Below, piece after piece: positions 1-64,000 of a stretch of DNA of 64,000 nucleotides. The stretch spans positions 1 through 64,000 of the forward strand of contig CALFBH010000017.1 of the NCBI GenBank assembly GCA_937951615.1. Reading direction: 5' to 3'. Numbering within the stretch: the stretch's first letter is position 1; every line of letters begins with the position of its first letter. Position numbers and translations under genes: made by a program. The notes under the pieces were generated by a model that was not told where the DNA came from, did not search any database, and saw only the letters and a program-made list of their open reading frames with translations. Source of the stretch: an uncultured Saprospiraceae bacterium (GTDB lineage: Bacteria; Bacteroidota; Bacteroidia; Chitinophagales; Saprospiraceae).

Positions 1-537
1 AGCATTATCATATTGTTGGAAACGGATAACAAAGGTTGAACTGTAAGTTAAACCGTATTTATCCATCAGGTCATCAAAGTCAAAACCGAAGGGGCGTATT
101 GGTCTCCATGCGGTTATCCAATTTTGTGGTACAAAATCTATCTCACTAATTTTTTGAAATGAATTTCCGCCATTATCACTAAAATAAACGCCATCCTCTG
201 CGTGAGTTTCATCACCATAATCAAGGATTTCAAAATTAAAAACCAGTTCTTCATTGTTTAAACCAGTCAAATCCAAATGTAAATCCACGCTATTCTCAGC
301 AAAACCTCCGCTATCCGTAGATTTACCCATTCGGATACCGTAAATGCTGCTTGCTCCTGCACCGTTTACTACTCCTACAATTCCATTATTTAAAGTATCA
401 GGATTTGCAGACCAGTAAATATCCAGTCCTCCACTTTCGAAGTCCTGACAATAAGGTAGTGTGGTATAAGACTGAGCTTGTCCCTCTAAGCCCGTCAGTA
501 AACAAAAAGTCATGAGAAACAAAATTTTCGTTTTCAT
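1..537 (-). CDS. secreted protein, C-terminal part outside window
   Basis: The frame runs open from an ATG at 537 to the window edge (179 codons). The product starts with Lys-rich residues and a hydrophobic stretch ending in GLEGQAQS, a convincing signal peptide. The mature part begins TTLPYCQDFESGG, an opening common in large T9SS-exported proteins of this phylum that carry a jelly-roll domain, and continues with a Gly/Asp/Asn-rich beta-type sequence. No catalytic motif is visible in the part seen. The C-terminus, where a T9SS sorting domain would be expected, is outside the window, so both export route and function are inference. Confidence 0.75.
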   Translation of the reverse strand, partial: MKTKILFLMTFCLLTGLEGQAQSYTTLPYCQDFESGGLDIYWSANPDTLNNGIVGVVNGAGASSIYGIRMGKSTDSGGFAENSVDLHLDLTGLNNEELVFNFEILDYGDETHAEDGVYFSDNGGNSFQKISEIDFVPQNWITAWRPIRPFGFDFDDLMDKYGLTYSSTFVIRFQQYDNA

Positions 538-872
538 AAAGTATTTTTTTTGAGTAAAATAATGTTGTTGATTTAGTGTTGTAAGTTCCATTGTTGTGAT
601 TTTTTCTATAAAAAATAATCAAATACGATTTTATTTTTTTACACAAAATGACTACCTTAGACAGCCCTTTGTGTGCGTTAGGTTTCGTAAACGTCTATCA
701 GACAAATTTCGGAGTATATGATATATTAAAAAAATACTTTTTTTGTGTATTATTCATAAGTTTAAGGTGTTGATTATTTTTAATGTGTTGATTGTGATAG
801 CCTTAGCTGCGTTTTTTGGCATTAAAAATTCAGTTTCTATGAAGAAGCCATTCAAGTTGAGTTGAAAAAAAT
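538..872. other. AT-rich divergent intergenic region
   Basis: This 335-bp gap separates two divergent genes and should hold both promoters. It is rich in A and T runs. Visible features are two copies of a GTGTTGATT phrase (about 758-790) and a GGTTTCGTAAACG segment near 681-695 that resembles the arm of the structured element at 45789-45907. I could not assign a convincing promoter pair or gene. Confidence 0.5.
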
Positions 873-2303
873 ATGAATCCTTCCAAATTGTTTGAGCTTA
901 TATCATCCATCAGCGGGCAGGAGCGGGCAGATTTGCGGGTGTTTATCGGGATGTCGGGCAATGCTTTGAATGAGGAATTGCAGGCTGTTTTTTTGTTGCT
1001 CTTGGATTATATGGAGGGCAAAGAAGAAATCTCGGAGGAAGATTTTAAAGTGGAAATGCTGAGTGCTGCGCAGGCGAAAAAATGGAATCGAACTAAGAAT
1101 CATCTGCTTCGGGTATTGAAGAAATTCATGCTGATGAAGCTGACGGATACAGAAGGTGTCTGGGAAAGTTTTGTGTTGACGAAGTATTATCTGGACCACA
1201 AGCTGAAAAAGAATTTTGACAGTACGCTCAAAAAAACACTTAAAACGATTCAGCAGCGGCGAGGTGTTGCGGAGGAAGATGTGCTGGAATATTTTTTATA
1301 TTTATTAGAGATACAGAACAAGAAGGACGTGAGGGTACACGATACATCTGTGCAGTTGAGCGAACTGGCATTAGACCGCTTTTACCTGACTCAACGGCTG
1401 CGGATTTTGTGTGAACGCTATAATCGTTTTTTCATGACGCCTGGGGAAGATGCTGAGGCGATTGAAAAAGAAGTGGCTGAGATAAGAGGGAAAATCGAGG
1501 TTTGGGAAGCGATTCAAAACTCAAAAAATGATTTTATTTTAGCGAAACTTTATCTCAATGTGATAGATATTTCTTCTACGTCAAGTGAGGAGGCTTATGA
1601 GAATATGCTGAAATTTATAGCGGATGAAGACCATGAAAAACATATTCCTAAAGCTATTTGGGTAGATGTGCATAAGTATTTGATGAACTATTGTATCCGA
1701 AAAATTCATCAGTGTGATTTCGATTATATTGATGGCTATTTTCACTTTGCCGAGCTTTCAGGGTATGGTAGAACAGCTGCTTTGGAGCAGGCCGCAACAC
1801 TTGAAATCAATATTTTTGTCAATCATGTTTCTATGGCTATTCTTGCTGAGGATTATGAATGGGCAGAAAAACTGATTGCAGCAGTAGCAGAAGTACAAAA
1901 CAGCAGAGACTGGAAAAATATTATGGTACTGGCGAAAGCCCTGTTGCTTTTTTATCGGGGACAAACGGAAGAAAGCCATGAAGCCTTACAACAATTTGAT
2001 ACACAAAAAGACACCTTTTATAAACTCATTTATAAAAGTCTGCTGATGAAGATATACTTTACACAGAAATCCTGGCTTGTCCTGAAAGATTATATCATCA
2101 GTTTTAGAAAATATGTTAAGGAGCAGAAGATTGGAGCGGACAGAGAACAAAAAATGCTGAATTTTATACAATGTGTGGGGCAGCTTTATCGGGCGAAAGT
2201 GAAAAAGGAGGAAAAGGAGATTGACTTAGCAGTCCTAAAAGGAGAAATTTTTTCATTGGATTATCTCTGGCTGATAAAACTAAAAGAAAAGGAACAGCGT
2301 TAA
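873..2303 (+). CDS. conserved-looking helical protein of unknown function
   Basis: A 476-residue protein with no signal peptide and no membrane segment, so probably cytoplasmic. The sequence is almost entirely amphipathic helix, rich in Glu, Lys and Leu, with helix pairs in the C-terminal half (about residues 290-440) that look like divergent TPR-type repeats; no catalytic motif is visible. The first 110 residues could form a separate helical domain (many Lys/Arg around residues 65-95). I do not recognise the family. The ATG at 873 follows an A-run, usual for this phylum. The next gene on this strand, the TPR-CHAT gene, starts 590 bp downstream, past a small gene on the other strand, so an operon is unlikely. 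Confidence 0.7.
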   Translation: MNPSKLFELISSISGQERADLRVFIGMSGNALNEELQAVFLLLLDYMEGKEEISEEDFKVEMLSAAQAKKWNRTKNHLLRVLKKFMLMKLTDTEGVWESFVLTKYYLDHKLKKNFDSTLKKTLKTIQQRRGVAEEDVLEYFLYLLEIQNKKDVRVHDTSVQLSELALDRFYLTQRLRILCERYNRFFMTPGEDAEAIEKEVAEIRGKIEVWEAIQNSKNDFILAKLYLNVIDISSTSSEEAYENMLKFIADEDHEKHIPKAIWVDVHKYLMNYCIRKIHQCDFDYIDGYFHFAELSGYGRTAALEQAATLEINIFVNHVSMAILAEDYEWAEKLIAAVAEVQNSRDWKNIMVLAKALLLFYRGQTEESHEALQQFDTQKDTFYKLIYKSLLMKIYFTQKSWLVLKDYIISFRKYVKEQKIGADREQKMLNFIQCVGQLYRAKVKKEEKEIDLAVLKGEIFSLDYLWLIKLKEKEQR

Positions 2304-2309
2304 ACCATT

Positions 2310-2420
2310 CCTTCTCTAATATTATAGACTCCTTTAGCCGTCAAGTGGATTTTATTTAAATTTGACTTTCTCTTTGCGACGGCTGAAGTCGTCGGTACGG
2401 TATTCGCGGTCAGCCTGCAT
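2310..2420. repeat. REP-like palindromic segment
   Basis: Between 2375 and 2400 lies an imperfect inverted repeat, CGACGGCTGAAGTCGTCG, typical of REP-type hairpins. The flank nearer the helical gene, read on the minus strand, contains a stretch translating as GVYNIREG that closely resembles GVINLREG at 12325-12350 on the plus strand. The two places may be remnants of one dispersed repeat. A role as terminator for the upstream gene is possible but there is no T-tract. Confidence 0.4.
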
Positions 2421-2741
2421 TTAGTCAAGCACAACTTTTTGTGTAAACGTTTTGCCATTGTCCAAAGTAACGACAACCTGATAAGTATTGCGTGGTAAAT
2501 ACGCAACCGCATAAGCGCAACTGCTCGTCAGGCAACCTGTCAAAGTAAATTGGAGTTGTTTGCCAGTAGTAAAAAATTGAATTTCGGCAATCGTCTCGGA
2601 CGCATCGCCGGACGAGACCAGCATAACGGCATCTATCATGACAATAGAACCTGTGGTCTGTTGGGGGGTGTAGCTGTCTGTATGGGCATTCAGTCCAAAG
2701 CTCGTTAAAACGAGGGCAAAGATGATAATTGCTTGTTTCAT
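2421..2741 (-). CDS. small secreted beta protein, DUF3244-like
   Basis: About 106 residues starting MKQAIIIFALVL with a signal peptide cleaved after LNAHT. An ATG two codons earlier (2747) is also possible. The mature protein is short, beta-rich, and ends NTYQVVVTLDNGKTFTQKVV, the strand-turn-strand pattern of the small Bacteroidota DUF3244 family and of T9SS-like beta sandwiches. It has one Cys pair (TGCLTSSC). The function is unknown. A 40-nt hairpin lies just upstream of its start. Confidence 0.55.
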   Translation of the reverse strand: MKQAIIIFALVLTSFGLNAHTDSYTPQQTTGSIVMIDAVMLVSSGDASETIAEIQFFTTGKQLQFTLTGCLTSSCAYAVAYLPRNTYQVVVTLDNGKTFTQKVVLD

Positions 2742-2758
2742 CTGCATAAAATTTGAGG

Positions 2759-2798
2759 ATAAGCAGGCGATTTTACAAGAGCAAAATCGCCCGCTTAT
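2759..2798. repeat. long hairpin between divergent genes
   Basis: Two 16-bp arms (2759-2774 and 2783-2798) with a single A/C mismatch enclose an 8-nt loop. It lies upstream of both the small secreted protein (-) and the TPR-CHAT gene (+), with no T-tract in either direction, so it is not a classical terminator. It could be a regulator site, a 5' UTR structure or a passive palindrome. Confidence 0.6.
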
Positions 2799-2895
2799 TC
2801 AGGATTAAAAATAGGAGCATGATGATACCGGTATCTTTCAACCACAAGACGGAAGGAATTCGGGATTTACTTTTTTTCAAAAAATAAATTTTATT

Positions 2896-5589
2896 ATGCC
2901 ACTTGAAAACGTCAGACAACTCACAGAGAAAGCTGCACAAGCTGTTGAAAATAAGGGATTTGAAGAAGCCAATAAATTATTGGATAAAGCCTGTGAAATA
3001 TTGTATAAGAAGAAGTCGGATCGCGATTTTTTCCAGGAAGAAGGGAATGAAGTGGCTATTACATACAATGCGCTTGCAGATGCCTTTTTTTATGCTTCGG
3101 GTTTCGAGCAGGCTTTAGTGTGTTGGTACAAAATACTGGATATTCGGCTGGATGGCTGGGGAGAATTACATGTACATACGCTCGAAGCATATATACTCAT
3201 AGGTTATTATCTGAATTACCTTTGCAGGTATGAAGATTCTCGTGAATCATCCTGGAAAGGTATTGAAATAGCCGGGTTTCTCCCAAATGCTTTTATGGGA
3301 GAATTAGAATGCTATTCTAATATTGGTTTTTCCTATGCAGAAGAAAATGATTATGAAAATGCACTCTTCTATTATAAAAGAGCTTCAGGGCTTTTGACTC
3401 AAGAGATGAAAAACCTGACAGAACAGGAGTTAATAAACATTGGTGCTGTTTATAATAATACAGGCAGAGTATATCTTTCTCGCGGTGCTTATCAGGAAGC
3501 ATTAGATGAATTTGAAAAAATGAAAACAGTTTTAGATGAAGATAATCACCATTATAATCATTATCGAAATAATTTAGGGCTTTGCTACATAGGATTAAAA
3601 AGATATGATGAAGCATTAGAATTGTTTATTCATGTCGCTAATACCTGGGATTTTTTGATTGGAAAAGTTCTTGCCCATGTAAAAATACTTGAAATATACA
3701 TGGTGCAAAATCAAGTTGCAAAAGCAGAAAATTCACTTAAAAAATTACTACAATTAGTCAAAGAAATAGAAGGTTGGCATCAACTTATTCCCAACATATA
3801 CTGTGCTGTCGGGAAGTTTTATAAAGATACCAATCAATTGAGTCAGGCATTATCCTACAGCCAACTGACGATACAACAATCCTTATTTAATTTCAACCGT
3901 GCAGATAACCCATTTATGGTTGGTAAAATTCCTAAAATTCGAACCAAACGATGGCTCTTTGAAGGACTAAAGTTAAAAGCTGAAACCCAAACAGCATTAT
4001 ATCATCAAACCGAAGAACTTAAGTATTTAAAAGCCGCAATAGACACCTTCATCAATCTGGATTACACGATTGACCTTATCCGACGACATCATAAAGCGAC
4101 TGAATCACAATTGACCTTAGCCGAACAAGCCAAAGACATTTACGAAAAAGGTATTGCTGCATCTTTCGACTTGTATCAAAAGACCAATAAGAAAAAATAT
4201 GTAGAAACTGCTTTTCGCTTTGCAGAAAAAAGCAAAGCTATTCTATTGCTCCATGAGGTCAAACATCTAGGAGCAATGTTAAGTGCTGATATTCCTGAAG
4301 CAGTACTGGCGGAAGAAAAACAACTCATAAGACGTCTTAATAAACTGGAAAAAAACGCAGCAGAAAAAGACACAAAAGAACAATTCGACCTCCGCAGAAA
4401 ATTAGAACAACTTATAGAAAATTTAGAACAAGAACACCCCGATTATCACCAACTAAAATACAGTACAGAATCCGCTTCACCAGCTACTTTGCAGCAAGAG
4501 CTGACCGATAAGCAAACCATCATCAGTTATTTTATAGGGGAAGAAAAGGGATTTTATTTTAATATCAGTAAAGCAGGACTGAAGATGGGCAGGCTGGAGA
4601 AGCCCAAAATTATAGAAGAAAAAGTAGCTGTTTTTAATGCACTCGTGACGGATGTCATGGCAGATTCAGCAGCTTATAGTCATGCTGCACACTGGCTTTA
4701 TGAGCAGCTCATCGAGCCAGCATTGGGCAACAGTCCTGCTGAACATCTTATCATTCTACCCGATGGTGCTTTAAGCCAATTGCCTTTTGAAGCATTGATT
4801 AACAGGGCTGATAAACAGGCCAATGATTTCCATGAATTATCTTATCTGATTCGGGAATATGAAGTGACGTATCATTTTTCAGCAACGCTTTGGCAGTACG
4901 GTCGAATGAAGATTATTCCTCAAAAATATGAGCGGAGTTTTGCAGGCTTCGCGCCGACGTATAGCGGAGAATTATCGCCCGATCAGGATAGAAGCGGGCA
5001 TTATCGGGTTTGTGAAAATGAAGCAGGACTGTGTTATGAATTGCCCTATGCAAAAGAAGAAATTACAGAAATTGCCCGACTTTTTGGAACAAAAAAAACA
5101 GCCCTTTATCTCAATGAAGCCGCTTCAAAAGCTGCTTTTCTGAACCAGCAAACAGCTTCTACAAAATATGTTCATATTGCGGCACATGGATTTTATAATA
5201 GCGATGCAGAGACGGATTGTTATATCCAGTTTTCAGCAGATGAGCAGGCTGATATAAAACTGACGTTAAAAGATATACAAGTACTCCGGCTGGATACTTT
5301 TTTACTGGTCTTGAGTTGTTGTAATACAGGCGTGGGCAGGTATCGGAAAGGAGAAAGTATGCTGGCCCTTCATCGAGGCTTTTTGGCTGCGGGAGCGAAA
5401 AATGTGATTGCTACGATTTTTAAAGTACCAGACAAATTAGCTGCCCTCCTGATGGTCAATATGTATGAAAATCATTTGAAGAAAGGGAATAATATCGGTA
5501 GTGCTTTGCGACAAGCAAAACTCAGCATGATAGCCGATAAAGATGTGGTGCCAATTGCCTGGTGTGGTTATCAGTTGATTGGTAGCTAG
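2896..5589 (+). CDS. TPR-CHAT protein (caspase-like protease candidate)
   Basis: An 897-residue protein without signal peptide. Residues about 1-480 are helical TPR-type repeats (A/G/Y/A pattern, e.g. around the NNTGRVYLSRG stretch). The C-terminal third is a CHAT domain: LIILPDGALSQLPFEAL leads into it, and the predicted catalytic pair is His764 in HIAAHG and Cys809 in LSCCNTG, followed by the family pattern of a Gly-rich loop and the AGAKNVIAT strand. CHAT proteins belong to the clan CD (caspase/separase) fold; TPR units normally bind a partner that controls access to the active site. It converges on an ECF sigma factor and a small partner gene on the other strand, suggesting it acts on that pair. 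The substrate is not known. Confidence 0.88.
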   Translation: MPLENVRQLTEKAAQAVENKGFEEANKLLDKACEILYKKKSDRDFFQEEGNEVAITYNALADAFFYASGFEQALVCWYKILDIRLDGWGELHVHTLEAYILIGYYLNYLCRYEDSRESSWKGIEIAGFLPNAFMGELECYSNIGFSYAEENDYENALFYYKRASGLLTQEMKNLTEQELINIGAVYNNTGRVYLSRGAYQEALDEFEKMKTVLDEDNHHYNHYRNNLGLCYIGLKRYDEALELFIHVANTWDFLIGKVLAHVKILEIYMVQNQVAKAENSLKKLLQLVKEIEGWHQLIPNIYCAVGKFYKDTNQLSQALSYSQLTIQQSLFNFNRADNPFMVGKIPKIRTKRWLFEGLKLKAETQTALYHQTEELKYLKAAIDTFINLDYTIDLIRRHHKATESQLTLAEQAKDIYEKGIAASFDLYQKTNKKKYVETAFRFAEKSKAILLLHEVKHLGAMLSADIPEAVLAEEKQLIRRLNKLEKNAAEKDTKEQFDLRRKLEQLIENLEQEHPDYHQLKYSTESASPATLQQELTDKQTIISYFIGEEKGFYFNISKAGLKMGRLEKPKIIEEKVAVFNALVTDVMADSAAYSHAAHWLYEQLIEPALGNSPAEHLIILPDGALSQLPFEALINRADKQANDFHELSYLIREYEVTYHFSATLWQYGRMKIIPQKYERSFAGFAPTYSGELSPDQDRSGHYRVCENEAGLCYELPYAKEEITEIARLFGTKKTALYLNEAASKAAFLNQQTASTKYVHIAAHGFYNSDAETDCYIQFSADEQADIKLTLKDIQVLRLDTFLLVLSCCNTGVGRYRKGESMLALHRGFLAAGAKNVIATIFKVPDKLAALLMVNMYENHLKKGNNIGSALRQAKLSMIADKDVVPIAWCGYQLIGS

Positions 5590-5678
5590 TGCCTTCGGCA
5601 CTAATTTTTAAGACATATTAGCCCCACAATTTATCAGAAAAAAGAGGAATTTATTAAGTGCCGAAAAGCACTAGGGTT
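5583..5678. repeat. paired short hairpins in convergent gap
   Basis: The space between the converging TPR-CHAT and partner genes contains AGTGCCTTCGGCACT at about 5588-5602 and a second related hairpin, AGTGCCGAAAAGCACT, at about 5657-5672. The two share the AGTGC/GCACT arms. The second overlaps the stop codon region of the minus-strand gene. They probably serve as a bidirectional transcription stop. Confidence 0.55.
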
Positions 5679-6291
5679 TTAGAACTTTTTGAATATAAAA
5701 ACGAATCAAAGACTTCTCACCATCTTCGCCGTCTATATTGAGGTAATATACACCGGGGCGAAGCTGGCTTATATCTATGTTGTGTTGTACGGTATTGGCA
5801 GGAAGGATGACCGTAGGCAATTTATTATTTTCATTGTCAATAATGGTACATTTTACAGGACTTGATGTGGGATTTCTGAATTCAATAAGCAAATTATTTG
5901 TGGCATCTGCTTCCTGCTGAGGCTGCGATAAAAAAGAATCAGTACGTACATTCAGCAGCATGTCGTACCGTCTGTAAGGCGTAAAAAACTGAATAAGTTG
6001 CTCTGTGGTATATTCTATTGCTTGTTGTATGGGGTTTGTTTTTTTAGGAAATATATCCCGAAGCCTATTCAGTGAAATTGCTTTTTCTTTATCCAAATTT
6101 GCTTGCATGACTGCCCTGTCATTTCCGGCTTCCTGATACGTTGTTTTCACGCCTTCCACAAAAGTTTTGAAAGACTCCGATGACTGCATTTCTGTATCAA
6201 TGACCTGATGTGCATCACTAAGCAAAATGCCATCCAGATAATCTAAGATGAGTTCTGTGTCGAATAAATTATGTTTGTCGTATTCAGCCAT
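5671..6291 (-). CDS. candidate anti-sigma or sigma-partner protein
   Basis: A 206-residue protein with its start 9 bp after the end of the sigma factor gene, so cotranscribed with it. The N-terminus (about residues 12-50, ILDYLDG followed by an acidic helix) resembles the N-terminal helices of anti-sigma factors but lacks the Cys/His zinc ligands. Residues about 55-110 are helical and charged. The C-terminus is beta-type, ending with a LRPGVYYLNIDG strand pair. I see no transmembrane segment, so unlike most ECF anti-sigma factors it would be cytoplasmic. Calling it an anti-sigma factor is inferred mainly from position. Confidence 0.55.
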   Translation of the reverse strand: MAEYDKHNLFDTELILDYLDGILLSDAHQVIDTEMQSSESFKTFVEGVKTTYQEAGNDRAVMQANLDKEKAISLNRLRDIFPKKTNPIQQAIEYTTEQLIQFFTPYRRYDMLLNVRTDSFLSQPQQEADATNNLLIEFRNPTSSPVKCTIIDNENNKLPTVILPANTVQHNIDISQLRPGVYYLNIDGEDGEKSLIRFYIQKVLKP

Positions 6292-6300
6292 ACCTACTAT

Positions 6301-6876
6301 CTAAGTTATAGGAGATTTTTCTTTGTATCGAATGAGTTTTTGGGTCACGGTTTGTTTTTTCTTTCTGACTTGTTGCAAGGTCAGTTCGTATTTTTCGGAG
6401 AGTCTTTCGTAAGCCGTTTTTCTGCCTTCTGCGGCGGCTTTAATGGCTTCGCAATAGGAGTAATAAAAATCATATTGCTCATCAGACAAACACAGCTTTG
6501 CCAGTTGGTCCGCCTTTGCTAGTTTATCCGCTGTTGATTCGTCTGGAGCTTCGGCTATTTTTATGGAGTGGTGTATGTCTGTTAGTTCTTCTGTTGGGTT
6601 ATGCCTGCGCAATTTGTCCATACTTACGGTACTAATAACGCTTAGGAAATAGCCTTTGACATTTTTTTCAATCTTGTATTTTCTCTGATACAATTTAATC
6701 AAAGCATCCTGTACAATTTCCTGCGCATCTATATGGGGAGCTGTTTTTACTTTTCCTTTTGCATAATTGTATAAATCGTCGTATAAATGATTTACGATAG
6801 CAGTGAATGCTTCTTCATCATCTGTTTCCAGAAATGAATGCCACCAGCCCAGCAATTTGTCAGACGATAATGCCAT
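6301..6876 (-). CDS. ECF-type RNA polymerase sigma factor
   Basis: A 191-residue sigma-70 family protein. Region 2 is visible at about residues 20-95: the helix with IVQDALIKLYQR corresponds to the core-binding part, and VKGYFLSVISTVSMDKLRR to the promoter-melting part. Region 4 is at about 150-185 (TAYERLSEKYELTLQQVRKKK, a helix-turn-helix). The linker is acidic. It leads a two-gene unit with the small partner gene, and its targets might include the TPR-CHAT gene. Length and organisation fit ECF sigma factors. Confidence 0.85.
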   Translation of the reverse strand: MALSSDKLLGWWHSFLETDDEEAFTAIVNHLYDDLYNYAKGKVKTAPHIDAQEIVQDALIKLYQRKYKIEKNVKGYFLSVISTVSMDKLRRHNPTEELTDIHHSIKIAEAPDESTADKLAKADQLAKLCLSDEQYDFYYSYCEAIKAAAEGRKTAYERLSEKYELTLQQVRKKKQTVTQKLIRYKEKSPIT

Positions 6877-6985
6877 TTAAAAGACGATGCAATGATTTGA
6901 ATTTACTTGAAATGGTTAATTTTAACAAAAATAATATTTTCCTATACTTTAACGCTCTATTATTGTAAATAAATGTAAATAAGCC

Positions 6986-7447
6986 ATGCATCAAATTGAA
7001 TTCAGCCCAATCGCCCACGTCCAAAATTCCCGCAGCACGCCTGAAGATGACAACTGGAGTACCATCTCATCTGTCATTGTTTTGGCAGAGAATATTTCTA
7101 CCGAAGCACTGGATGGCATAGAAGCATTTTCCCATTTGGACATCATTTATTATTTCCATCTGGTGAAAGCCGAAAAAGCTGTGGCAAGAAGTCGGCATCC
7201 ACGCAATAATCCTGATTGGCCAAAAGTTGGTACTTATGCACAACGCAATAAAAGTCGCCCGAATCGACTTGGATTGACAACCGTTCAATTATTGAAAAGA
7301 GAAGGACGTAAATTGACGGTTGCCCAACTGGACGCGATTGATGGCACTCCTATTTTAGACATCAAGCCTGTTATGAAAGAATTTTTACCGAAAGGAGAAG
7401 TCGTACAGCCTATTTGGAGTACAGAGTTGATGAAGGGCTATTGGTAA
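6986..7447 (+). CDS. trmO: tRNA m6t6A37 methyltransferase, TrmO/TsaA family
   Basis: A 153-residue protein of the UPF0066 (TrmO) family, which uses S-adenosylmethionine to methylate t6A37 in tRNA-Thr. The signature segments are present: the N-terminal strand FSPIAHVQNSR, the central GTYAQRNKSRPNRLGLTTVQ, and DGTPILDIKPVM. It is at the short end of the family and lacks the C-terminal extension of the E. coli protein. Divergent from the sigma factor gene. Confidence 0.85.
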   Translation: MHQIEFSPIAHVQNSRSTPEDDNWSTISSVIVLAENISTEALDGIEAFSHLDIIYYFHLVKAEKAVARSRHPRNNPDWPKVGTYAQRNKSRPNRLGLTTVQLLKREGRKLTVAQLDAIDGTPILDIKPVMKEFLPKGEVVQPIWSTELMKGYW

Positions 7448-7504
7448 CGACATATTGGAAGTTTCAAAACAATTTTCAGTTTTTATGGTTTTATGGTTTT
7501 AATT

Positions 7505-7695
7505 TTTTGAATTTTGGAATTTCGGCGGTGTTCGAGTAAAGTATGGAGGAATAGTCGGCAGACGAAGGATTTTATAAAAATTGGTGCTTTGACCATTCAA
7601 ATACACGCTAATTTATGACCGAATTCTTCTGACGACAACGGAATTTGTTTAGCCATACTTTAATCGAGTACTACCGGAATTTCCCATTTTGCAAT
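7505..7695. repeat. long imperfect inverted repeat, MITE-like or structured RNA
   Basis: The trmO - M16 gap (7448-7742) is largely occupied by two facing arms, about 7513-7546 and 7653-7688, that match in reverse complement with mostly transition differences (compatible with G-U pairing). A weaker second pair of arms continues inward (7547-7575 with 7620-7650). The core near 7580-7615 has no repeats. A GGAATTT phrase at both ends recurs at 27361-27385 and 30512-30545. No ORF is present. Confidence 0.5.
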
Positions 7696-7742
7696 TTTTA
7701 TACTTAACTTTATCTCCAAGAACAAACAGATAACACAAGATA

Positions 7743-8981
7743 ATGATAACATTCAATCGCTTCACGCTGAACAATGGCTTGCGCGTACTGGTACACGAAG
7801 ATGAAAGTACGCCAATGGCGGCTGTGAATTTATTGTATAATGTAGGGGCAAAATACGAATCGCCAGACAAGACAGGCTTTGCGCATTTGTTTGAACACCT
7901 GATGTTTGGTGGCTCGAAAAATGTACCCAATTTTGACCAGCCTATGCAATGGGCAGGTGGTGATTCTAATGCTTTTACGAATAATGATGTCACCAGCTTT
8001 TATGCTACCCTGCCCGCACAAAACCTCGAAACAGTATTCTGGCTGGAATCCGACCGCATGGCCAACCTCAATATCAACAAAAAATCACTGGATACGCAGC
8101 GCAAAGTTGTGGTAGAAGAATTTAAGGAAACCTGCCTGAATCAGCCCTATGGAGATGTATGGCATCACCTGACCAAATTAAGCTACGAAGTCCATCCTTA
8201 TCGCTGGCCGACTATCGGACTGACACCCGAGCATGTCGAAAGTGCTACCTTAGCGGATGTCAAGAATTTTTTTCATAAATATTATCATCCGAATAATGCC
8301 ATTTTGGTCATTGCTGGAAATGTGAAAACTAATCAGGTGCAAGATTTAGTGCAAAACTGGTTTGGTGATATAGAAGCACGTGAGGCTCCCGTAACGCATA
8401 TTCCTGAAGAACCGGTACAAGACAAAGCACATATTCAAGACATAGAAAGACCTGTGCCGACCAATGCCATTTATCTGGCTTTTCACATGGAAGCTCGTTT
8501 TGAGAAAGGCTATCAGGTGTCTGATTTGTTGTCAGATATTTTGAGTCGTGGACGTTCTTCCCGTTTGTACCAAAGGCTATTAAAAGAACGGCGTTTATTT
8601 GATGACATTGATGCTTATCTGACGGGCAATATTGATCCAGGTTTGTTTATTATTGAAGGGAAGCCTGCTGAAGGAGTCTCTTTGGAAACAGCAGAAGCTG
8701 CAATTTGGGAGGAACTTGAATTGCTGAAAAATGAGCAGCTAGAAGCGCGGGAGTTGCAAAAAATTAAAAATAAGGTGGAGAGTTCTCTGGTCTTTTCCGA
8801 AACAGGTATTCTTACCAAAGCCATCAATTTGGCGATGTTTGAATTGTATGGTGATGCTAATTTTATCAATACGGAAAAAGACTTGTATCGCGAGATTACA
8901 GCAGAAGACATTCAGACACAGGCGCGTAAGATATTCCGTCGGGAAAACTGTTCGGAATTGTTTTATCGGGCTGCACAATAA
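7743..8981 (+). CDS. M16 family zinc peptidase
   Basis: A 412-residue M16 (pitrilysin/processing-peptidase) protein. The inverted zinc motif HxxEH is at His48-Leu-Phe-Glu51-His52, and the distal Glu ligand is in the VVVEEFKE helix (residues 122-129). The second, inactive half-domain follows (about 190-400). The size is that of single-unit bacterial processing peptidase-like members. No signal peptide is obvious. Start ATG at 7743 is right after a plausible AT-rich leader. The next gene follows after 5 bp, so the two are probably cotranscribed. Confidence 0.9.
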   Translation: MITFNRFTLNNGLRVLVHEDESTPMAAVNLLYNVGAKYESPDKTGFAHLFEHLMFGGSKNVPNFDQPMQWAGGDSNAFTNNDVTSFYATLPAQNLETVFWLESDRMANLNINKKSLDTQRKVVVEEFKETCLNQPYGDVWHHLTKLSYEVHPYRWPTIGLTPEHVESATLADVKNFFHKYYHPNNAILVIAGNVKTNQVQDLVQNWFGDIEAREAPVTHIPEEPVQDKAHIQDIERPVPTNAIYLAFHMEARFEKGYQVSDLLSDILSRGRSSRLYQRLLKERRLFDDIDAYLTGNIDPGLFIIEGKPAEGVSLETAEAAIWEELELLKNEQLEARELQKIKNKVESSLVFSETGILTKAINLAMFELYGDANFINTEKDLYREITAEDIQTQARKIFRRENCSELFYRAAQ

Positions 8982-8986
8982 AAGCT

Positions 8987-9685
8987 ATGAAAGATGCCCT
9001 GTTTTTAATTCCTGCACGAGGTGGCTCGAAAGGGATTCCTGGTAAAAATACTAAACTGCTGAACGGAAAGCCCTTAATTGCTTACGCTATAGATGCTGCC
9101 CGCACATTTGTACCTGATACGCAAATCTGTGTGAGTTCTGATTCACCTGAAATAATAAAGTCTGTTCGTGACATGGATATTGAGGTGCCTTTTGTACGTC
9201 CAGCTGAACTGTCGGATGACAAAGCGGGAATGCAAGGGGTGATGATACATGCTTTGAATCATTATGCACGGCAGGGTATTTATTATAATAAAATTGTTTT
9301 GTTACAGCCTACTTCACCTTTCCGTCTGCCTCGGCACATTAAGGAAGCTTATCAGTTGTATGAAGAAAATCTGGAGATGGTTGTTTCTGTGAAGGAAGCA
9401 GAATCAAATCCCTATTATGTTCATTTTAAGGAAAATAAATCCGGATTTTTGGAAAAATTATTACCGGGTTCTTTTAATAGCCGCCAAGTTGTACCTAAAG
9501 TTTATGAGTATAATGGAGCCATATATATTATTAATGCTACAGCGATTCGCGAGAAACCACGTGCACATTTTAAGCTAGTTAAGAAATATGTGATGGATGG
9601 TCTTTATTCTGTTGATATTGATACGCCTATAGATTGGGCTTTTTGCGATTTTCTGCTTCAAAATGGATATATATATGAAAAGTGA
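8987..9685 (+). CDS. neuA: CMP-sugar synthetase, NeuA/PseF-like
   Basis: A 232-residue cytidylyltransferase of the acylneuraminate family, which activates a nonulosonic acid (sialic, legionaminic or pseudaminic acid) with CTP. The nucleotide-binding signature IPARGGSKGIPGKN is at residues 8-21; the second motif, around LLQPTSPFR, is at about 104-112. The substrate cannot be decided; no nonulosonate synthase is in the window. It is 5 bp after the M16 peptidase gene and is followed by a diverged paralogue. Confidence 0.85.
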   Translation: MKDALFLIPARGGSKGIPGKNTKLLNGKPLIAYAIDAARTFVPDTQICVSSDSPEIIKSVRDMDIEVPFVRPAELSDDKAGMQGVMIHALNHYARQGIYYNKIVLLQPTSPFRLPRHIKEAYQLYEENLEMVVSVKEAESNPYYVHFKENKSGFLEKLLPGSFNSRQVVPKVYEYNGAIYIINATAIREKPRAHFKLVKKYVMDGLYSVDIDTPIDWAFCDFLLQNGYIYEK

Positions 9686-9700
9686 GCTTTTTGTGACATA

Positions 9701-9800
9701 AAGTTGTAGTTTTTTGTGTAACTTTAATGAAAGTTGAACATCTGCCTAGCGCATTAAGCAACAAGTTTCGTAAAAAAACGTAGAACATGTACTACAACTT
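9701..9800. repeat. inverted repeat flanking an 80-nt core
   Basis: AAGTTGTAGT at 9701-9710 is perfectly matched by ACTACAACTT at 9791-9800. The interval between them lies in the spacer separating the two cytidylyltransferase-like genes and contains a GTTTCGTAAA segment like those in other spacers. It may be a transcript structure. Confidence 0.45.
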
Positions 9801-9887
9801 CCAGAAATAAATTGTCTCACATCCGATATTTCGACATGTTGATTTTGTTTATTTAATTATCACCCAGAAGAATCTAATCAGAGAGAA

Positions 9888-10607
9888 ATGAAGCAGAGAA
9901 ATACACATTTGAGTCAGTCTGTTTTTGAACACACTTTGTTTATTGTCCCAGCTTATAATATTGGAGACAAAGAGAATGTTCTTTTGACACCATTGAATGG
10001 AAAGCCTTTACTGCATTACGCGCTTGATACTGCTCAACAATTGATTCCGAAAAATCAAATCTGTGTGAGCTCAAATGACATGAATATCATCAATTCAGCA
10101 CTTAATTACGGACAAAATATCCCTTTCAAATTACCTGAAGAACTATCGAGTATGGAGGATGTGGATATAGACGAGATTGTGTTGCACGCCATTGATCATT
10201 ATGCCCGCAAAGGAGGAACTTTTGATAAGGCGGTTGTTTTATCACCTCATGCGCCATTCTGTACAGCCCAGCATATTAAAGAAGCATACGCCTTGTTTGA
10301 TAAAAATACGGATATGGTAGCTTCGGTCAGTCCAAATTCTTCTAAAAAGAAAGAAAAGTTTATAGAAAATAAGGATGGATTTTTAGAAACACTACCTGAT
10401 AATATACCTGTCAATGGATATGACGCTTTTTGTTATAATCAGGTGTTTTCTATTCTCAGAACGACTTCTATCCGACAGCATCCGCGTTCTTTTTTTCGCA
10501 AAGTGCGTAAATACCTCATGGAAGAACTATATGCGACAATGATTTTTCAATCCGAAGACATTAGACGTGGCGAGCATTTAATTCAAGAAGGTTTATTGAT
10601 GGGCTAA
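9888..10607 (+). CDS. degenerate cytidylyltransferase paralogue
   Basis: A 239-residue protein that aligns along its length with the preceding NeuA-like protein: LNGKPLLHYALDTAQ, QICVSSN, IDHYARKGG, HIKEAYALFDKN and the C-terminal FRKVRKYLMEELYA all have counterparts at matching positions. The CTP-binding signature is gone: where the active paralogue has RGGSKGIPGKN, this one has VPAYNIGDKENV (about residues 20-31), without the RxGSKG residues. TSPFR is changed to HAPFC. The reading frame is intact over 239 codons, so it may be a pseudoenzyme kept for another role, such as a partner subunit. Confidence 0.75.
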   Translation: MKQRNTHLSQSVFEHTLFIVPAYNIGDKENVLLTPLNGKPLLHYALDTAQQLIPKNQICVSSNDMNIINSALNYGQNIPFKLPEELSSMEDVDIDEIVLHAIDHYARKGGTFDKAVVLSPHAPFCTAQHIKEAYALFDKNTDMVASVSPNSSKKKEKFIENKDGFLETLPDNIPVNGYDAFCYNQVFSILRTTSIRQHPRSFFRKVRKYLMEELYATMIFQSEDIRRGEHLIQEGLLMG

Positions 10608-10617
10608 ATGTAAAGCT

Positions 10618-10721
10618 TGATTGTTCGATTGCTTCATGGTTATGTGTTTTTTTTTGCGAAGCAATTCAACCATGAAGCAATTCAACCATGAAACAATTCA
10701 ACCATAAAACCATGAAACAAT
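10618..10721. repeat. 16-nt tandem repeat with hinge hairpin
   Basis: Nearly four copies of a 16-nt unit CAATTCAACCATGAAG begin at 10662, 10678 and 10694. A single complementary arm precedes them (about 10619-10644, containing GATTGCTTCATGGTT). Between the arms is a T-run followed by the mini-hairpin TTGCGAAGCAA (10654-10664). The array overlaps the 3' end of the minus-strand glycosyltransferase gene. The same family recurs at 16470-16566. Confidence 0.7.
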
Positions 10722-11484
10722 ACCGCTTCTTTCCCACTCGCTTCAAACGAAACAGTCCTGCCCGAAATCCAATCCATAAATGGTGATAAAAATTTTCCCG
10801 TGCGCCAAAGTGCTTTTGTAAAATACGATAACGATCTTCTAGTGATTCTTTGTGTCGCTGACGAGAAAGTCCACCTGTCTGAAATCCAGCTATAGTCGTA
10901 TGTGTATGTGTTGTTTTTCGACTTTTTTTCAAACATTGAATCACCCAGTCTATATCTGCACACAAATTATTTTCGATATACAAAGGAGCGATACTACGCC
11001 GTACAATAAATGCCTGATGACTCACCACCATACCAAAACGCATAGTTTCCCAGCTTAGATTTTCAGGTAGGCGATGTGGGGTGAGCTGACTGCGCAAGCC
11101 AAGCGGTTCTTTTTGTGCATCGACCATCATGACGTCACCATAAAGCACATCAGTTTCGGGCGTATACTGTGCGAATACTTTTTCAAGGGTATTTTCTGCA
11201 TAAAAAAAATCACCAGCATTGAGGAATAAAACAAAATCACCTTGCGCTTTTTTTAGCCCTTTGTTCATCGCATCATACAGCCCTTTATCAGGTTCGCTTT
11301 GCCAGTCCAACTGACTTTCATATTTTTTTACGATATTCACCGTATGATCTGTCGAAGCTCCATCCAGCACAAGGTATTCAATATGCGGATAGGTCTGACT
11401 AAGTACGCTTTGAATCGTATATTCAATGTCCGCAGCTGCATTATAAGCAACAGTAATAACAGTAATGCTTGGTAAAGTTTTCAC
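10666..11484 (-). CDS. family 2 glycosyltransferase
   Basis: A 272-residue GT2 enzyme with a GTG start (11484). Visible motifs: ITVITVAYNAAADI at the N-terminus, LDGASTDHT (nucleotide binding, about 40-48), the DKGLYDAMNKG stretch and LFLNAGDFF (the DxD-equivalent region). GT2 enzymes use NDP-sugars to build polysaccharides or glycolipids. The last about 18 residues, rich in F, M, L, W and C, are translated from the 16-nt tandem repeat, so the true functional end is probably near residue 254. It may belong to a surface-glycan locus with the NeuA-like gene and the GT4 gene. Confidence 0.85.
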   Translation of the reverse strand: MKTLPSITVITVAYNAAADIEYTIQSVLSQTYPHIEYLVLDGASTDHTVNIVKKYESQLDWQSEPDKGLYDAMNKGLKKAQGDFVLFLNAGDFFYAENTLEKVFAQYTPETDVLYGDVMMVDAQKEPLGLRSQLTPHRLPENLSWETMRFGMVVSHQAFIVRRSIAPLYIENNLCADIDWVIQCLKKSRKTTHTHTTIAGFQTGGLSRQRHKESLEDRYRILQKHFGARENFYHHLWIGFRAGLFRLKRVGKKRYCFMVLWLNCFMVELLHG

Positions 11485-11610
11485 AAAAATAAATTATAAT
11501 CATTTTTTCGCCTGCGAAAAAAGAAAAACAAACCGCGACAGCGCAGCAAAAAAGTCCCGGTCAAATGCTCAAATCCCCCGAAGTAATTCCCAAAGTTAAA
11601 AAAGAAGTCA

Positions 11611-12126
11611 ATGAAAGATTATCAGTTAGCACACGACGAAATTAAGAAAGAAATTAGAAAATATCCGATTTGTTTGCTGGCAAATGATATTAATGTGCCT
11701 ATGAACATTGGAAGTCTCTTTCGGATTGCTGATGCTTTTGGTGTTCAGAAAATATATCTGTGCGGTGATTCTCCTGTGCCGCCCAATAAGAAAATTAGCA
11801 AAACGGCAAGGGCTACGGTGAAAGCAGTGGACTATGAATATCAAAAAAATGCACTTGAAACTGTTAACATTTTAAAAAAAGAGGAATATATAATTGTAAG
11901 CCTTGAAATTACAAAGCATAGTGTGGACATCCGAGATTTTAATATCCAACCGACAGATAAAATTTGTCTGATTATCGGTGCGGAAAGTACAGGCGTTGAA
12001 CAGGCATTATTAGATGCTTCTGATGCAGTGGTGCATATTCCGATGTATGGACAAAACTCCTCGATGAATGTCGCTGCGGCAACCGCAATTGCTGTCTTTG
12101 AACTGGCTAAAAATTATATGCCATAA
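11611..12126 (+). CDS. SpoU/TrmH family RNA 2'-O-methyltransferase
   Basis: A 171-residue SPOUT-fold methyltransferase. The three SpoU motifs are present: NIGSLFRIADAFG (about 31-43), ICLIIGAESTGV (about 127-138) and IPMYGQNSSMNVAAATAI (about 147-164), the last forming the trefoil-knot SAM site. The short length without an N-terminal substrate-binding domain is like the TrmH-type small members. The tRNA or rRNA target is not determined. Confidence 0.88.
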   Translation: MKDYQLAHDEIKKEIRKYPICLLANDINVPMNIGSLFRIADAFGVQKIYLCGDSPVPPNKKISKTARATVKAVDYEYQKNALETVNILKKEEYIIVSLEITKHSVDIRDFNIQPTDKICLIIGAESTGVEQALLDASDAVVHIPMYGQNSSMNVAAATAIAVFELAKNYMP

Positions 12127-12437
12127 AATTATTGGTCGTTGAGTTTGCTAAAACGTCTGGTGATTTGGGCAATAAAACAACCAACATGACCGAGAAATAT
12201 CAAAATGAAAGTGGCGATCTCCTCAATTATGTAAGCTATCATTCCAAACATGGCGGTGGTGCTGAAGAGGTTTTGCAACACAAAAAAAACGGCTCCGAGA
12301 TGGCACATATCACCCTTCATGCCAATGGAGTTATTAACCTTAGAGAAGGACGCAGCAAAGGGAAAGAGTTGGTCGGTTTTGTTAAAAACGGATTGAGTGG
12401 CTTTTCGCCCTCGCCCTCCATCAAACTGCAGGCGTTT
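12127..12437. other. intergenic region with decayed coding-like sequence
   Basis: Two overlapping frames are open here, a plus-strand one from a TTG at 12132 and a minus-strand one with two hydrophobic segments from 12320. Neither is clearly real. The plus-strand GVINLREGRSKG segment resembles GVYNIREG on the minus strand of 2310-2345, indicating a dispersed repeat or an old element remnant. I see no RNA gene. Confidence 0.35.
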
Positions 12438-13694
12438 TTACGGCGTGTTAAGGACGAGTTTTAATAGCTGGAAAATCTGATGCACATATTTTTCTGTGGT
12501 GAATTGAGCCATTGCTTTTTCACGACCTGCTTCGCCCATTTTTGTAGCCTTCTCTCTATTTAATATCAAATACTCCATTTGTGTAGCCAGTTCTTCTGCG
12601 TTGCCTTGGTATAATAATCCATTCACGCCATGCTCCACAAGCTCCGGGGTAGCTCCACTTTCGTAGCCAATGACAGAAATTCCATAAGCCATGGCTTCTG
12701 CCGTCACGCGTCCCATACCTTCGTGCAAAGAACACATCAAAAGCGCGTCTGCCTGCTGATAGATTTCGCTCGGATTGGGAACGTAACCCATGATGCGGAC
12801 TTTATTTTCCAATTGATGTTTTTTGCAAAATTGTTTCATCCGCCAAGTGTAAATCCTTCTGCCTTTACCTACAAAAATCAGTTGAATATTATCGTGTTTT
12901 TGCGACAGCATAAAAAAAGCTTTTAAAGCCTGCATCTGCTGTTTCATGGGATGAATGAGTCCTATATTTAGGAAGGTGAAGGGTTTGCCACTCTCGCCCC
13001 TAGCCCCTAAAGTGGAGTCCTGCGCTTTGTCTGTCAAGTGGGCGGATTCCCCTTTAGGGGCTAGGGGCGGGCGAGAGAGAGCATCCATCTCCTCTTCACC
13101 CATTATCCCATTATACACCAGATGCTTCGGTGCAGTTACTTTCGGCAATACACCATCCAGCAAAGCCTGTGAAATGCTGACCACAGCAGCCGAGCGATTC
13201 ATCCATTTTAGGAAATTTGTCTGCCCAAAAACGTAATTGGTTTTATAATGCTCGCGCACAAATTCTCGGATATGCCAGACATGTTTTTTGCCCAGTCGAT
13301 GTGCCAAATATGCGCCGATTGCAGTAACAGAACTATTGGTATAAATAATATCGGGATTGAGGGCTTTGACTTTTCGGGTGAGTGAGGGCAGGAGGATTTG
13401 GTTTTGTATAATGCGAAGCGGAAAGAGATAATAATTGATAGACACTTTCGTGTAAACCCAGTTGGTAAATGGAGCAATCAGGTATTCAATACCTTCTTCC
13501 TGCAAGGCCTTTGTAAAATCACCTTCTTTCGGACACAGCAAAATGCTTTTTACTCCATGTATTTGCAAACCACGCACCAAGCCCAGCAGAGAGCGATTGG
13601 CACCCATAAGGTCAGCGTAGTGAGTGATGAAGAGGATTTTAAGTGGGCGTGTTGATGTGTTGATGTGTTGTCGTGTTGTGGTGTTTTTCTTCAT
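12438..13694 (-). CDS. family 4 glycosyltransferase with inserted palindromic segment
   Basis: A 418-residue GT-B fold enzyme. The N-terminal domain has ITHYADLMGANRSLLGLVRG (about residues 24-43); the C-terminal GT1-type domain runs from FTFLNIGLIHPMKQQ through SLHEGMGRVTAEAMAYG to TPELVEHGVNGLLY (nucleotide-sugar binding, E-x7-E pattern). Between the two domains (about residues 206-237) lies a low-complexity linker coded by a palindromic DNA element at 12991-13078. The first 17 residues (Asn/Thr-rich) are coded by an intergenic simple repeat, so the native start is uncertain. Likely role: surface polysaccharide synthesis. Confidence 0.85.
   Translation of the reverse strand: MKKNTTTRQHINTSTRPLKILFITHYADLMGANRSLLGLVRGLQIHGVKSILLCPKEGDFTKALQEEGIEYLIAPFTNWVYTKVSINYYLFPLRIIQNQILLPSLTRKVKALNPDIIYTNSSVTAIGAYLAHRLGKKHVWHIREFVREHYKTNYVFGQTNFLKWMNRSAAVVSISQALLDGVLPKVTAPKHLVYNGIMGEEEMDALSRPPLAPKGESAHLTDKAQDSTLGARGESGKPFTFLNIGLIHPMKQQMQALKAFFMLSQKHDNIQLIFVGKGRRIYTWRMKQFCKKHQLENKVRIMGYVPNPSEIYQQADALLMCSLHEGMGRVTAEAMAYGISVIGYESGATPELVEHGVNGLLYQGNAEELATQMEYLILNREKATKMGEAGREKAMAQFTTEKYVHQIFQLLKLVLNTP
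12991..13078. repeat. palindromic element inserted in frame in a coding sequence
   Basis: Left arm 12991-13020 and right arm 13045-13078 are near-perfect reverse complements over about 26-30 bp, built on CCCCTAGCCCCTAAAG and its complement. The element is C-rich on one side and G-rich on the other, unlike the AT-rich surroundings. It is read through in the glycosyltransferase frame and lies in the linker between its two domains. Confidence 0.75.
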
Positions 13695-13800
13695 TATTCG
13701 ACATTCCTTGTTCGTTATTCGATATTCCGTTTGGTATGTTTCATATTTGTGTTTTGATTACAAAACATGAACACTTCAACACTTCAACACCACAACACAA
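13648..13800. repeat. facing simple repeats (GTGTTGATGT / CAACACTTCAAC)
   Basis: The left arm, about 13648-13682, repeats GTGTTGATGT-type units; the right arm, 13768-13800, repeats the complementary ACTTCAACAC-type units. The core (13690-13735) has its own repeat, TTATTCGACATTCC twice. The left arm codes for the N-terminus of the GT4 gene. The same phrase family fills 55899-55970. Confidence 0.65.
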
Positions 13801-15102
13801 TCAGCCTCCATATTTCCCACGAAACTTGCGGGATAAGGCTTTGTGTTTATTGTCCAAATCAACCGTTTTGCCCTGAATAAAAGCCTGCTCGACTTTACAG
13901 GTACGCATATCCAGCGCATCACCAGCACTGATAAAAAATGTAGCATCCTTGCCTTTTTCTAGTGTACCAACTCGGTCGCCAATACCCAATATTTCAGCCG
14001 TATTGGAAGTCAAGGCTTTGACACCTTCTTCATAAGGCAAGCCATAAGCCACTGCCTGTCCAGCCTGAAAAGGCAAATTGAATTGTTGCCAGCCGCCTTC
14101 CATACTTAGTGCAAACAATACACCTTTTTCATGCAAAATCTGTGGTGTTTTGAACGGCTGATCTATATCGTCATCTGTATTGGAAGGGAGGTCTTGGGTA
14201 TTGCCCAGAATGACTGGAATATTATTTTCAGCTAATAAGTCAGCAATTAGCCAGGATTCTTTTCCGCCTATAATGACTGCCTGTACATCTATTTCTTTGA
14301 TAAACTGAATGACATCCGTAATGGCTTGTGCATTATTCGCATGAACAAATAACTTTTTCTCCGCATTAAATAAGCCACTCATGGCTTCCAGTTTCAGGTT
14401 TTTAGTTCTTGCTTTTCTATTGGTATAAGCCTTCGCCTCTTTAAACTGATTTTTAACGATCGTCACCCGTTCTGAATATTTATCATTCTTCTTAGAGGGT
14501 CCAGGCTCTGCCCACCAGCCAGAGCGATTGTGGGTGCGTGGCCAATGCAGGTGAATGCCATCGTCGGTTTTGTATGCGGCATCTTCCCAGTTCCAGCCAT
14601 CCAGTTCGACTATGCTGGATGTGCCTGATACTGTACCGCCTTCGGGAACAATTTGCGCAAGCAGAACGCCATTCGAACGGACTGTTGGCGTGACACGAGA
14701 ATCGGTATTATAAGCAATGATAGAACGGATGTTAGGATTGAATCGCCCGACTTCCCGATTGTCGCGAGTAGAACGTACAGCATCAATTTCTGTCAGCCCA
14801 AGTTGTGAATTGGGTGCAATAAAACCTGGGTAAATTTCTTTGCCACCTGCCTCGATGATTTTATCCCATTCAGCAGGATTGGGGCGGATGACAGTGGCGT
14901 CACCGACCAAGGTGAGTTTGCCATTTTCAAAACCAATGGCACTGTTCTCGATTACTTCTCCATTGCCGAGATGCGCTTTGGCATTGAGAATGAGTATGCT
15001 GCCTTTTTGTGCTGCTGCGGGTGTTTGCTGCGCCAATAAATTGATATTCGCCAATAGCAAAACAAAGATTCCAATAAGTCCGTTTTTCAACATGATGTTC
15101 AA
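13801..15102 (-). CDS. amidohydrolase-like secreted protein without the HxH motif
   Basis: A 433-residue protein with a signal peptide (cleaved near LLAQQT). It has the composite amidohydrolase architecture: an N-terminal beta part (ILNAKAHLGNGEVIENSAIGFENG), the TIM-barrel core, and the closing DRVGTLEKGKDATFFI stretch typical of imidazolonepropionase/dihydroorotase-like enzymes. The usual PGxIDxHxH metal site after strand 1 is replaced by YPGFIAPNSQLG (about 91-102), so the first two metal ligands are missing; FVHANN keeps one His. Bacteroidota genomes often carry such proteins next to an intact homologue, but none is adjacent here. It may be catalytically altered or inactive. Confidence 0.75.
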   Translation of the reverse strand: MNIMLKNGLIGIFVLLLANINLLAQQTPAAAQKGSILILNAKAHLGNGEVIENSAIGFENGKLTLVGDATVIRPNPAEWDKIIEAGGKEIYPGFIAPNSQLGLTEIDAVRSTRDNREVGRFNPNIRSIIAYNTDSRVTPTVRSNGVLLAQIVPEGGTVSGTSSIVELDGWNWEDAAYKTDDGIHLHWPRTHNRSGWWAEPGPSKKNDKYSERVTIVKNQFKEAKAYTNRKARTKNLKLEAMSGLFNAEKKLFVHANNAQAITDVIQFIKEIDVQAVIIGGKESWLIADLLAENNIPVILGNTQDLPSNTDDDIDQPFKTPQILHEKGVLFALSMEGGWQQFNLPFQAGQAVAYGLPYEEGVKALTSNTAEILGIGDRVGTLEKGKDATFFISAGDALDMRTCKVEQAFIQGKTVDLDNKHKALSRKFRGKYGG

Positions 15103-15224
15103 TTTTATCTGGGCAAGATACGGAATTTCCCTTCACCCTTGAATAATAATGTGTGAAAGATTCGTGCATTCCGGGCTAACTTTTTTTAAACGATGCAATT
15201 TGAATTCTATATTTACACCGCTTC

Positions 15225-15917
15225 TTATATTGGAGAAAGAATCATAAAATTGCCCAACTCTATTATAATACCCAAAATGAGGATAAAACCAATTAGTACC
15301 TGAATGTTTTTAAAAAATGAATTCATTCTGATTTTGGGATACAAGAAACCGGCAGCAATTAAAACCAGTATATAAGGCAAAACAACTCCTATAGAATAGC
15401 CTACAAAAAGAGCATCGTCTATGTCGGATAAAGATTGGTCGATTGCCTTTCGTTCTAATAAGGGAAAGATACTTGGAAGCGCAAAAGAAAAAACTTTAAA
15501 AGCAATCAGGTATATACCCAGCCATCTAAACGTTTTGTCAAGTATCGAATTCCCTTTACGCTTGTCAGCAATAAGCTCTGATTTCATATCGCTATCTAGC
15601 AATTCTTCCGAGCTTGTCCTGTTGAATAAACCTATTTTATGTAGATACCAGACACAAAAAATAAAGAATAAAATATTAACCAGAATAACAAAGAGGGCTG
15701 CCATCCATAAATAAGGACTATTAGTGGCAGCAAATAAATAATTGCCGCCTATGGCAAACATCATAACAACCAGAATTGCAAAGATAAAACTGTTTAACCA
15801 GTGCTTCATTGACGTGTCAGTGAATACTTCAAAAATGAAAAAAACAGCCACGAGCAGCAAAAAAACCTTCGGTGTCAGGGTAGCAATCAAGCCAGTTGTT
15901 AGGTAATAATAGAACAT
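15225..15917 (-). CDS. multi-pass membrane protein, unknown
   Basis: A 230-residue protein with about six hydrophobic segments (residues about 5-28, 40-60, 70-92, 128-150, 168-190, 205-226) and a charged cytoplasmic-type loop near 95-125. The overall shape, two halves of three helices with a charged centre, is like small LysE/CcdA-type transporters, but I see no defining motif and do not assign a family. It stands alone between the amidohydrolase-like gene and the tRNA array. Confidence 0.65.
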   Translation of the reverse strand: MFYYYLTTGLIATLTPKVFLLLVAVFFIFEVFTDTSMKHWLNSFIFAILVVMMFAIGGNYLFAATNSPYLWMAALFVILVNILFFIFCVWYLHKIGLFNRTSSEELLDSDMKSELIADKRKGNSILDKTFRWLGIYLIAFKVFSFALPSIFPLLERKAIDQSLSDIDDALFVGYSIGVVLPYILVLIAAGFLYPKIRMNSFFKNIQVLIGFILILGIIIELGNFMILSPI

Positions 15918-16382
15918 GTATAGCTATGTTTTGAAAATTGAGCTAAAAAAATAGTGTTTTAAGTAATTGTTTATCAGTTAATTAAAAGATTTGTCGGAAA
16001 AATAATTTTCCCGAAGGGAACTAAATTTAATTTCAAACCATTGTTTAGTGCGTATTCAATATCGAAATTATATTTCATTATCACAATGACACATAGTACA
16101 CGACATATTATCATAAATAACAACTTCCCTGATTATCGGGGAGGCAACACCCCGGTTCCCTGTGATCCCGGAAGCCGTGATATTCCGAATATCGCCGCAA
16201 TTGCCCATACGGGCAAACGTCCATTCTAACAACTCGCTAAAAGTAGTCGTAGTTGTTAGAAAGCAGCTACGACAAAGCAATTTACCATTATTTTACTTAC
16301 CGTCGTAGTCTGCCCGGATTCTTAAATTGAATGTTGGAAATTAAATTCATCGTTCATCATTTAACATTCATCATTACAAAAA
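15918..16382. other. structured intergenic region before tRNA array
   Basis: This 465-bp gap holds several hairpins: CGGGG/CCCCG at about 16137-16154, GCCC/GGGC at about 16203-16214, and a perfect GTCGTAG/CTACGAC pair at about 16246-16278, with a third GTCGTAG near 16303-16310. The part 16120-16320 is locally GC-richer than its flanks. A TTCATC-type simple repeat follows (16345-16378). Short ORFs on both strands are not convincing. It may encode a small structured RNA. Confidence 0.4.
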
Positions 16383-16456
16383 GGTAGCGTAGTTCAATCA
16401 GGCAGAGCAGGGGATTGTCTATCCTCAAGTTGCGGGTTCGATTCCCGTCGTTACCG
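16383..16456 (+). tRNA. tRNA-Asp (GTC)
   Basis: Acceptor arms GGTAGCG/CGTTACC pair, D stem GTTC/GAGC, anticodon stem GGGGA/TCCTC, T arm GCGGG/CCCGT, discriminator G73 as expected for Asp. The anticodon loop reads TTGTCTA, giving anticodon GTC but a T at position 37, where a purine is usual. No CCA is encoded. Confidence 0.82.
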
Positions 16457-16469
16457 CTAAATTTCATGG

Positions 16470-16566
16470 CTCAATTGCTGTATTGTTCAATTGTTTCATA
16501 GTTAGGTTTTTTTGCTACGCAAAAAACATGAAGCAATGTAACAGTGAGACCATGAAACCATGAAAA
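16470..16566. repeat. facing repeat element with GCTACGC hinge
   Basis: The spacer between tRNA-Asp and tRNA-Ala has a left arm with ATTGTTCAATTGTTTCATAG and a right arm with CATGAAGCAATG and ACCATGAAACCATGAA, joined by a hinge of 8-bp stem T-run GC, triloop TAC, GC A-run (16507-16526). It belongs to the same phrase family as 10618-10721. Confidence 0.65.
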
Positions 16567-16568
16567 AG

Positions 16569-16641
16569 GGGAGTACATGTCCAAGGCAGGCGATGTTGCT
16601 TTGCAAGCAACGTGTGATGGGTTCGATTCCCATAACTTCCA
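16569..16641 (+). tRNA. tRNA-Ala (TGC)
   Basis: The anticodon stem GTTGC/GCAAC is perfect with loop TTTGCAA (anticodon TGC). The T arm is ATGGG/CCCAT. The acceptor stem keeps the G3-U70 wobble, the main identity element of tRNA-Ala, with discriminator A. The D stem pairs poorly and the 7-66 pair is A-A, so the gene looks diverged. No CCA is encoded. Confidence 0.72.
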
Positions 16642-16654
16642 CTGGTTCTAAACT

Positions 16655-16726
16655 CTAGGCGTAGCTTAACGGGAGAGCACTGCATTTGGAATGCAGACGG
16701 TGTAGGTTCGACTCCTACTGCTTAGA
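16655..16726 (+). tRNA. tRNA-Pro (TGG)
   Basis: Acceptor arms CTAGGCG/TGCTTAG, D stem GCTT/GAGC, anticodon stem CTGCA/TGCAG, loop TTTGGAA giving TGG, T arm GTAGG/CCTAC, C1-G72 and A73 as in tRNA-Pro. Position 37 is A, although tRNA-Pro normally has G37, the target of TrmD. No CCA is encoded. Confidence 0.8.
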
Positions 16727-16733
16727 CAAATAC

Positions 16734-16806
16734 AACCATGTAGTTCAATTGGATAGAACAGGAGGCTACGAACCTCCAGACCGGGGTTCGAGTCCCTGCG
16801 TGGTTA
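16734..16806 (+). tRNA. tRNA-Arg (ACG)
   Basis: Acceptor AACCATG/CGTGGTT, D stem GTTC/GAAC, anticodon stem GGAGG/CCTCC with loop CTACGAA (ACG), T stem CGGGG/CCCTG, discriminator A. The A34 would be deaminated to inosine by TadA to read CGU/CGC/CGA. No CCA is encoded. Confidence 0.88.
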
Positions 16807-16824
16807 CTAAGAACGTTTTAAAAT

Positions 16825-16897
16825 GGTAGAATTAGTTTAATCGGTAAAATGTCGCGTTGTGAGCGCGGAGTCCAGGGTTCGAATCCCGGTTCTACCC
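16825..16897 (+). tRNA. tRNA-His (GTG)
   Basis: Acceptor GGTAGAA/TTCTACC, anticodon stem TCGCG/CGCGG, loop TTGTGAG (GTG), discriminator C73, which is specific to tRNA-His. The base before position 1 is T, not the G that bacteria usually encode to pair with C73. The T stem has one mismatch or a bulged A. Confidence 0.82.
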
Positions 16898-16899
16898 AA

Positions 16900-17005
16900 G
16901 TAGCAGTAGCAGTATCAGTAACAAGGTCAGTATCAGTTTCAATAAGAATAATTTGCTTTGCAAATGACCATGTATTGCGACTGATATTGCTACTGAAACT
17001 GAATC
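16900..17005. repeat. facing CAGTATCAGT repeats with GCTTTGC hinge
   Basis: The left arm (16900-16942) is made of CAGTAGCAGTATCAGT-type units, the right arm (16978-17005) carries the complementary ACTGATATTGCTACTG units, and the hinge is ATTTGC-TTT-GCAAAT at 16951-16965. It occupies the spacer between tRNA-His and tRNA-Gly. Related phrases occur at 46660-46700 and 51815-51846. Confidence 0.65.
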
Positions 17006-17006
17006 A

Positions 17007-17079
17007 GCAAGTGTCGTATAATGGCTTATTATGTCTGACTTCCAATCAGAGGATCAAGGTTCGATTCCTTGTACTTGCT
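17007..17079 (+). tRNA. tRNA-Gly (TCC)
   Basis: Acceptor GCAAGTG/TACTTGC, anticodon stem TCTGA/TCAGA perfect with loop CTTCCAA (TCC), T arm CAAGG/CCTTG, discriminator T73 as in bacterial tRNA-Gly. The D stem has a mismatch. No CCA is encoded. Confidence 0.85.
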
Positions 17080-17090
17080 CTTTGTTTTGG

Positions 17091-17160
17091 TAATTGGGGT
17101 ATTAGGATATTGGGAATAATAGCAAACTAATTACTAATATACCAATAACCAATTACCACA
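17091..17160. repeat. facing GGTAATTGG / CCAATTACC repeats
   Basis: The left arm has GGTAATTGGGGTATTAGG, the right arm TACCAATAACCAATTACC, with no strong hinge between. It fills the spacer between tRNA-Gly and tRNA-Val. The ACCAATTACC phrase family recurs at 46705-46745, 51848-51898 and 56800-56823. Confidence 0.6.
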
Positions 17161-17167
17161 TTTAAAA

Positions 17168-17241
17168 AGCGATGTAGCGCAGTGGTTTAGCGCAGCTCTC
17201 TTACACAGAGAAGGTCGGGAGTTCGAATCTCTCCATCGCTA
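17168..17241 (+). tRNA. tRNA-Val (TAC)
   Basis: Acceptor AGCGATG/CATCGCT perfect, D stem GCGC/GCGC, anticodon loop CTTACAC (TAC), T arm followed by discriminator A. The first base is A rather than the usual G, and the first anticodon-stem pair is G-A. No CCA is encoded. Confidence 0.87.
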
Positions 17242-17245
17242 CAAT

Positions 17246-17315
17246 GACTTGGTAGCTCAACGGTAGAGCAATGCCCTGTTAAGGCAAAGGTTGCAGGTTC
17301 ATCCTGCCTGGGTCG
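17246..17315 (+). tRNA. tRNA-Asn (GTT), T loop shortened
   Basis: Acceptor GACTTGG/CTGGGTC, D stem GCTC/GAGC, anticodon loop CTGTTAA (GTT), discriminator G as in tRNA-Asn. The T arm is GCAGG-TTCAT-CCTGC: a 5-nt loop instead of 7, as if two bases of the usual TTCGAAT were lost. It is therefore 70 nt long. It may be a damaged copy, a sequencing error or a truly altered tRNA. Confidence 0.7.
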
Positions 17316-17316
17316 C

Positions 17317-17390
17317 GAGTTTATTGAGTTTATTGAGTTTATTGAGTTTATTGAGTTTATTGAGTTTATTTTGCTACGCAAAATAAACTC
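17317..17390. repeat. 9-nt tandem repeat closing in a 13-bp hinge hairpin
   Basis: Six perfect copies of GAGTTTATT start 2 bp after tRNA-Asn (17317, then every 9 nt to 17362). The last copy is the 5' arm of a perfect 13-bp hairpin with triloop TAC (17362-17390, centre GCTACGC); the 3' arm has only one copy of the complementary unit. A CAACTCAATAAC segment of the same family follows near 17419-17430. Confidence 0.85.
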
Positions 17391-17453
17391 CTACTAATTA
17401 CTCACACAATTACTTAATCAACTCAATAACATAGTTTCTCAATCAACCCAATC

Positions 17454-17527
17454 TCCGATATGGCGCAATTGGTGAGCGCGTCCGCCTGATACGCGGAAGG
17501 TTGCTGGTTCGAGTCCAGCTATCGGGA
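17454..17527 (+). tRNA. tRNA-Ile (GAT)
   Basis: Acceptor TCCGATA/TATCGGG (first pair T-G), D stem GCGC/GCGC, anticodon stem TCCGC/GCGGA with loop CTGATAC (GAT), T arm GCTGG/CCAGC, discriminator A. In this phylum tRNA-Ile(GAT) is usually inside the rRNA operon; here it is in an array. No CCA is encoded. Confidence 0.85.
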
Positions 17528-17531
17528 CTAA

Positions 17532-17604
17532 GCTGACATAGCATAATTGGTATTGCCCCTGATTTGTAATCAGGAGATTGTTGGTTCGAATCCAACTGTC
17601 AGCT
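17532..17604 (+). tRNA. tRNA-Thr (TGT)
   Basis: Acceptor GCTGACA/TGTCAGC perfect, anticodon stem CCTGA/TCAGG with loop TTTGTAA (TGT), T arm GTTGG/CCAAC, discriminator T. One D-stem mismatch. Last gene of the ten-tRNA array. TrmO, encoded at 6986-7447, would modify this type of tRNA. Confidence 0.88.
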
Positions 17605-17659
17605 CTCTTTAAGTACTTCGGCACAATGCCAGTTCAGCTAACTGATTTATTGCCAACTA

Positions 17660-17699
17660 TTTTTTGAATTTGAATTTGACGTTTGGATTTGTATTTTCA
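17660..17699. repeat. GAATTTGAATTTGACGTTTG phrase
   Basis: A degenerate 6-nt repeat based on GAATTT with an internal GACGTTTG variant. Nearly the same phrase occurs at 18201-18240 and 31706-31745, and as its reverse complement at 25528-25562 and 27193-27230. All copies are in intergenic gaps beside gene ends. Confidence 0.7.
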
Positions 17700-17700
17700 C

Positions 17701-18150
17701 TTACTTCCTCATTTCTTCTTCAATATATTTGGCGACAGCCACAATTTCAGCATCTTTCATCATGCCTTTGAAGGGCGTCATCAGGCCTTTGCCATGATAG
17801 ACCTGGGCGACACTTTCTTCCAGACTTATGGTAGATTTAGTCAGGTCTTTTGCGCCGTTTACCCCAAGTGCGCCATTCATGCCGTGGCAGATGGAGCATA
17901 GTTTTTTGAACGTTGCTTTAGCATTTATCCTAGCTATATCTTCATCAGATGCGCTTGCAATCATTTCTTTTGCTTTTGCCAACTGTTCAGGTGGAACAGA
18001 GCTTTCTGTTGCTGTGGTATTGCCTTGTTTAGTTGCTATTTTTGTTGTTTCCTTTGCATCGCGCTTTATTCTTCTCTGCGGTTCTTCGCCATTACAGCTC
18101 CATAGAAAAGTAAAACTTATTAAAATCAGTAAGATGGATGAATTTTTCAT
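17701..18150 (-). CDS. c-type cytochrome lipoprotein
   Basis: A 149-residue class I cytochrome c. The N-terminus is a lipoprotein signal with the lipobox Cys19 (FLWSC). After a Lys/Thr-rich linker, the haem site C85-S-I-C88-H89 is followed by GMNGALG; the sixth ligand is probably the Met in KGLMTPFKG. Such proteins carry electrons at the periplasmic face, for example to a terminal oxidase. No oxidase gene is nearby, so its partner is unknown. Confidence 0.85.
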   Translation of the reverse strand: MKNSSILLILISFTFLWSCNGEEPQRRIKRDAKETTKIATKQGNTTATESSVPPEQLAKAKEMIASASDEDIARINAKATFKKLCSICHGMNGALGVNGAKDLTKSTISLEESVAQVYHGKGLMTPFKGMMKDAEIVAVAKYIEEEMRK

Positions 18151-18195
18151 TTAATAATAATGAGTGAATGAGAAAATGAATGAATTTCTTAGCTA

Positions 18196-18240
18196 TCGTT
18201 TTTGAATTTGAATTTGAATTTGACGTTTGAATTTGTGTTT
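18196..18240. repeat. GAATTTGAATTTGACGTTTG phrase, second copy
   Basis: Tandem GAATTT units with the same GACGTTTG variant as the copy at 17660-17699; together the two copies bracket the cytochrome gene in the same orientation. It fills the gap between the cytochrome and ruvC genes, after a GAATGA-type repeat at 18160-18185. Confidence 0.65.
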
Positions 18241-18241
18241 T

Positions 18242-18802
18242 CTATCCTTTCCGCTTGGGATTATCCTTTAGAAAACTTCCCCAATCGCTGTATTTTTTTT
18301 GCCCACCGAGTGCTGTTTTTTGTTGATAATAATGACACATTGCCGTCGCTAGTGCATCTGTTGCATCGAGTGGGTAATCTCTTAGTTTTACTTTCAGGGT
18401 ATTTTCTAACATGGCAGCGAGTTGTTCTTTAGAAGCATTTCCGCTACCCGTTACAGAGAGTTTAATTTTTTTGGGAGAATACTCGGTTACTTCCACATCA
18501 TTGGTCATGGCAGCCGCGATAGCTACGCCTTGCGCTCGGCCAAGTTTGAGCATCGACTGTGGATTTTTACCATAAAAAGGAGCTTCCACAGCCATTTCTT
18601 TGGGTTTATATTTTTCAATCAACTCCTGTACACCTTCAAATATTTTTTTCAATTTGAGTGGATGCGTTTCTAGTTTATCCATACGAAATACGCCAAGATC
18701 GAGCAGGCGAACATGCTTGTCTACAATTTCTATAATGGCATAGCCCAATACATTTGTACCGGGGTCAATGCCAATATATCGGTATGCTGGTATTTTTTTC
18801 AT
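18242..18802 (-). CDS. ruvC: Holliday junction resolvase RuvC
   Basis: A 186-residue RuvC, the endonuclease that cuts Holliday junctions with RuvAB. Active-site acids are visible: Asp13 in YIGIDPGTNVLGYA, Glu73 in AVEAPFYGKN, and the Asp pair in PLDATDALATA. The family's TGSGNASKEQ stretch is present. I place the start at the ATG at 18802 (MKKIPAYRYIG), which matches the usual length; an in-frame ATG 30 codons upstream would add residues coded by a hairpin and overlap the divergent gene. Confidence 0.92.
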   Translation of the reverse strand: MKKIPAYRYIGIDPGTNVLGYAIIEIVDKHVRLLDLGVFRMDKLETHPLKLKKIFEGVQELIEKYKPKEMAVEAPFYGKNPQSMLKLGRAQGVAIAAAMTNDVEVTEYSPKKIKLSVTGSGNASKEQLAAMLENTLKVKLRDYPLDATDALATAMCHYYQQKTALGGQKKYSDWGSFLKDNPKRKG

Positions 18803-18815
18803 TACTTTTTTCGCA

Positions 18816-18848
18816 TCTTGCAGCGTAGCTTTTAGCTGCGCTGCAAGA
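18816..18848. repeat. 15-bp-stem hairpin in divergent promoter region
   Basis: TCTTGCAGCG at 18816 pairs with CGCTGCAAGA ending at 18848; a T-G wobble and an AGCT/AGCT pair extend the stem to 15 bp with a 3-nt loop. It lies between the ruvC start (-) and the start of the flippase-like gene (+), without a T-tract. Confidence 0.7.
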
Positions 18849-18866
18849 TAATCAAAAAATTGTGTA

Positions 18867-19904
18867 TTGGACAGGCTAAAATCAAAAGTCAAACAAAATC
18901 TGAAGCGAGGTAAACGAGTAGTGGATTATGTGCGTAAGCGCAGACAACTCAACCTGCTGATTAAGCTCATTTTGCTGAGTTTATTGGGCTGGGCTTTGTA
19001 TGTGCAGATTGTCGCCAAGGAAAACATCAGTGAGATATGGACGACCTTTCAGGCAGAGCTGAAAAATGGAGAAGTTGGTCTATTGGTACTTACTTTTTTA
19101 TTGATGCCAGTCAATTGGTCATTGGAAACGATCAAGTGGCAGCGACTGGTCAGGACGATTGAAGTAGTCCCGTTTTTCAGGGCTTTCAAAGGCATTTTGG
19201 CAGGAATTACACTGTCTATTTTTACGCCCAATCGTGTTGGCGAATATGGCGGACGCATCCTTGTGGTCAAACCAGAAAACAAAATACCTACCGTAGTCGC
19301 TTCCTTAGTGGGCAGTTTTAGTCAACTCACCACCTTGCTGGTGATGGGACTGGCTGGAATGTCCTATTTTATGTATAAAAAAATAGAACCCGATGCACTG
19401 GTGATGTTTGGAACTTCTGTCTCCGCTTTGCTCTTATCTGGAATGCTGATTTTCTTTTATTTGAATGTGGATTTAGCCATTCCATTAGTGAAAAAAATCC
19501 CTTACATCCGACGTTTTGTAAAACACTTGACGGTATTGCAAAGTTATGATGCGAAAACCCTTTTGCTGGTCTTGCTCCTTTCCATTGGTCGATATTTGGT
19601 CTACTCTTTCCAGTATTATCTCATTCTGATGTTTTTTGGTATTGAAGTCTCTCTGCTGCTGGGCTTGGCGAGTATCGCTTTGATTTTTTTTATACAAACC
19701 AGTGTTCCACTTCCTCCGATTTATGGTTTAGCAGTCCGGGGGAATGTCGCCCTGAAAATCTGGGGATATTTTACAGTTAATACGCTGGGCATCTTGTCTT
19801 CTACCTTTGGTTTATGGTTTATTAATGTCATTTTTCCCGCCTTGATAGGAATGATATTTATCAGCAGCGTAAACATTATGAAGTCTTTTGGATATGGAGA
19901 TTGA
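18867..19904 (+). CDS. LPG synthase/flippase-type membrane protein (UPF0104)
   Basis: A 345-residue integral membrane protein with about eight helices and an N-terminal basic helix. The conserved core of the lysylphosphatidylglycerol-synthase membrane domain family is visible: WSLETIKWQRLV (about 78-89) and FTPNRVGEYGGR (about 119-130). It lacks the C-terminal aminoacyl-transferase domain of MprF. Members move or flip lipid-linked substrates; the substrate here is unknown. No ATG precedes the conserved region, so a TTG at 18867 is taken as start. Confidence 0.8.
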   Translation: MDRLKSKVKQNLKRGKRVVDYVRKRRQLNLLIKLILLSLLGWALYVQIVAKENISEIWTTFQAELKNGEVGLLVLTFLLMPVNWSLETIKWQRLVRTIEVVPFFRAFKGILAGITLSIFTPNRVGEYGGRILVVKPENKIPTVVASLVGSFSQLTTLLVMGLAGMSYFMYKKIEPDALVMFGTSVSALLLSGMLIFFYLNVDLAIPLVKKIPYIRRFVKHLTVLQSYDAKTLLLVLLLSIGRYLVYSFQYYLILMFFGIEVSLLLGLASIALIFFIQTSVPLPPIYGLAVRGNVALKIWGYFTVNTLGILSSTFGLWFINVIFPALIGMIFISSVNIMKSFGYGD

Positions 19905-19945
19905 TTGCCTTAGGTTCAGCTTTAAAGGTGTTAAAAGTTAAGGTA

Positions 19946-19980
19946 TTGTTAATATAATCATAATAAATTAAGTATTTTTG
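19946..19980 (+). promoter_or_regulatory. possible promoter of susCD pair
   Basis: TATTTTTG at 19973-19980 fits the Bacteroidota -7 consensus TAnnTTTG, 57 bp before the SusC start. A TTG at 19946-19948 is 24 nt upstream, longer than the usual 19-21 spacing, so this is tentative. Confidence 0.35.
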
Positions 19981-20037
19981 TGTGCCCTGGTGAAATAAAT
20001 TCAAATCAATTTTTTAAACAAAGATCAATTTAAACGT

Positions 20038-23000
20038 ATGAAACGTCTCTCATTAGTTTTTGCAATGATGTTTCTGTGTCTCGCATCTATGATGGCACAG
20101 CGCACCATTTCGGGGACCATTACCGACGATACAGGCGAGGCACTGCCTTTTGCCAATGTATATGTTGAAGGTACAACGGTGGGTACAACTACCGATATTG
20201 ATGGTAATTATAGCCTCAAAGTTCCTGAAGGTGCTACCACTCTTGTGGTGTCTTACACCGGTTATGGCGATCAAAGCCTGGCACTCGGTGATTCTAATAC
20301 TCTGGATTGCATTATGTCAGAAGGTGTTGTACTCGACAATGTTGTCGTAACAGCATTGGGCATCAAGCGGGAGAAAAAATCGCTTGGATATGCTACGCAG
20401 GAAGTAGGTGGAGAAGAAACCACTAGAGTAAAAGATGCCAACTTCATGAACTCGCTTTCTGGAAAGATAGCTGGTGTACAGGTCAAAAGCTCAGGTCAGC
20501 TGGGTGGTTCTTCCGATGTAATTATTAGAGGACGCACCTCTTTGACGGGTAATAATCAGGCATTATTTGTTGTAGATGGTACGCCAATTGCGAATGCCAT
20601 TACTAATACTACTGATCAGCAGACTGGTAGAGGTGGGTATGACTATGGTAATACTGCCATGGATGTTAATCCAGAAGATATTGAATCTATCAATGTACTG
20701 AAAGGTGCGGCTGCAACTGCTCTTTATGGGTCTCGTGCTGCCAATGGTGTGGTATTGATTACGACTAAAAAAGGTAAGCAAAATACAGGACTAGGTATCA
20801 CTGTTTCTACTGGTTATACTGGTGGATCTATAGACAAAACAACGATGCCAGTTTACCAGAAAGAATATGGAGCGGGTTACTCTGATATTCAAGGCTGGTA
20901 TGGTGGTGCTGCTGATGGCCGCGATGGTCTGGATCTGGATGACCTAGATGGTGATGGTACGCCCAATTTTGCGGCAGCTGTTTACGAAGATGCTTCTTAT
21001 GGAGCTGCTTTCGATCCTTCTTTGATGGTGTATGACTGGAGATCTTATTATGATGAGATTGGTTCTTATGGTCAGTTGTATCCCTGGGTAGCTGCTGAAA
21101 ATGATGCCTCTAACTCTTTCTATGAAACGATGAGTACTTTCAATAACAGCATTTCGCTGGATGGTGGTACAGATAAGAGTGACTACAGATTGAGTTTTAC
21201 CCGTTTCGACCAGCAGGGTATTGTACCTAATAGTAAAATTGACAAAAATACAATTTCACTGGGCGGTGGCTTCAACCTGAGAGAAAATCTGAAAGTTCGT
21301 TCTAATGTAAATTATATTCTGACGAATGGTAGAGGACGTTATGGTACTGGTTACAGTAATAATAACCCTAATCAGTCTTTCCGTCAATGGTATCAGACGA
21401 ATGTAGATATTCTGGATCAGAAAGCAGCGTATGAGCAAACAGGCTTGAACATTTCATGGAACCCTTATGGTATCCTGAATCCTTCAATTTCTAAGCAGCC
21501 ACACTATTTCGATAATTATTATTTCAACGCTTACGAAAATGTACCAACGGATTCTCGTTCACGCATTTTTGGTAATGTAGAATTGGAATATGGCATTACA
21601 GAATCTCTAAGCCTTTTGGGTAGAGTTTCTACTGATAGGTACAACGAAGTTCAGGAAGAAAGAATTGCTGTAGGTTCTGTTGATGTATCCTCATACTCTC
21701 GTTATAACAGAAGTTTTTATGAAAATAATGTTGACTTATTCTTAAACTTTAACAAGTACTTTGGTGCGGAAGATGTATTCAGCTTCGACGGTATGTTGGG
21801 AACCAATTTCAGAAGAACTGGTGTAGATGCAATTTATGCTGAAACAAACGGTGGGCTAGTTGTACCTAAAGTATATGCTTTGTCTAACAGTGTAAGTTCT
21901 ATCTCTGCGCCAACTGAAACAAAGACAAGAATTGGTCAGAATGGTTATTTTGCAAGAGCTACACTGGGATATAACCAATTCCTGTATGTAGACCTGACAA
22001 ACAGATATGATTTTTCTTCTACACTTCCTGAAAGTAAAAATGGCTTCAATTATCCATCAGCTTCTTTGAGTCTGGTTTTTTCTGAATTTCTTGATGGTGC
22101 CAAATGGTTTGACTTTGGTAAATTACGTGTAAATTATGCGCAGGTGGGTAATGGTGCTCCATCATTGAGTATTTTTGATACTTATGTCCTTGGCGATCCT
22201 TTTGCTGGTGTTACTTTGGCTTCTGTTCCTGGAAGAAAGAATAATGATCAATTAAAAAATGAAAGAACAGTAAGCACCGAAGCAGGGCTGGAATTGAAAT
22301 TCCTGAGAAATCGTGTAGGTTTGGACTTCTCTGTTTATAAATCCAGTACATACGATCAGATTATTCCTGTAACAGTAACTGCTGCAACAGGTGTAACTTC
22401 TAAGTATAAAAATGCGGGTGAAATCGAAAATAAAGGGATTGAAATCGCCTTGACTGGTACGCCGATAAAAACGGATAAATTCTCTTGGGACATTAGTTTC
22501 AACTGGGCGAAAAATGCGAACAAAGTAGTTGAATTGTTTGAGGAACAAAGCAATCTGCAACTGGCTTCAGTGCAAGGTGGTGTTACTTTGAATGCTACAG
22601 TAGGTGAGCCTTATGGTGCTATTTGGGGAACCGATTTTGTTCGCCATACAGATGGTAGCCCAATCGTTTATCCGCATTGGAACACTGGTGTGCGTTACCA
22701 CAAAACGGGTTCTCCTGAAGTGATTGGTAATATCAATCCTGACTTCAAAGGAGGTATCAATAACAGATTCTCTTACGGACCAGTTAATTTTGGATTCCTG
22801 ATTGATTTCCAGAAAGGCGGAGACTACTTTTCTCTGGATCGCTGGTATGGTACTGCTACAGGTATTTATGACTTTACTGCTGGTAACAACAGAGACGGAA
22901 ATCCCGTAAGAGCTTTACCTTCTGACGGTGGTGGTATCTTTGTTGATGGTGCTGTTGTTCAGACGGATACTGACGAAAATGGTGTACCTGTTTCTGATGG

Positions 23001-23334
23001 TACAGCTAATGAAGAAGCTTTCTATGCAAGTGATGTTTATACTTCTCTGGGGTATGTTTATGCACCTAATGCTTACCATATATACGATGCATCTTTCGTA
23101 AAATTGAGAGAAGCGAGCATTGGTTTTGGTTTGCCAAAGAACATTGTAAGCAAAACACCATTCCAAAGTCTTGACTTGTCATTCGTGGGTAGAAATCTTT
23201 GGATTATTCACAAAAACACGCCTTATTCTGATCCTGAAGCTGGTTTGAGTGCTGGTAATATTGGACAAGGAAACCAATCAGGAGCTTATCCTTCTGTTAG
23301 AGAATTTGGGGTTAATTTGAGAGCTAAATTTTAA
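20038..23334 (+). CDS. susC: SusC/RagA-type TonB-linked outer membrane transporter
   Basis: A 1098-residue outer-membrane protein. Signal peptide to about residue 20 (SMMAQ), then a CarboxypepD_reg-like domain (RTISGTITDDTGEALPFANV to about 95), the plug domain (NSLSGKIAGVQV, VIIRGRTSLTG, LFVVDGTPI, VLKGAAATALYGSRAANGVVLITTKKG), and a beta barrel to the C-terminal aromatic strand ending LRAKF. With its SusD partner it imports large substrates using TonB energy. No neighbouring catabolic enzyme reveals the substrate. Confidence 0.95.
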   Translation: MKRLSLVFAMMFLCLASMMAQRTISGTITDDTGEALPFANVYVEGTTVGTTTDIDGNYSLKVPEGATTLVVSYTGYGDQSLALGDSNTLDCIMSEGVVLDNVVVTALGIKREKKSLGYATQEVGGEETTRVKDANFMNSLSGKIAGVQVKSSGQLGGSSDVIIRGRTSLTGNNQALFVVDGTPIANAITNTTDQQTGRGGYDYGNTAMDVNPEDIESINVLKGAAATALYGSRAANGVVLITTKKGKQNTGLGITVSTGYTGGSIDKTTMPVYQKEYGAGYSDIQGWYGGAADGRDGLDLDDLDGDGTPNFAAAVYEDASYGAAFDPSLMVYDWRSYYDEIGSYGQLYPWVAAENDASNSFYETMSTFNNSISLDGGTDKSDYRLSFTRFDQQGIVPNSKIDKNTISLGGGFNLRENLKVRSNVNYILTNGRGRYGTGYSNNNPNQSFRQWYQTNVDILDQKAAYEQTGLNISWNPYGILNPSISKQPHYFDNYYFNAYENVPTDSRSRIFGNVELEYGITESLSLLGRVSTDRYNEVQEERIAVGSVDVSSYSRYNRSFYENNVDLFLNFNKYFGAEDVFSFDGMLGTNFRRTGVDAIYAETNGGLVVPKVYALSNSVSSISAPTETKTRIGQNGYFARATLGYNQFLYVDLTNRYDFSSTLPESKNGFNYPSASLSLVFSEFLDGAKWFDFGKLRVNYAQVGNGAPSLSIFDTYVLGDPFAGVTLASVPGRKNNDQLKNERTVSTEAGLELKFLRNRVGLDFSVYKSSTYDQIIPVTVTAATGVTSKYKNAGEIENKGIEIALTGTPIKTDKFSWDISFNWAKNANKVVELFEEQSNLQLASVQGGVTLNATVGEPYGAIWGTDFVRHTDGSPIVYPHWNTGVRYHKTGSPEVIGNINPDFKGGINNRFSYGPVNFGFLIDFQKGGDYFSLDRWYGTATGIYDFTAGNNRDGNPVRALPSDGGGIFVDGAVVQTDTDENGVPVSDGTANEEAFYASDVYTSLGYVYAPNAYHIYDASFVKLREASIGFGLPKNIVSKTPFQSLDLSFVGRNLWIIHKNTPYSDPEAGLSAGNIGQGNQSGAYPSVREFGVNLRAKF

Positions 23335-23376
23335 AAAAATCTAAACATTTTTTTAAGTACAAAAACGACAATAATA

Positions 23377-24807
23377 ATGAAAAAAATATTAATAGCATTT
23401 ATGTCCGTTTTGGTCTTAGCAGCATGTGATCCGCTGACTGATCTCAACGTGGACGATAAAAACCCATCAGCTGTTCCTGCGGGAACACTGTTTGCCAATT
23501 CAACGGTAGAGTTAATGGACTTTATGTCTAGTTGTAATGTAAATGTAAATAACTTCCGCCTTTGGTCTGAACAATGGTCGCAAACGACCTATCCAGACGA
23601 ATCTAACTTCCAATTGGTAGAAAGAAACGTAAACGGTAGAGCATGGAACACACTTTATGCTACTGTCATCAAAGATGCAAGAGCGGCGAAAGCCATCATG
23701 GAAGCTGATCAATTCCTTTCTGCTGACAATAAGCGGGCGCAGGGTGCGATCATGGAAGTGGTTGAAATTTTTGCCTTCCACCTCCTAGTAGATATTTTCG
23801 GTGATATACCTTATACGGAAGCATTGGATACCGACAATCTGACGCCTAAATATGATGATGATGCAGCTATTTATGCTGACCTAGCTACTCGTCTGGATGC
23901 AGCAATAGAAGGACTGAATGTGCCAAGTGGACTTGGTAGCTACGATATTATCTATGGTGGTGATAGCGATGCATGGAAAAAATTCGCCAACTCTCTAAAA
24001 TTGAGAATGGCGATTCGTATGGCTGATATGGATAACGCTAAAGCTAAAAGCATGGTAGAAGCTGCGGTAAGCAGTGGTGTATTCTCTTCAAGTGCTGACG
24101 ATTTCAAAATTTCTTATCAAGGTTCTACACCAAATACCAACCCCGTATGGGAATCTTTGGTACAAAGTGGACGTACTGACTTTGTTGGTTCCAACACATT
24201 GATTGATGTGCTGAATAATCTGGATGATCCAAGAAGAGCAGCTTTTTTCAAAAGCAATATCGTAGATAGCCTGGGTAATGTGATTTATGTAGGTGGTGAG
24301 TTTGGTAATGCCAATTCTTACCCTGACAACTCTCATCCTGGTGCTTTGTTGGAAGATCCAACTTTGCCAGGTGCTATCATGAGCTTTACTGAAGTGAATT
24401 TCTTACTGGCTGATGCAGCAGCAAGAGGATATAGTGTTGGCGGAACTCCTGAAAGCTTCTATGATGAAGGTGTCACTAGCTCTTTCTCTGATTGGGGGGT
24501 AAGTGGTGCAAGCGCTTATCTGGCAAATCCTGATGTAGCTTATGCAACTGCTCCAGGAAACTGGAAAGAAAAAATCGCTATGCAAAAATGGATCGCACTG
24601 TACAATCGTGGATTCGAAGCATGGAGTACGTACAGAGTGTATGATGCACCAACTATGAATGTAGCTGTAGGTGCAGGTATTTTACCTCCTCCTCGTTTCA
24701 CTTATCCGGTGACTGAGTTTTCTCTGAATGGAGAAAGTGTACAAGCGGCAGCTGCGGCTATCGGTGGTGATTCATTTGAGTCTAAAGTATTTTGGGATAT
24801 GAACTAA
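23377..24807 (+). CDS. susD: SusD/RagB family surface lipoprotein
   Basis: A 476-residue lipoprotein (lipobox around Cys17, LVLAACDP) of the SusD_like family, whose helical TPR-type core caps the SusC barrel. Helical segments such as NTLYATVIKDARAAKAIMEA and WKKFANSLKLRMAIRMAD are typical. It starts 42 bp after SusC and must be cotranscribed. It ends FESKVFWDMN before a terminator. Confidence 0.93.
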   Translation: MKKILIAFMSVLVLAACDPLTDLNVDDKNPSAVPAGTLFANSTVELMDFMSSCNVNVNNFRLWSEQWSQTTYPDESNFQLVERNVNGRAWNTLYATVIKDARAAKAIMEADQFLSADNKRAQGAIMEVVEIFAFHLLVDIFGDIPYTEALDTDNLTPKYDDDAAIYADLATRLDAAIEGLNVPSGLGSYDIIYGGDSDAWKKFANSLKLRMAIRMADMDNAKAKSMVEAAVSSGVFSSSADDFKISYQGSTPNTNPVWESLVQSGRTDFVGSNTLIDVLNNLDDPRRAAFFKSNIVDSLGNVIYVGGEFGNANSYPDNSHPGALLEDPTLPGAIMSFTEVNFLLADAAARGYSVGGTPESFYDEGVTSSFSDWGVSGASAYLANPDVAYATAPGNWKEKIAMQKWIALYNRGFEAWSTYRVYDAPTMNVAVGAGILPPPRFTYPVTEFSLNGESVQAAAAAIGGDSFESKVFWDMN

Positions 24808-24856
24808 AATGATGTAGAGCATACGCTCTTATCATCTTGAAATATACAAGATATAA

Positions 24857-24892
24857 AAGCCGTTCCGTTTTTTCGGAGCGGCTTTTTGTTTT
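24857..24892 (+). terminator. rho-independent terminator after susD
   Basis: GCCGTTCCG and CGGAGCGGC form a stem around a T loop, followed by GCTTTTTGTTTTT. It is 50 bp after the SusD stop and ends the susCD operon. Confidence 0.85.
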
Positions 24893-24984
24893 TGGAGAAT
24901 AGAAATTTCAAACATGTGACCTCACGCAACCATCTCGGCTGTTTTTTAGTCTTTGTTAGTATTGTATTGATATAGAAAACAAAA

Positions 24985-25007
24985 TAAGTTGAATCGTATT
25001 CAACTTA
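24985..25007. repeat. perfect palindrome in susD - mce gap
   Basis: TAAGTTGAAT and ATTCAACTTA are perfectly complementary around a 3-nt centre. It is between the two terminator-like hairpins. Possibly an operator or part of a small RNA; no gene is visible in 24893-25034. Confidence 0.5.
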
Positions 25008-25034
25008 CAAGAATATTGGTTTCATTTGGTTTTA

Positions 25035-25070
25035 AAGCCTTCATGCTCAAGCAGCGTGAAGGTTTTTTTT
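25035..25070 (+). terminator. hairpin with T-tract next to mce stop
   Basis: CCTTCATGCT pairs with AGCGTGAAGG (one T-G wobble), followed by eight T on the plus strand. The minus-strand mce gene ends right beside it, so it may work in both directions, or it ends an unrecognised plus-strand transcript in 24893-25034. Confidence 0.65.
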
Positions 25071-25506
25071 ATAAACTGGATTTTTGTTGGTCATAATTTT
25101 CAGCGTTCGGCATTTCCTGACAAAGTTCGACTAATACACCATTAGCGGTTTTGGGATGTATAAAGCAGACCAATTTATTATCTGCACCGCGTTTGGGTTC
25201 TTCATTGAGTAATCGAAATCCTGCTGCTTTCAGGCGTTTCATTTCTGCATGTATATTGTCCACTGCAAATGCGATATGATGGACACCTTCGCCCCGTTTC
25301 GCAATAAATTTGGCTATCGGGCTGTCTTCGCGGGTAGCTTCTAGTAATTCAATTTTATTGGAACCCACTTTAAAAAAAGAAGTACTCACACCTTCCGAAG
25401 CCACTTCTTCTATTTTATAATGGGCTTCGCCAAATAATTTTTCAAATAAGCCATTGCTCTCCGACAGGCTTTTTACTGCAATACCGATGTGTTCTATCTG
25501 ATTCAT
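25069..25506 (-). CDS. mce: methylmalonyl-CoA epimerase
   Basis: A 145-residue glyoxalase/VOC-fold enzyme that interconverts the 2R and 2S epimers of methylmalonyl-CoA in the propionate/succinate pathway. Metal ligands of the family are visible: His in IEHIGIAV (about residue 6), His in GVHHIAFAVD (about 77), and Glu in GVLVELCQE. The IELLEATREDSPIAKFI stretch is diagnostic. Standalone gene. Confidence 0.92.
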   Translation of the reverse strand: MNQIEHIGIAVKSLSESNGLFEKLFGEAHYKIEEVASEGVSTSFFKVGSNKIELLEATREDSPIAKFIAKRGEGVHHIAFAVDNIHAEMKRLKAAGFRLLNEEPKRGADNKLVCFIHPKTANGVLVELCQEMPNAENYDQQKSSL

Positions 25507-25527
25507 AATTAATTCAATTTAAGCGAA

Positions 25528-25562
25528 AATACAAATTCAAACGTCAAATACAAATTCAAAAG
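25528..25562. repeat. CAAATTCAAACGTCAAA phrase
   Basis: Reverse complement of the GAATTTGACGTTTG family seen at 17660, 18196 and 31706. It is upstream of mce on the minus strand and of the His-rich gene on the plus strand. Confidence 0.65.
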
Positions 25563-25646
25563 TGTATATAACCAAATTACTACATTCTATGTGGCATAGT
25601 GTTTGTCTTAATCAAAGTATATTTTTTTCACTAAAACAAATACAAG

Positions 25647-26162
25647 ATGAAAAATACACTGATACTAACTTTAGCTTTGGCACTTATCTCATTTGTAGCA
25701 CAAGACAGCTACGCACAGGTGATTGGAAAAGGAAAAACCACAAAAACTGAAAGTGAACAACCGACCATTGAAGAAGAAAAGCCTACACAACGTCCGACAT
25801 TAAGCGGAAAACGTCCGACCATCATTAAAGAAAAACCTGAAATTTTGGACAGAGATGAAGCAGAAGAGCATGAAGGACATGAGGAACACAATGGAGAACA
25901 TGCTGGTCACGACCACCATAAAGGACATAAACACGGACATCATAAAGGGAAAGGACATAAGTATGGACACCATAAAGGAAAAGGTCATCACAAGGGCAAA
26001 GGAAAAGGGCATAAACATCATGACCACAGCGGACACAGTCACGATGGTCACAAAGGACATAAGCCAGGAAAAGTGAAAGGTGAGAAATATCCAGATAATG
26101 ATCGTGAAGCAAAACCAGCGGGCAAAAAGCCAAGCGTTGGAAAAGGCAATAAAAAAGGATAA
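25647..26162 (+). CDS. His/Gly/Lys-rich secreted protein
   Basis: A 171-residue exported protein with a signal peptide cleaved after SYAQ (about residue 24). Residues about 70-140 carry roughly two dozen His mixed with Gly, Lys and Asp (patterns GHHKGKGH, HDHHKGH). The flanks are Pro/Lys/Glu-rich. There is no Cys in the mature part. The composition suggests metal binding (Zn, Ni, Cu) or a mineral-binding role at the periplasm or surface, but no family is recognised. No metal transporter lies next to it. It is followed by a strong terminator. Confidence 0.8.
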   Translation: MKNTLILTLALALISFVAQDSYAQVIGKGKTTKTESEQPTIEEEKPTQRPTLSGKRPTIIKEKPEILDRDEAEEHEGHEEHNGEHAGHDHHKGHKHGHHKGKGHKYGHHKGKGHHKGKGKGHKHHDHSGHSHDGHKGHKPGKVKGEKYPDNDREAKPAGKKPSVGKGNKKG

Positions 26163-26182
26163 ATAATCCATTAGAATAAAAT

Positions 26183-26216
26183 AAAAACCTGCTCATTATG
26201 AGCAGGTTTTTTTATT
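26183..26216 (+). terminator. rho-independent terminator after His-rich gene
   Basis: CCTGCTCA and TGAGCAGG form an 8-9 bp stem with A-tract before and T-tract after, so it can work in both directions. Confidence 0.88.
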
Positions 26217-26237
26217 TTACAGACAAATTAACAGAAC

Positions 26238-27152
26238 ATGAAACACGCAGTCATAGACTTAGGCACCAACACCTTTCACCTACTCATCGTCGAGTCCGTC
26301 GCAGGCGGAGAATTTCAGGAAATATTCCGCAAGCGGATTTTCGTACAACTGGCAGAAGACGGCATTCAGCAGATTGGAAAAAATGCTTTCAGGCGAGGAT
26401 TGGACGCTTTACGCGAATATGGACAAATCCTGAAAAAGTATGAGGTAACACAAGTAGAAGCCTTTGGCACGGCTGCCCTCCGTAGAGCGCGAAATGCGGG
26501 CGCATTTATAGCTGCCATAAAAGAAGAAACAGGCATCGAAGTGCAGGTCATCAGTGGGGATGCAGAAGCCCGACTCATTACAAAAGGTGTCCGCCTTGCA
26601 GTACCTTTTAGCAAGCAGCCCACTTTGATTATGGACATCGGTGGGGGAAGCGTAGAATTTATTTTGGCAAATGACAAAAAGGTGTTTTGGGCGCAAAGCT
26701 TCTCGGTAGGTGTGGCTGTCCTCCATCATCAGTTTCATGAAAATGAACCCATATCGGCAGCAGAAATTGACGCAACGAACCAACATCTTGAAGCACTGCT
26801 AAACCCGCTTTGGGCAGCACTACAAAAATATCCTGCACATCTACTGATTGGAGCATCAGGAACATTTGATGTACTGGAAGCTATGCTGGTGGAAAAGAAA
26901 GAACATCCGCTGTGTGCTTTTATTCGTGAAGCTGATTTTTATCCCATTTATGAAAAAATTATTCAGATGCCACTGGATAAGCGACTGGAAATGGACAAAC
27001 TCCCAACACAGCGTGCAAAGCTGATTGTGGTCGCGCTGATACTTATTCGTAAAATACTGGAACACCTGTCTGTCCAACAAATTGCCGTATCTATGTATGC
27101 GATGAAAGAAGGAATGCTGGCGGAGATGATGGGGGAGAAAATGAGTGAATGA
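26238..27152 (+). CDS. ppx: exopolyphosphatase, Ppx/GppA family
   Basis: A 304-residue member of the Ppx/GppA phosphatase family (ASKHA fold), the short form with only the two ASKHA domains. Motifs: DLGTNTFHLL (residues 7-16), EAFGTAALRRARN, the phosphate loop DIGGGSVEF (about 138-146), and IGASGTFDVLEAM. It hydrolyses polyphosphate or pppGpp. The start is the ATG at 26238. A single-gene unit between two repeat-rich gaps. Confidence 0.9.
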   Translation: MKHAVIDLGTNTFHLLIVESVAGGEFQEIFRKRIFVQLAEDGIQQIGKNAFRRGLDALREYGQILKKYEVTQVEAFGTAALRRARNAGAFIAAIKEETGIEVQVISGDAEARLITKGVRLAVPFSKQPTLIMDIGGGSVEFILANDKKVFWAQSFSVGVAVLHHQFHENEPISAAEIDATNQHLEALLNPLWAALQKYPAHLLIGASGTFDVLEAMLVEKKEHPLCAFIREADFYPIYEKIIQMPLDKRLEMDKLPTQRAKLIVVALILIRKILEHLSVQQIAVSMYAMKEGMLAEMMGEKMSE

Positions 27153-27404
27153 TGGAATGAATGAGTTGATTGGTTGGTTAATAAGCAAAAAGTGGAAATA
27201 CAAATCCAAACGTCAAATTCAAATTCAAAAAAGTATTGACAATAAGCCAATTATATAAATTGAAAGTGGCGTTTAGTTGAGTCCATGTCTTAATAACCAA
27301 TCACTAATCAACTAATTACTAAGCCCAATTTAATGCAACGACATTCTACTTTGATAAAATATGGCTTTGGAATTTGGAATTTTCCCTTTTTGCTTTTTTA
27401 ATAA

Positions 27405-27477
27405 AAAAGGTGATGCTGTCTTCAAACCTGATTTCCTCCAAAACCCTCTTATGGTTTTCCGAAACATCACCCTTTTA
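27405..27477. ncRNA. candidate structured RNA segment
   Basis: Outer arms AAAAAGGTGATG and CATCACCCTTTT enclose about 50 nt with an inner AAAACC-CTCTTAT-GGTTTT hairpin. The strand is not determined. It could be a leader RNA, a small RNA or another palindromic element; the family is not recognised. Confidence 0.3.
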
Positions 27478-27740
27478 AATGGAAATAAACAGAAACTGTT
27501 TATTATTTAACCATTTCTCATCCTAACGTGTAAAATACTATGGCTTATGAGTGTTGAGAATGAGAGAAGGGTCAAAATCTACCACTTTACACCTTGTAAA
27601 GGTGAGACTTATTCAAATGCAATTCAATTTATTTAACACTTAAATAATGTGAATCTTACGTTGTACAGGCATCATTTTCGTATTTGACAGCGTTAAGTGT
27701 TTGAATTGGCGATGAAATTAAATAATTTCGCCGCCGAACA

Positions 27741-27771
27741 TTGTTCTAGTCATATAAAAAACGTAATTTTG
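27741..27771 (+). promoter_or_regulatory. bamD promoter, probably leaderless
   Basis: TTG at 27741-27743, a 20-nt spacer, and TAATTTTG at 27764-27771 fit the Bacteroidota housekeeping consensus (TTG, N19-20, TAnnTTTG). The ATG is only 8 nt after the -7 box, so the transcript would start at or a few bases before the start codon. Confidence 0.65.
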
Positions 27772-27778
27772 CAGGCTT

Positions 27779-28591
27779 ATGTGGAAAAAATCCATCTTTC
27801 AAATATTATCGGTAGCATTTTTAGTCGTCATTAGCTCGTGTAGTAGTGAATTTGAAAAACTGCGTAAGCAGGATGATTTCGGATTGAAATACGAAAAAGC
27901 GATGGAATTTTACGACAAAGGCGATTATTATAAAGCGCAGGTTTTGTTGGAACAAATCATGCCCTTTTATAAAGGTAAAGAAGAAATAGAAAAAATCTAT
28001 TTCACCTATGCCAATACGCATTATCACCTCAATAAATTTATTATGGGTGCGTATTATTTCAAAAATTTTGCCACGACTTTCCCAAACAGTGATTATGCCG
28101 AAGAAGCCAGCTATATGGCAGCATACTCCAATTATCGGGTGTCGCCGAAATATCGCTTAGATCAAACGTATACTGAGAAAGCAATTGATGAACTACAATT
28201 GTTTATCAATACACACCCCAAAAGTGAACGGGTAGTCAAGTGTAATGAATTGATTGACGAGTTGCGCCGCAAAAAAGAACAGAAAGCTTTTGCGCAGGCT
28301 GATTTGTATTTCAAATTGAATGATTTCAAAGCCGCTACGCACACGTATCAGTCGGTACTGAAAGATTATCCAGATGCAGTAGAAGCAGAACGGGCGCGTT
28401 TTATGATTTTTAAATCAAACTATCGCCTGGCACAAAATAGCATCGAACTTACACAGGCAGATCGTTTTCAGGATGCCATTGAATCGTATAACGAATTTAC
28501 AGAACGTTATCCGAAAAGCGAATTTATGAAAGAAGCCAATGATTTATTTCAGGCTTCCTCAGATAGAATCGCTAAACTAAATGCGGAGTAA
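27779..28591 (+). CDS. bamD: outer membrane assembly lipoprotein BamD
   Basis: A 270-residue lipoprotein (lipobox Cys around residue 21, VISSCSSEF) of the BamD/YfiO family with about five TPR repeats (YEKAMEFYDKGDYYKAQVLLEQI, NFATTFPNSDYAEEASYMAAYS, HTYQSVLKDYP). BamD is a component of the BAM complex inserting beta-barrel proteins. The order bamD, omega subunit, coaBC is a conserved block in Bacteroidota, which supports all three calls. Confidence 0.93.
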   Translation: MWKKSIFQILSVAFLVVISSCSSEFEKLRKQDDFGLKYEKAMEFYDKGDYYKAQVLLEQIMPFYKGKEEIEKIYFTYANTHYHLNKFIMGAYYFKNFATTFPNSDYAEEASYMAAYSNYRVSPKYRLDQTYTEKAIDELQLFINTHPKSERVVKCNELIDELRRKKEQKAFAQADLYFKLNDFKAATHTYQSVLKDYPDAVEAERARFMIFKSNYRLAQNSIELTQADRFQDAIESYNEFTERYPKSEFMKEANDLFQASSDRIAKLNAE

Positions 28592-28716
28592 ATTCGTTTA
28601 GTAACAAGAAGAACTAAGATGCCTAGAAATTACGCAGCTATTTTTCTTGTTCCTTACATAAAAGATATTTTCATTCATCATTAAGTGCCGGACTAATTTA
28701 AGTTGAATTAAAACTC

Positions 28717-28780
28717 AATAGCTGATTAGCCAATGTCTAGTTTAGACTTAAACTTAATCTTAAACTTAAACTTAATAAAG
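28717..28780. repeat. AACTTAAACTTAATC phrase
   Basis: Degenerate tandem repeat of CTTAAA-type units just before the omega subunit start; a GTCTAGTTTAGAC-like palindrome begins it. Same general class as the other intergenic phrases. Confidence 0.6.
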
Positions 28781-28781
28781 T

Positions 28782-29147
28782 ATGGATATTAAAAAAAGAG
28801 CACAGGGCTTACCAGCGAACATCGAACCACAAAATGTGATGGATTTCGTAAAAGAGACAGGTAACATTTACGAAACATTAGCTGTTATTTCAGAGCGTTC
28901 CAACCAAATTTCTCGTCAGTTGAAAGATGAGTTATTGGCAAAATTGGAAGAGTTTGCAGTAGCTAATGAAAGCCTTGAAGAAATACATGAAAACAAAGAG
29001 CAGATTGAGATTTCTCGTTTCTACGAGCGTCTGCCCAATCCACCGCTGCTCGCTACACACGAGTATATGAATGGTCAGTTGCATTTCCGCTACAAAGAGG
29101 ATGATGGCAAAACCAAAGTAGGTAAAAATACACGCGTTTATCACTAA
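28782..29147 (+). CDS. rpoZ: RNA polymerase omega subunit (Rpb6/RpoZ-like)
   Basis: A 121-residue protein of the Bacteroidota omega/Rpb6 family. The central helix, GNIYETLAVISERSNQISRQLKDELLAKLEEF, is the Rpb6-like part that wraps the beta-prime C-terminus. The position between bamD and coaBC is the conserved one. No signal peptide. Confidence 0.88.
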   Translation: MDIKKRAQGLPANIEPQNVMDFVKETGNIYETLAVISERSNQISRQLKDELLAKLEEFAVANESLEEIHENKEQIEISRFYERLPNPPLLATHEYMNGQLHFRYKEDDGKTKVGKNTRVYH

Positions 29148-29170
29148 TTAAAGGATAAATGAGGAAAGAT

Positions 29171-29202
29171 AAATGATGAATACTTTCGGGTATTCATCAT
29201 TT
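29171..29202. repeat. 13-bp hairpin between omega and coaBC genes
   Basis: AAATGATGAATAC and GTATTCATCATTT pair perfectly around TTTCGG. It belongs to the TGATGAAT phrase family (also 16345-16378 and 53597-53635). There is no T-tract; it may weaken transcription between the two genes or stabilise an mRNA end. Confidence 0.65.
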
Positions 29203-29226
29203 GTCATTTAAGCACTTATCATTAAA

Positions 29227-30432
29227 ATGAGATTGAAAAATAAAAAGGTCATATTAGGCATAAGCGGCAGCATTGCAGCTTACAAAACAGCCTTTTTAAC
29301 CCGTCTGTTGGTCAAAGCTGGCGCAGAAGTCAAAATCATTATGACACCAGCAGCGACTGATTTTATTACTCCACTCACCTTATCTACTTTATCCAAAAAT
29401 CCGGTGTACAGCAATGTCAGTTCCGAAGAAGGCTGGAACAACCACGTCGAGCTCGGCTTGTGGGCTGACGCACTTGTCATTGCACCTGCTACTGCCAATA
29501 CACTGGCTGGCATGGCAAACGGCATTTGCAATAATATGCTGCTGGCAGTTTATCTCTCTGCACGCTGCCCAGTGTTTTTCGCGCCTGCAATGGATTTGGA
29601 TATGTGGACACATCCTGCCACACAAGCCAATGTAGCCAAACTACAAGAATATGGCAATCACCTCATCCCGGTAGGAGATGGCGAACTAGCAAGCGGACTA
29701 GTCGGCGCAGGACGCATGGCAGAACCAGAAGATATTGTGAATATGCTCGCTGATTCTTGGGAAAGCGAAACAGTCACAAAAGATCTAGCAGGCAAAAAAG
29801 CCCTAGTCACTTCAGGACCAACGCACGAAGCCATAGACCCAGTACGTTTTATCGGCAATCGTTCTACAGGACGAATGGGCGTGGCACTCGCAGAAGAACT
29901 AGCGAGCCGTGGCGCAGAAGTGATACTAGTGAGTGGCCCGACAAACATCAAGGCTTCTGGAGAACACATCACAAGCATTTCAGTCAAGTCAGCACAAGAC
30001 ATGTATGAAGCCTGCGTCCAGCATTTCCCCGAAATGGACATTGCGATTATGGCGGCCGCAGTAGCAGATTATACACCCAAAACTACTTCTGCAACCAAGA
30101 TAAAAAAGAAACCCGGTGAGATGAGTATCGAACTCAAACGCACCAAAGACATCGCACAGCAATTGGGCAAGCTTAAAAAGACTGGACAAGTCACCGTCGG
30201 TTTTGCCCTCGAAACGCATGACGAATTGAAAAACGCCAGAAAAAAACTGACCAAAAAGAATTTCGACTTTATCGTCCTCAATTCACTCAATGATAAAGGC
30301 GCCGGCTTCCAGCATAATACCAATAAAATCACCATTGTCGATAAAAATGGGGAGCAGAGCTACGACCTGAAATCCAAAGAAGCAGTGGCTAAGGATATTG
30401 TGGATTATCTTGGGAAGTATGTGAAACCTTAG
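29227..30432 (+). CDS. coaBC: bifunctional CoaBC (coenzyme A synthesis)
   Basis: A 401-residue fused enzyme making 4'-phosphopantetheine. The N-terminal CoaC part is a flavoprotein decarboxylase (GISGSIAAYKT, APATANTLAGMANG, PAMDLDMW at about 119-126, where E. coli has Asn). The position of the E. coli active-site Cys (in GEQACGD) is Ser156 here (GELASGL). The C-terminal CoaB part is a CTP-dependent ligase (TSGPTHEAIDPVRFIGN, STGRMG, KIKKKPGEM). The Ser variant seems typical of the lineage, from memory. Confidence 0.93.
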   Translation: MRLKNKKVILGISGSIAAYKTAFLTRLLVKAGAEVKIIMTPAATDFITPLTLSTLSKNPVYSNVSSEEGWNNHVELGLWADALVIAPATANTLAGMANGICNNMLLAVYLSARCPVFFAPAMDLDMWTHPATQANVAKLQEYGNHLIPVGDGELASGLVGAGRMAEPEDIVNMLADSWESETVTKDLAGKKALVTSGPTHEAIDPVRFIGNRSTGRMGVALAEELASRGAEVILVSGPTNIKASGEHITSISVKSAQDMYEACVQHFPEMDIAIMAAAVADYTPKTTSATKIKKKPGEMSIELKRTKDIAQQLGKLKKTGQVTVGFALETHDELKNARKKLTKKNFDFIVLNSLNDKGAGFQHNTNKITIVDKNGEQSYDLKSKEAVAKDIVDYLGKYVKP

Positions 30433-30509
30433 TGTTACTTCGTCACTTAGTGGTTAAAAAAACGCTCCGATGCGCAACCCAGAGTTATATGCCCCTTAGT
30501 CGTGATAAT

Positions 30510-30548
30510 TGTTTTTGGAATTTGGAATCTCCCATTTTGGATTTTTAG
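30510..30548. repeat. GGAATTTGGAATCTCCC phrase
   Basis: Palindrome-leaning GGAATTTGG/CCCATTTTGG segment preceding the DUF1624 gene, similar to 7511-7525, 7676-7698 and 27361-27390. Confidence 0.45.
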
Positions 30549-30557
30549 TACTTCAGT

Positions 30558-31691
30558 ATGCGTACCACACCCATTGATCTTCTTCGCGGCTTCATCATGA
30601 TACTCATGGCACTCGACCATGCCAGTGCGATGATTGCACGTACCCATTTTTTTGAAATTTGGGGCGTGGACTTTAGTGGTTATCCTGATTTGGGCTGGTG
30701 GTTTACCCGATTTGTCAGTCATTTATGTGCGCCCGGCTTTTTCTTTTTGATGGGCATGAGCATCTGCTTATTTGCTGAAAAGCGAAAACAAGCAGGCTGG
30801 GAAGATTGGGATGTTCGTCGATATTTTTTCAAGCGGGGCGGATTGATTTTGGTGTTTATGTTATTTCTGGAATTTCCTGGCTGGGGATTGAGTGCGCTGT
30901 TTAGTGGCGGCGGTGGGGCAGAGGGTGGCATGAACCTTCCTGGTCAGTATAGTAGTGGATTTTTTCTGCCAACTACCGTTTTGTATGGCTTGGGTATGTG
31001 TATGTTGATTGCTGCATTTTTGTGGAAACTAAATAAAGGCTGGCTAATCTTGATGACGATATTGAGTTTTGCTTTTTCCGGCTGGTACATCCATCAACTA
31101 TCGCCTGATGCTGTGTTTAATCCCCTGATGGTCTTCTTCTGTACACCTGGGATTTCCAACGGCGCGATGGTTATTTATCCCATTATTCCCTGGCTGGGTG
31201 TCGTGACATTTGGCATCTTGTGGGCAAAATTATTACAAACCAAAAAAGAAGAAATCTACTCGTACTCCCTCATTACTGGACTAGTCTTTATCGCTGCCTT
31301 TCTGATACTTCGTTTTCTTGAAATCGGCAACTTTCAATTGAATACTTACACTGATTGGATTTCATTTTTTACGCTAGTAAAATATCCGCCCAGCATTGTC
31401 TTTATTTTATTGACTTGCGGAATCAATCTGATCTTCCTCTTTATTTTTTCAAAACTGGCAGGCTACGCCTGGTTGCGACCAGTCAAAATATTCGGGCAAA
31501 CGGCGATGTTTTTCTACATCATTCATTTGTACTTGTACGCATTCCTCGGCGCACCTTTTCCAATGGGCAGCTCTATCGGCGTCATGTATGTATTATGGAT
31601 TGCCGGACTAGTTGTATTGTATTTTATTTGCAAATGGTTTTTAAATTTCAAAAGATCAAAACCATTAGATTCCTGGTGGCGGATGATTTAA
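30558..31691 (+). CDS. DUF1624/HGSNAT-like acyltransferase membrane protein
   Basis: A 377-residue membrane protein with about ten helices. The start MRTTPIDLLRGFIMILMALDH is the hallmark of the heparan-alpha-glucosaminide N-acetyltransferase-like (DUF1624) family; the His of ALDHAS is the presumed catalytic residue. Members transfer acyl groups across the membrane, the substrate being unknown here. No partner gene is next to it. Confidence 0.82.
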   Translation: MRTTPIDLLRGFIMILMALDHASAMIARTHFFEIWGVDFSGYPDLGWWFTRFVSHLCAPGFFFLMGMSICLFAEKRKQAGWEDWDVRRYFFKRGGLILVFMLFLEFPGWGLSALFSGGGGAEGGMNLPGQYSSGFFLPTTVLYGLGMCMLIAAFLWKLNKGWLILMTILSFAFSGWYIHQLSPDAVFNPLMVFFCTPGISNGAMVIYPIIPWLGVVTFGILWAKLLQTKKEEIYSYSLITGLVFIAAFLILRFLEIGNFQLNTYTDWISFFTLVKYPPSIVFILLTCGINLIFLFIFSKLAGYAWLRPVKIFGQTAMFFYIIHLYLYAFLGAPFPMGSSIGVMYVLWIAGLVVLYFICKWFLNFKRSKPLDSWWRMI

Positions 31692-31702
31692 ATGCTTTCG
31701 TG

Positions 31703-31745
31703 CATCATTTGAATTTGTATTTGACATTTGAATTTGAGTTTTCAT
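31703..31745. repeat. GAATTTGTATTTGACATTTG phrase
   Basis: Another member of the GAATTTGACGTTTG family, placed between the converging DUF1624 and GH13 genes. Confidence 0.6.
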
Positions 31746-31747
31746 TT

Positions 31748-34132
31748 TTACCAACTAGTAAAAACCTCAAAACCCTCACCAGACAAACCCACCTTAAACT
31801 GCCCATCCTGCACACTACCCGTCCCGAAATTGAATTGCGGACGCAGATTGTTCACCTGCAAATGCTCAGGAATCGTCAAGCTGATTTTCCGATCACCGCC
31901 TTTACTGATAACTATAATGGCTATTTCACCAAAATAATTTCTGGCATAAGCCAAGGTATTTTTATCCGCTTTCAATAACTCAAAATCACCATAAGTCAGA
32001 CAAAGATGATTTTTGCGGAGCTGCGATAACTGCTCCACCAAAGCCTTCGTTCTATTTTCAAAACGAGTCAGGTTGTCAAACCGCATCATGCGACGATTAT
32101 CGGGATCACCAGCACCGACCATGCCGATTTCATCTCCATATAGAATCGTCGGAATGCCAGGAATCGTCATCACAAAAGCAAAATAATTACTCAGCGTCAG
32201 ATAGCCTTTTGGATCTTTGAGTGTTACCTCGCGTGTAAATCCAGCTTCGCGCTGATCCTCATCATAAAGCACCGAGCCATCGGCAAGACTCATAAACCTG
32301 ACCTGATCGTGATTACCTGTAATGTTGCCCATCGTATGATGATGCCCGTACCAGTCCAATGATTCCATCAGCGCATCGGCGGCACGCTCCATAGATTCAT
32401 CGTCCTTAATAAAAGCATCGCGTGCAGTGAAATAGAGATTGAAATCAAATTGAGCATCCAGCATACCAGAGCCGACGTATTGAGAAATCAGTTCGTGGCT
32501 ACCATAAGTTTCGCCGATTTGATAAACATAACGATTTTGCGGGAGCATCACTTCCTCTTTCAATTTACGGGTGAGTCGTCGCCAAAACGCTTCAGGAATA
32601 TGTTTGGTGGCATCATGTCGAAAGCCATCTAAATTGTATTTTTTTATCCAATATAAAGTCGAATCAGCCTGCAACTCAATCGCTTCAGGATTGGAAAGGT
32701 CCAGTGTAGGTAAAAAAGTGTCAAACCAGGTCGTCAGTCGGTGTTCGTCCCAGATTCGGATATTTTTTGTGCCGTCTGGCAAATCCAGTTGCGTTGCCCA
32801 TTCTGGATGATTTTGATAAATGGGATGATCTTGATGGACATGATTGCAGACATAATCCAGTAAAACATTCATGTCATTTTTGTGGGCTGTGCTGACCAGT
32901 GTTTCCAGGTCTTCACTGTTTCCAAAACGTTCATCCACCTTAGAACTGGAAATGGGCCAATAACCATGATAGCCCGAATACCAGCGTCGCGGCTCAGGAA
33001 ATTCCTGCCAGGCTTCCGCTGGATTTTGGGTCAGCGGAGAAAGCCAGATGGTATTGATGCCCATTTTTTTAAAATAACCATCCTCTATTTTTTGCGTAAT
33101 ACCAGCGAGGTCGCCCCCCATATAATTCTGAATCGGGCGGAGACGATCATCATCAATTGGCGCATCATTTTCTGTTTTACCATTATTAAAACGATCAATC
33201 AATGTAAAGTACATATTCATAGCGGGCAAGTCATGGCGGGTCAGCTTGCTAGCATTCAGAAGGGGCTGACCATTTTGCAATGGCACCAATAAGTCATTTG
33301 AAGTGCCTTCATCATTATAAGCCCAGATCCGCAAATGTGTGCGACCATCCGTGGCGAGCTTGTCAGGTATCTGAATGACGATTTCTTGTTCCCTTATATC
33401 TGTTTGAATACGCTTGTTTTCTATAAAGGCAAAAACTTCTGTTGGCGGATTGCTGAAGCCAATATGGATTGATGTACCTCTTGTTTTTTTAGAAAATAGT
33501 ATGGGCAGTTTTTCAGGATTAGCCTTTGGGATGACCAGTAATGAGTTGGTGCCGCCCATGCCATTGCTGACGATATTTGTATTGTCAGGATCGTTGATTT
33601 CTTTGCCATCAACAATCAGTTTGTATTGATAATTGCCGGGCGAAAGGTGGAATGATTTTTCATAATAAGCATCTGCTGTTGCAGTCATAGCTTCAGTGAC
33701 CCAGTTGTTGAATTGACCTTTTATAGCGACAGATGAAGGCGTATCAGCTAATTTGAAACGAATGTTTTTTTGTTGTTTATTTGATTGGCGGAGCAAAAGG
33801 GCGTGATCTTTATTATTTGCCCATATTTTAAGCACAGACAATACAGGCATAGTCGTTTTGGGAGTGATAATAAGCTCTTTTTTATTTGACGATAAGTCAA
33901 TATCAGCAAATGGAGAAGTAGCAGAATCAATGTTGGAAGGATACATGAAATAATCTTCCAGCAGAATACTTGTCTTGCCATCCATTATTATCTGGCTTGC
34001 TAAATTGCTCATTCCTAGCTCCCCATTATGATTTGTAGAAGAGCTAGAATTTGTGTTTTTGCATCCAGCAATCATTAAGAGACCTATGAAAATAGAGCTA
34101 TGAAATAAAAGTTTAATATTAAAATACATCAA
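31748..34132 (-). CDS. GH13 alpha-amylase family lipoprotein
   Basis: A 794-residue lipoprotein (lipobox LLMIAGC, Cys24). Order: an N-terminal beta region, a CBM48/E-set starch-binding domain (about 110-190, SSVAIKGQFNNWVTEAM), a second E-set-like region, then the GH13 barrel. Catalytic residues: nucleophile Asp507 (GFRHDATKH), acid/base Glu541 (IGETYG), and Asp609 (GNHDQVRF). The architecture is that of cyclomaltodextrinase/neopullulanase-type surface enzymes cutting alpha-glucans. No sus transport genes are adjacent. Confidence 0.93.
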   Translation of the reverse strand: MMYFNIKLLFHSSIFIGLLMIAGCKNTNSSSSTNHNGELGMSNLASQIIMDGKTSILLEDYFMYPSNIDSATSPFADIDLSSNKKELIITPKTTMPVLSVLKIWANNKDHALLLRQSNKQQKNIRFKLADTPSSVAIKGQFNNWVTEAMTATADAYYEKSFHLSPGNYQYKLIVDGKEINDPDNTNIVSNGMGGTNSLLVIPKANPEKLPILFSKKTRGTSIHIGFSNPPTEVFAFIENKRIQTDIREQEIVIQIPDKLATDGRTHLRIWAYNDEGTSNDLLVPLQNGQPLLNASKLTRHDLPAMNMYFTLIDRFNNGKTENDAPIDDDRLRPIQNYMGGDLAGITQKIEDGYFKKMGINTIWLSPLTQNPAEAWQEFPEPRRWYSGYHGYWPISSSKVDERFGNSEDLETLVSTAHKNDMNVLLDYVCNHVHQDHPIYQNHPEWATQLDLPDGTKNIRIWDEHRLTTWFDTFLPTLDLSNPEAIELQADSTLYWIKKYNLDGFRHDATKHIPEAFWRRLTRKLKEEVMLPQNRYVYQIGETYGSHELISQYVGSGMLDAQFDFNLYFTARDAFIKDDESMERAADALMESLDWYGHHHTMGNITGNHDQVRFMSLADGSVLYDEDQREAGFTREVTLKDPKGYLTLSNYFAFVMTIPGIPTILYGDEIGMVGAGDPDNRRMMRFDNLTRFENRTKALVEQLSQLRKNHLCLTYGDFELLKADKNTLAYARNYFGEIAIIVISKGGDRKISLTIPEHLQVNNLRPQFNFGTGSVQDGQFKVGLSGEGFEVFTSW

Positions 34133-35151
34133 TCGTTTTTATGTGCTAAAGGTATATAGAATAAATAAGAAGTCAAAAAGCGAATTAGTGACTATGAACC
34201 AATTAATTTTGTCTAAGAAAAGATCTCATTGATGTCAGTCATCTTGTTCAGGCTGCCTACTTCCTTGTTAACAACTTTGTGCTGAAATACCTCAGCATAT
34301 TTTTTTTCAAGCACTTAAAATAAGTGTGTTTTTAATATATTTATTATTTTTCCTCCACTAAGATGCTCAATAATTCTATCCATTTTACATTACTTTTGTA
34401 TATTTACACTCCAATTTAAGGCAAGCTTTATATGGAGTAAAAGAATTAGGCTAAATTCTTACCTACTATAAAACCTTGGATTGAGACTTTTATACTATAG
34501 TAAAGTCTGTTTGCGATTCAGCAAAATGATTGAAATCATCTTTGGTGCAAACTCAATGCAAAATACTACTAGGTTGAGCTTGCATTTAAGAAACTTGTTT
34601 TGTGTATAAAAATGAAAGAGCCTCCCTTAGAATTGCAAGAAAATTACAGAAAAATTGGATTCACTAAAAAAAGATAAGGATATGCAGGAAAAAAGGCATA
34701 TATATCCACAAATTGAGTGACTCAAACCATAATTTTCGTTCTAAAGGAAGTAAATTATTTTGTAGATGCTATTAAATCTATTTTTCAAACTAAATTAGAA
34801 ATTAAGTAGCTGCGGTTTATTCCCAATCACAAAATTCGATTCCAAATAAAAACATGTTATTTTAACAAAACCTTAACAGTTAGGTTGCAACGAAATTCTG
34901 ATAAAAGCTGACTCTAAATTAGTGTACACACGTAATATAACTCCTGTACACCAAAAATACGCAAAAACGCCTCATCAGCGTTTTTAAGTTCCACTCACTA
35001 TCAGACTTTCAATCACCCGATTGTTTTGAACACCATATTATAGAACCACTTTTCTTTATTGCCAATTGTAAAGGCATAAAGAGCATCATTACGTATATTC
35101 ATATTTATTCTTATACATAATCAGGATTTATTAAATAACTAAATTCAATTC
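34133..35151. other. 1-kb AT-rich leader region of the giant adhesin
   Basis: No ORF, RNA gene or repeat could be recognised in this 1019-bp stretch. TACTTTTG at 34391-34398 matches the -7 consensus but no TTG lies at the right distance, and it is 750 bp from the next start. The length suggests a long regulatory region or a long 5' UTR for the adhesin gene. Confidence 0.5.
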
Positions 35152-38100
35152 ATGAGAAATCTAACCTTTACACACACAAGAGGCGACATTGTCGGTCTCT
35201 GGCGTTATCAGCTGCTGACCGCACTGATGGCGGTTTGTATGTTTGTTGGCATTCCAGACAATCTGAATGCTCAAACGCTAACTGCGACGGTCACTGATGT
35301 GAGTTGCTCACCCGCTCCTTGTCCTGTGGACAGCGACGGTGCGATCAACCTTACCGTGACAGGCGGAACTGCTCCGTACACTTATGCTTGGTCTTCTGGT
35401 GGAGTCGTGCTCAACCCACCATGTGAAGAATCAGCATTTGATGTAAATGATGGACTTGGTGCCAATCCAGTTGTTGGAGCTGATAATACTATTGTTGAAG
35501 ATGCAGTGAATGCACAAGCTTATACGATTAATGGCTCTGTACTGACCATCAATCAGGCTTCTTTCAACGGTGGTGCTACTATTGATGAGGAAATTATCAA
35601 TAATAGCCAACAAACAGGTTTTATCGGTTTGAGAACTGGTGTAGACCACGATCAAATTGTAGGAGGTGTTGGTGCTGCAAATATGACGCGTACCTTCAAC
35701 TTTAATCCTCCTGTTAGCAATTTGGAGATGTTGTTCAATGACCTTGATAATAACGATGTTGCTATTATCACACCCAAATTGAATGGCGTTGCACAGACCA
35801 TTCCCGCAGGAGATATCCTGTCTATTGGGTCTAATGTTGTTCGCGTAGGTACCAATCAGTTTGAGTCAATTACTGACGCAGGTCTCGGACCAAGCCTTGA
35901 TGGAAGTGTATTCCTCAAATTCTCCGGACCGATTGATGAAATAGAGATTGTATTTTACGATGATACTGCTGGACCTGGTGTTGTAGGTACTGAAGGTGGA
36001 TCTTACACCGTAGATTTTCCTGCACAATGCCCAGAAGATTTAGAATGTCTTGTTGCTGGTGCTTATACTGTTGTCGTAACAGATGCAGCAGGTGGCACAG
36101 CTACAGCGACTTATACAGTTGATGCAGCTGTATGTGGCGACCTGACCGTTGATGTAGTAGGTCAGGATGTAAGTTGTACTCCTGCTCCATGTCCTGCGGA
36201 TAGCGATGGTGCTGTTGATATTACAGTTACAGGCGGTGTTGCTCCTTATACTTATAGCTGGGCAGATAATGGCGTTCAGTTTTGCCAAGACGAGAGTACT
36301 GCGGACTTTGCCCCACTCGGTGGCACTGGTGCGAATCCAGTCGTTGGTGCTGATAATACAATTGTAGAGAATGCGATCAATGGTCAAAATTATCTGGTTT
36401 CAGGTTCTGTATTGACTGTTAATTCAGCTACTTTCAACGGAGGTGCTACGATTGATGAAGAAATTATTGATGACTCACAGTTGAATGGAACCTTTGCAAT
36501 ACGTACAGGTGTAGACCATGACCAGCTTACTGGTGGTGTTGCTGCGGCGAATATGACGCGTACATTCGACTTTAGTCCTGCAACTGCTGGTATAGATATG
36601 CTTTTAAATGACATTGATAATAATGATATTGCTATTGTCAATACCTATTTAAATGGTGTTTTGGTACCTATTGCTGCTGGCGATATTGTATCTACAGGTT
36701 CTAATGTAATAACTGTAAATAATAATACATTTGATTCTAATATTGACTCTGGACTTAATAACACGACAGATGGTAGTGTACTATTTAATTTTAGCAGTGT
36801 AATTGATCAGATTGAGATCATCTATTATGATGATGTTGCTGGTCCTGGTGTTGTTGGTTCTGAAGGTGGTTCTTACTCTGTAAACTTCCCTGCTGAAGCA
36901 TGTAATGATCCTGAAGATTTGACTTGTCTGGATGCGGGTACTTATACTGTATTGGTAACAGATGTAAATGGTTTGACAGGAACAGCCTCTTATACTGTAC
37001 TTCCTGCAATCAACTGTGGCGATCCTTGTGATGCTACAACAGGTGACCTGGATGCAAGCGGACTTGGCGGACCTTTCTACTACTGGGAAGATTCAAACGG
37101 CAATCCATTACCATTGCCAGATCCTTGTACAGATACCAACTGGGCAAACTTCCAGACTATAGATGGTGTTGGAGCTAACCCTGTTGTTGGTGCAGATAAT
37201 ACAATTGTAGAAGATGCTATTAATGGCTCTTCCTTTACCATAAGAGGAGCAACGATGACCGTGAATCAGGCTACTTTTAGTGGAGGTGCTACTATTGATG
37301 AAGAAATTATAAATGATTCTCAGTTAAATGGAACATTTGCATTACGTACAGGTGTTGATCACGACCAGATTGCTGGTGGTGCAGGTGCTGCAAACATGAG
37401 TCGTGTATTTACATTCGACAGACCAGTTTGCGACTTATCTATGTTCCTGAATGATATTGATAATAATGATGTTGCGATTGTAACAGCAAGTAATGGCGGT
37501 GTAAACGTGCCACTCTCTGCTGCTGATTATACCCTTACGGGAACAAATGTTACAGTAGTAGGTACGAATCAATTTGAGTCTATCAACGATCTTGGTTTGA
37601 ATAATACTGCTGATGGTGGTGTTTTATTTGAATTTACAAATTGCGTGGATAGAATTGAAATCGTTTATTACGATGATGTTGCAGGACCTGGTGTTATTGG
37701 TTCTGAAGGTGGTTCTTACTCAGTAAACTTCCCACCTGAATGTGATTATCCTGCTGTTCAGACAGGTTTAGATCCTGGTTGTTATACCGTTTTTGTCAAA
37801 GATGTAGATGGTAACGAAATTAGCCAGGAATTATGTGTCGTTATTGAAGGTTGCGATGGCGCAATTGGTAATTATGTATGGTTAGATGAAAATGGCAACG
37901 GTATTCAGGATGCAGGTGAAGCCGGTATCCCAGGTGTCACTGTTAATCTGAGTGGCGACCTTGATGCAACTACAGTAACAGATGCGAATGGTGGATACAT
38001 ATTCCCTGATCTTCCAGAAGGTACTTATACCGTAACTGTTGATGAAACAACTTTACCTGATGGTGTAAGCCAAACGACTAATCCTGTAAATACAGGTAGC

Positions 38101-41100
38101 GATTTTGGTAACCAGACAAATGGTTATACTATTGCATTAGGTTTGGAAGAAGAAAATATGACTGGTGACTTCGGTTACAACTTTGGAGATGCAGTTGGTA
38201 ATACAGGACTAGGAGCTTTAGGTGATAGAGTATGGCGTGATGCTGATGCTGATGGCGTACAAGATGCTGGTGAAGCTGGTGTTGGTGGTGTTACAGTAAC
38301 TATCTATGGCGACAGCAACGGCGACGGTGTTGTTGATCCTGCTACTGATATGCCTTTCTCAGCTGCTGTTGATCAAAACGGTGCGACTGGTACAGGTACT
38401 ACAACTACTGAGCCTGACGGAAGCTACTACTTTAGCGACCTGCCAGCTGGTCAGTACATTGTTGTTGTTGATCCTAACTCAGCAGGTATTCAAGGTAAAG
38501 ACCAGACAGGTGATCCTGATGAACCAGGTGTCTTGGCTGTTAATCCTGATAATATGAGTGATCCAGTGCTGATTGGTCCTGGTGATACTTACGTAAACTT
38601 AGATTTTGGTTATACCAATCCTACCAATAATGATATTGGAGATACCGTTTACTTTGATGCTGATGCTGACGAAACTCAGGATCCAAACGAGCCAGGTATC
38701 GAAGGCGTTACAGTTAAATTAACTGACGAAAATGGCGATGTTATCGCTACGACTACAACTGACGAAAACGGTGAGTACTTATTCCCAGGTTTACCTGATG
38801 GTACTTATACAGTAATGATTACTGATACAGATAACGTATTGGATGATTTATTAAATACAGAAGATCCTGATGGTGGCAACGATGGTACATCTACCGTTAT
38901 TCTTGCTGGTGCAGATGATTTGGACCAGGACTTTGGTTATACACCAGAAGGACAAGATCCAGGTGAAGGTTTGGTTGGTGACCAAGTATTCCTTGATTAT
39001 AATGGAAATGGTGCGCCAGATCCAGGTGAAGGTATCGAAGGGGTGACTGTTGAATTACACGATGCAGCAGGTAACCTTCTTGCTTCTGATGTAACAGATG
39101 AAAACGGATATTATAGCTTCCCAGGACTTGATCCTGCTGAAGACTACTCTGTAGATGTTATTGAAAGTACATTGCCAGCAGGTATTACACAAACAGTTGA
39201 TCCTGACAGTGCGCCTGATGGAGAATCTACAGTTGATTTGGCTAATGACCCTGATGGCACGAATGATGGTATTAACTTGGAGCAAGACTTCGGTTATGTA
39301 CCTGACACACCAGGTAGCATTGGCACAATCGTTTGGTTGGATACTAATGTTGATGGTGTAAATGACGGACCTAATGGCCCTGATGGGACTCCAGGCACAG
39401 ATGATGATGAGCCAGGTCTTGAAGGCGTGACAATTGATTTGTATGCAGATACAAATGGAAACGGTCTTGTAGATGCTGGCGAGCCATTGCTTACTACTAC
39501 TACAACTGACGCTAACGGAAACTACTTATTCCCGAATCTGCCTGCAGAAGGTGATGATTATGTAGTTGATGTAACAGATGAAGCCAATGTACTGAATGGT
39601 TACTGGCACAGTCTAGGTGCGCCTAATACAGATGACAATAGCCAAACAGATACTTATGCAGTAACACTTGGTGGTGCTGATCCTGTAAATGACTTTACTG
39701 CTGACTTCGGTTATTATGTAGAGCCTGCTGTTTTGGGTAATTATGTATTTGAAGATACCAATGATAATGGTATTCAAGATGCTGGTGAGCCAGGTATCGA
39801 AGGTGTTACAGTTACGATGATGATTACTTACCCTGATGGTAGTGTAGTGACATTGACTGATGAGACAGATGCTACAGGACATTATATTTTCGAGAATCTG
39901 TTATTGGATGAAAACTACGATGGTACAGGTGCTTATGCTACGCCAATGGTAGGCGGAGGAGATGAGCCTTACTTTGAAATCAAAGTATTGGAAACTCCTA
40001 CAGGTTACCAGCCTGCTACAGAAGATGTCAATGCTGATGGCAATGACGCTGAAGATGCAGACCCACTCTCTGGTGTACAAGGTATCGCTGATCAAGGTGC
40101 TACAGATACAACAACACAAGCTGATCCTACTGATGAGCCAACTCACCTGACTTATGACTTCGGTTTCATTCCGACGCCTGCAAGTTTAGGTAACTACGTA
40201 TGGATTGATGAAAATCAAGATGGTTTACAAGATCAAGGTGAAGTAGGAATCGGAAATGTAACGGTTAATCTGACAGATGCTGCTGGCAATCCAGTTGCAA
40301 GTACGGTTACAGATACAGACGGTGGTTACTTATTCTCTGACCTTGCACCAGGTACTTATACGGTAACTGTTGATGAAACAACATTGCCTGCGAATATGAC
40401 TCAAACAGATAATCCTGTGAATCCTAATGCTGATTTTGGTAACCAGACAAATGGTTATGATATTACATTAGCTTCAGGTGATGAAAACCTGACTGCAGAT
40501 TTCGGTTATATCTGGGAAAGTCCTGACTTGAATGCAGGTACTGCTGCAATTGGTAACAGAATCTGGCATGATGCGAACGCTGATGGTGTTCAGGATCCAG
40601 GTGAGCCAGGTATCGACGGTGTTACAGTAACTATCTACTCTGATAGCAATGGTGACGGTGTAATTGATCCTGCTACCGATGTTCCAGTTGCTGGTGCAAT
40701 TGACCAAAATGGTGCTACAGGTGGTACAACTACCACAGAAGCGGATGGTACTTATATCTTTACTAATCTGCCTGCTGGCGAGTATATCACAGTCGTTGAT
40801 CCTACTTCTGCAAATATTGCAGCGAAAGATCAGACTGGTGATCCAGACGAATATGGTGAGCCTGCAACGGATCCTGACAACATGAGTGATCCTGTATTAT
40901 TGGCTCCTGGTGATGTATTCTTGTTGTCTGATTATGGATATATTAGTCCTGCTGATAATAACGATCTTGGAGATACTGTTTACTTTGATAAAGACGGAGA
41001 CGGAACTCAAGACGCTGATGATCCTGGTATCCAGGGTGTAACAGTTGCCTTGTTGGATGAAAATGGTGATAATATTGCAACTACAACTACAGACGAAAAT

Positions 41101-43065
41101 GGTAACTACCTGTTCACAGGTCTGCCAGATGAGCCTTACACTGTTGTCGTAACAGATACAGACAATATATTAGCTGGATTGGAGAACTCTGGTGATCCTG
41201 ATGGTGGCAACGACGATATGTCTTCTGTTGCTGACCTGCCTGCTGATGATTTAGATCAAGACTTCGGTTATACACCTAAAGGTCAAGATCCTACAGACGG
41301 ACTGATTGGGGATAAAATATTCCTTGATTATAATGGAAACGGTGCGCCAGATCCAGGTGAAGGAATCGAAGGGGTTACAGTGGAGCTATATGATGCTAAT
41401 GGCAACTTGGTAGCGACTACTGAAACTGACGAGAATGGTATGTATTACTTCGGTAATCTGCCAGGTGACGATTATACTGTTGATGTAGTAGAAGCTACAT
41501 TGCCTCCAGGTGTTACAAATAGTGTTGATCCTGATGGTGGTACACCAGGTGAATCTGACACTACATTGCCTGACGGTGGTGAAGATTTAGATCAGGACTT
41601 TGGTTATGTGCCAACTACTCCTGGTAGCATTGGTAACTTGGTATGGGAAGATCACAACGCTGACGGCGTAAATGATGGACCTAATGGACCTGATGGTCTG
41701 CCAGGTACGGATGATGATGAGCCAGGTTTTGAAGGGGTAACAATTGACCTGTACTTAGATGATAATGGAAATGGTCTTGTAGATGCTGGTGAAACTTTAT
41801 TAGCTTCTACAGTTACAGATGCTAACGGTAACTACTTGTTCCCGAACCTACCTGCTGATGATGTAGCTTACATTGTTGATGTAACAGACGAAGACAATGT
41901 ACTAGAAGGTTACTGGCACAGTGACGGTACGCCAAATACGGATAACAATAGCCAGACTGATCCTTATGCGATCACACTTGGTGGTGCTAATCCAGTGAAT
42001 AACTTTACTGGTGACTTTGGTTACTATATTGAGCCAGGAAGCATCGGTGGTATTGTTTGGTTTGAACCAGAAAATGACGGTATTCAGGATCCAAATAATC
42101 CTTTACAGGAACCAGTCCCTGGTGTTGAAGTACAATTGATGATTACGTATCCTGACGGGACAATGGTAACGCTCACAGATACGACTGATGCCAATGGTGC
42201 TTATGAGTTCACAGGTTTATTACTTGATGAAGATTATAATGGACCTAACAGTGGTGTTATTTACACTGTAAAAGTACCTAACTTGGTAGGTGACGCACAG
42301 GCAGCAATTCCTGATCAGCCTATTATAGGTATTACCGATATAGATTTGCCAGCGGCAGGTGAGAACCTTGACGCAGACAATCCTTCAGGTGTAAATGCTG
42401 AACCAACACAAGGTTTGTCTAACACGACTCCTAACCTGACAGACCCAGCTGCAGAGCCTACGCACTTGACCTATGATTTTGGTGTAACTATTACTTTGCC
42501 ATTGGAATTAATGTATTTCAAAGGTGTTGAAGATGATTGTATAGTGAATTTGACCTGGGCAACTGCCACAGAGGAAAACACTAGTCACTTCAATATTCAG
42601 GAAAGTACTAATGGACTGAATTTCGTAACTGTAGGTAGAATAGAAGCAGCCGGTAATTCAAATACACAATTGAACTACTCATTTGTGGATGAGAATCTGA
42701 CTGACGACAACTACTACCGTTTAGAAATGATTGATATTGACGGAACAACAACTTACTCTGATCTTGTTTACCTTTCTACTGATTGTGCGACGGGTATTAA
42801 TACAATTTCTGAGGTGTTCCCTAATCCTGCTAAAGGATCATTGACTATTCGTTTCAACAGTGTCTTCGATCATGAAGCTGCCGATGTTATCGTTACTGAT
42901 GCACTCGGAAGAACAGTATTCACAGAAGGTATCACTGCAAACGAAGGTGTTAATGTCATCAATCTTGATGTTAGCCGCCTTTCACAGGCTACTTACTTCA
43001 TCGTTATTAGAGGTGAAAACGGATGGTTCACAGAAGCCGTTCAGTTTGTTAAGTTAGCTGAGTAA
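35152..43065 (+). CDS. giant T9SS-secreted adhesin with SdrD-B repeats
   Basis: A 2637-residue surface protein. A signal peptide ends near NAQT (about 42). Two SprB/PKD-like repeats (TVTGGTAPYTYAW) alternate with three copies of a module of about 280-290 residues beginning GANPVVGADNTIVE (residues about 102, 392, 673). From about 904 to 2445 come 12 SdrD-B-type domains (GNYVWLDENGNGIQDAGE and variants) forming two diverged copies of a six-domain block. The C-terminal part has an FnIII-like domain and a T9SS type A sorting domain (VFPNPAKGSLTI, ending EAVQFVKLAE). DG/DE-rich loops are likely Ca-binding. The role is probably adhesion or gliding-type surface structure. Confidence 0.92.
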   Translation: MRNLTFTHTRGDIVGLWRYQLLTALMAVCMFVGIPDNLNAQTLTATVTDVSCSPAPCPVDSDGAINLTVTGGTAPYTYAWSSGGVVLNPPCEESAFDVNDGLGANPVVGADNTIVEDAVNAQAYTINGSVLTINQASFNGGATIDEEIINNSQQTGFIGLRTGVDHDQIVGGVGAANMTRTFNFNPPVSNLEMLFNDLDNNDVAIITPKLNGVAQTIPAGDILSIGSNVVRVGTNQFESITDAGLGPSLDGSVFLKFSGPIDEIEIVFYDDTAGPGVVGTEGGSYTVDFPAQCPEDLECLVAGAYTVVVTDAAGGTATATYTVDAAVCGDLTVDVVGQDVSCTPAPCPADSDGAVDITVTGGVAPYTYSWADNGVQFCQDESTADFAPLGGTGANPVVGADNTIVENAINGQNYLVSGSVLTVNSATFNGGATIDEEIIDDSQLNGTFAIRTGVDHDQLTGGVAAANMTRTFDFSPATAGIDMLLNDIDNNDIAIVNTYLNGVLVPIAAGDIVSTGSNVITVNNNTFDSNIDSGLNNTTDGSVLFNFSSVIDQIEIIYYDDVAGPGVVGSEGGSYSVNFPAEACNDPEDLTCLDAGTYTVLVTDVNGLTGTASYTVLPAINCGDPCDATTGDLDASGLGGPFYYWEDSNGNPLPLPDPCTDTNWANFQTIDGVGANPVVGADNTIVEDAINGSSFTIRGATMTVNQATFSGGATIDEEIINDSQLNGTFALRTGVDHDQIAGGAGAANMSRVFTFDRPVCDLSMFLNDIDNNDVAIVTASNGGVNVPLSAADYTLTGTNVTVVGTNQFESINDLGLNNTADGGVLFEFTNCVDRIEIVYYDDVAGPGVIGSEGGSYSVNFPPECDYPAVQTGLDPGCYTVFVKDVDGNEISQELCVVIEGCDGAIGNYVWLDENGNGIQDAGEAGIPGVTVNLSGDLDATTVTDANGGYIFPDLPEGTYTVTVDETTLPDGVSQTTNPVNTGSDFGNQTNGYTIALGLEEENMTGDFGYNFGDAVGNTGLGALGDRVWRDADADGVQDAGEAGVGGVTVTIYGDSNGDGVVDPATDMPFSAAVDQNGATGTGTTTTEPDGSYYFSDLPAGQYIVVVDPNSAGIQGKDQTGDPDEPGVLAVNPDNMSDPVLIGPGDTYVNLDFGYTNPTNNDIGDTVYFDADADETQDPNEPGIEGVTVKLTDENGDVIATTTTDENGEYLFPGLPDGTYTVMITDTDNVLDDLLNTEDPDGGNDGTSTVILAGADDLDQDFGYTPEGQDPGEGLVGDQVFLDYNGNGAPDPGEGIEGVTVELHDAAGNLLASDVTDENGYYSFPGLDPAEDYSVDVIESTLPAGITQTVDPDSAPDGESTVDLANDPDGTNDGINLEQDFGYVPDTPGSIGTIVWLDTNVDGVNDGPNGPDGTPGTDDDEPGLEGVTIDLYADTNGNGLVDAGEPLLTTTTTDANGNYLFPNLPAEGDDYVVDVTDEANVLNGYWHSLGAPNTDDNSQTDTYAVTLGGADPVNDFTADFGYYVEPAVLGNYVFEDTNDNGIQDAGEPGIEGVTVTMMITYPDGSVVTLTDETDATGHYIFENLLLDENYDGTGAYATPMVGGGDEPYFEIKVLETPTGYQPATEDVNADGNDAEDADPLSGVQGIADQGATDTTTQADPTDEPTHLTYDFGFIPTPASLGNYVWIDENQDGLQDQGEVGIGNVTVNLTDAAGNPVASTVTDTDGGYLFSDLAPGTYTVTVDETTLPANMTQTDNPVNPNADFGNQTNGYDITLASGDENLTADFGYIWESPDLNAGTAAIGNRIWHDANADGVQDPGEPGIDGVTVTIYSDSNGDGVIDPATDVPVAGAIDQNGATGGTTTTEADGTYIFTNLPAGEYITVVDPTSANIAAKDQTGDPDEYGEPATDPDNMSDPVLLAPGDVFLLSDYGYISPADNNDLGDTVYFDKDGDGTQDADDPGIQGVTVALLDENGDNIATTTTDENGNYLFTGLPDEPYTVVVTDTDNILAGLENSGDPDGGNDDMSSVADLPADDLDQDFGYTPKGQDPTDGLIGDKIFLDYNGNGAPDPGEGIEGVTVELYDANGNLVATTETDENGMYYFGNLPGDDYTVDVVEATLPPGVTNSVDPDGGTPGESDTTLPDGGEDLDQDFGYVPTTPGSIGNLVWEDHNADGVNDGPNGPDGLPGTDDDEPGFEGVTIDLYLDDNGNGLVDAGETLLASTVTDANGNYLFPNLPADDVAYIVDVTDEDNVLEGYWHSDGTPNTDNNSQTDPYAITLGGANPVNNFTGDFGYYIEPGSIGGIVWFEPENDGIQDPNNPLQEPVPGVEVQLMITYPDGTMVTLTDTTDANGAYEFTGLLLDEDYNGPNSGVIYTVKVPNLVGDAQAAIPDQPIIGITDIDLPAAGENLDADNPSGVNAEPTQGLSNTTPNLTDPAAEPTHLTYDFGVTITLPLELMYFKGVEDDCIVNLTWATATEENTSHFNIQESTNGLNFVTVGRIEAAGNSNTQLNYSFVDENLTDDNYYRLEMIDIDGTTTYSDLVYLSTDCATGINTISEVFPNPAKGSLTIRFNSVFDHEAADVIVTDALGRTVFTEGITANEGVNVINLDVSRLSQATYFIVIRGENGWFTEAVQFVKLAE

Positions 43066-43096
43066 TTTGAGCTTATTCGCTGAAAAGCGATAATAA

Positions 43097-43137
43097 TAAA
43101 AATGCCGCTTCGACTTGTCGAAGTGGCATTTTTTTTG
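43097..43137 (+). terminator. terminator after the adhesin gene
   Basis: ATGCCGCTTCGA pairs with TCGAAGTGGCAT (one G-T) and is followed by eight T. Strong rho-independent signal 30 bp after the stop. Confidence 0.9.
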
Positions 43138-43160
43138 CGCCTTGTTGAAGTAAACACCAG

Positions 43161-43847
43161 ATGGAAACGAAATTTATCTTTACTGTATCTTTGCTTCTTT
43201 TTTATTTTAATACCTCATTGGCGCAAGCCAAACAAGACCCTTATCGACACGTCTCCATTGGCATCACGCCATTGAACTTTATAGAGCCTCGCACAAGTAC
43301 GCTGGAAAGTGTAGCAGAGTTGCGATGGAATCAACATTGGGCAGTAGAAGTTAAATATGGGTTGAAATTTACAGCCATCCATCCGAATAGAAAAGTAGGC
43401 ATAGGTGATTATTATGAATTGAAAATAGGTGGAAAATACTATGGGGAGAAGTGGTTAAGGCGACGGAGTTTTAACCCTTATTACGGGCTTGAATATTTTT
43501 ACCTGAATCGTCGCTATGATAAAGTAAATGGAAATTTTGAGAGCGGGGGAAATCGTTTCACTTACGAGTCTTCCAAAGTCAAATGCCAGGTCAATGCAGC
43601 GCGTCTGATGTCAGGCATCTCTTTTCTGGACTCTGATAAAGCCTGGACAATAGAATATTATGGTGGAATTGGTATCCGCTGGATTAGCGTCGATTATTAT
43701 GATATAGTAAATGCGCAGTTGAGTAATAATTTATTTGAAGAACGGGACTGGGCTTTTTGGCCGCGAGTAGATAGAGAAGAAGGCACAAAAGCAAAATTTG
43801 ACTTGGCTTATGGTATAAAAATCGCCTACAAAATTATCCATTGGTAA
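43161..43847 (+). CDS. secreted outer-membrane-barrel-like protein, unknown
   Basis: A 228-residue protein with signal peptide (SLAQAKQ, about residue 22). The remainder alternates short beta strands rich in Tyr, Trp and Gly (e.g. AVEVKYGLKF, YYELKIGGKYYG, WTIEYYGGIGIRW) like an eight- to ten-stranded outer-membrane beta barrel of the DUF3575/porin-like kind. No motif allows a function. It stands 24 bp after the adhesin terminator. Confidence 0.7.
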   Translation: METKFIFTVSLLLFYFNTSLAQAKQDPYRHVSIGITPLNFIEPRTSTLESVAELRWNQHWAVEVKYGLKFTAIHPNRKVGIGDYYELKIGGKYYGEKWLRRRSFNPYYGLEYFYLNRRYDKVNGNFESGGNRFTYESSKVKCQVNAARLMSGISFLDSDKAWTIEYYGGIGIRWISVDYYDIVNAQLSNNLFEERDWAFWPRVDREEGTKAKFDLAYGIKIAYKIIHW

Positions 43848-43897
43848 GTGTAGCCTCTATTCGTAATTCGTAATTAAAACATTCGTAATTACCAGTA

Positions 43898-44650
43898 CTA
43901 CCAATCCTTATCCGAATTGCTGGGTTGTGCATCCGACTTACGCATTTTTTTCTGAACTTCCTCGTCTTCCTTCCCAATCTTTTCCAGCGTTTCTAAGGCT
44001 TTTTGTCGATCTACATCTTCTTGTTCTTCTTCTCCCGAAGTAGGTGGAGGAGACTGGTTTTCCTGATCTTCTTCGTCTTGGTTTTGTTGCTCCTGATCTT
44101 CTGGCGATTCTTCCTCTTGTTCTTGCTCCTGCTGTTCTTGATTTTGTTGTTGCTCCTGTTCCTGCTCTTCACCTTCTTCTCCCTGCTCACCTTGTTGTTG
44201 CTGCTGTTCTTGTTGCTGCTGCTGTTGCATTTTGAGTTGTTGCAGCGAGTAAGCGAGATTATACTTGGAAGCCATATCTTTGGGATTCAATTTAAGCGAT
44301 TCCTTATAAGCATCCACAGCTTCTTTGAGTTCTTGTTGATTGAGGTGAGCATTGCCCAGATTATAGAGGGCATCAGACTTGTCTGTATCGGTCTTAGCGG
44401 CTGCTGCAGCCGATTGGTAATGCTTCACCGCTTCCTCGTAACGTTGTTGTTCATAGGTCACATTGCCGAGGTTATAAGTGCCTTTCAGAGAGTTGGGCGT
44501 GGCTTCTATTGCACGACGGTATTCCTCTTCTGCCTGTTCCAAATCGCCTTTTTTATAAGCATCATTACCACCACGAATATGCGTCCGTTCGCTTTGCGCA
44601 AAAGTCGTTATAGTAATAGCACCCAATAAAATAGTCAGTAAAAATTTCAT
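43898..44650 (-). CDS. batC: BatC-like TPR protein with Gln/Glu-rich tail
   Basis: A 250-residue protein, signal peptide to about TTFAQ (19), then three TPR repeats (about 28-140: GGNDAYKKGDLEQAEEEYRRAI, NLGNVTYEQQRYEEAVKHY, NLGNAHLNQQELKEAVDAYK). Residues about 142-215 are a low-complexity Gln/Glu tract. It starts 8 bp after batB, in the order of Bacteroidota bat operons, whose proteins assist aerotolerance and envelope stress resistance. The tract may vary in length between strains. Confidence 0.85.
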   Translation of the reverse strand: MKFLLTILLGAITITTFAQSERTHIRGGNDAYKKGDLEQAEEEYRRAIEATPNSLKGTYNLGNVTYEQQRYEEAVKHYQSAAAAAKTDTDKSDALYNLGNAHLNQQELKEAVDAYKESLKLNPKDMASKYNLAYSLQQLKMQQQQQQEQQQQQGEQGEEGEEQEQEQQQNQEQQEQEQEEESPEDQEQQNQDEEDQENQSPPPTSGEEEQEDVDRQKALETLEKIGKEDEEVQKKMRKSDAQPSNSDKDW

Positions 44651-44658
44651 ATTCTACA

Positions 44659-45693
44659 TCATGAATTATCCCGAAATAAATCCCGTCTGCCCCACCAGCC
44701 ACTTTTTTGATAGGATAATAAAAATTCAATAAGCAACAAAAGCAAAGCTACTGCGATAAAATACTGAAAATAACTTTCATACTCACTGAAAGAGCGCTGT
44801 TCAAAATCCTGCTTTTCCAGCGTATCAATATATTTGCGTAAAGCCTCAATCACTTTATCGCCATTATCAATATTATAATATTTTCCATTGCCTGCCGCTG
44901 CCAGTCCTCCGAGCATCTGCTCATTCAATTTGGACATCACTGTATTCCCCTGTTTGTCTTTTTTATAAACATTTTGTGCCTGATAAGACAAAGGAATCGG
45001 CGCACCCACATTTGTACCTACGCCCACTGTGAAAATAACTAAACCCTGCTCACTCGCCGCCTGTGCCTCCTGAAGGGCAGCCTGGTCATGGTTTTCACCA
45101 TCCGTCACGATAATCAGTGCCTTATGGAATTTCTGTTCCTCCTCGTACACCTGAGTTGCCAGTCGAATTGCATCCCCAATAGCTGTTCCCTGCCTGGGCA
45201 CCATCTCTGTATTGGCTGTTTTTACAAACATAGCTGCTGTACCATAATCCATCGTCAGCGGCATTTGCAAATAAGCATTTCCTGCAAAAACAATCACACC
45301 AATACGTTCGCCCTGCAAGGCAGCAATGAGTTCCTGCGTAAAGGTTTTCGCGCGTTCCAGCCGACTGGGTGCAATGTCTTCAGCCAGCATACTTTGAGAG
45401 ACATCCAGCGCAACAAAGATATCTGAACTCTTGCGTTTTACCTGCTCTTTTTTCATGCCCCACTGCGGATTTGCCCAGCCGACACACAAAAAAGCAAGCC
45501 CGAAAATCAGCAGAATAAATTTGACGCCGTGTTTGTACTTTGATACCTGCGGCATCAGTTGTTGTACAAGCCGGCTTTCGCCAAATTTTGCTAAAATTCG
45601 TTTCCTACGATATAACATCCATACAAAAAACACGAGCAACACAGGCAAGATGCCCAATGCATAAAGGTGTTCTATTTGCTCAAATCTAAACAT
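44659..45693 (-). CDS. batB: BatB-like von Willebrand A membrane protein
   Basis: A 344-residue protein with two N-terminal transmembrane helices (about 10-28, 57-74), a VWA domain whose MIDAS site is DVSQS (residues 97-101) with TDGEN as the third element, and a C-terminal helix (about 312-330). This is the BatA/BatB layout. The following gene is batC; batA and moxR are not in the window, and batE lies 11 kb away, so the usual bat operon is split. Confidence 0.9.
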   Translation of the reverse strand: MFRFEQIEHLYALGILPVLLVFFVWMLYRRKRILAKFGESRLVQQLMPQVSKYKHGVKFILLIFGLAFLCVGWANPQWGMKKEQVKRKSSDIFVALDVSQSMLAEDIAPSRLERAKTFTQELIAALQGERIGVIVFAGNAYLQMPLTMDYGTAAMFVKTANTEMVPRQGTAIGDAIRLATQVYEEEQKFHKALIIVTDGENHDQAALQEAQAASEQGLVIFTVGVGTNVGAPIPLSYQAQNVYKKDKQGNTVMSKLNEQMLGGLAAAGNGKYYNIDNGDKVIEALRKYIDTLEKQDFEQRSFSEYESYFQYFIAVALLLLLIEFLLSYQKSGWWGRRDLFRDNS

Positions 45694-45788
45694 CTAATTT
45701 CAAAGTATATCAGGCTTCCAGCCTGACCAGCCTGAATAGCTGGAAGTTTTAAAAAAGTAAAAAGAGAAAATTCGAAAAACAAATTGTC

Positions 45789-45907
45789 GGTTTCGTAAAC
45801 TTGCGCTGCTTGCTTTGCGAAATGAAAGTTTGCTAAACCTTCTTTTGAGGTCAATGAGGTTTAGCAAACTCCCACAGCGCAAGACCTCCCCGCAAGTTTA
45901 CGAAACC
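45789..45907. repeat. nested inverted repeats with alternative pairing
   Basis: Outer arms of 17 bp are perfect: GGTTTCGTAAACTTGCG (45789-45805) with its complement at 45891-45907. Inside, AGTTTGCTAAACCT (45827-45840) pairs perfectly with 45857-45870. A third segment, CAGCGCAAG (45875-45883), is perfectly complementary to CTTGCGCTG (45800-45808), so it competes with the outer stem. A separate hairpin CTTCCAGC/GCTGGAAG is at 45716-45747. The gap 45694-45965 has no gene. Confidence 0.75.
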
Positions 45908-45965
45908 AAAGATAATTCAGTTGTCTGAGCAAAGCCGAAGGCGACACTAACAACCCAATACACCA

Positions 45966-46553
45966 TTACCCCAATACCCTATCACCCAAGTCCCTCACCA
46001 GCCGCTCCGTCACCATAGGCAAAGAACCATGTTCCAGTACATGTATTTTGGCGGCAATATCCTCCGGTGTATCCTTTGCTAATACAGGACAGCTTTTTTG
46101 AAAAATAATCGCTCCTTCATCATAAGCCGAATTGACATAATGAATCGTGATGCCAGTTTCTGTTTCATTCGCTGCCCGGACAGCCTCGTGGACACGCATG
46201 CCGTACATCCCTTTTCCGCCATATTTGGGCAATAAAGCCGGATGCAAATTAATCATTCGTTTTGGATAATGTCGAATCAGTACTTCTGGAATCAGCCATA
46301 AAAAGCCAGCAAGAACAATAAAGTCAATGCCATGATTTTGCAATTCCGGCAGGACTGAATCTGTGTCTGTAAATTTCTTTTTATCAAAAACGAGTACTGG
46401 TATTTGGTGTTCTTTTGCCATATTCAATACTGGCGCATGGGGTTTGTTGGAAGCAATCAAGGCAATTTTAATATGCGCATGTTGCTGGAAATGCTCTACC
46501 AACTTACGCGCATTGCTGCCTGTACCCGATGCAAATATGGCTATCTTTTTCAC
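45966..46553 (-). CDS. purN: phosphoribosylglycinamide formyltransferase PurN
   Basis: A 195-residue enzyme of purine synthesis that transfers formyl from 10-formyl-THF to GAR. Motifs: IFASGTGSNARKL (phosphate loop, about 6-18), LAGFLWLIP, and the active site MINLHPALLPKYGGKGMYG with catalytic Asn/His; the final Asp is in SAYDEGAII. Standalone gene; the gene upstream on this strand is the DUF1232 protein. Confidence 0.94.
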   Translation of the reverse strand: MKKIAIFASGTGSNARKLVEHFQQHAHIKIALIASNKPHAPVLNMAKEHQIPVLVFDKKKFTDTDSVLPELQNHGIDFIVLAGFLWLIPEVLIRHYPKRMINLHPALLPKYGGKGMYGMRVHEAVRAANETETGITIHYVNSAYDEGAIIFQKSCPVLAKDTPEDIAAKIHVLEHGSLPMVTERLVRDLGDRVLG

Positions 46554-46659
46554 AGATGCAATATTAGACTTTATTCTGGAATATTTTGAATAGATATTTA
46601 AAAAAGGAAAGAAATTTAGGGAAGTTTTAACGATTATGACACTTTGGTATAAGGGATTA

Positions 46660-46745
46660 CAATAGCAGTGTCAGTATCAGTTGTAGTATCAGTAACTTAG
46701 TTACTCAATCAACCAATCACCAATCACTCAATTACCAATCACCAA
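46660..46745. repeat. CAGTATCAGT and CCAATCACC phrases
   Basis: GTCAGTATCAGT units (46666-46700) followed by AATCAACCAATCACC units (46705-46745), the same two families as in the tRNA array, here between purN and the DUF1232 gene. Confidence 0.6.
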
Positions 46746-46747
46746 AA

Positions 46748-47185
46748 TCAAGCCGAAGGCGTATCCGGTTCTTTGCCATTCTTCTTCGCTGCATTTTCAA
46801 TGTCATCCAATTGCTTGGAATCATAAGCACCAAACCAATTGGTTAATTTCTCGCGGGCATTTTCTACAACAGCAGTATCTATATAAGCCGTCACGACCAT
46901 CATGGCTGCACTCAGTACCATGATGTCATCTGTAAAACCAATAATCGGAAGTAAAGGATCTGGAATCAAATCAAATGGAAATAAAAAGTAGCCCAATGCT
47001 CCAGTGATGACCTTCTTAGCCCAGCCTGGTGTATCCTTGCGTTTGAAAGCATAAAACAGCAGCAAAACCGGATAAGTTACTCCGATTCCAATAGCTTTTG
47101 CTTCTTTTTTCAACTTGCTCCACAGCCAGTTTTCAGAAAAATATTTGCCGTATTTACCGTATCCTTCTTTGAAATTATCTTTCAT
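46748..47185 (-). CDS. YkvA family (DUF1232) protein
   Basis: A 145-residue protein with a hydrophobic hairpin. The family core is present: WAKKVITGALGYFLFPFDLIPD, PLLPIIGFTDDIMVLSAAM, the P-x-D-x-I-P-D and GxxDD residues typical of DUF1232. The function of the family is unknown. It follows no operon partner and its promoter region is 218 bp long. Confidence 0.85.
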   Translation of the reverse strand: MKDNFKEGYGKYGKYFSENWLWSKLKKEAKAIGIGVTYPVLLLFYAFKRKDTPGWAKKVITGALGYFLFPFDLIPDPLLPIIGFTDDIMVLSAAMMVVTAYIDTAVVENAREKLTNWFGAYDSKQLDDIENAAKKNGKEPDTPSA

Positions 47186-47402
47186 GTCATGATTGTTTTT
47201 AATTAAAACAGCTACACAGAGCTTTCGTTCAATAAAACTACGAAATTCGAGGTGATTCTATTGTATACCAACCAAAAATCAGACCGTTTATTTTTAGTCA
47301 GGATGATGACTTTTAGGTTGGAAAGAGTGTTTGAATGCTAAAAAAGACAAACATTAAACCTCTATTTTTTGTATCTTTAAAACATATAAGAATAGAATAC
47401 GT

Positions 47403-49352
47403 ATGAGAAAGCTAATATTTGCTTTGACCCTTTTAATATATTTAATTATGACAAATAGCTGGATATTAGCCCAAGACAGGCAGGAAGTAGGGAATTTAAT
47501 CTTAGAAAACATTCCGGAAATTCCTGGTGAACTGAGCGAACGATTATTACAATATAATAATACACGAGCGGCTAATTTTGCAGACTGGCTGCCAGACAAT
47601 GGCGGCATGTTGATTACAACGAGGTTTGGAAATACAGAACAGTTTCACAAAATAGAGCAGCCGATGGGCGTGCGCGAACAGATGACCTTTTTTGACGAAC
47701 CCGTCTCCGGAGGCTCATTTTGTCCAGCAGAAAAATATCAGGGCTTTTTGTTTAGCAAAGATCGGGGCGGCAATGAATTTCGACAAATTTACTGGTTTGA
47801 TCTGGCCAGCAGCAAAGCCACTATGATTTCTGATGGAGAATCGGTTAATTTTGGTACGAAATGGTCGAATAGCGGAGAGCAATTTGCCTTTACGTCGACC
47901 CGACGCAATCAAAAAGACTTTGAAATTTATGTGGCTGATATGGCTAACCCCAAATTGGCAAAACGCATTACGGATACAGGCGGCGGATACTGGTCGGTTG
48001 CCGACTGGTCGCCCGATGATTCTAAATTAATCCTGAATCAATACCTGTCTGTCACACATTCAAAAACCTATATTTACGATTTTAAAAAGGAAAAACTAAG
48101 ACTGATTAGCCCAAAGACAGAAACCTTCACCCGAGGTAGCGTGTGGAATGAAAGGGGCGACGAAATATATATGCTGACAGATGTGGGACAGGAATTTAAA
48201 AAACTGGCGTCGTATCATCTTAAAAGTAAAAAAACAAAACTGATTACTGAAAATATTGATTGGGATATTGATGATGTCACCACAAATAAAAATCGTTCAC
48301 AAATTGCTTTTACAGCCAATGAAAATGGCTACACACAAGTCTACCTGATGGACACCCGAACCAATCAGTATAAAAAAGTGCCAGGACTACCCATTGGGCA
48401 AGTCTATTCCCTAAAATATCATCCGACGCAGCCTTTGCTGAGTCTAGTATTCAACTCTACACAAAGTTCAGGCGATGTATATGTATTGAATACGGAAACC
48501 TTGGAACTTGTTCGCTGGACAAAAAGCGAAGTCGGCGGGCTGAACACCGACCAGTTTCCCAAGCCAGAGCTGATTCATTATGAAACTTTTGATAGTGAAA
48601 ATGGCAAAAAACGCCAGATTCCAGCTTTTGTATACAAGCCTTCACAAGCTAAGCAAGCTTTGCCGGTCATTATTAGCATTCATGGCGGACCAGAAGGACA
48701 GCATGTGCCTTATTTCAATTCGCTTATTGCATACTGGACAAATGAACTCGGCATAGCAGTTATCGCGCCTAATGTGCGTGGTTCAGCGGGGTATGGGAAG
48801 ACTTATTTGAAACTGGATAATGGCTACGACCGTGAAAATTCTGTTCGGGATATTGAAAAACTGCTGGACTGGATTGAGGAAAATCCTGAGCTAGACAGCG
48901 AACGCGTCGCCGTGTATGGTGGTTCTTATGGCGGTTATATGGTTTTGTCTTCGATGTTCAATTATAACGACCGAATCAAGTGCGGAATCGATATTGTAGG
49001 CATCAGTAATTTTGTCACCTTCCTAGAAAATACAGAAGAATATCGACGCGACCTCAGAAGGGTAGAATACGGAGATGAAAGAGATCCCGCCATGCGGAAG
49101 TTCCTACATAAAATCAGTCCGACGACCAATGTCAAAAAAATTAAAAAACCTTTATTGGTCATCCAAGGAGCCAACGACCCGCGCGTTCCGGCTTCCGAAT
49201 CAGAACAGATGGTACAGGAAATTAGGAATAATGATGGCATGGTGTGGTATATGCTGGCAAAAGATGAAGGGCATGGCTTTCGCAAAAAAGCCAACCGAAG
49301 TAAAATGACCGAAGCGATTATCTTGTTTTTGGAGGCTTTTTTATTGGAATGA
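47403..49352 (+). CDS. S9 family prolyl oligopeptidase, secreted
   Basis: A 649-residue serine peptidase: signal peptide (SWILAQ, about 24), a beta-propeller domain (about 40-370, repeated SPDDSKLIL, FTSTRRN, IAFTANENG), and an alpha/beta-hydrolase domain. Catalytic triad: Ser508 in GGSYGGY, Asp592 in ANDPRVP, His624 in DEGHGF. Of the acylaminoacyl-peptidase/DPP subgroup. It probably trims peptides in the periplasm. Confidence 0.92.
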   Translation: MRKLIFALTLLIYLIMTNSWILAQDRQEVGNLILENIPEIPGELSERLLQYNNTRAANFADWLPDNGGMLITTRFGNTEQFHKIEQPMGVREQMTFFDEPVSGGSFCPAEKYQGFLFSKDRGGNEFRQIYWFDLASSKATMISDGESVNFGTKWSNSGEQFAFTSTRRNQKDFEIYVADMANPKLAKRITDTGGGYWSVADWSPDDSKLILNQYLSVTHSKTYIYDFKKEKLRLISPKTETFTRGSVWNERGDEIYMLTDVGQEFKKLASYHLKSKKTKLITENIDWDIDDVTTNKNRSQIAFTANENGYTQVYLMDTRTNQYKKVPGLPIGQVYSLKYHPTQPLLSLVFNSTQSSGDVYVLNTETLELVRWTKSEVGGLNTDQFPKPELIHYETFDSENGKKRQIPAFVYKPSQAKQALPVIISIHGGPEGQHVPYFNSLIAYWTNELGIAVIAPNVRGSAGYGKTYLKLDNGYDRENSVRDIEKLLDWIEENPELDSERVAVYGGSYGGYMVLSSMFNYNDRIKCGIDIVGISNFVTFLENTEEYRRDLRRVEYGDERDPAMRKFLHKISPTTNVKKIKKPLLVIQGANDPRVPASESEQMVQEIRNNDGMVWYMLAKDEGHGFRKKANRSKMTEAIILFLEAFLLE

Positions 49353-49378
49353 AAAAGTCAAACTTAACTAATAGTTTG

Positions 49379-49520
49379 GGTCGATAGTCGATGGTCGATG
49401 GTCGATGGTTGTTTTAACGAGAATGACAATTTTGTTCAGTTTTTACGCATTTTGCGAAGCAAAATGAATTTGATTTATTGTAATTTTTCTATCGACCATG
49501 GACCATGGACTATCGACTTA
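49379..49520. repeat. facing TCGATGG / CCATGGACC repeats with GCGAAGC hinge
   Basis: Left arm (49380-49410) with TCGATAGTCGATGGTCGATGG units, right arm (49490-49518) with the complementary CTATCGACCATGGACCATGG, and between them a perfect 8-bp hinge CATTTTGC-GAA-GCAAAATG (49448-49466). Found between the S9 peptidase and cyclophilin genes. The CTATCGACCATCG phrase recurs at 56749-56778. Confidence 0.75.
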
Positions 49521-49622
49521 AACTGCCACGGCTGTAGAACTATAACTCCAAAAAACACTAATATTACCGTACTGCATCTAAAAATTCTTTCTTACCTTTG
49601 AGGCAAATAAAAACAAAAAACC

Positions 49623-50267
49623 ATGACGCGTTTATTTTCTATTTTCTTATTTACAATATTATTGTTTTCTGCCTGTGAAAAAGGGCCAACAACAGTACTC
49701 ATCGAAACTGAATATGGCAATATGAAAGCCATTTTATACGATGAAACGCCACAACATCGCGATAATTTTATCAAATTGGCCAATGAAGGTTTTTATGATG
49801 ATTTATTGTTTCATCGTATCATTCCGGGCTTTATGATTCAAGGCGGTGATCCGGATTCTAAAGGTGCAGCACCAAATAGACCGCTAGGTGGCGGTGGACC
49901 AGGCTATACCATTCCTGCTGAGTTTGTGGATTCAAAAGTACACCTCCGAGGCGCATTGGCAGCAGCCCGTACAGGTCAGAACAATCCTGAGAAACGTTCT
50001 TCCGGCTCTCAATTTTACATTGTACAAGGACAGAAATTCCAGGATCAGCAAATGCAGTTTTTTCAGCAGTCTAAAAACCTTTCGCCCGAACAAATGCAGG
50101 CTTATAAAGAGAAAGGCGGCAGACCAGATTTAGATAGAGAATACACGGTATTTGGAGAGTTGATAGAAGGCTTTGATGTATTGGATAAAATAGCTGTTGT
50201 ACCAACTAATAAACCAACAAATCGTCCGGTACAGGATGTGAAGATGAAGGTGCGGGTGGTGCGGTAG
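49623..50267 (+). CDS. cyclophilin-type peptidyl-prolyl isomerase lipoprotein
   Basis: A 214-residue PPIase with lipobox (LLFSAC, Cys17). The cyclophilin core is clear: LLFHRIIPGFMIQGGDP (active Arg, Phe, Gln), GSQFYIVQG, and VFGELIEGFDVLDKI. An insertion of about 35 residues rich in Gln (QDQQMQFFQQSKNLSPEQMQ) separates strands, as in several Bacteroidota homologues. It folds proteins at the outer membrane or in the periplasm. Confidence 0.92.
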   Translation: MTRLFSIFLFTILLFSACEKGPTTVLIETEYGNMKAILYDETPQHRDNFIKLANEGFYDDLLFHRIIPGFMIQGGDPDSKGAAPNRPLGGGGPGYTIPAEFVDSKVHLRGALAAARTGQNNPEKRSSGSQFYIVQGQKFQDQQMQFFQQSKNLSPEQMQAYKEKGGRPDLDREYTVFGELIEGFDVLDKIAVVPTNKPTNRPVQDVKMKVRVVR

Positions 50268-50287
50268 GTGATTTAATGAAGAAGAGG

Positions 50288-50623
50288 CTATTCATCATCT
50301 GGCAGCAATTCTAAAAGCTCCTCTAACTCTTTATCAGAAATACCACTTTTGTCAGATTTATCATAAACTGAGAGTAGATACAGGGTGTCACCATCTAAAA
50401 CAAAATGAGTGATAATCCTTGCACCACCAGATTTTCCTTTTCCTTTAGATTTAATGGCGATACGTATTTTGTAGCAGTTTTTGCCGAGGTAAGTTCCTTG
50501 TTCGGGCTTGGTTTTTAGGCTTTCAAATAGAACATTATAGTCATCTTTGATGGAACGATATTTTTTAGCCAGTTTTTTGATTTGTTTTTGAAATCTCGGA
50601 ACGGCAATAATATTATAACTCAT
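50288..50623 (-). CDS. RelE-type toxin of TA pair 1
   Basis: A 111-residue basic protein with RelE/HigB features: the N-terminal helix IIAVPRFQKQIKKLAKKYRSIKDD, NCYKIRIAIKSKGKGKSGGARIITHFV in the centre, and LYLLSVYDKSDKSGI at the end; the strand-helix pattern fits the RelE mRNA-interferase superfamily. The start overlaps the antitoxin gene by 11 nt. Candidate translation-dependent mRNA endonuclease. Confidence 0.78.
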   Translation of the reverse strand: MSYNIIAVPRFQKQIKKLAKKYRSIKDDYNVLFESLKTKPEQGTYLGKNCYKIRIAIKSKGKGKSGGARIITHFVLDGDTLYLLSVYDKSDKSGISDKELEELLELLPDDE

Positions 50624-50864
50624 CGAATAATTTTTCAGCAGGAATTCCTTCTAGCTTGCCTGCCTTTATCAGTTTTAGTTCTTCGATAGCCTCTTTGATT
50701 TCACTTACAAGTTGTGCTTTTTCTTCTGGCATCTCGGAATTATTTCCTTTAGTAGAAGTGTTTTTAAGCTCTTGCACAAAGGATTTGATTTGTTGTAACA
50801 TATTCAAATCATCCGTTTCCACAATATATCTATGTAAAGTGCTTTTAAGTTCTGCAGTACTCAT
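50613..50864 (-). CDS. antitoxin of TA pair 1
   Basis: An 83-residue antitoxin whose first 20 residues, MSTAELKSTLHRYIVETDDL, are identical to those of the second antitoxin at 51332-51580, while the rest differs. The C-terminal acidic tail (residues about 45-83, KAGKLEGIPAEKLFDEL) should bind the toxin. It has its own promoter. Confidence 0.78.
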   Translation of the reverse strand: MSTAELKSTLHRYIVETDDLNMLQQIKSFVQELKNTSTKGNNSEMPEEKAQLVSEIKEAIEELKLIKAGKLEGIPAEKLFDEL

Positions 50865-50896
50865 AATCTTGATTGTTTGAATAAGTAAAGTTTAAA

Positions 50897-50927
50897 CAAA
50901 GATAAAGGATAATCAGGATTAAAACAA
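50897..50927 (-). promoter_or_regulatory. promoter of TA pair 1
   Basis: On the minus strand, TATCTTTG (complement 50897-50904) is the -7 box and TTG (complement 50925-50927) the -33 box, 20 nt apart. The same arrangement, with the same flanks, is upstream of TA pair 2. Confidence 0.65.
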
Positions 50928-50937
50928 TTTCGCTTTT

Positions 50938-51047
50938 ACTCATCATCTGGCAGCAATTCTAAAAGCTCCTCTTTATAACTCATCGAACAACTTTTCGAGA
51001 GGAATTCCTTCTAGCTTGCCTGCCTTTATCAGTTTTAGTTCTTGAAC
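50938..51047 (-). pseudogene. deleted copy of TA pair 1 (toxin end joined to antitoxin end)
   Basis: Reading the plus strand, the segment begins with the last codons of toxin 1 (CATCATCTGGCAGCAATTCT, as at 50293) through AAAAGCTCCTC, then jumps to TTATAACTCATCGAACAA and the last about 50 nt of antitoxin 1 (AATTCCTTCTAGCTTGCC). The intervening toxin sequence of about 280 bp is missing. It is a scar of a duplicated pair. Confidence 0.85.
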
Positions 51048-51331
51048 TGATGATTTGCTCTATTATCGACAAAGGCAATTAATTCAATAGTTTGTGTATT
51101 CTCATGGATACGATAGAAAAGTGAAGTTTGTTTTGAGACCACACACTTTCTTATGTTTTTATTTTCATTTATAGGCGGGCATATATTTTGGTGTTTTTCA
51201 AGTCGAGCTAAGAGCTTTTGTACTTCGTCATCTAACTGAGTCACCACATCAATAGACCATTGTTCAAAAACAAAGTCGAGTATTTCCTGATATGAAGACT
51301 GGGCGAGAGGCGTCCATAAAACTTGATACAT
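51035..51331 (-). CDS. ParE-type toxin of TA pair 2
   Basis: A 98-residue toxin of the RelE/ParE superfamily, not of the same group as toxin 1: MYQVLWTPLAQSSYQEILDFV is the usual ParE start, followed by LARLEKHQNICPPI and FYRIHENTQTIELIAFVDNR with the terminal His/Arg stretch. Its stop codon lies at the edge of the scar. ParE toxins act on gyrase. Confidence 0.8.
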   Translation of the reverse strand: MYQVLWTPLAQSSYQEILDFVFEQWSIDVVTQLDDEVQKLLARLEKHQNICPPINENKNIRKCVVSKQTSLFYRIHENTQTIELIAFVDNRANHQFKN

Positions 51332-51580
51332 TTACTTTTGTTTTTCTTTGAGCCACTGATTGAGTTGAGTTCTCACATCTTGATTTGGAATCAATAAGCC
51401 TTTGTCCGCCTGTTCTAATCCAAGTTTAAGCATTTTTTCTTCTAAGGCTGTAAGCTCTACATTGTCAGGCGCAGAATTTTTAAGTTCCTGAAAAAAAGCT
51501 TTAACTTTTTCAAGAACACTTAAATCATCCGTTTCCACAATATATCTATGTAAAGTGCTTTTAAGTTCTGCAGTACTCAT
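51332..51580 (-). CDS. antitoxin of TA pair 2
   Basis: An 82-residue antitoxin, its N-terminal 20 residues and 5' flank the same as in antitoxin 1, its C-terminal part different (EEKMLKLGLEQADKGLLIPN, then QWLKEKQK). Its stop is directly followed by the toxin start. The shared part is probably the dimerisation/DNA-binding region. Confidence 0.8.
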   Translation of the reverse strand: MSTAELKSTLHRYIVETDDLSVLEKVKAFFQELKNSAPDNVELTALEEKMLKLGLEQADKGLLIPNQDVRTQLNQWLKEKQK

Positions 51581-51612
51581 AATCTTGATTGTTTGAATAA
51601 GTAAAGTTTAAA

Positions 51613-51643
51613 CAAAGATAAGTGATAATCAGGACTAAAACAA
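51613..51643 (-). promoter_or_regulatory. promoter of TA pair 2
   Basis: The -7 box TATCTTTG (complement 51613-51620) and TTG (complement 51641-51643) are 20 nt apart and embedded in sequence nearly identical to 50880-50927. Confidence 0.65.
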
Positions 51644-51895
51644 TTGCCCCTATTGGTCTAGTTCGCAATTAGTTGATGAAAAATATTGATATTCAAATAT
51701 TTATTCTCTAATCACCAATCCCCTGATTGCCTCACCTAGCCTCTCCTTCCTTCGGTGGAGAGGGACTTCGGCTGCGGCTGTCCTGCTTCGCGGACAACCT
51801 GGGCTTTTCTTTTTACAGTGACAGTTTCAGTAACAGTAGCAATAACAATTACCAATCAACCAATTACCAATACCCCAGTTACCAATACCCAATCA
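51644..51895. other. intergenic region with hairpins and phrases
   Basis: CCTCTCCTTCCTTCGGTGGAGAGG (about 51738-51764) and GTCC-TGCTTCGC-GGAC (about 51779-51797) are hairpins; the second carries GCGAAGC on the minus strand. Then come CAGTGACAGTTTCAGT and ACCAATCAACCAATTACC phrases (51812-51898) reaching the transporter stop codon. Confidence 0.55.
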
Positions 51896-53560
51896 CTACA
51901 CCTCCTTCCGTAAAACTGTAGGCGGGCAAGCCTTTTGCGTCAGTCGGGAAACAATAATAATCGTCAACAAGCCACAAACCATTGCCAAAGTCCTGAATGG
52001 AAATAAGAGAGTCTCTTTAATTATGAGTTCAGATTCAATCATTGGAAATGGGTAGAAATAAATACTAGATTCAATTATGAAATCATATTCGATCATCGGG
52101 TAGGGGATCACAATCGGCAAGCCTAAAGTCGGATCACCACCACCAAAGCGGAGAATAAAGGCAACAGTAAAACCGGCAATCGAGCCATAAGTATTGGCTT
52201 TTTTATCGAATAATGCCGTCACCAATTGTGGGAACAACAAACAATACACAAAATCGCTGCACAAAAACCAAAGCGCGTAAACGCTCTGCACCTGCAAAGC
52301 CAGCAAAGTAGCTGCAATACCAATAATCCAGATACAACGTTTGATCACTTTTGTCAGATTTTCAGAACTAATATCTGGTTTGACCAGCGGGCGATAAACA
52401 TTCCAACTCGCCATAGAAGAAGCCGATAAAATAGAAGAATCAGCAGAAGACATTACCGCCGCAGCAATCGCGCCCAAGCCGATAGTTGCTACAAAACCAG
52501 GCGTCAGATAGCGTATAACATAAGGTAGCGTGAGCGCAGGTGTTTCAGTAAGGGCAGCCTGTTGAGCAGCATCCCAGGGCGCGACATCGCCAATAATGCC
52601 AATCAGCACCGCAGGAATTGCAGCCAGCAAACATACAAAGCCTGCAATGATGGATAGATTGCGAGCCGTTTTTTCGTCTTTAGAAGACAAGACCCGCTGA
52701 AAATAAACCTGCCAGGGAATCCCGCCAAACATCAGCAATAAAGCATAATCCCACCAATTCCAATAATAACTACCCAAAGCTTCCCGTGTAGGAATCAGCG
52801 AAGCCAGCGCACCTTTTTTTTCCACATAAGCTGCCCAGGTCGCATCCAGCCCACCCGTCGTTTCCAGCGCGTAAGGAATCACGAGAATCAGCCCAACAAA
52901 CAGCAAAATCATTTGCACAATATCCGTCAAAGCCACCGCCCACAAGCCACCCAATGCCGTATAAGCAATCGCAATAATCGCCGACAAAATAATCGCCGCA
53001 GCAAAATCCAATCCCAGCACCGTCCCGAAAGTCGTTCCCAATGCGGTCAGGATGGCTGATGTCCAGAAAATTTCGCCCGAAAGGGCAGGTAAAAACAAAA
53101 CAGCAGCCATACGTTTACCGTATCGTTGAGCCAGTGGATCCAGCATGGTTTTAAACTCATAGCGCCGCATAATCCGCGCAAAAAACAAACCGCCAATAAT
53201 CAGACTCATCGCATAGCCCCAGGGCGCTTGCACCCACATCAGCCCATAGCCGTCAGTAGCAGTATATTCTGCCGTACCGTTGATATAGCCGCCGCCCACC
53301 CAGGTCGCACTCATCGTAAATATGGCAATCCAAAGCGGAATACTCCGACCGGCCAGCATCACATCCGTTGCATTATTTGCTTGTCGCAAATTTGCTGCAT
53401 AATTGCCCAAATAAAAAATGACGCCATAGAAAAACATCATCGCAATAAAACCGCCCCAGAATACATCATTGTCGGTGAAGAAATACAGATATAAGCCCAC
53501 AAAGGACAAGAATACAAGTAGAATAAGTGTTGGTCGAAAGGAAGCGTGTCTTTTAGTCAT
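51896..53560 (-). CDS. sodium:solute symporter, choline-transporter-like
   Basis: A 554-residue SSS (SLC5) family transporter with about 13 helices. The family signature around GRSIPLWIAIFTMSATWVGGGYING (residues about 71-95) and GAIAAAVMSSADSSILSASSM are present; overall it most resembles the CHT1-like high-affinity choline transporters. Near the C-terminus a segment is internally repeated (YPMIEYDFIIES then FPMIESELIIKE, about residues 493-522). Nearby phosphatidylcholine synthase would use choline. Confidence 0.85.
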   Translation of the reverse strand: MTKRHASFRPTLILLVFLSFVGLYLYFFTDNDVFWGGFIAMMFFYGVIFYLGNYAANLRQANNATDVMLAGRSIPLWIAIFTMSATWVGGGYINGTAEYTATDGYGLMWVQAPWGYAMSLIIGGLFFARIMRRYEFKTMLDPLAQRYGKRMAAVLFLPALSGEIFWTSAILTALGTTFGTVLGLDFAAAIILSAIIAIAYTALGGLWAVALTDIVQMILLFVGLILVIPYALETTGGLDATWAAYVEKKGALASLIPTREALGSYYWNWWDYALLLMFGGIPWQVYFQRVLSSKDEKTARNLSIIAGFVCLLAAIPAVLIGIIGDVAPWDAAQQAALTETPALTLPYVIRYLTPGFVATIGLGAIAAAVMSSADSSILSASSMASWNVYRPLVKPDISSENLTKVIKRCIWIIGIAATLLALQVQSVYALWFLCSDFVYCLLFPQLVTALFDKKANTYGSIAGFTVAFILRFGGGDPTLGLPIVIPYPMIEYDFIIESSIYFYPFPMIESELIIKETLLFPFRTLAMVCGLLTIIIVSRLTQKACPPTVLRKEV

Positions 53561-53595
53561 GGCTTTTGCTTAAATTTGCTGCATTATACAATTTT

Positions 53596-53635
53596 AATGA
53601 TGAATGGTGAACGATGAATGATGAATTTTTGTAAA
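53596..53635. repeat. TGATGAATGGTGAACGATG phrase
   Basis: Degenerate repeat of TGATGAAT units just before the ATPase gene, same family as 16345-16378 and 29150-29202. Confidence 0.6.
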
Positions 53636-53645
53636 ATATAAAGTA

Positions 53646-54701
53646 ATGAACGAAAATCATATCAAAAAACTGGAGATTAAGAATTTTAAGTCCATTAAGG
53701 AAATGGAATTGGATTGTAGTCGGATTAATGTATTTGTAGGGAAGCCTAATGTGGGGAAGTCGAATATTTTGGAGGCGATTGGTTTGTATGGCTTGGGGCA
53801 TAATAATCCAGATTCTAAATCATTTTTATTAGACAATGTGAGATATGAAAATTTAAAAGACCTTTTTCATTTTGAAAATTTTGACCAGTGCCTGAAAATT
53901 TCTTCCAATTTAGGAGATATTAACATCTCTTTAGAGGAATCAGGTTCATTATTGGTAAGCTATACCGTTCATAATCAAGAACAGGCAGAAAGCGCATTAT
54001 TAAGTGATCAAATTATAGAGGATAATGAGTATAATTCCTCTTTTTATATCAATGCTAATAATGGTGTTGAAAATTCTTATAAATCGGCTCTTCCATTATT
54101 GAAGTCCGTAAAAAAATACATTTATGCTGAATTAAATGGGGTAGAAAAAAGCAGTAATTCGTTTTTACAACCACCTTATGGACAAAATCTGATTTCGGTC
54201 ATTCAAAGCAATAAAGAATTAAGGGAAATAGTCGGAAGCTTTATTAAGTATTATGGGCTTGAATTTGTTATAGATACACGAAATAATACAATGGGTGTGC
54301 AGCGAAAATTTGAAGATGGTTTGAGTTATATATTACCATATAGCCTAACAGCAGATACTTTTCAACGAATGATTTTTAACCATGCTGCGATACTTTCTAA
54401 TAAAGAGTCTATTATAATTTTTGAGGAACCGGAAAGTAATGCTTATCCACCTTACATTAGTCAGCTCGCAGAGAAAATTGTTGATGATGAAAGTGATAAT
54501 CAATATTTTATAACAACACACAGCCCTTTTATTTTTAATAAGTTAATAGAAAAAACAAAGGAAGATGAATTGGCAGCATTTGTGGTGAATTATGAAAATC
54601 ACGAGACAAAATTGTATAAACTAACGGATAAAGATATGTCAGATCTTTTAGATCATGGTGCGGATATTTTTTATAATCTAAATTGGTTTATTGATGCCTG
54701 A
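53646..54701 (+). CDS. AAA ATPase, OLD/RecF-like, of a two-gene module
   Basis: A 351-residue ATPase of the AAA_15/AAA_21 (OLD, RecF-like) type. The start IKKLEIKNFKSIKEMELD is the usual first strand-helix; Walker A is GKPNVGKS (32-39); Walker B is IIIFEEPES (about 256-264) followed by the THSPFIFNKL switch. The middle (about 70-220) is the variable region. It has no nuclease domain itself; the next gene overlaps its end by 8 bp and has TOPRIM-like residues. Such ATPase/TOPRIM pairs include anti-phage systems of OLD/Gabija/PARIS kind. Confidence 0.85.
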   Translation: MNENHIKKLEIKNFKSIKEMELDCSRINVFVGKPNVGKSNILEAIGLYGLGHNNPDSKSFLLDNVRYENLKDLFHFENFDQCLKISSNLGDINISLEESGSLLVSYTVHNQEQAESALLSDQIIEDNEYNSSFYINANNGVENSYKSALPLLKSVKKYIYAELNGVEKSSNSFLQPPYGQNLISVIQSNKELREIVGSFIKYYGLEFVIDTRNNTMGVQRKFEDGLSYILPYSLTADTFQRMIFNHAAILSNKESIIIFEEPESNAYPPYISQLAEKIVDDESDNQYFITTHSPFIFNKLIEKTKEDELAAFVVNYENHETKLYKLTDKDMSDLLDHGADIFYNLNWFIDA

Positions 54702-55182
54702 TGAAAGTTGTATCATTCCGGAATGTTATGCCGACACGCTGCTAATAAGTTTGTTAGGGTTTAAAAAACCAACACATAAATTTGGTATTGGAGGAGTAGC
54801 TAAAGTCATGAAAAGTGATTTTAAAAATAAAACAGCTATCGGAGTTATTGATGATGACAATAAGCAACCAACTTATTTCAAATCTTTTCAAACGGAACAA
54901 CGCACCAGGAATTTTATTTTCAAATATGCTCCCGAAAAAAAGCATTTTCTCGTTGTCATCACACCCGCTTTCGAGCGATGTATATTCAACATTGCAGAAG
55001 AACTTGATGTCGAACCTGAAAAATATGGCTTTAAAACAGAAAAACAATTCCGAAATGCTTCAAAGGATGTCAATGTACACAAGAACCAAAACGTCAAACA
55101 ATTTCTAAATACCCTCATTCAGAAAAAGAACTCCCCACTACAAAATATGCAACATTGGATTCACGAAAAACTAAACCCATGA
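54694..55182 (+). CDS. TOPRIM-like partner of the AAA ATPase
   Basis: A 162-residue protein; the ATG at 54694 lies inside the end of the ATPase gene (8-bp overlap). The N-terminus IPECYADTLLISLL resembles the TOPRIM Glu motif with a following Asp, and AIGVIDDDN (about 48-56) the acidic metal-binding strand. The rest is helical. I read it as a small TOPRIM/RloB-type nuclease or effector, but the match is by eye. The end overlaps the phosphatidylcholine synthase start (ATGA). Confidence 0.6.
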   Translation: MPDESCIIPECYADTLLISLLGFKKPTHKFGIGGVAKVMKSDFKNKTAIGVIDDDNKQPTYFKSFQTEQRTRNFIFKYAPEKKHFLVVITPAFERCIFNIAEELDVEPEKYGFKTEKQFRNASKDVNVHKNQNVKQFLNTLIQKKNSPLQNMQHWIHEKLNP

Positions 55183-55898
55183 CCAGTCCTACACTTACTC
55201 AAAAAGCCTTGGCACTTGGGGTCCACCTATTTACCTCTACTGGCGTTATTGCTGCATTTATGGCGATACGTGCGATCAGCGAAGGCGTATTGAATTGGCA
55301 GCGGGAAGCCATGTTTTGGCTCGTTGTTGCGCTGATTATTGATGGGGTGGATGGTGCGCTGGCGCGGGCTGCGAGGGCCAAGGAAGTGCTGCCCGGCTGG
55401 GATGGTAGGGCAATTGACTATGTGATTGATTTTCTGACGTATGCCGTCATTCCTGCTTTCTTTTTGTACAAAGCGAGCGTCTTGCCGGAGGGCTTAGTAC
55501 TGGGCAGTGTTTTTGCTATTTTACTGACCTCCGCGATGTATTATGGGAAAATGGGCATGGTGTCGGACGACTTGTATTTTGTGGGCTTTCCAGTGATGTG
55601 GAATATGGTGGTTTACTACATTATCTTTGTGGGAAGCTTTAGTCCCTGGATAAATTTCGCGCTGGTGATTTTCTTTTGCATCATGCACTTTGTACCATTA
55701 AAATATGTGTATCCCAGCAGAACAAAACATTTCAAATGGCTGAATATTGCCAATACCGCTTTTTTCCTTATCGTAAATTTATTGATTGTCTATTTATACC
55801 CAGAAAAAAATACAGTGCTGACGGTGATAGCTTTCCTCTCTTTGGGGTATTATGCTTTTATTACGGTGTATGCTTCTTTTATGATGGAGGAGGAGTGA
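55179..55898 (+). CDS. pcs: phosphatidylcholine synthase (Pcs)
   Basis: A 239-residue membrane enzyme of the CDP-alcohol phosphatidyltransferase family; the start at the ATG in the ATGA overlap gives MTSPTLTQKAL. The motif DGVDGALAR (about 57-65) is followed after a slightly longer gap by GRAIDYVIDF, as in bacterial Pcs, which condenses CDP-diacylglycerol with choline. About seven membrane helices. It could act with the choline-like transporter encoded 1.6 kb away on the other strand. Confidence 0.82.
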   Translation: MTSPTLTQKALALGVHLFTSTGVIAAFMAIRAISEGVLNWQREAMFWLVVALIIDGVDGALARAARAKEVLPGWDGRAIDYVIDFLTYAVIPAFFLYKASVLPEGLVLGSVFAILLTSAMYYGKMGMVSDDLYFVGFPVMWNMVVYYIIFVGSFSPWINFALVIFFCIMHFVPLKYVYPSRTKHFKWLNIANTAFFLIVNLLIVYLYPEKNTVLTVIAFLSLGYYAFITVYASFMMEEE

Positions 55899-55970
55899 GT
55901 GTTGAGGTGTTGATGTATTGGAGTGTTGTCGTATTTACATCAACACTCCAACACACCAACACCTCAACAC
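55899..55970. repeat. 33-bp facing repeat filling a convergent gap
   Basis: Arms 55899-55931 and 55938-55970 are complementary at 29 of 33 positions, built of GTGTTGAGGTGTTG units. The element starts right after the pcs stop and ends 2 bp before the batE stop codon. It probably serves as a bidirectional terminator. Same phrase family as 13648-13800. Confidence 0.85.
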
Positions 55971-55972
55971 AT

Positions 55973-56725
55973 CTATATGACCTCAAAAACGCCATCCGGC
56001 AACCAGCCCTGTTCGCCATTTGCCAGCCTGACTTTATGCCAGTCGCCAATATTATCCAGCAATTGAATTTTTGTGCCTTCGTGTAGCAAAATAATTTCGG
56101 GGCTGTCTTCATCTGCACCATCTCTTAGCGAGATTTCTTTTTGTAGAATAATCGCATGTCCGCTATTGTTTTCTATTGCCATGCCTTGCCCAGCAAGTAG
56201 AAGAGTAAGTAGAAATAAACCAAGTCCAGCAAGACCTGCCAGGAAGCCTCGTTTTTTATGTCCTCTTTGCTTCGCCAATAACCAAATAGCAAAGCCACCC
56301 AAACTCAGCCACAACAACAAGACAGCCAAGCCACCCCAGACACCCGACGAGAGGCTATCGCGAAGCCCACGCCACCAGCGTGCCAGAAAAAATGGCGGTA
56401 AGGGCTGCACTAAGTTTTCTATTCTGACTTGTGCAATGGATAGGTTTTTTTGTGCTGCTTCGTCGTCAGGATTCAGGCGTAGCGTCCGTTCGTATTGGAG
56501 AATCGCTTTTCCTAACTTGCCCGTTTTGAAATAAGCATTGCCTAGATTATAATAAATTTCTGGCGCGTATTTTCCCTCCGCTAAGATGTTTTCGTATTGT
56601 TCAATGGCAAAAGTATAATTTGCTTTTTCGTAAGCTTGATTCGCCTGCTCAAATTGAGCATCGGAAGCCTTTGCACTACATGAAAAAACAAAAATGCAAA
56701 ATGCGCACAGCAAATGTTTCGACAT
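55973..56725 (-). CDS. batE: BatE-like TPR-SH3 protein
   Basis: About 251 residues. Signal sequence or lipobox MSKHLLCAFCIFVFSC, TPR repeats (about 25-105: ANYTFAIEQYENILAEG, NLGNAYFKTGKLGKAILQYERTLRLNPDD), two membrane helices (about 135-160 and 170-192), and a C-terminal SH3 domain (RDGADEDSPEIILLHEGTKI to WLPDGVFEVI). This is the BatE architecture. An upstream in-frame ATG (56803) would add residues coded by intergenic phrases (IVDSRWS), so I prefer the start at 56725, which lies in a long hairpin. Confidence 0.82.
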   Translation of the reverse strand: MSKHLLCAFCIFVFSCSAKASDAQFEQANQAYEKANYTFAIEQYENILAEGKYAPEIYYNLGNAYFKTGKLGKAILQYERTLRLNPDDEAAQKNLSIAQVRIENLVQPLPPFFLARWWRGLRDSLSSGVWGGLAVLLLWLSLGGFAIWLLAKQRGHKKRGFLAGLAGLGLFLLTLLLAGQGMAIENNSGHAIILQKEISLRDGADEDSPEIILLHEGTKIQLLDNIGDWHKVRLANGEQGWLPDGVFEVI

Positions 56726-56738
56726 TTGTTGTGCGCAT
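56701..56738. repeat. 17-bp hairpin containing the batE start codon
   Basis: ATGCGCACAGCAAATGT pairs with ACATTTGTTGTGCGCAT (one G-T) around a TTCG loop (56718-56721). On the minus strand the batE start codon (56725-56723) is inside the 5' arm, next to the loop, so the stem would occlude initiation in the mRNA. Confidence 0.75.
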
Positions 56739-56747
56739 ATAATTTTT

Positions 56748-56823
56748 TCTATCGACCATCGACTATCGACTATTGACCTCATTACTGACTGTTTTATCCC
56801 CAATGACTAATCACCAATTACCA
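56748..56823. repeat. CTATCGACCATCG and CCAATTACC phrases
   Basis: TCGACCATCGACTATCGACT repeats at 56752-56778 and ACTAATCACCAATTACC at 56805-56823, in the gap between batE and frr. Confidence 0.55.
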
Positions 56824-56825
56824 GA

Positions 56826-57389
56826 CTATACCGTCATAATATCTTTCTCTTTCACCTCAAGCATATCGTCCACTTTTTTGGTAAAAGAATCGGTCAGTCT
56901 TTGCCCTTTGTCTTCTTCGCGCTTGCCCAAATCTTCAGGATAACCGTCTTTGACCGCTTTTTTCATAAACTCCATGAAATCGCGACGAGCATTACGGATG
57001 CCGACTTTAGCATCTTCGCCTAGTTTTTTGACTTGTTTGACCAAGTCGCGGCGACGTTCTTCTGTGAGCATAGGCATTACAACACGGATAATCTGTCCGT
57101 CGTTTTGTGGTGTAACACCAAGATTAGCGGCGAAAATAGATTGCTCAATAGGTGCGAGCATTCCTTTTTCCCAAGGCTGTATGGTTAAGGTACGGGCATC
57201 TATTGAACCGACACTGGCTACTTGTTTGAGTGGCGTTGGTGAGCCATAATAATCTACGAGCAGACCGTCGAACATTGCTGGAGAAGCTTTGCCTGTACGT
57301 ATTTTAGTGAGTTCGCGCTGCATGTGTACCACGGTATTTTCCATGTTTTCCTGCGCATCTTCGTAATAGAGATCTATCTCTTCTTGCAT
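56826..57389 (-). CDS. frr: ribosome recycling factor
   Basis: A 187-residue RRF. Domain I helices (MENTVVHMQRELTKIRTGKASPAMFDGLLVDYYG), the domain II beta part (VASVGSIDARTLTIQPW), and the C-terminal helices (LTEERRRDLVKQVKKLGEDAKVGIRN) match the family over its full length. With EF-G it splits the post-termination ribosome. Pyrimidine kinase pyrH, its usual neighbour, is not next to it here. Confidence 0.96.
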   Translation of the reverse strand: MQEEIDLYYEDAQENMENTVVHMQRELTKIRTGKASPAMFDGLLVDYYGSPTPLKQVASVGSIDARTLTIQPWEKGMLAPIEQSIFAANLGVTPQNDGQIIRVVMPMLTEERRRDLVKQVKKLGEDAKVGIRNARRDFMEFMKKAVKDGYPEDLGKREEDKGQRLTDSFTKKVDDMLEVKEKDIMTV

Positions 57390-57570
57390 GTTTTATTCTT
57401 TGTTAAATAATAGCTGCGGATGTCTCCGCCTTTTGTCTAACCTGTTGCAGAGGCTTTTTGTTGTTACAATTATAGGAAAAATATTGGAAAATTTAGACCT
57501 CACAGGTTTAAAAAACTTAATGGGCATCACAATATACACCAATTTTGGGCTCGTATACATCTATGTTGTT

Positions 57571-58008
57571 ATGAAACATTTACAGTTGATTATATTGGTC
57601 TGTTGTCTTGCACTTTCCTGTTTCGCTCAATCAGTAGAAAGTAGTGAAGAAGTCTATACAATTGTACAGGAGATGCCCCGCTTTCCAGGATGTGAAGATA
57701 TGGCAGGAAGTGTAGATGATAAAAAGAGATGTGCAGAGAAGAAGATGTTGGAATATATTTATAGAAATGTTGAATATCCTTCTGCTTTCAAATACGCATG
57801 TAATTTTGAGTCGCTAACGGCAGTTAGTTTTATTGTTGAGAAAGATGGCTGTCTTAATGGACTGGAAGTTCTTAGAGGACATCCAGCTATAGCCAACGCT
57901 TTTCTAAAAATAGTTAGTGAAATGCCTGTTTGGATACCTGGCAAACATCATGGGCAGGCTGTAGCTGTTCGTTATAATATTCCTTTTAGAATTCGTCTGG
58001 AAGAATAA
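57571..58008 (+). CDS. secreted TonB C-terminal-like domain protein
   Basis: A 145-residue protein with signal peptide (LALSCFAQ, about 20). The C-terminal about 85 residues (YPSAFKYACNFESLTAVSFIVEKDG, PVWIPGKHHGQAVAVRYNIPFRI) are the TonB-C fold as found in many Bacteroidota proteins with EMPRFPGCE, here without the membrane anchor and proline rod of TonB. The start is the ATG at 57571; the frame is open further upstream but this part lacks conservation features. Four Cys in the mature part could form disulfides. It may bind receptors or act as a periplasmic adaptor. Confidence 0.8.
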   Translation: MKHLQLIILVCCLALSCFAQSVESSEEVYTIVQEMPRFPGCEDMAGSVDDKKRCAEKKMLEYIYRNVEYPSAFKYACNFESLTAVSFIVEKDGCLNGLEVLRGHPAIANAFLKIVSEMPVWIPGKHHGQAVAVRYNIPFRIRLEE

Positions 58009-58023
58009 AGAAAAAATCAAACA

Positions 58024-58077
58024 GAATGTAGGGGGAATTTATGAACTCCCCCTACATTCGATATTTAAATAATTTTT
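58024..58077. terminator. terminator between TonB-C gene and asnS
   Basis: GAATGTAGGGGGA pairs with TCCCCCTACATTC over 13 bp, followed on the plus strand by AT-rich sequence with a T-run to 58079. It serves the convergent genes. Confidence 0.8.
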
Positions 58078-59604
58078 TTATGGAAACAGTCTCCCGTATC
58101 GTCTTGGAAACGGAATAGTCTCTCTCAGGTGATCCAGGTCGCAGCACCAGCGCACGATACGTTCCAGTCCTAAGCCGAAGCCTGAATGAGGCACAGAACC
58201 AAAGCGACGCAAATCAAGGTACCACTCAAACTCCTGCATGGGCAGGTCGTGTTCCTTGATTTTTTTCAACAGCACATCAATGTCGGTTTCCCGCTCTGAG
58301 CCACCGATAATTTCTCCGTAGCCTTCAGGTGCCAGCAAATCTACACCTTTTACGTGATGCGGATCGCCTTCGACTTCCTTCATATAAAAGGCTTTGATTT
58401 TAGTCGGCCAGTTATAGACCATCACAGGCGCATCAAATACGCGGGTGAGTACCGTTTCATCCGAGCCACCAAAATCTTCTCCGTCTTCAAAGCTTTTTGC
58501 AGATTCAATCCATTTAGGAATGTTGCGTACCTGCTCTTCCATTTCTGCGATTTCTTTGCGCAGCACCACAATCTTAGCTTCACTGAATTTTCGCGCGCCT
58601 TTTTTCATGCCCGCTTTTATTTGTACTTCGCGTTCTGCAATGTCAGCAGTCTTTTCTTCAATACCTTTTTTGGCATTCGCCAAATCTTCTTCCTGCACGG
58701 CAATGGCGTTGCGTCCGTTCACTTCCTGTTCGCCACGTAATATCTTCACGGCTTCTGTATAAGGCACACGCGGAAATTCCTGATTGACCCTAGCCAGTTT
58801 TTCTACATCTCGATCTAGGGCTTCTAGTTCGACCGTACAGTTTTTAATAACACGGTTGATGACATGCTTCATGAATTGCTCAATCAAGTCCATGTTCATT
58901 TCATTATCATAAAATGCCATTTCGGGCTCAATCATCCAAAACTCAGCAAGGTGACGCGGCGTATCAGATTTCTCGGCACGGAAAGTTGGGCCAAAAGTAT
59001 AGATCAGCCCTTGCGCCATCGCCATCGCTTCTCCGTAGAGTTGGCCTGACTGTGAAAGGAAAGCTTCTTCCCCGAAAAAATCTGTAGAAAATAGCGTTGT
59101 TGTTCCTTCGCAGGCATTGCCCGTAAAGATAGGCGCGTCCATTTGTATAAAATCCCGGCTTTGAAAAAACTCATGAATCCCCATGATGATTTCATTTCGC
59201 ACACGCATGATTGCCCACTGACGCTTGGAGCGTAGCCAGAGGTGGCGTTTGTCTGCCAGGAAGCGGACACCATGCTCGCCATGCGTTTTCTTAGCAATCG
59301 GATATTCTTTTGCAATCTGATAAATGTGAACATTATTGGCCTGCAATTCATATCCGCCAATCTGCCGATCATCCTTGACTACATTTCCCGTAAGGGCAAG
59401 AGAACTTTCCAGCGTAAGTTTTTTGGCTGCTTCAAATTGTTCTTCTCCTACTGCGTCAAGTCCAACCACACATTGCACAAATCCAGTTCCGTCCCGCAAG
59501 ACGATGAAGAGGTTTGTTTTGCTTTCGCGAATGTTGGCAACCCAGCCCTTTAATGTAGCTTCCTGCCCCTCCGATTGGGCAATTCTTTTTATATGTTGGT
59601 GCAT
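58078..59604 (-). CDS. asnS: asparaginyl-tRNA synthetase
   Basis: A 508-residue class IIb synthetase. N-terminal OB-fold anticodon-binding domain (LKGWVANIRESKTNLFIVLRDG), motif 2 around TFGPTFRAEKSDTPRHLAEFWMIEPE and motif 3 GFGLGLERIVRW. Between motifs 2 and 3 there is an insertion of about 75 residues (about 305-380) that is strongly charged and predicted coiled coil; E. coli AsnRS lacks it. AsnRS charges the tRNA-Asn type found in the array. Confidence 0.95.
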   Translation of the reverse strand: MHQHIKRIAQSEGQEATLKGWVANIRESKTNLFIVLRDGTGFVQCVVGLDAVGEEQFEAAKKLTLESSLALTGNVVKDDRQIGGYELQANNVHIYQIAKEYPIAKKTHGEHGVRFLADKRHLWLRSKRQWAIMRVRNEIIMGIHEFFQSRDFIQMDAPIFTGNACEGTTTLFSTDFFGEEAFLSQSGQLYGEAMAMAQGLIYTFGPTFRAEKSDTPRHLAEFWMIEPEMAFYDNEMNMDLIEQFMKHVINRVIKNCTVELEALDRDVEKLARVNQEFPRVPYTEAVKILRGEQEVNGRNAIAVQEEDLANAKKGIEEKTADIAEREVQIKAGMKKGARKFSEAKIVVLRKEIAEMEEQVRNIPKWIESAKSFEDGEDFGGSDETVLTRVFDAPVMVYNWPTKIKAFYMKEVEGDPHHVKGVDLLAPEGYGEIIGGSERETDIDVLLKKIKEHDLPMQEFEWYLDLRRFGSVPHSGFGLGLERIVRWCCDLDHLRETIPFPRRYGRLFP

Positions 59605-59801
59605 AAAATTATATTTCTAATTATATTAATAGTGTACGTTTTCCCCTAAAAAATAGTTCATTTTCGACTTGGGAAGTACTTAGTCCGGAAAAAGTCGCAA
59701 GATAATGGTTTTGTTGGTAAAAAAATGCAAATAAGTTTTTCAGAATTGCTATACTTGCATTGAAATTTACTATCATTCTTTAAATATTAAAACAATACGA
59801 C

Positions 59802-60146
59802 ATGGGTAAACTCGATGATGTTGTAGCAAAGTTGGAAGCTAACATGAAAGACAAGCTCGGTATCGAGAAGGTCGACACGAAGCTTTTAAGAGCAGCAGCT
59901 AAAGCCTGCGGACCAGCTTTATACAACAAAGACGCCTCTACAGTTTCTTCTGGTGATGCAACCGAATTGGAACGTGTTAAGACAAATTTCCTGATTAAAA
60001 AATTGGGATTGAAAGACACGCCTAAATTGGACGAAGCCATCAGCGAAGTAGTAGAAACTTTTGGTAAATCTAATCGCAACAAGTACCGCGCGATTTTTTA
60101 CTACCTCTTGATTAAAAAGTTCAAGAAAGCGTCTATGTTTAAGTAA
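59802..60146 (+). CDS. DUF2853 family protein
   Basis: A 114-residue helical protein: KLDDVVAKLEANMKDKLGIEKVDTKLLRAAAKACGPALYNKDAS at the start and RNKYRAIFYYLLIKKFKKA at the end match the small family DUF2853, of unknown function. No signal. It has its own terminator. Confidence 0.82.
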   Translation: MGKLDDVVAKLEANMKDKLGIEKVDTKLLRAAAKACGPALYNKDASTVSSGDATELERVKTNFLIKKLGLKDTPKLDEAISEVVETFGKSNRNKYRAIFYYLLIKKFKKASMFK

Positions 60147-60195
60147 ACATAAGTAATTGACCTTACTATTCAGTTATTTTGAGTACTTATAAGAC

Positions 60196-60228
60196 TTAAG
60201 CCTGCCTTGCGGTGGGCTTTTTTATTTA
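60196..60228 (+). terminator. terminator after the DUF2853 gene
   Basis: AGCCTGCC and GGTGGGCT pair (two wobbles) around TTGC, followed by six T. Confidence 0.75.
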
Positions 60229-60250
60229 TATAAAGATATAGACTTTCTAC

Positions 60251-60793
60251 ATGCAAATTTTAAAAACCCATTATCATCCTGAAATAAAAACGTTAGAAAA
60301 TAAATCTATTTTCACAAGGCTAGCCACTAGGAGTATAGCAATTGAAGATAATAACATTTTACTGCTTTATACTGCACGATATGAAGACTACAGTCTTCCT
60401 GGCGGAGGCTTAGATTTGGGCGAAGATAAAATCGAAGGGATGATACGAGAACTTCGTGAAGAAACTGGTGCCAAAGATATTAAAAACATAAAGCCCTTTG
60501 GTGCTTACGAAGAGTACAGACCATGGTATAAGCCAGATTATGACATTCAACACATGATTTCTTATTGCTATACCTGCGAGATTAACAAAGCGCTTGGTAC
60601 CTCAAACCTGGAGTCTTACGAAATAAACAATGGCATGAAAGCTATATGGATTAATATTCATGAAGCCATAAAACATAATGAAAACACAATGGCTATAAGC
60701 GATAAAAAAGGCATGTCTATTGAACGGGAAACTTTTTTATTAAAACTTATAGCTGAAAGAATCCTGGACTCCACTTTGACAAAGAGAGATTAA
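60251..60793 (+). CDS. Nudix hydrolase
   Basis: A 180-residue Nudix protein. The Nudix box runs from GGGLDLGEDKIEGMI to RELREETGAK (about residues 55-80) with the Glu residues of the REXXEE core intact. The substrate is a nucleoside diphosphate derivative of unknown kind. A helix-strand part precedes it, and the C-terminal YEINNGMKAIWINIHEA is typical of ADP-ribose-type members. Confidence 0.88.
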   Translation: MQILKTHYHPEIKTLENKSIFTRLATRSIAIEDNNILLLYTARYEDYSLPGGGLDLGEDKIEGMIRELREETGAKDIKNIKPFGAYEEYRPWYKPDYDIQHMISYCYTCEINKALGTSNLESYEINNGMKAIWINIHEAIKHNENTMAISDKKGMSIERETFLLKLIAERILDSTLTKRD

Positions 60794-60907
60794 AAGTATT
60801 AACAGACATCGGAGCAGAAATTGACATTTATGTACTTGGTCGTGAATAACAAAACAAGACAAGGTCGTTCAGAATCATTTTAAGCGATTAAGTAAAACTC
60901 AATAAAA

Positions 60908-61579
60908 ATGGACGCATTTATTGATACGCTGGAAACTGAATTGAAGCATAAAGCCAATGCTGAAATCGCTTTGAAGCAAAAAGCCTATATGCGAAATCAG
61001 TTTGAGTTTTATGGATTAAAAACGGAGGAAAGAAGGGAAATTCAAAAACCGTTTTTAATCAAAGCCTACCTTCCAGATAAAAAAGACTTAGACAACATAG
61101 TAAAAATACTTTGGCAAAAATCACAAAGAGACTACCAACTCTTTGCACAGGAACTTGTATTTAAATATGTAAAACAGTTTGAAAAAAAGGACATCGACTT
61201 ACTCGAATATATGGTCAGCCATAAATCCTGGTGGGATACTGTTGATTTCATTGCCTATAAATTAATGGGCGCGTATTTTAAAATGTATCCTGAAGAAAGA
61301 AGCGTTTGTGTAGATAAATGGCTCAAATCAAAAAACATTTGGCTACAAAGGTCGGCATTATTATTTCAGTTGAAATACAAAAAAGACCTGGACACTCAAA
61401 TATTGACTTCCTGCATCCATGCTTTACTGGGGTCAAAAGAATTTTTCATCAACAAAGCCATCGGCTGGGTATTAAGAGAATACAGCAGAACAAACCCAGA
61501 ATGGGTGATAGAATTTGTAAGTCAAACAGCACTAAGTGCATTAAGTAAGAAAGAAGCGCTAAGGTTAATCAAACGATAA
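60908..61579 (+). CDS. DNA alkylation repair protein, AlkD-like
   Basis: A 223-residue all-helical protein of the AlkD/AlkC HEAT-like repeat glycosylase family: FEFYGLKTEERREIQKPFL, FAQELVFKYVKQFEKKDIDLLEYMVSHKSWWDTVDFIAYKLMG (the catalytic WWD region), and AIGWVLREYSRTNPEWV. It removes alkylated bases. It belongs to no clear operon. Confidence 0.9.
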   Translation: MDAFIDTLETELKHKANAEIALKQKAYMRNQFEFYGLKTEERREIQKPFLIKAYLPDKKDLDNIVKILWQKSQRDYQLFAQELVFKYVKQFEKKDIDLLEYMVSHKSWWDTVDFIAYKLMGAYFKMYPEERSVCVDKWLKSKNIWLQRSALLFQLKYKKDLDTQILTSCIHALLGSKEFFINKAIGWVLREYSRTNPEWVIEFVSQTALSALSKKEALRLIKR

Positions 61580-61640
61580 TCAAAGGGAGCGGTGAGCAAT
61601 AGCCCACCGCAGCCCCTCTACCAATTGAAAGTCAAAATTT

Positions 61641-61930
61641 CTACTGCTTTAATATTTTTTGAACCGATACCAATCCATTTGCATTATTCACGGCACTAAT
61701 GAAATACATACCTGCTGGCAAAGTCGTAATGTCTATTATGATGCTATCGGAAGATGTATTTAAGGTTTGAAAAACAGCACCCGTCACATCAAGAATCTGA
61801 ATGGTGTAATCTCCCGTTAATCCTGCGATTTCAAAAGTATTTTTCGTTGGGTTGGGGAATACGGCGATACTGTGAGCATCTAAAAGCAAATTAACTTCCG
61901 TTGTGCTTTCTGGCGAATAAGAGAAACAAC
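61641..61930 (-). pseudogene. orphan T9SS type A sorting domain
   Basis: An open minus-strand frame of about 95 codons that begins directly after a stop codon, with no ATG, contains only a complete sorting domain: SIAVFPNPTKNTFEI, ending MYFISAVNNANGLVSVQKILKQ. The rest of a normal T9SS cargo protein is missing, so it looks like the 3' end of a deleted gene next to the divergent GH92 gene. Confidence 0.7.
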
Positions 61931-61962
61931 GCTTTTGAAAGTATTACTATAAATTTACAGTC

Positions 61963-64000
61963 ATGAAATTTTATCCGCTTTATATTCTTGTGCTTTTGTT
62001 CTTCTGGTCTTGTCAAACATCCCAAGACAAGGAAACATCTCCCCTAACTTCCTATGTCAATCCTTTTATTGGCACCGACGGGCCGGGGAATACCTATCCA
62101 GGCGCAACTGTTCCTTATGGTATGGTGCAACTAAGTCCTGACATCGGCACGCCTGGCTGGGATCGTATTGCGGGCTACTTTTATCAGGATTCGATGATTA
62201 GCGGATTTTCTCATACACACCTCACGGGTACGGGTGCCGGAGATATGTATGATATATTGGTCATGCCGACCAATAGCCGATTTACTGAACGCATCGAAGC
62301 CAATAATTTCAAACCTTTTTCTAAGTATAGCCACGATAAAGAAATTGCCCACCCTGGATACTATTCGGTCGATCTACTGGATTATGGCATCAAAGCTGAA
62401 CTTACCGCAAGTCAAAGAACAGGTATTCACAGATACACCTTTCCCAAAGATAAAAATACTGAAATTCACATTGATCTGGGCTACGCGCTCAATTGGGACA
62501 GGGCTACGGATACCTATATTGAAAAAGTAAATGACCAGACCATTCAGGGCTATCGAAAATCTACGGGCTGGGCTAAGGATCAGAGGATTTATTTTGTTAT
62601 GCAGTTTTCAAAACCGTTTCAAAATTACAAAGCCTATAAAAATGACAGCCTGACCACACTGCCCGTCAAGGGACTGAATACTAAGATCGTACTGAATTAT
62701 GAAACAGAAGAAAACGAGCAAATTATTATAAAAACAGGTCTTTCTACTGCCAGTATAGAAGGTGCTAAAGCCTCCCTGACCACCGAAGCCCCTGATTTTG
62801 AATTTGATAAGTATCAAAAACAAGCACAAGAGATTTGGGAACAACAGCTTCGCAAAATTAAAATCAAGACTTCAAATCAAGATGATAAACAGGTCTTCTA
62901 TACCATGATGTACCAATCCATGCTCGCGCCCACGCTCTTAAGCGACCCCGCTGGAAATTATAAAGGAGCAGATGGCAATGTCCAAAAAGCCAATGGATTT
63001 GATCGTTATGATACCTTTTCTCTTTGGGATACTTTTCGGGCGGCGCATCCTTTATATACCATTATTCAGCAGGAACTTATACCTGATATGATACAGTCTT
63101 TATTGGCTCATTATAAGGAAACGGGCATCCTGCCGGTCTGGTCTATGCAGGGCAATGAAACCAATATGATGATTGGCTATCATGCCGTTCCAGTCATTAC
63201 AGATGCCTATTTCAAAGGTTTTGAATTTGATGCCGCACAGGCCTATAAAGCCTGTGTCGCTAGCGCAATGGTAGATGATCGACAAATTGATGTGTATAAA
63301 AAAAGAGGCTATATTCCGGTAAGTGAACACCATGAAAACTGGTCGGTATCCAAAACAATGGAGTATGCTTATGATGATTGGTGCATTGCTATGTTTGCAA
63401 AAGACTTAGGCAAAGAGGAAGACTATCGTTATTTTTTAAAACGGTCTGAAAGTTGGAAAAACCTGTATAATGAAAAAAATTCCTGGTTGCAGCCTAAAAA
63501 TATGCAGGGGCAATTTATAGCACCTTTTGTTCCTAAAGAATACACGCCTTATTTCTGCGAAAGCAATGCCTGGCATTATTACTGGTTTGTGCCGCAGGAC
63601 ATTCAGGGCTTGATTCAAAAAACAGGCGGTAAAGAACGCTTTGCGCAAAAACTGGATTCGATGTTTACTTATGCACCTGCGCCAGGAGATAAATTGCCCA
63701 TTTTTAGCACAGGAATGATCGGACAATATGCGCACGGCAATGAACCCAGTCATCATGTGGCTTATTTGTATAATTATGTACATCAAGCTTCCAAAACTCA
63801 GGCATTGACAAGGCGCATCCTTAAAGGGCAATATAAAAACGAACCCAATGGACATTGTGGCAACGAAGACTGCGGACAAATGTCTTCCTGGTATATTCTG
63901 AGTGCCTTGGGTTTTTATCCTGTCAATCCGGCGCAAGGTGCTTATCTGCTGACGTCGCCTTTATTTGACGATGCTGAAATTTATTTACCTGACAACAAAG
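61963..64000 (+). CDS. GH92 alpha-mannosidase lipoprotein, C-terminus outside window
   Basis: About 679 codons, running off the window. Lipobox FFWSC (Cys17). The GH92 N-terminal signature YVNPFIGTDGPGNTYPGATV and MVQLSPDIG, then GFSHTHLTGTGAGDMYDIL (about 87-105), then the catalytic barrel with FSLWDTFRAAHPLYTI (about 348-363) and GNEDCGQMSSWYILSALGFYP near the end, where the catalytic Glu lies. GH92 enzymes are Ca-dependent exo-alpha-mannosidases acting on N-glycan or yeast mannan type substrates. A surface or periplasmic lipoprotein; no mannose-PUL partner is visible. Confidence 0.93.
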   Translation, partial: MKFYPLYILVLLFFWSCQTSQDKETSPLTSYVNPFIGTDGPGNTYPGATVPYGMVQLSPDIGTPGWDRIAGYFYQDSMISGFSHTHLTGTGAGDMYDILVMPTNSRFTERIEANNFKPFSKYSHDKEIAHPGYYSVDLLDYGIKAELTASQRTGIHRYTFPKDKNTEIHIDLGYALNWDRATDTYIEKVNDQTIQGYRKSTGWAKDQRIYFVMQFSKPFQNYKAYKNDSLTTLPVKGLNTKIVLNYETEENEQIIIKTGLSTASIEGAKASLTTEAPDFEFDKYQKQAQEIWEQQLRKIKIKTSNQDDKQVFYTMMYQSMLAPTLLSDPAGNYKGADGNVQKANGFDRYDTFSLWDTFRAAHPLYTIIQQELIPDMIQSLLAHYKETGILPVWSMQGNETNMMIGYHAVPVITDAYFKGFEFDAAQAYKACVASAMVDDRQIDVYKKRGYIPVSEHHENWSVSKTMEYAYDDWCIAMFAKDLGKEEDYRYFLKRSESWKNLYNEKNSWLQPKNMQGQFIAPFVPKEYTPYFCESNAWHYYWFVPQDIQGLIQKTGGKERFAQKLDSMFTYAPAPGDKLPIFSTGMIGQYAHGNEPSHHVAYLYNYVHQASKTQALTRRILKGQYKNEPNGHCGNEDCGQMSSWYILSALGFYPVNPAQGAYLLTSPLFDDAEIYLPDNK

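Follow-up and report, generated by a model that had tools for sequence, protein, structure and literature searches.

A candidate CRISPR-independent proteolytic sigma-factor switch of a TPR-CHAT protease, an anti-sigma-like partner and an ECF sigma factor in a Saprospiraceae bacterium

In Craspase, as described in the available passages of PMC10028731, the TPR-CHAT protein Csx29 occurs with Csx30, CASP-sigma and type III-E Cas7-11, and the inhibitor of the ECF-type sigma factor binds sigma through its N-terminal part, while its C-terminal part is recognised by the CHAT protease. Regulated proteolysis of membrane anti-sigma factors is known for RsiV, according to the accessible text on it, and for RseA and RsiW (PMC10028731, same passages). 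Furthermore, neighbourhoods of EACC2-caspases contain genes for ECF sigma factors and DUF1822 TPR proteins, and caspase-fold peptidases of conflict systems were earlier predicted to act through ECF sigma factors, although the protein families are other ones and the available passages describe no anti-sigma partner (PMC8195603). We found no description of a CRISPR-free trio of this kind in titles, abstracts and passages, a body of text in which subscription journals are poorly covered.

Gene layout and recurrence of the trio

We analysed a window of 64,000 nucleotides from an uncultured Saprospiraceae bacterium. It encodes a TPR-CHAT protease of 897 residues (positions 2,896–5,589, plus strand), a partner of 206 residues (translated open reading frame, 5,671–6,291, minus strand) and an ECF sigma factor of 191 residues (6,301–6,876, minus strand). 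The sigma gene is the first of the sigma-partner pair, is separated from the partner gene by 10 bp, and the pair converges on the CHAT gene; the convergence and the coordinates agree exactly with the original prediction. A terminator-like stem at the CHAT stop codon, between the convergent genes (5,587–5,603, plus strand), is a consensus match only, and positions 2,300–7,100 hold five such sites vs 3.9 expected.

The trio resembles Craspase in having a TPR-CHAT protease, a predicted sigma inhibitor built of two such parts and an ECF-type sigma factor (PMC10028731, in the passages available). It differs in its surroundings: RAMP proteins (PF03787; Cas7-type), the sole Cas family searched, gave no match on the contig of the window (C17), so that no Cas7-11 (fused RAMPs) was found in the locus. 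As far as RAMP proteins tell, the absence of Cas genes stated in the original prediction holds for this contig; C43 and C116 together have five RAMP matches. A known anti-phage defence system was rejected, as PADLOC-DB 2023 models gave zero matches at E up to 0.1 against six proteins including the three of the window. No paralogue of the window sigma factor or partner was found in their own genome at E 0.01, and a partner search of the one same-genus genome gave no match.

We then compared partner homologues of the same order, collected without regard to CHAT. A sigma-like gene adjoined 30 of these 31 homologues, which at 29 loci matched the sigma profile, shared the partner's strand and lay no more than 600 bp off, and at L081 was a Sigma70_r2 gene 517 bp away; the locus without a sigma gene, L062, has an LRR-Roc-COR protein and lacks CHAT. 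A TPR-CHAT gene lay within 5 kb of 18 of the 31. Among the other 13, the contig ended within 5 kb in seven, L081 had a CHAT gene at 5.3 kb, and five had room but no CHAT; the CHAT-less locus L061 encodes an nSTAND protein, part of which is CHAT-like. A phylum-wide scan with the partner profile gave six strong hits in genomes other than this one (E 1.5e-25 or better), all of which adjoined CHAT, four of them at loci new relative to the earlier set, and records from Ignavibacteriota and KSB1 contained the trio in identical layout. The original prediction depended on the partner being conserved beside CHAT genes in other genomes, and it is, so that the first of the ways in which it could have been wrong falls away.

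CHAT genes are numerous, with 15 matches in this genome (six of which adjoin a sigma/partner pair) and 46 first-look candidates, 11 of them scored, in G041, the genome with most partner copies. Such numbers could produce the neighbourhood by chance or by lineage-wide clustering of expanded families, which is nevertheless highly improbable: in G041, seven of 11 partners had CHAT within 5 kb vs 8% expected per locus (P 5e-6), and the six phylum-scan hits and the layout shared with other phyla point the same way. Chance neighbours were rejected by these locus counts; the recurrence is more than chance and not a local accident. Neither sigma nor partner was present in the fetched region of 42 of 77 CHAT loci, and a search through all reading frames at L001-L167, L198-L212 and L228-L235 found no CHAT-partner or sigma-partner fusion of the kind that would point to contact.

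Protein families of the trio

In the TPR-CHAT protein, Pfam CHAT (PF12770) matched residues 597–897 at 188.4 bits (cut-off 24), and TPR matches fell within about 138–255. The catalytic pair named in the original prediction, His764 and Cys809, is intact, was invariant in 16/16 aligned relatives, and was found in 54 of 55 members of a broader collection, in which the remaining protein has a gap at this place. With a domain above cut-off and a His/Cys dyad, the protein qualifies by sequence as a CHAT peptidase. Asp846 is a candidate S1 acid. A PDB search with the single CHAT sequence found nothing of the CHAT kind, and with the full-length profile TPR proteins crowded out other hits; a CHAT-only profile reached 8rot_B, named a 'CHAT domain-containing protein', at 2.5e-6. 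It reached five other chains, which bear the name 'CHAT domain protein' and which we take to be Csx29, only at E 0.05–0.1, a further difference from Craspase.

The sigma factor matched Sigma70_r2 at 28.0 bits (Pfam cut-off 24), identifying region 2; a Pfam region-4 match was absent, and NCBIfam sigma models matched below their own cut-offs. A profile of 26 sigma relatives matched solved ECF factors over most of their length, including SigW at 1.6e-21 (profile positions 8–185 of 196).

The partner comprises zinc-less, anti-sigma-like helices (residues 12–80), a linker (83–90) that is the only internal stretch of the predicted structure with pLDDT under 50, a conserved motif (94–110, consensus YTLxELxxxFxPxxxYE) followed by a loop with Arg116, and an Ig-like domain of DUF3244/T9SS-CTD type (about 118–201). 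Its hydropathy gives no sign of a membrane helix (the highest mean over 19 residues is 0.29), as originally predicted. The zinc-ligand pattern H-x3-C-x2-C is replaced by Glu34, Ser38 and Phe41; it is kept in 13 relatives at 12 loci, and the relatives at L200, L201 and L203 also carry it, that of L203 passing Pfam zf-HC2 (25.0 bits, cut-off 22.2). The soluble-partner profile matched L114, a relative from the zinc anti-sigma (ZAS) group, at positions 2–73 (5.8e-5).

Fold matches of the N-domain were weak. The whole partner model matched Ig domains only, and the N-domain was therefore modelled separately; its top three Foldseek rows were RsiW, RsiW and ChrR, none significant (E 1.0 or worse), and RskA too was among the best in fold realignment (Z 5.8 or less, rmsd 9.6). 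Families missing from these fold lists carry no weight as evidence. In the PDB, the partner profile listed nine rows at E values up to 10, with no anti-sigma and no Csx30 among them, the latter again a difference from Craspase, in a search that can miss distant relatives. As far as sequence tells, the partner is akin to zinc anti-sigma factors but has neither zinc site nor membrane anchor: its N-domain is related to that of ZAS factors (zf-HC2), but it differs from them in lacking the ligands and the membrane helix and in carrying an Ig-like C-domain.

Compartments, co-variation and a conserved arginine

The family occurs in two forms, one with an anchored partner and an exported CHAT protein, and one, that of the window, with a soluble partner and a cytoplasmic CHAT protein, in which hydropathy revealed no signal peptide. 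The original prediction recognised the soluble form and missed the membrane-anchored sister, whose existence is another difference from Craspase. Compartments were judged by hydropathy rather than by a trained predictor, with a membrane threshold of 1.55 set by hand, so that L123, at 1.55 and with a clear helix by eye, counted as a membrane partner, and L078, whose peak of 1.53 falls within its Ig domain, did not. Among 44 loci compared, 18 partners had a membrane helix, and partner and CHAT compartments were concordant in 44/44 as scored; for this count L145 was read from its first residue, an upstream start in L127 was ignored, the complete second CHAT of L139 was used, and the second partners of L146 (discordant in compartment) and L153 were dropped. 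The CHAT start of L104 was masked, and the absence of a signal there is not truly established. L200-L203 were concordant too, judged by eye. The match represents one switch on the tree and not many independent events, and Fisher's P was set aside for this reason. We propose an envelope form, with an anchored anti-sigma factor and an exported CHAT protein, as either ancestor or sister of the trio in the window; with the two proteins so placed, CHAT would have the role of a site-1 protease. The membrane sister form thus resembles RseA/DegS, RsiW and RsiV in having the layout for an extracytoplasmic cut near the membrane that would free an ECF sigma factor; it differs in that the protease is a gene-linked CHAT protein (caspase/separase-like), and the window form, being cytoplasmic, has neither a membrane step nor an anchored anti-sigma factor.

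Mirror-tree analysis took trios with a sigma hit, L104 being excluded by hand. In 21 soluble trios, the partner C-domain correlated with CHAT given sigma (r 0.45, reached by 11/3000 permutations) but not with sigma given CHAT (r 0.12, 583/3000), whereas the N-domain correlated with sigma given CHAT (r 0.40, 0/3000) and with CHAT given sigma (r 0.32, 0/3000). In the soluble trios the partner C-terminal domain thus co-varies with CHAT rather than with sigma. Everything correlated in the 14 membrane trios; this and the correlation of the N-domain with CHAT show that the analysis does not remove shared history.

An arginine (Arg116 in the window) was present in 31 of 32 aligned partners, with Lys in the 32nd, and in 17/17 of another set, made up of 16 Ig-type partners with an anchor plus the second partner of L146; a small residue follows it in the aligned sets. 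An alignment-free count over a wider segment gave 54/58 vs 21% of background windows (42/58 in an earlier count with too narrow a segment). The four misses were L142, where Arg lies just beyond the counted segment, L127, which has Lys instead, the second partner of L153, and L207; L139 was counted as a hit, yet has Lys at the aligned place. Arg is absent from the latter two misses (L207 having no CHAT nearby) and from a TPR-type relative in L228. The two trio CHATs that have Gln at position 846 are sisters (L127/L139), and the partner of each has Lys for Arg. We infer from the conservation of Arg116 that it is the probable cut site, the predicted scissile bond Arg116-Thr117 being encoded at 5,941–5,946 (minus strand, translation checked). 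The near-invariant Arg differs from Csx30, in which no residue is essential for cleavage according to the available passages of PMC10028731.

Proposed mechanism and alternatives

We consider it reasonably probable that the three proteins switch transcription by proteolysis: CHAT, once activated, would cleave the partner and so release the sigma factor. Comparative evidence favours the CRISPR-independent switch originally suggested. The partner would serve as a soluble anti-sigma factor; its helical N-terminal domain would keep the ECF sigma factor inactive, while its Ig-like C-terminal domain would provide the docking site for CHAT. The TPR half would sense a cytoplasmic signal, upon which the His764/Cys809 domain would cut the partner, most likely after Arg116, in the loop that joins the YTxEL motif to the Ig domain. 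Sigma would be released as the damaged anti-sigma factor is lost. Sigma binding, docking, cleavage, cut site, signal and regulon are thus all predicted.

A wider proposal is tentative. CHAT proteases may include a widespread CRISPR-independent class that cleaves anti-sigma factors behind a conserved Arg. The ancestor may have been an envelope form (anchored zinc anti-sigma factor with an exported CHAT protein as caspase/separase-like site-1 protease) that on one occasion entered the cytoplasm as a unit, shedding its anchor and its signal peptide at the same time and, in many lines, the zinc site, and Craspase may be a CRISPR-captured version of this older switch. Were such a switch real, the Csx29-Csx30-sigma logic of Craspase would belong to a far broader class of sigma factors that are under protease control without CRISPR, some of the many TPR-CHAT genes in Bacteroidota and other phyla that now lack an explanation would gain one, a substrate and cut site would be named for TPR-CHAT proteins, and an envelope-type proteolytic cascade relocated to the cytoplasm would be on record.

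It is unlikely, though worth weighing, that the partner is a real anti-sigma factor released otherwise (by ligand, other proteases or partner switching), CHAT being a mere target gene or neighbour. The same genome also has sigma/anti-sigma pairs with no CHAT (L204-L206), the five roomy CHAT-free loci fit this reading, and two membrane-form pairs of this genome have other proteases beside them, Trypsin_2+PDZ at L018 and papain-like at L025. Matched compartments, C-domain co-variation with CHAT rather than sigma, and a near-invariant Arg would not be expected from it. As to CHAT being a sigma target, a weak test on upstream regions of 35 loci found no promoter motif common to sigma and CHAT genes (2452/5000 permutations were as good), and own sigma/CHAT pairs did no better than mismatched pairs. 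Less likely still is a partner serving as inhibitor or substrate of CHAT, with the freed Ig-like fragment as effector and sigma as a side branch. The Ig-like domain does rank among the best conserved parts, its fold matches DUF3244 and T9SS C-terminal domains, and the role of the Csx30 C-fragment is still open in the accessible passages of PMC10028731; kinship of the N-domain with zinc anti-sigma domains and the near-constant adjoining sigma-like gene argue instead for sigma control.

Within the proteolytic switch itself, Arg116 might be structural, packing its loop on the Ig domain, with the cut elsewhere, for example in linker 83–90. Invariant residues often are structural, and this linker is the one low-confidence stretch within the chain; the lack of any residue essential for cleavage in Csx30 also fits. 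We regard this as somewhat unlikely, since the predicted structure places Arg116 in a loop before the Ig-like domain and outside its strands, a small residue comes next, and in the L127/L139 pair both the Arg and residue 846 of CHAT have changed.

Gene content and genomic setting of the trio

The TPR-CHAT gene (2896-5589, +; 897 aa), the partner gene (5671-6291, −; 206 aa) and the ECF sigma factor gene (6301-6876, −; 191 aa) lie exactly where the original prediction had placed them. A Pfam search revealed TPR repeats and a CHAT domain scoring far above its cut-off; His764 and Cys809 are invariant across the aligned relatives, and hydropathy indicated no signal peptide. The 191-aa protein was identified as an ECF sigma factor by its Pfam region 2 match and a profile of relatives, with NCBIfam sigma models matching below their cut-offs. 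The partner gene follows the sigma gene after 10 bp, and 82 bp separate its stop from that of the CHAT gene, which converges on it.

The window's genome holds 15 CHAT matches, six of which adjoin a sigma/partner pair (the window and loci L018, L019, L021, L023 and L025). RAMP genes are present on contigs other than the trio's (G000:C43:95451-98262 and G000:C116:28393-31254), where these RAMP-type Cas genes are likely type III CRISPR. The distribution of the trio is patchy, since the window's CHAT forms a long branch of unsure place in the CHAT tree and no partner match came from the single genome of the same genus that was searched. At two membrane-form loci of the window's genome, a protease gene comes next after the anti-sigma gene, coding for a Trypsin_2+PDZ (DegS-like) protein in L018 (1879-3210, −) and a papain-like protease in L025 (4878-5711, +), as if two proteases acted on a single anti-sigma.

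Divergent from the CHAT gene, we observed a 108-aa protein with a signal-like start and no Pfam match (2421-2747, −); a similar-looking 130-aa protein (L207, 4017-4409) lies near a CHAT-less partner-like gene. The 476-aa product of another gene (873-2303, +) has no clear Pfam family; it may be a loose companion or merely common, because its relatives, besides occurring near other sigma/partner loci (L207, L085, L228), turn up in L013, L144 and L162.

Recurrence with sigma and CHAT genes

We used the partner as query against 198 genomes of the order, and matches were obtained in 24 genomes including the window's own. Among the 43 listed matches outside the latter, 32 were fetched as loci, leaving out ten in frames of at least 444 aa and one of 130 aa; a fetched 111-aa frame (L090) was not a partner and was dropped. 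The co-occurrence of the three families in other Bacteroidota, proposed as a check on the original prediction, was borne out among the remaining 31 loci: a same-strand sigma-profile gene lies less than 600 bp from the partner in 29, and a TPR-CHAT gene within 5 kb in 18. L081 carries a 362-aa gene with Sigma70_r2 (2e-8) 517 bp from the partner, and no sigma gene was found near the partner of L062. Among the 13 loci without CHAT within 5 kb, L081 has one at 5.3 kb, in seven the contig ends less than 5 kb away, and five have room for a CHAT gene yet none there. In the genome with most partner copies, CHAT lies within 5 kb of 7 of 11 partners, against 8% predicted per locus from its 46 first-look CHAT candidates, 11 of which were scored. 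Near two CHAT-less partners we also observed an nSTAND NTPase (L061:9745-12990, +), which has WD40-like matches and an N-terminus resembling CHAT, and an LRR-Roc-COR protein (L062:10235-13036, +); other NLR-like sensors may use the sigma/partner module there.

A wider partner profile matched 40 of 395 genomes of the phylum (54 rows), with the N-terminal part alone in 39 rows and the C-terminal part alone in eight. Seven rows were strong, with E 1.5e-25 or better. One is the window itself; of the remaining six, five extend over profile positions 28-198 or further and one over 71-198. Each of these six matches outside the window's genome has an adjoining CHAT gene in the convergent orientation seen in the window; four of the six loci are new, as L198 and L199 duplicate the genes of L110 and L131. 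The eight N-part-only loci fetched (L204-L206, L208-L212) all have an adjoining sigma-profile gene, and three (L208-L210) a CHAT-like gene nearby, confirmed by Pfam CHAT in L208 and L209. With a TPR-type partner of the window's genome as query, 2/8 loci (L228, L234) had a CHAT-profile gene within 5 kb.

A contig scan starting from CHAT, in which the best 80 of 182 matches gave 77 loci, found sigma and partner in 26 fetched regions, partner only in 8, sigma only in 1 and neither in 42, a sample biased by a profile built from trio CHATs and containing some loci already obtained above. By record title, full trios are present in Bacteroidota, Ignavibacteria(les) and KSB1. Records titled Acidobacteria, Neomarinimicrobiota and Caldithrix have partner-CHAT pairs in which the sigma side either lies past the contig end or is no more than a weak candidate (Sigma70_r2 0.08 in Acidobacteria, 4e-4 in Neomarinimicrobiota); such MAG titles may be wrong. 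In L146 (titled uncultured Microscilla; 2739-4395 and 8594-10189), an exported CHAT gene is flanked by a sigma/partner pair and a second partner without membrane helix, behind which a 181-aa gene has a sigma-like look but no match.

Anti-sigma kinship and predicted cut site of the partner

In the partner model (mean pLDDT 85), residues 12-80 are predicted to form four helices, and 83-90 are of low confidence; a conserved motif with the consensus YTLxELxxxFxPxxxYE, a loop and an Ig-like domain come next. The modelled Ig-like domain best matches DUF3244 proteins and T9SS C-terminal domains (3sd2: Z 9.1, rmsd 2.3, 81 aligned; 8qb1: Z 9.0, 2.1, 77). Against the NCBIfam T9SS sorting domain the partner scores 23 bits, precisely the cut-off of that model, yet no signal peptide was seen. 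For the N-domain modelled alone, the top three Foldseek rows were RsiW, RsiW and ChrR (weak, E 1.0), and fold realignment ranked RsiW, RskA and ChrR (weak; Z 5.8, rmsd 9.6, 61 aligned). The zinc anti-sigma motif H-x3-C-x2-C occurs with the same C-domain in 13 partners at 12 CHAT-adjoining loci (CHAT within 5 kb at 11, 5.3 kb in L081), and also in the partners of L200, L201 and L203, the last exceeding the zf-HC2 cut-off, but not in that of L202; the window's ligand columns align to Glu34, Ser38 and Phe41. The partner is predicted to be anti-sigma-like, for which these zinc-motif relatives are stronger evidence than the N-domain fold matches.

Arg116, in the loop ahead of the Ig domain, is the predicted cut site. 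Position 116 is Arg in 31/32 aligned partners and Lys in L085, with Arg four residues earlier; Ser, Ala, Gly, Thr or Asn follows. As the alignment is gapped in this loop, a second, alignment-free count was made, and Arg plus a small residue was found within a 42-residue stretch in 54/58 partners versus 21% of other stretches. In a second set of 17 partners (16 anchored Ig-type and L146's second), all have the Arg, and the next residue is Ser in 14, Gly in two and Ala in one. By eye, Arg follows the anchor in the TPR-type partners of L018, L019, L021 and L023; it is absent from that of L228, of the same genus, and we therefore claim the Arg rule for the Ig type only.

Some CHAT relatives, separase and gingipain among them, cleave after an Arg that they hold with an acid, and we take Asp846 to lie in this acid region. 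Across 55 CHATs, residue 846 is Asp in 50, Glu in two, Gln in two and a gap in one. Asp846 is not special to the trio, as it also occurs in six of seven CHATs of the window's genome without a sigma/partner pair. The two Gln846 CHATs (L127, L139) are sisters on the tree, and in their partners Lys replaces the Arg (L139 by alignment, L127 by eye), which makes one correlated change. In the 8d9h row, which we read as Csx29, Ser occupies the Asp846 column. For the substrate of Csx29, none of the residues at the cleavage site is reported to be essential (PMC10028731).

Co-variation, compartments and known systems

Among 21 soluble trios, distances in the partner C-domain correlate with those of CHAT once sigma is controlled for (r 0.45, 11 of 3000 permutations) but not with those of sigma once CHAT is controlled for (0.12, 583 of 3000). 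N-domain distances correlate both with sigma, controlling for CHAT (0.40, 0 of 3000), and with CHAT, controlling for sigma (0.32, 0 of 3000). Every pair is correlated in the 14 membrane trios.

Hydropathy, with hand choices made before the count, placed a partner membrane helix and a hydrophobic CHAT start signal together in 18/44 loci and neither in the other 26, window included. The partner-first finds L200-L203 show the anchored form in both genes, with signals judged by eye. The tree shows a single change between the two forms, and the compartment match is thus one joint event rather than many. Zinc ligands and membrane anchors are usual in anti-sigma factors, from which we infer that the envelope form is older. 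CHAT would meet the C-terminal half of the partner; in the anchored form, this half would be located outside the membrane.

We infer all functional steps of the trio, which would work like both the Craspase protease arm and DegS/RseA, whereas membership tests place it in neither. Our literature search found no paper describing the CHAT/partner/sigma trio; caspase-ECF coupling was earlier proposed for another family (PMC8195603, available part).

Elsewhere in the window, two adjacent genes read as cytidylyltransferase-like (8987-9685 and 9888-10607, +), the second lacking the GGSKG motif and looking like a diverged copy, and nine tRNA genes are clustered at 16383-17605 (+).
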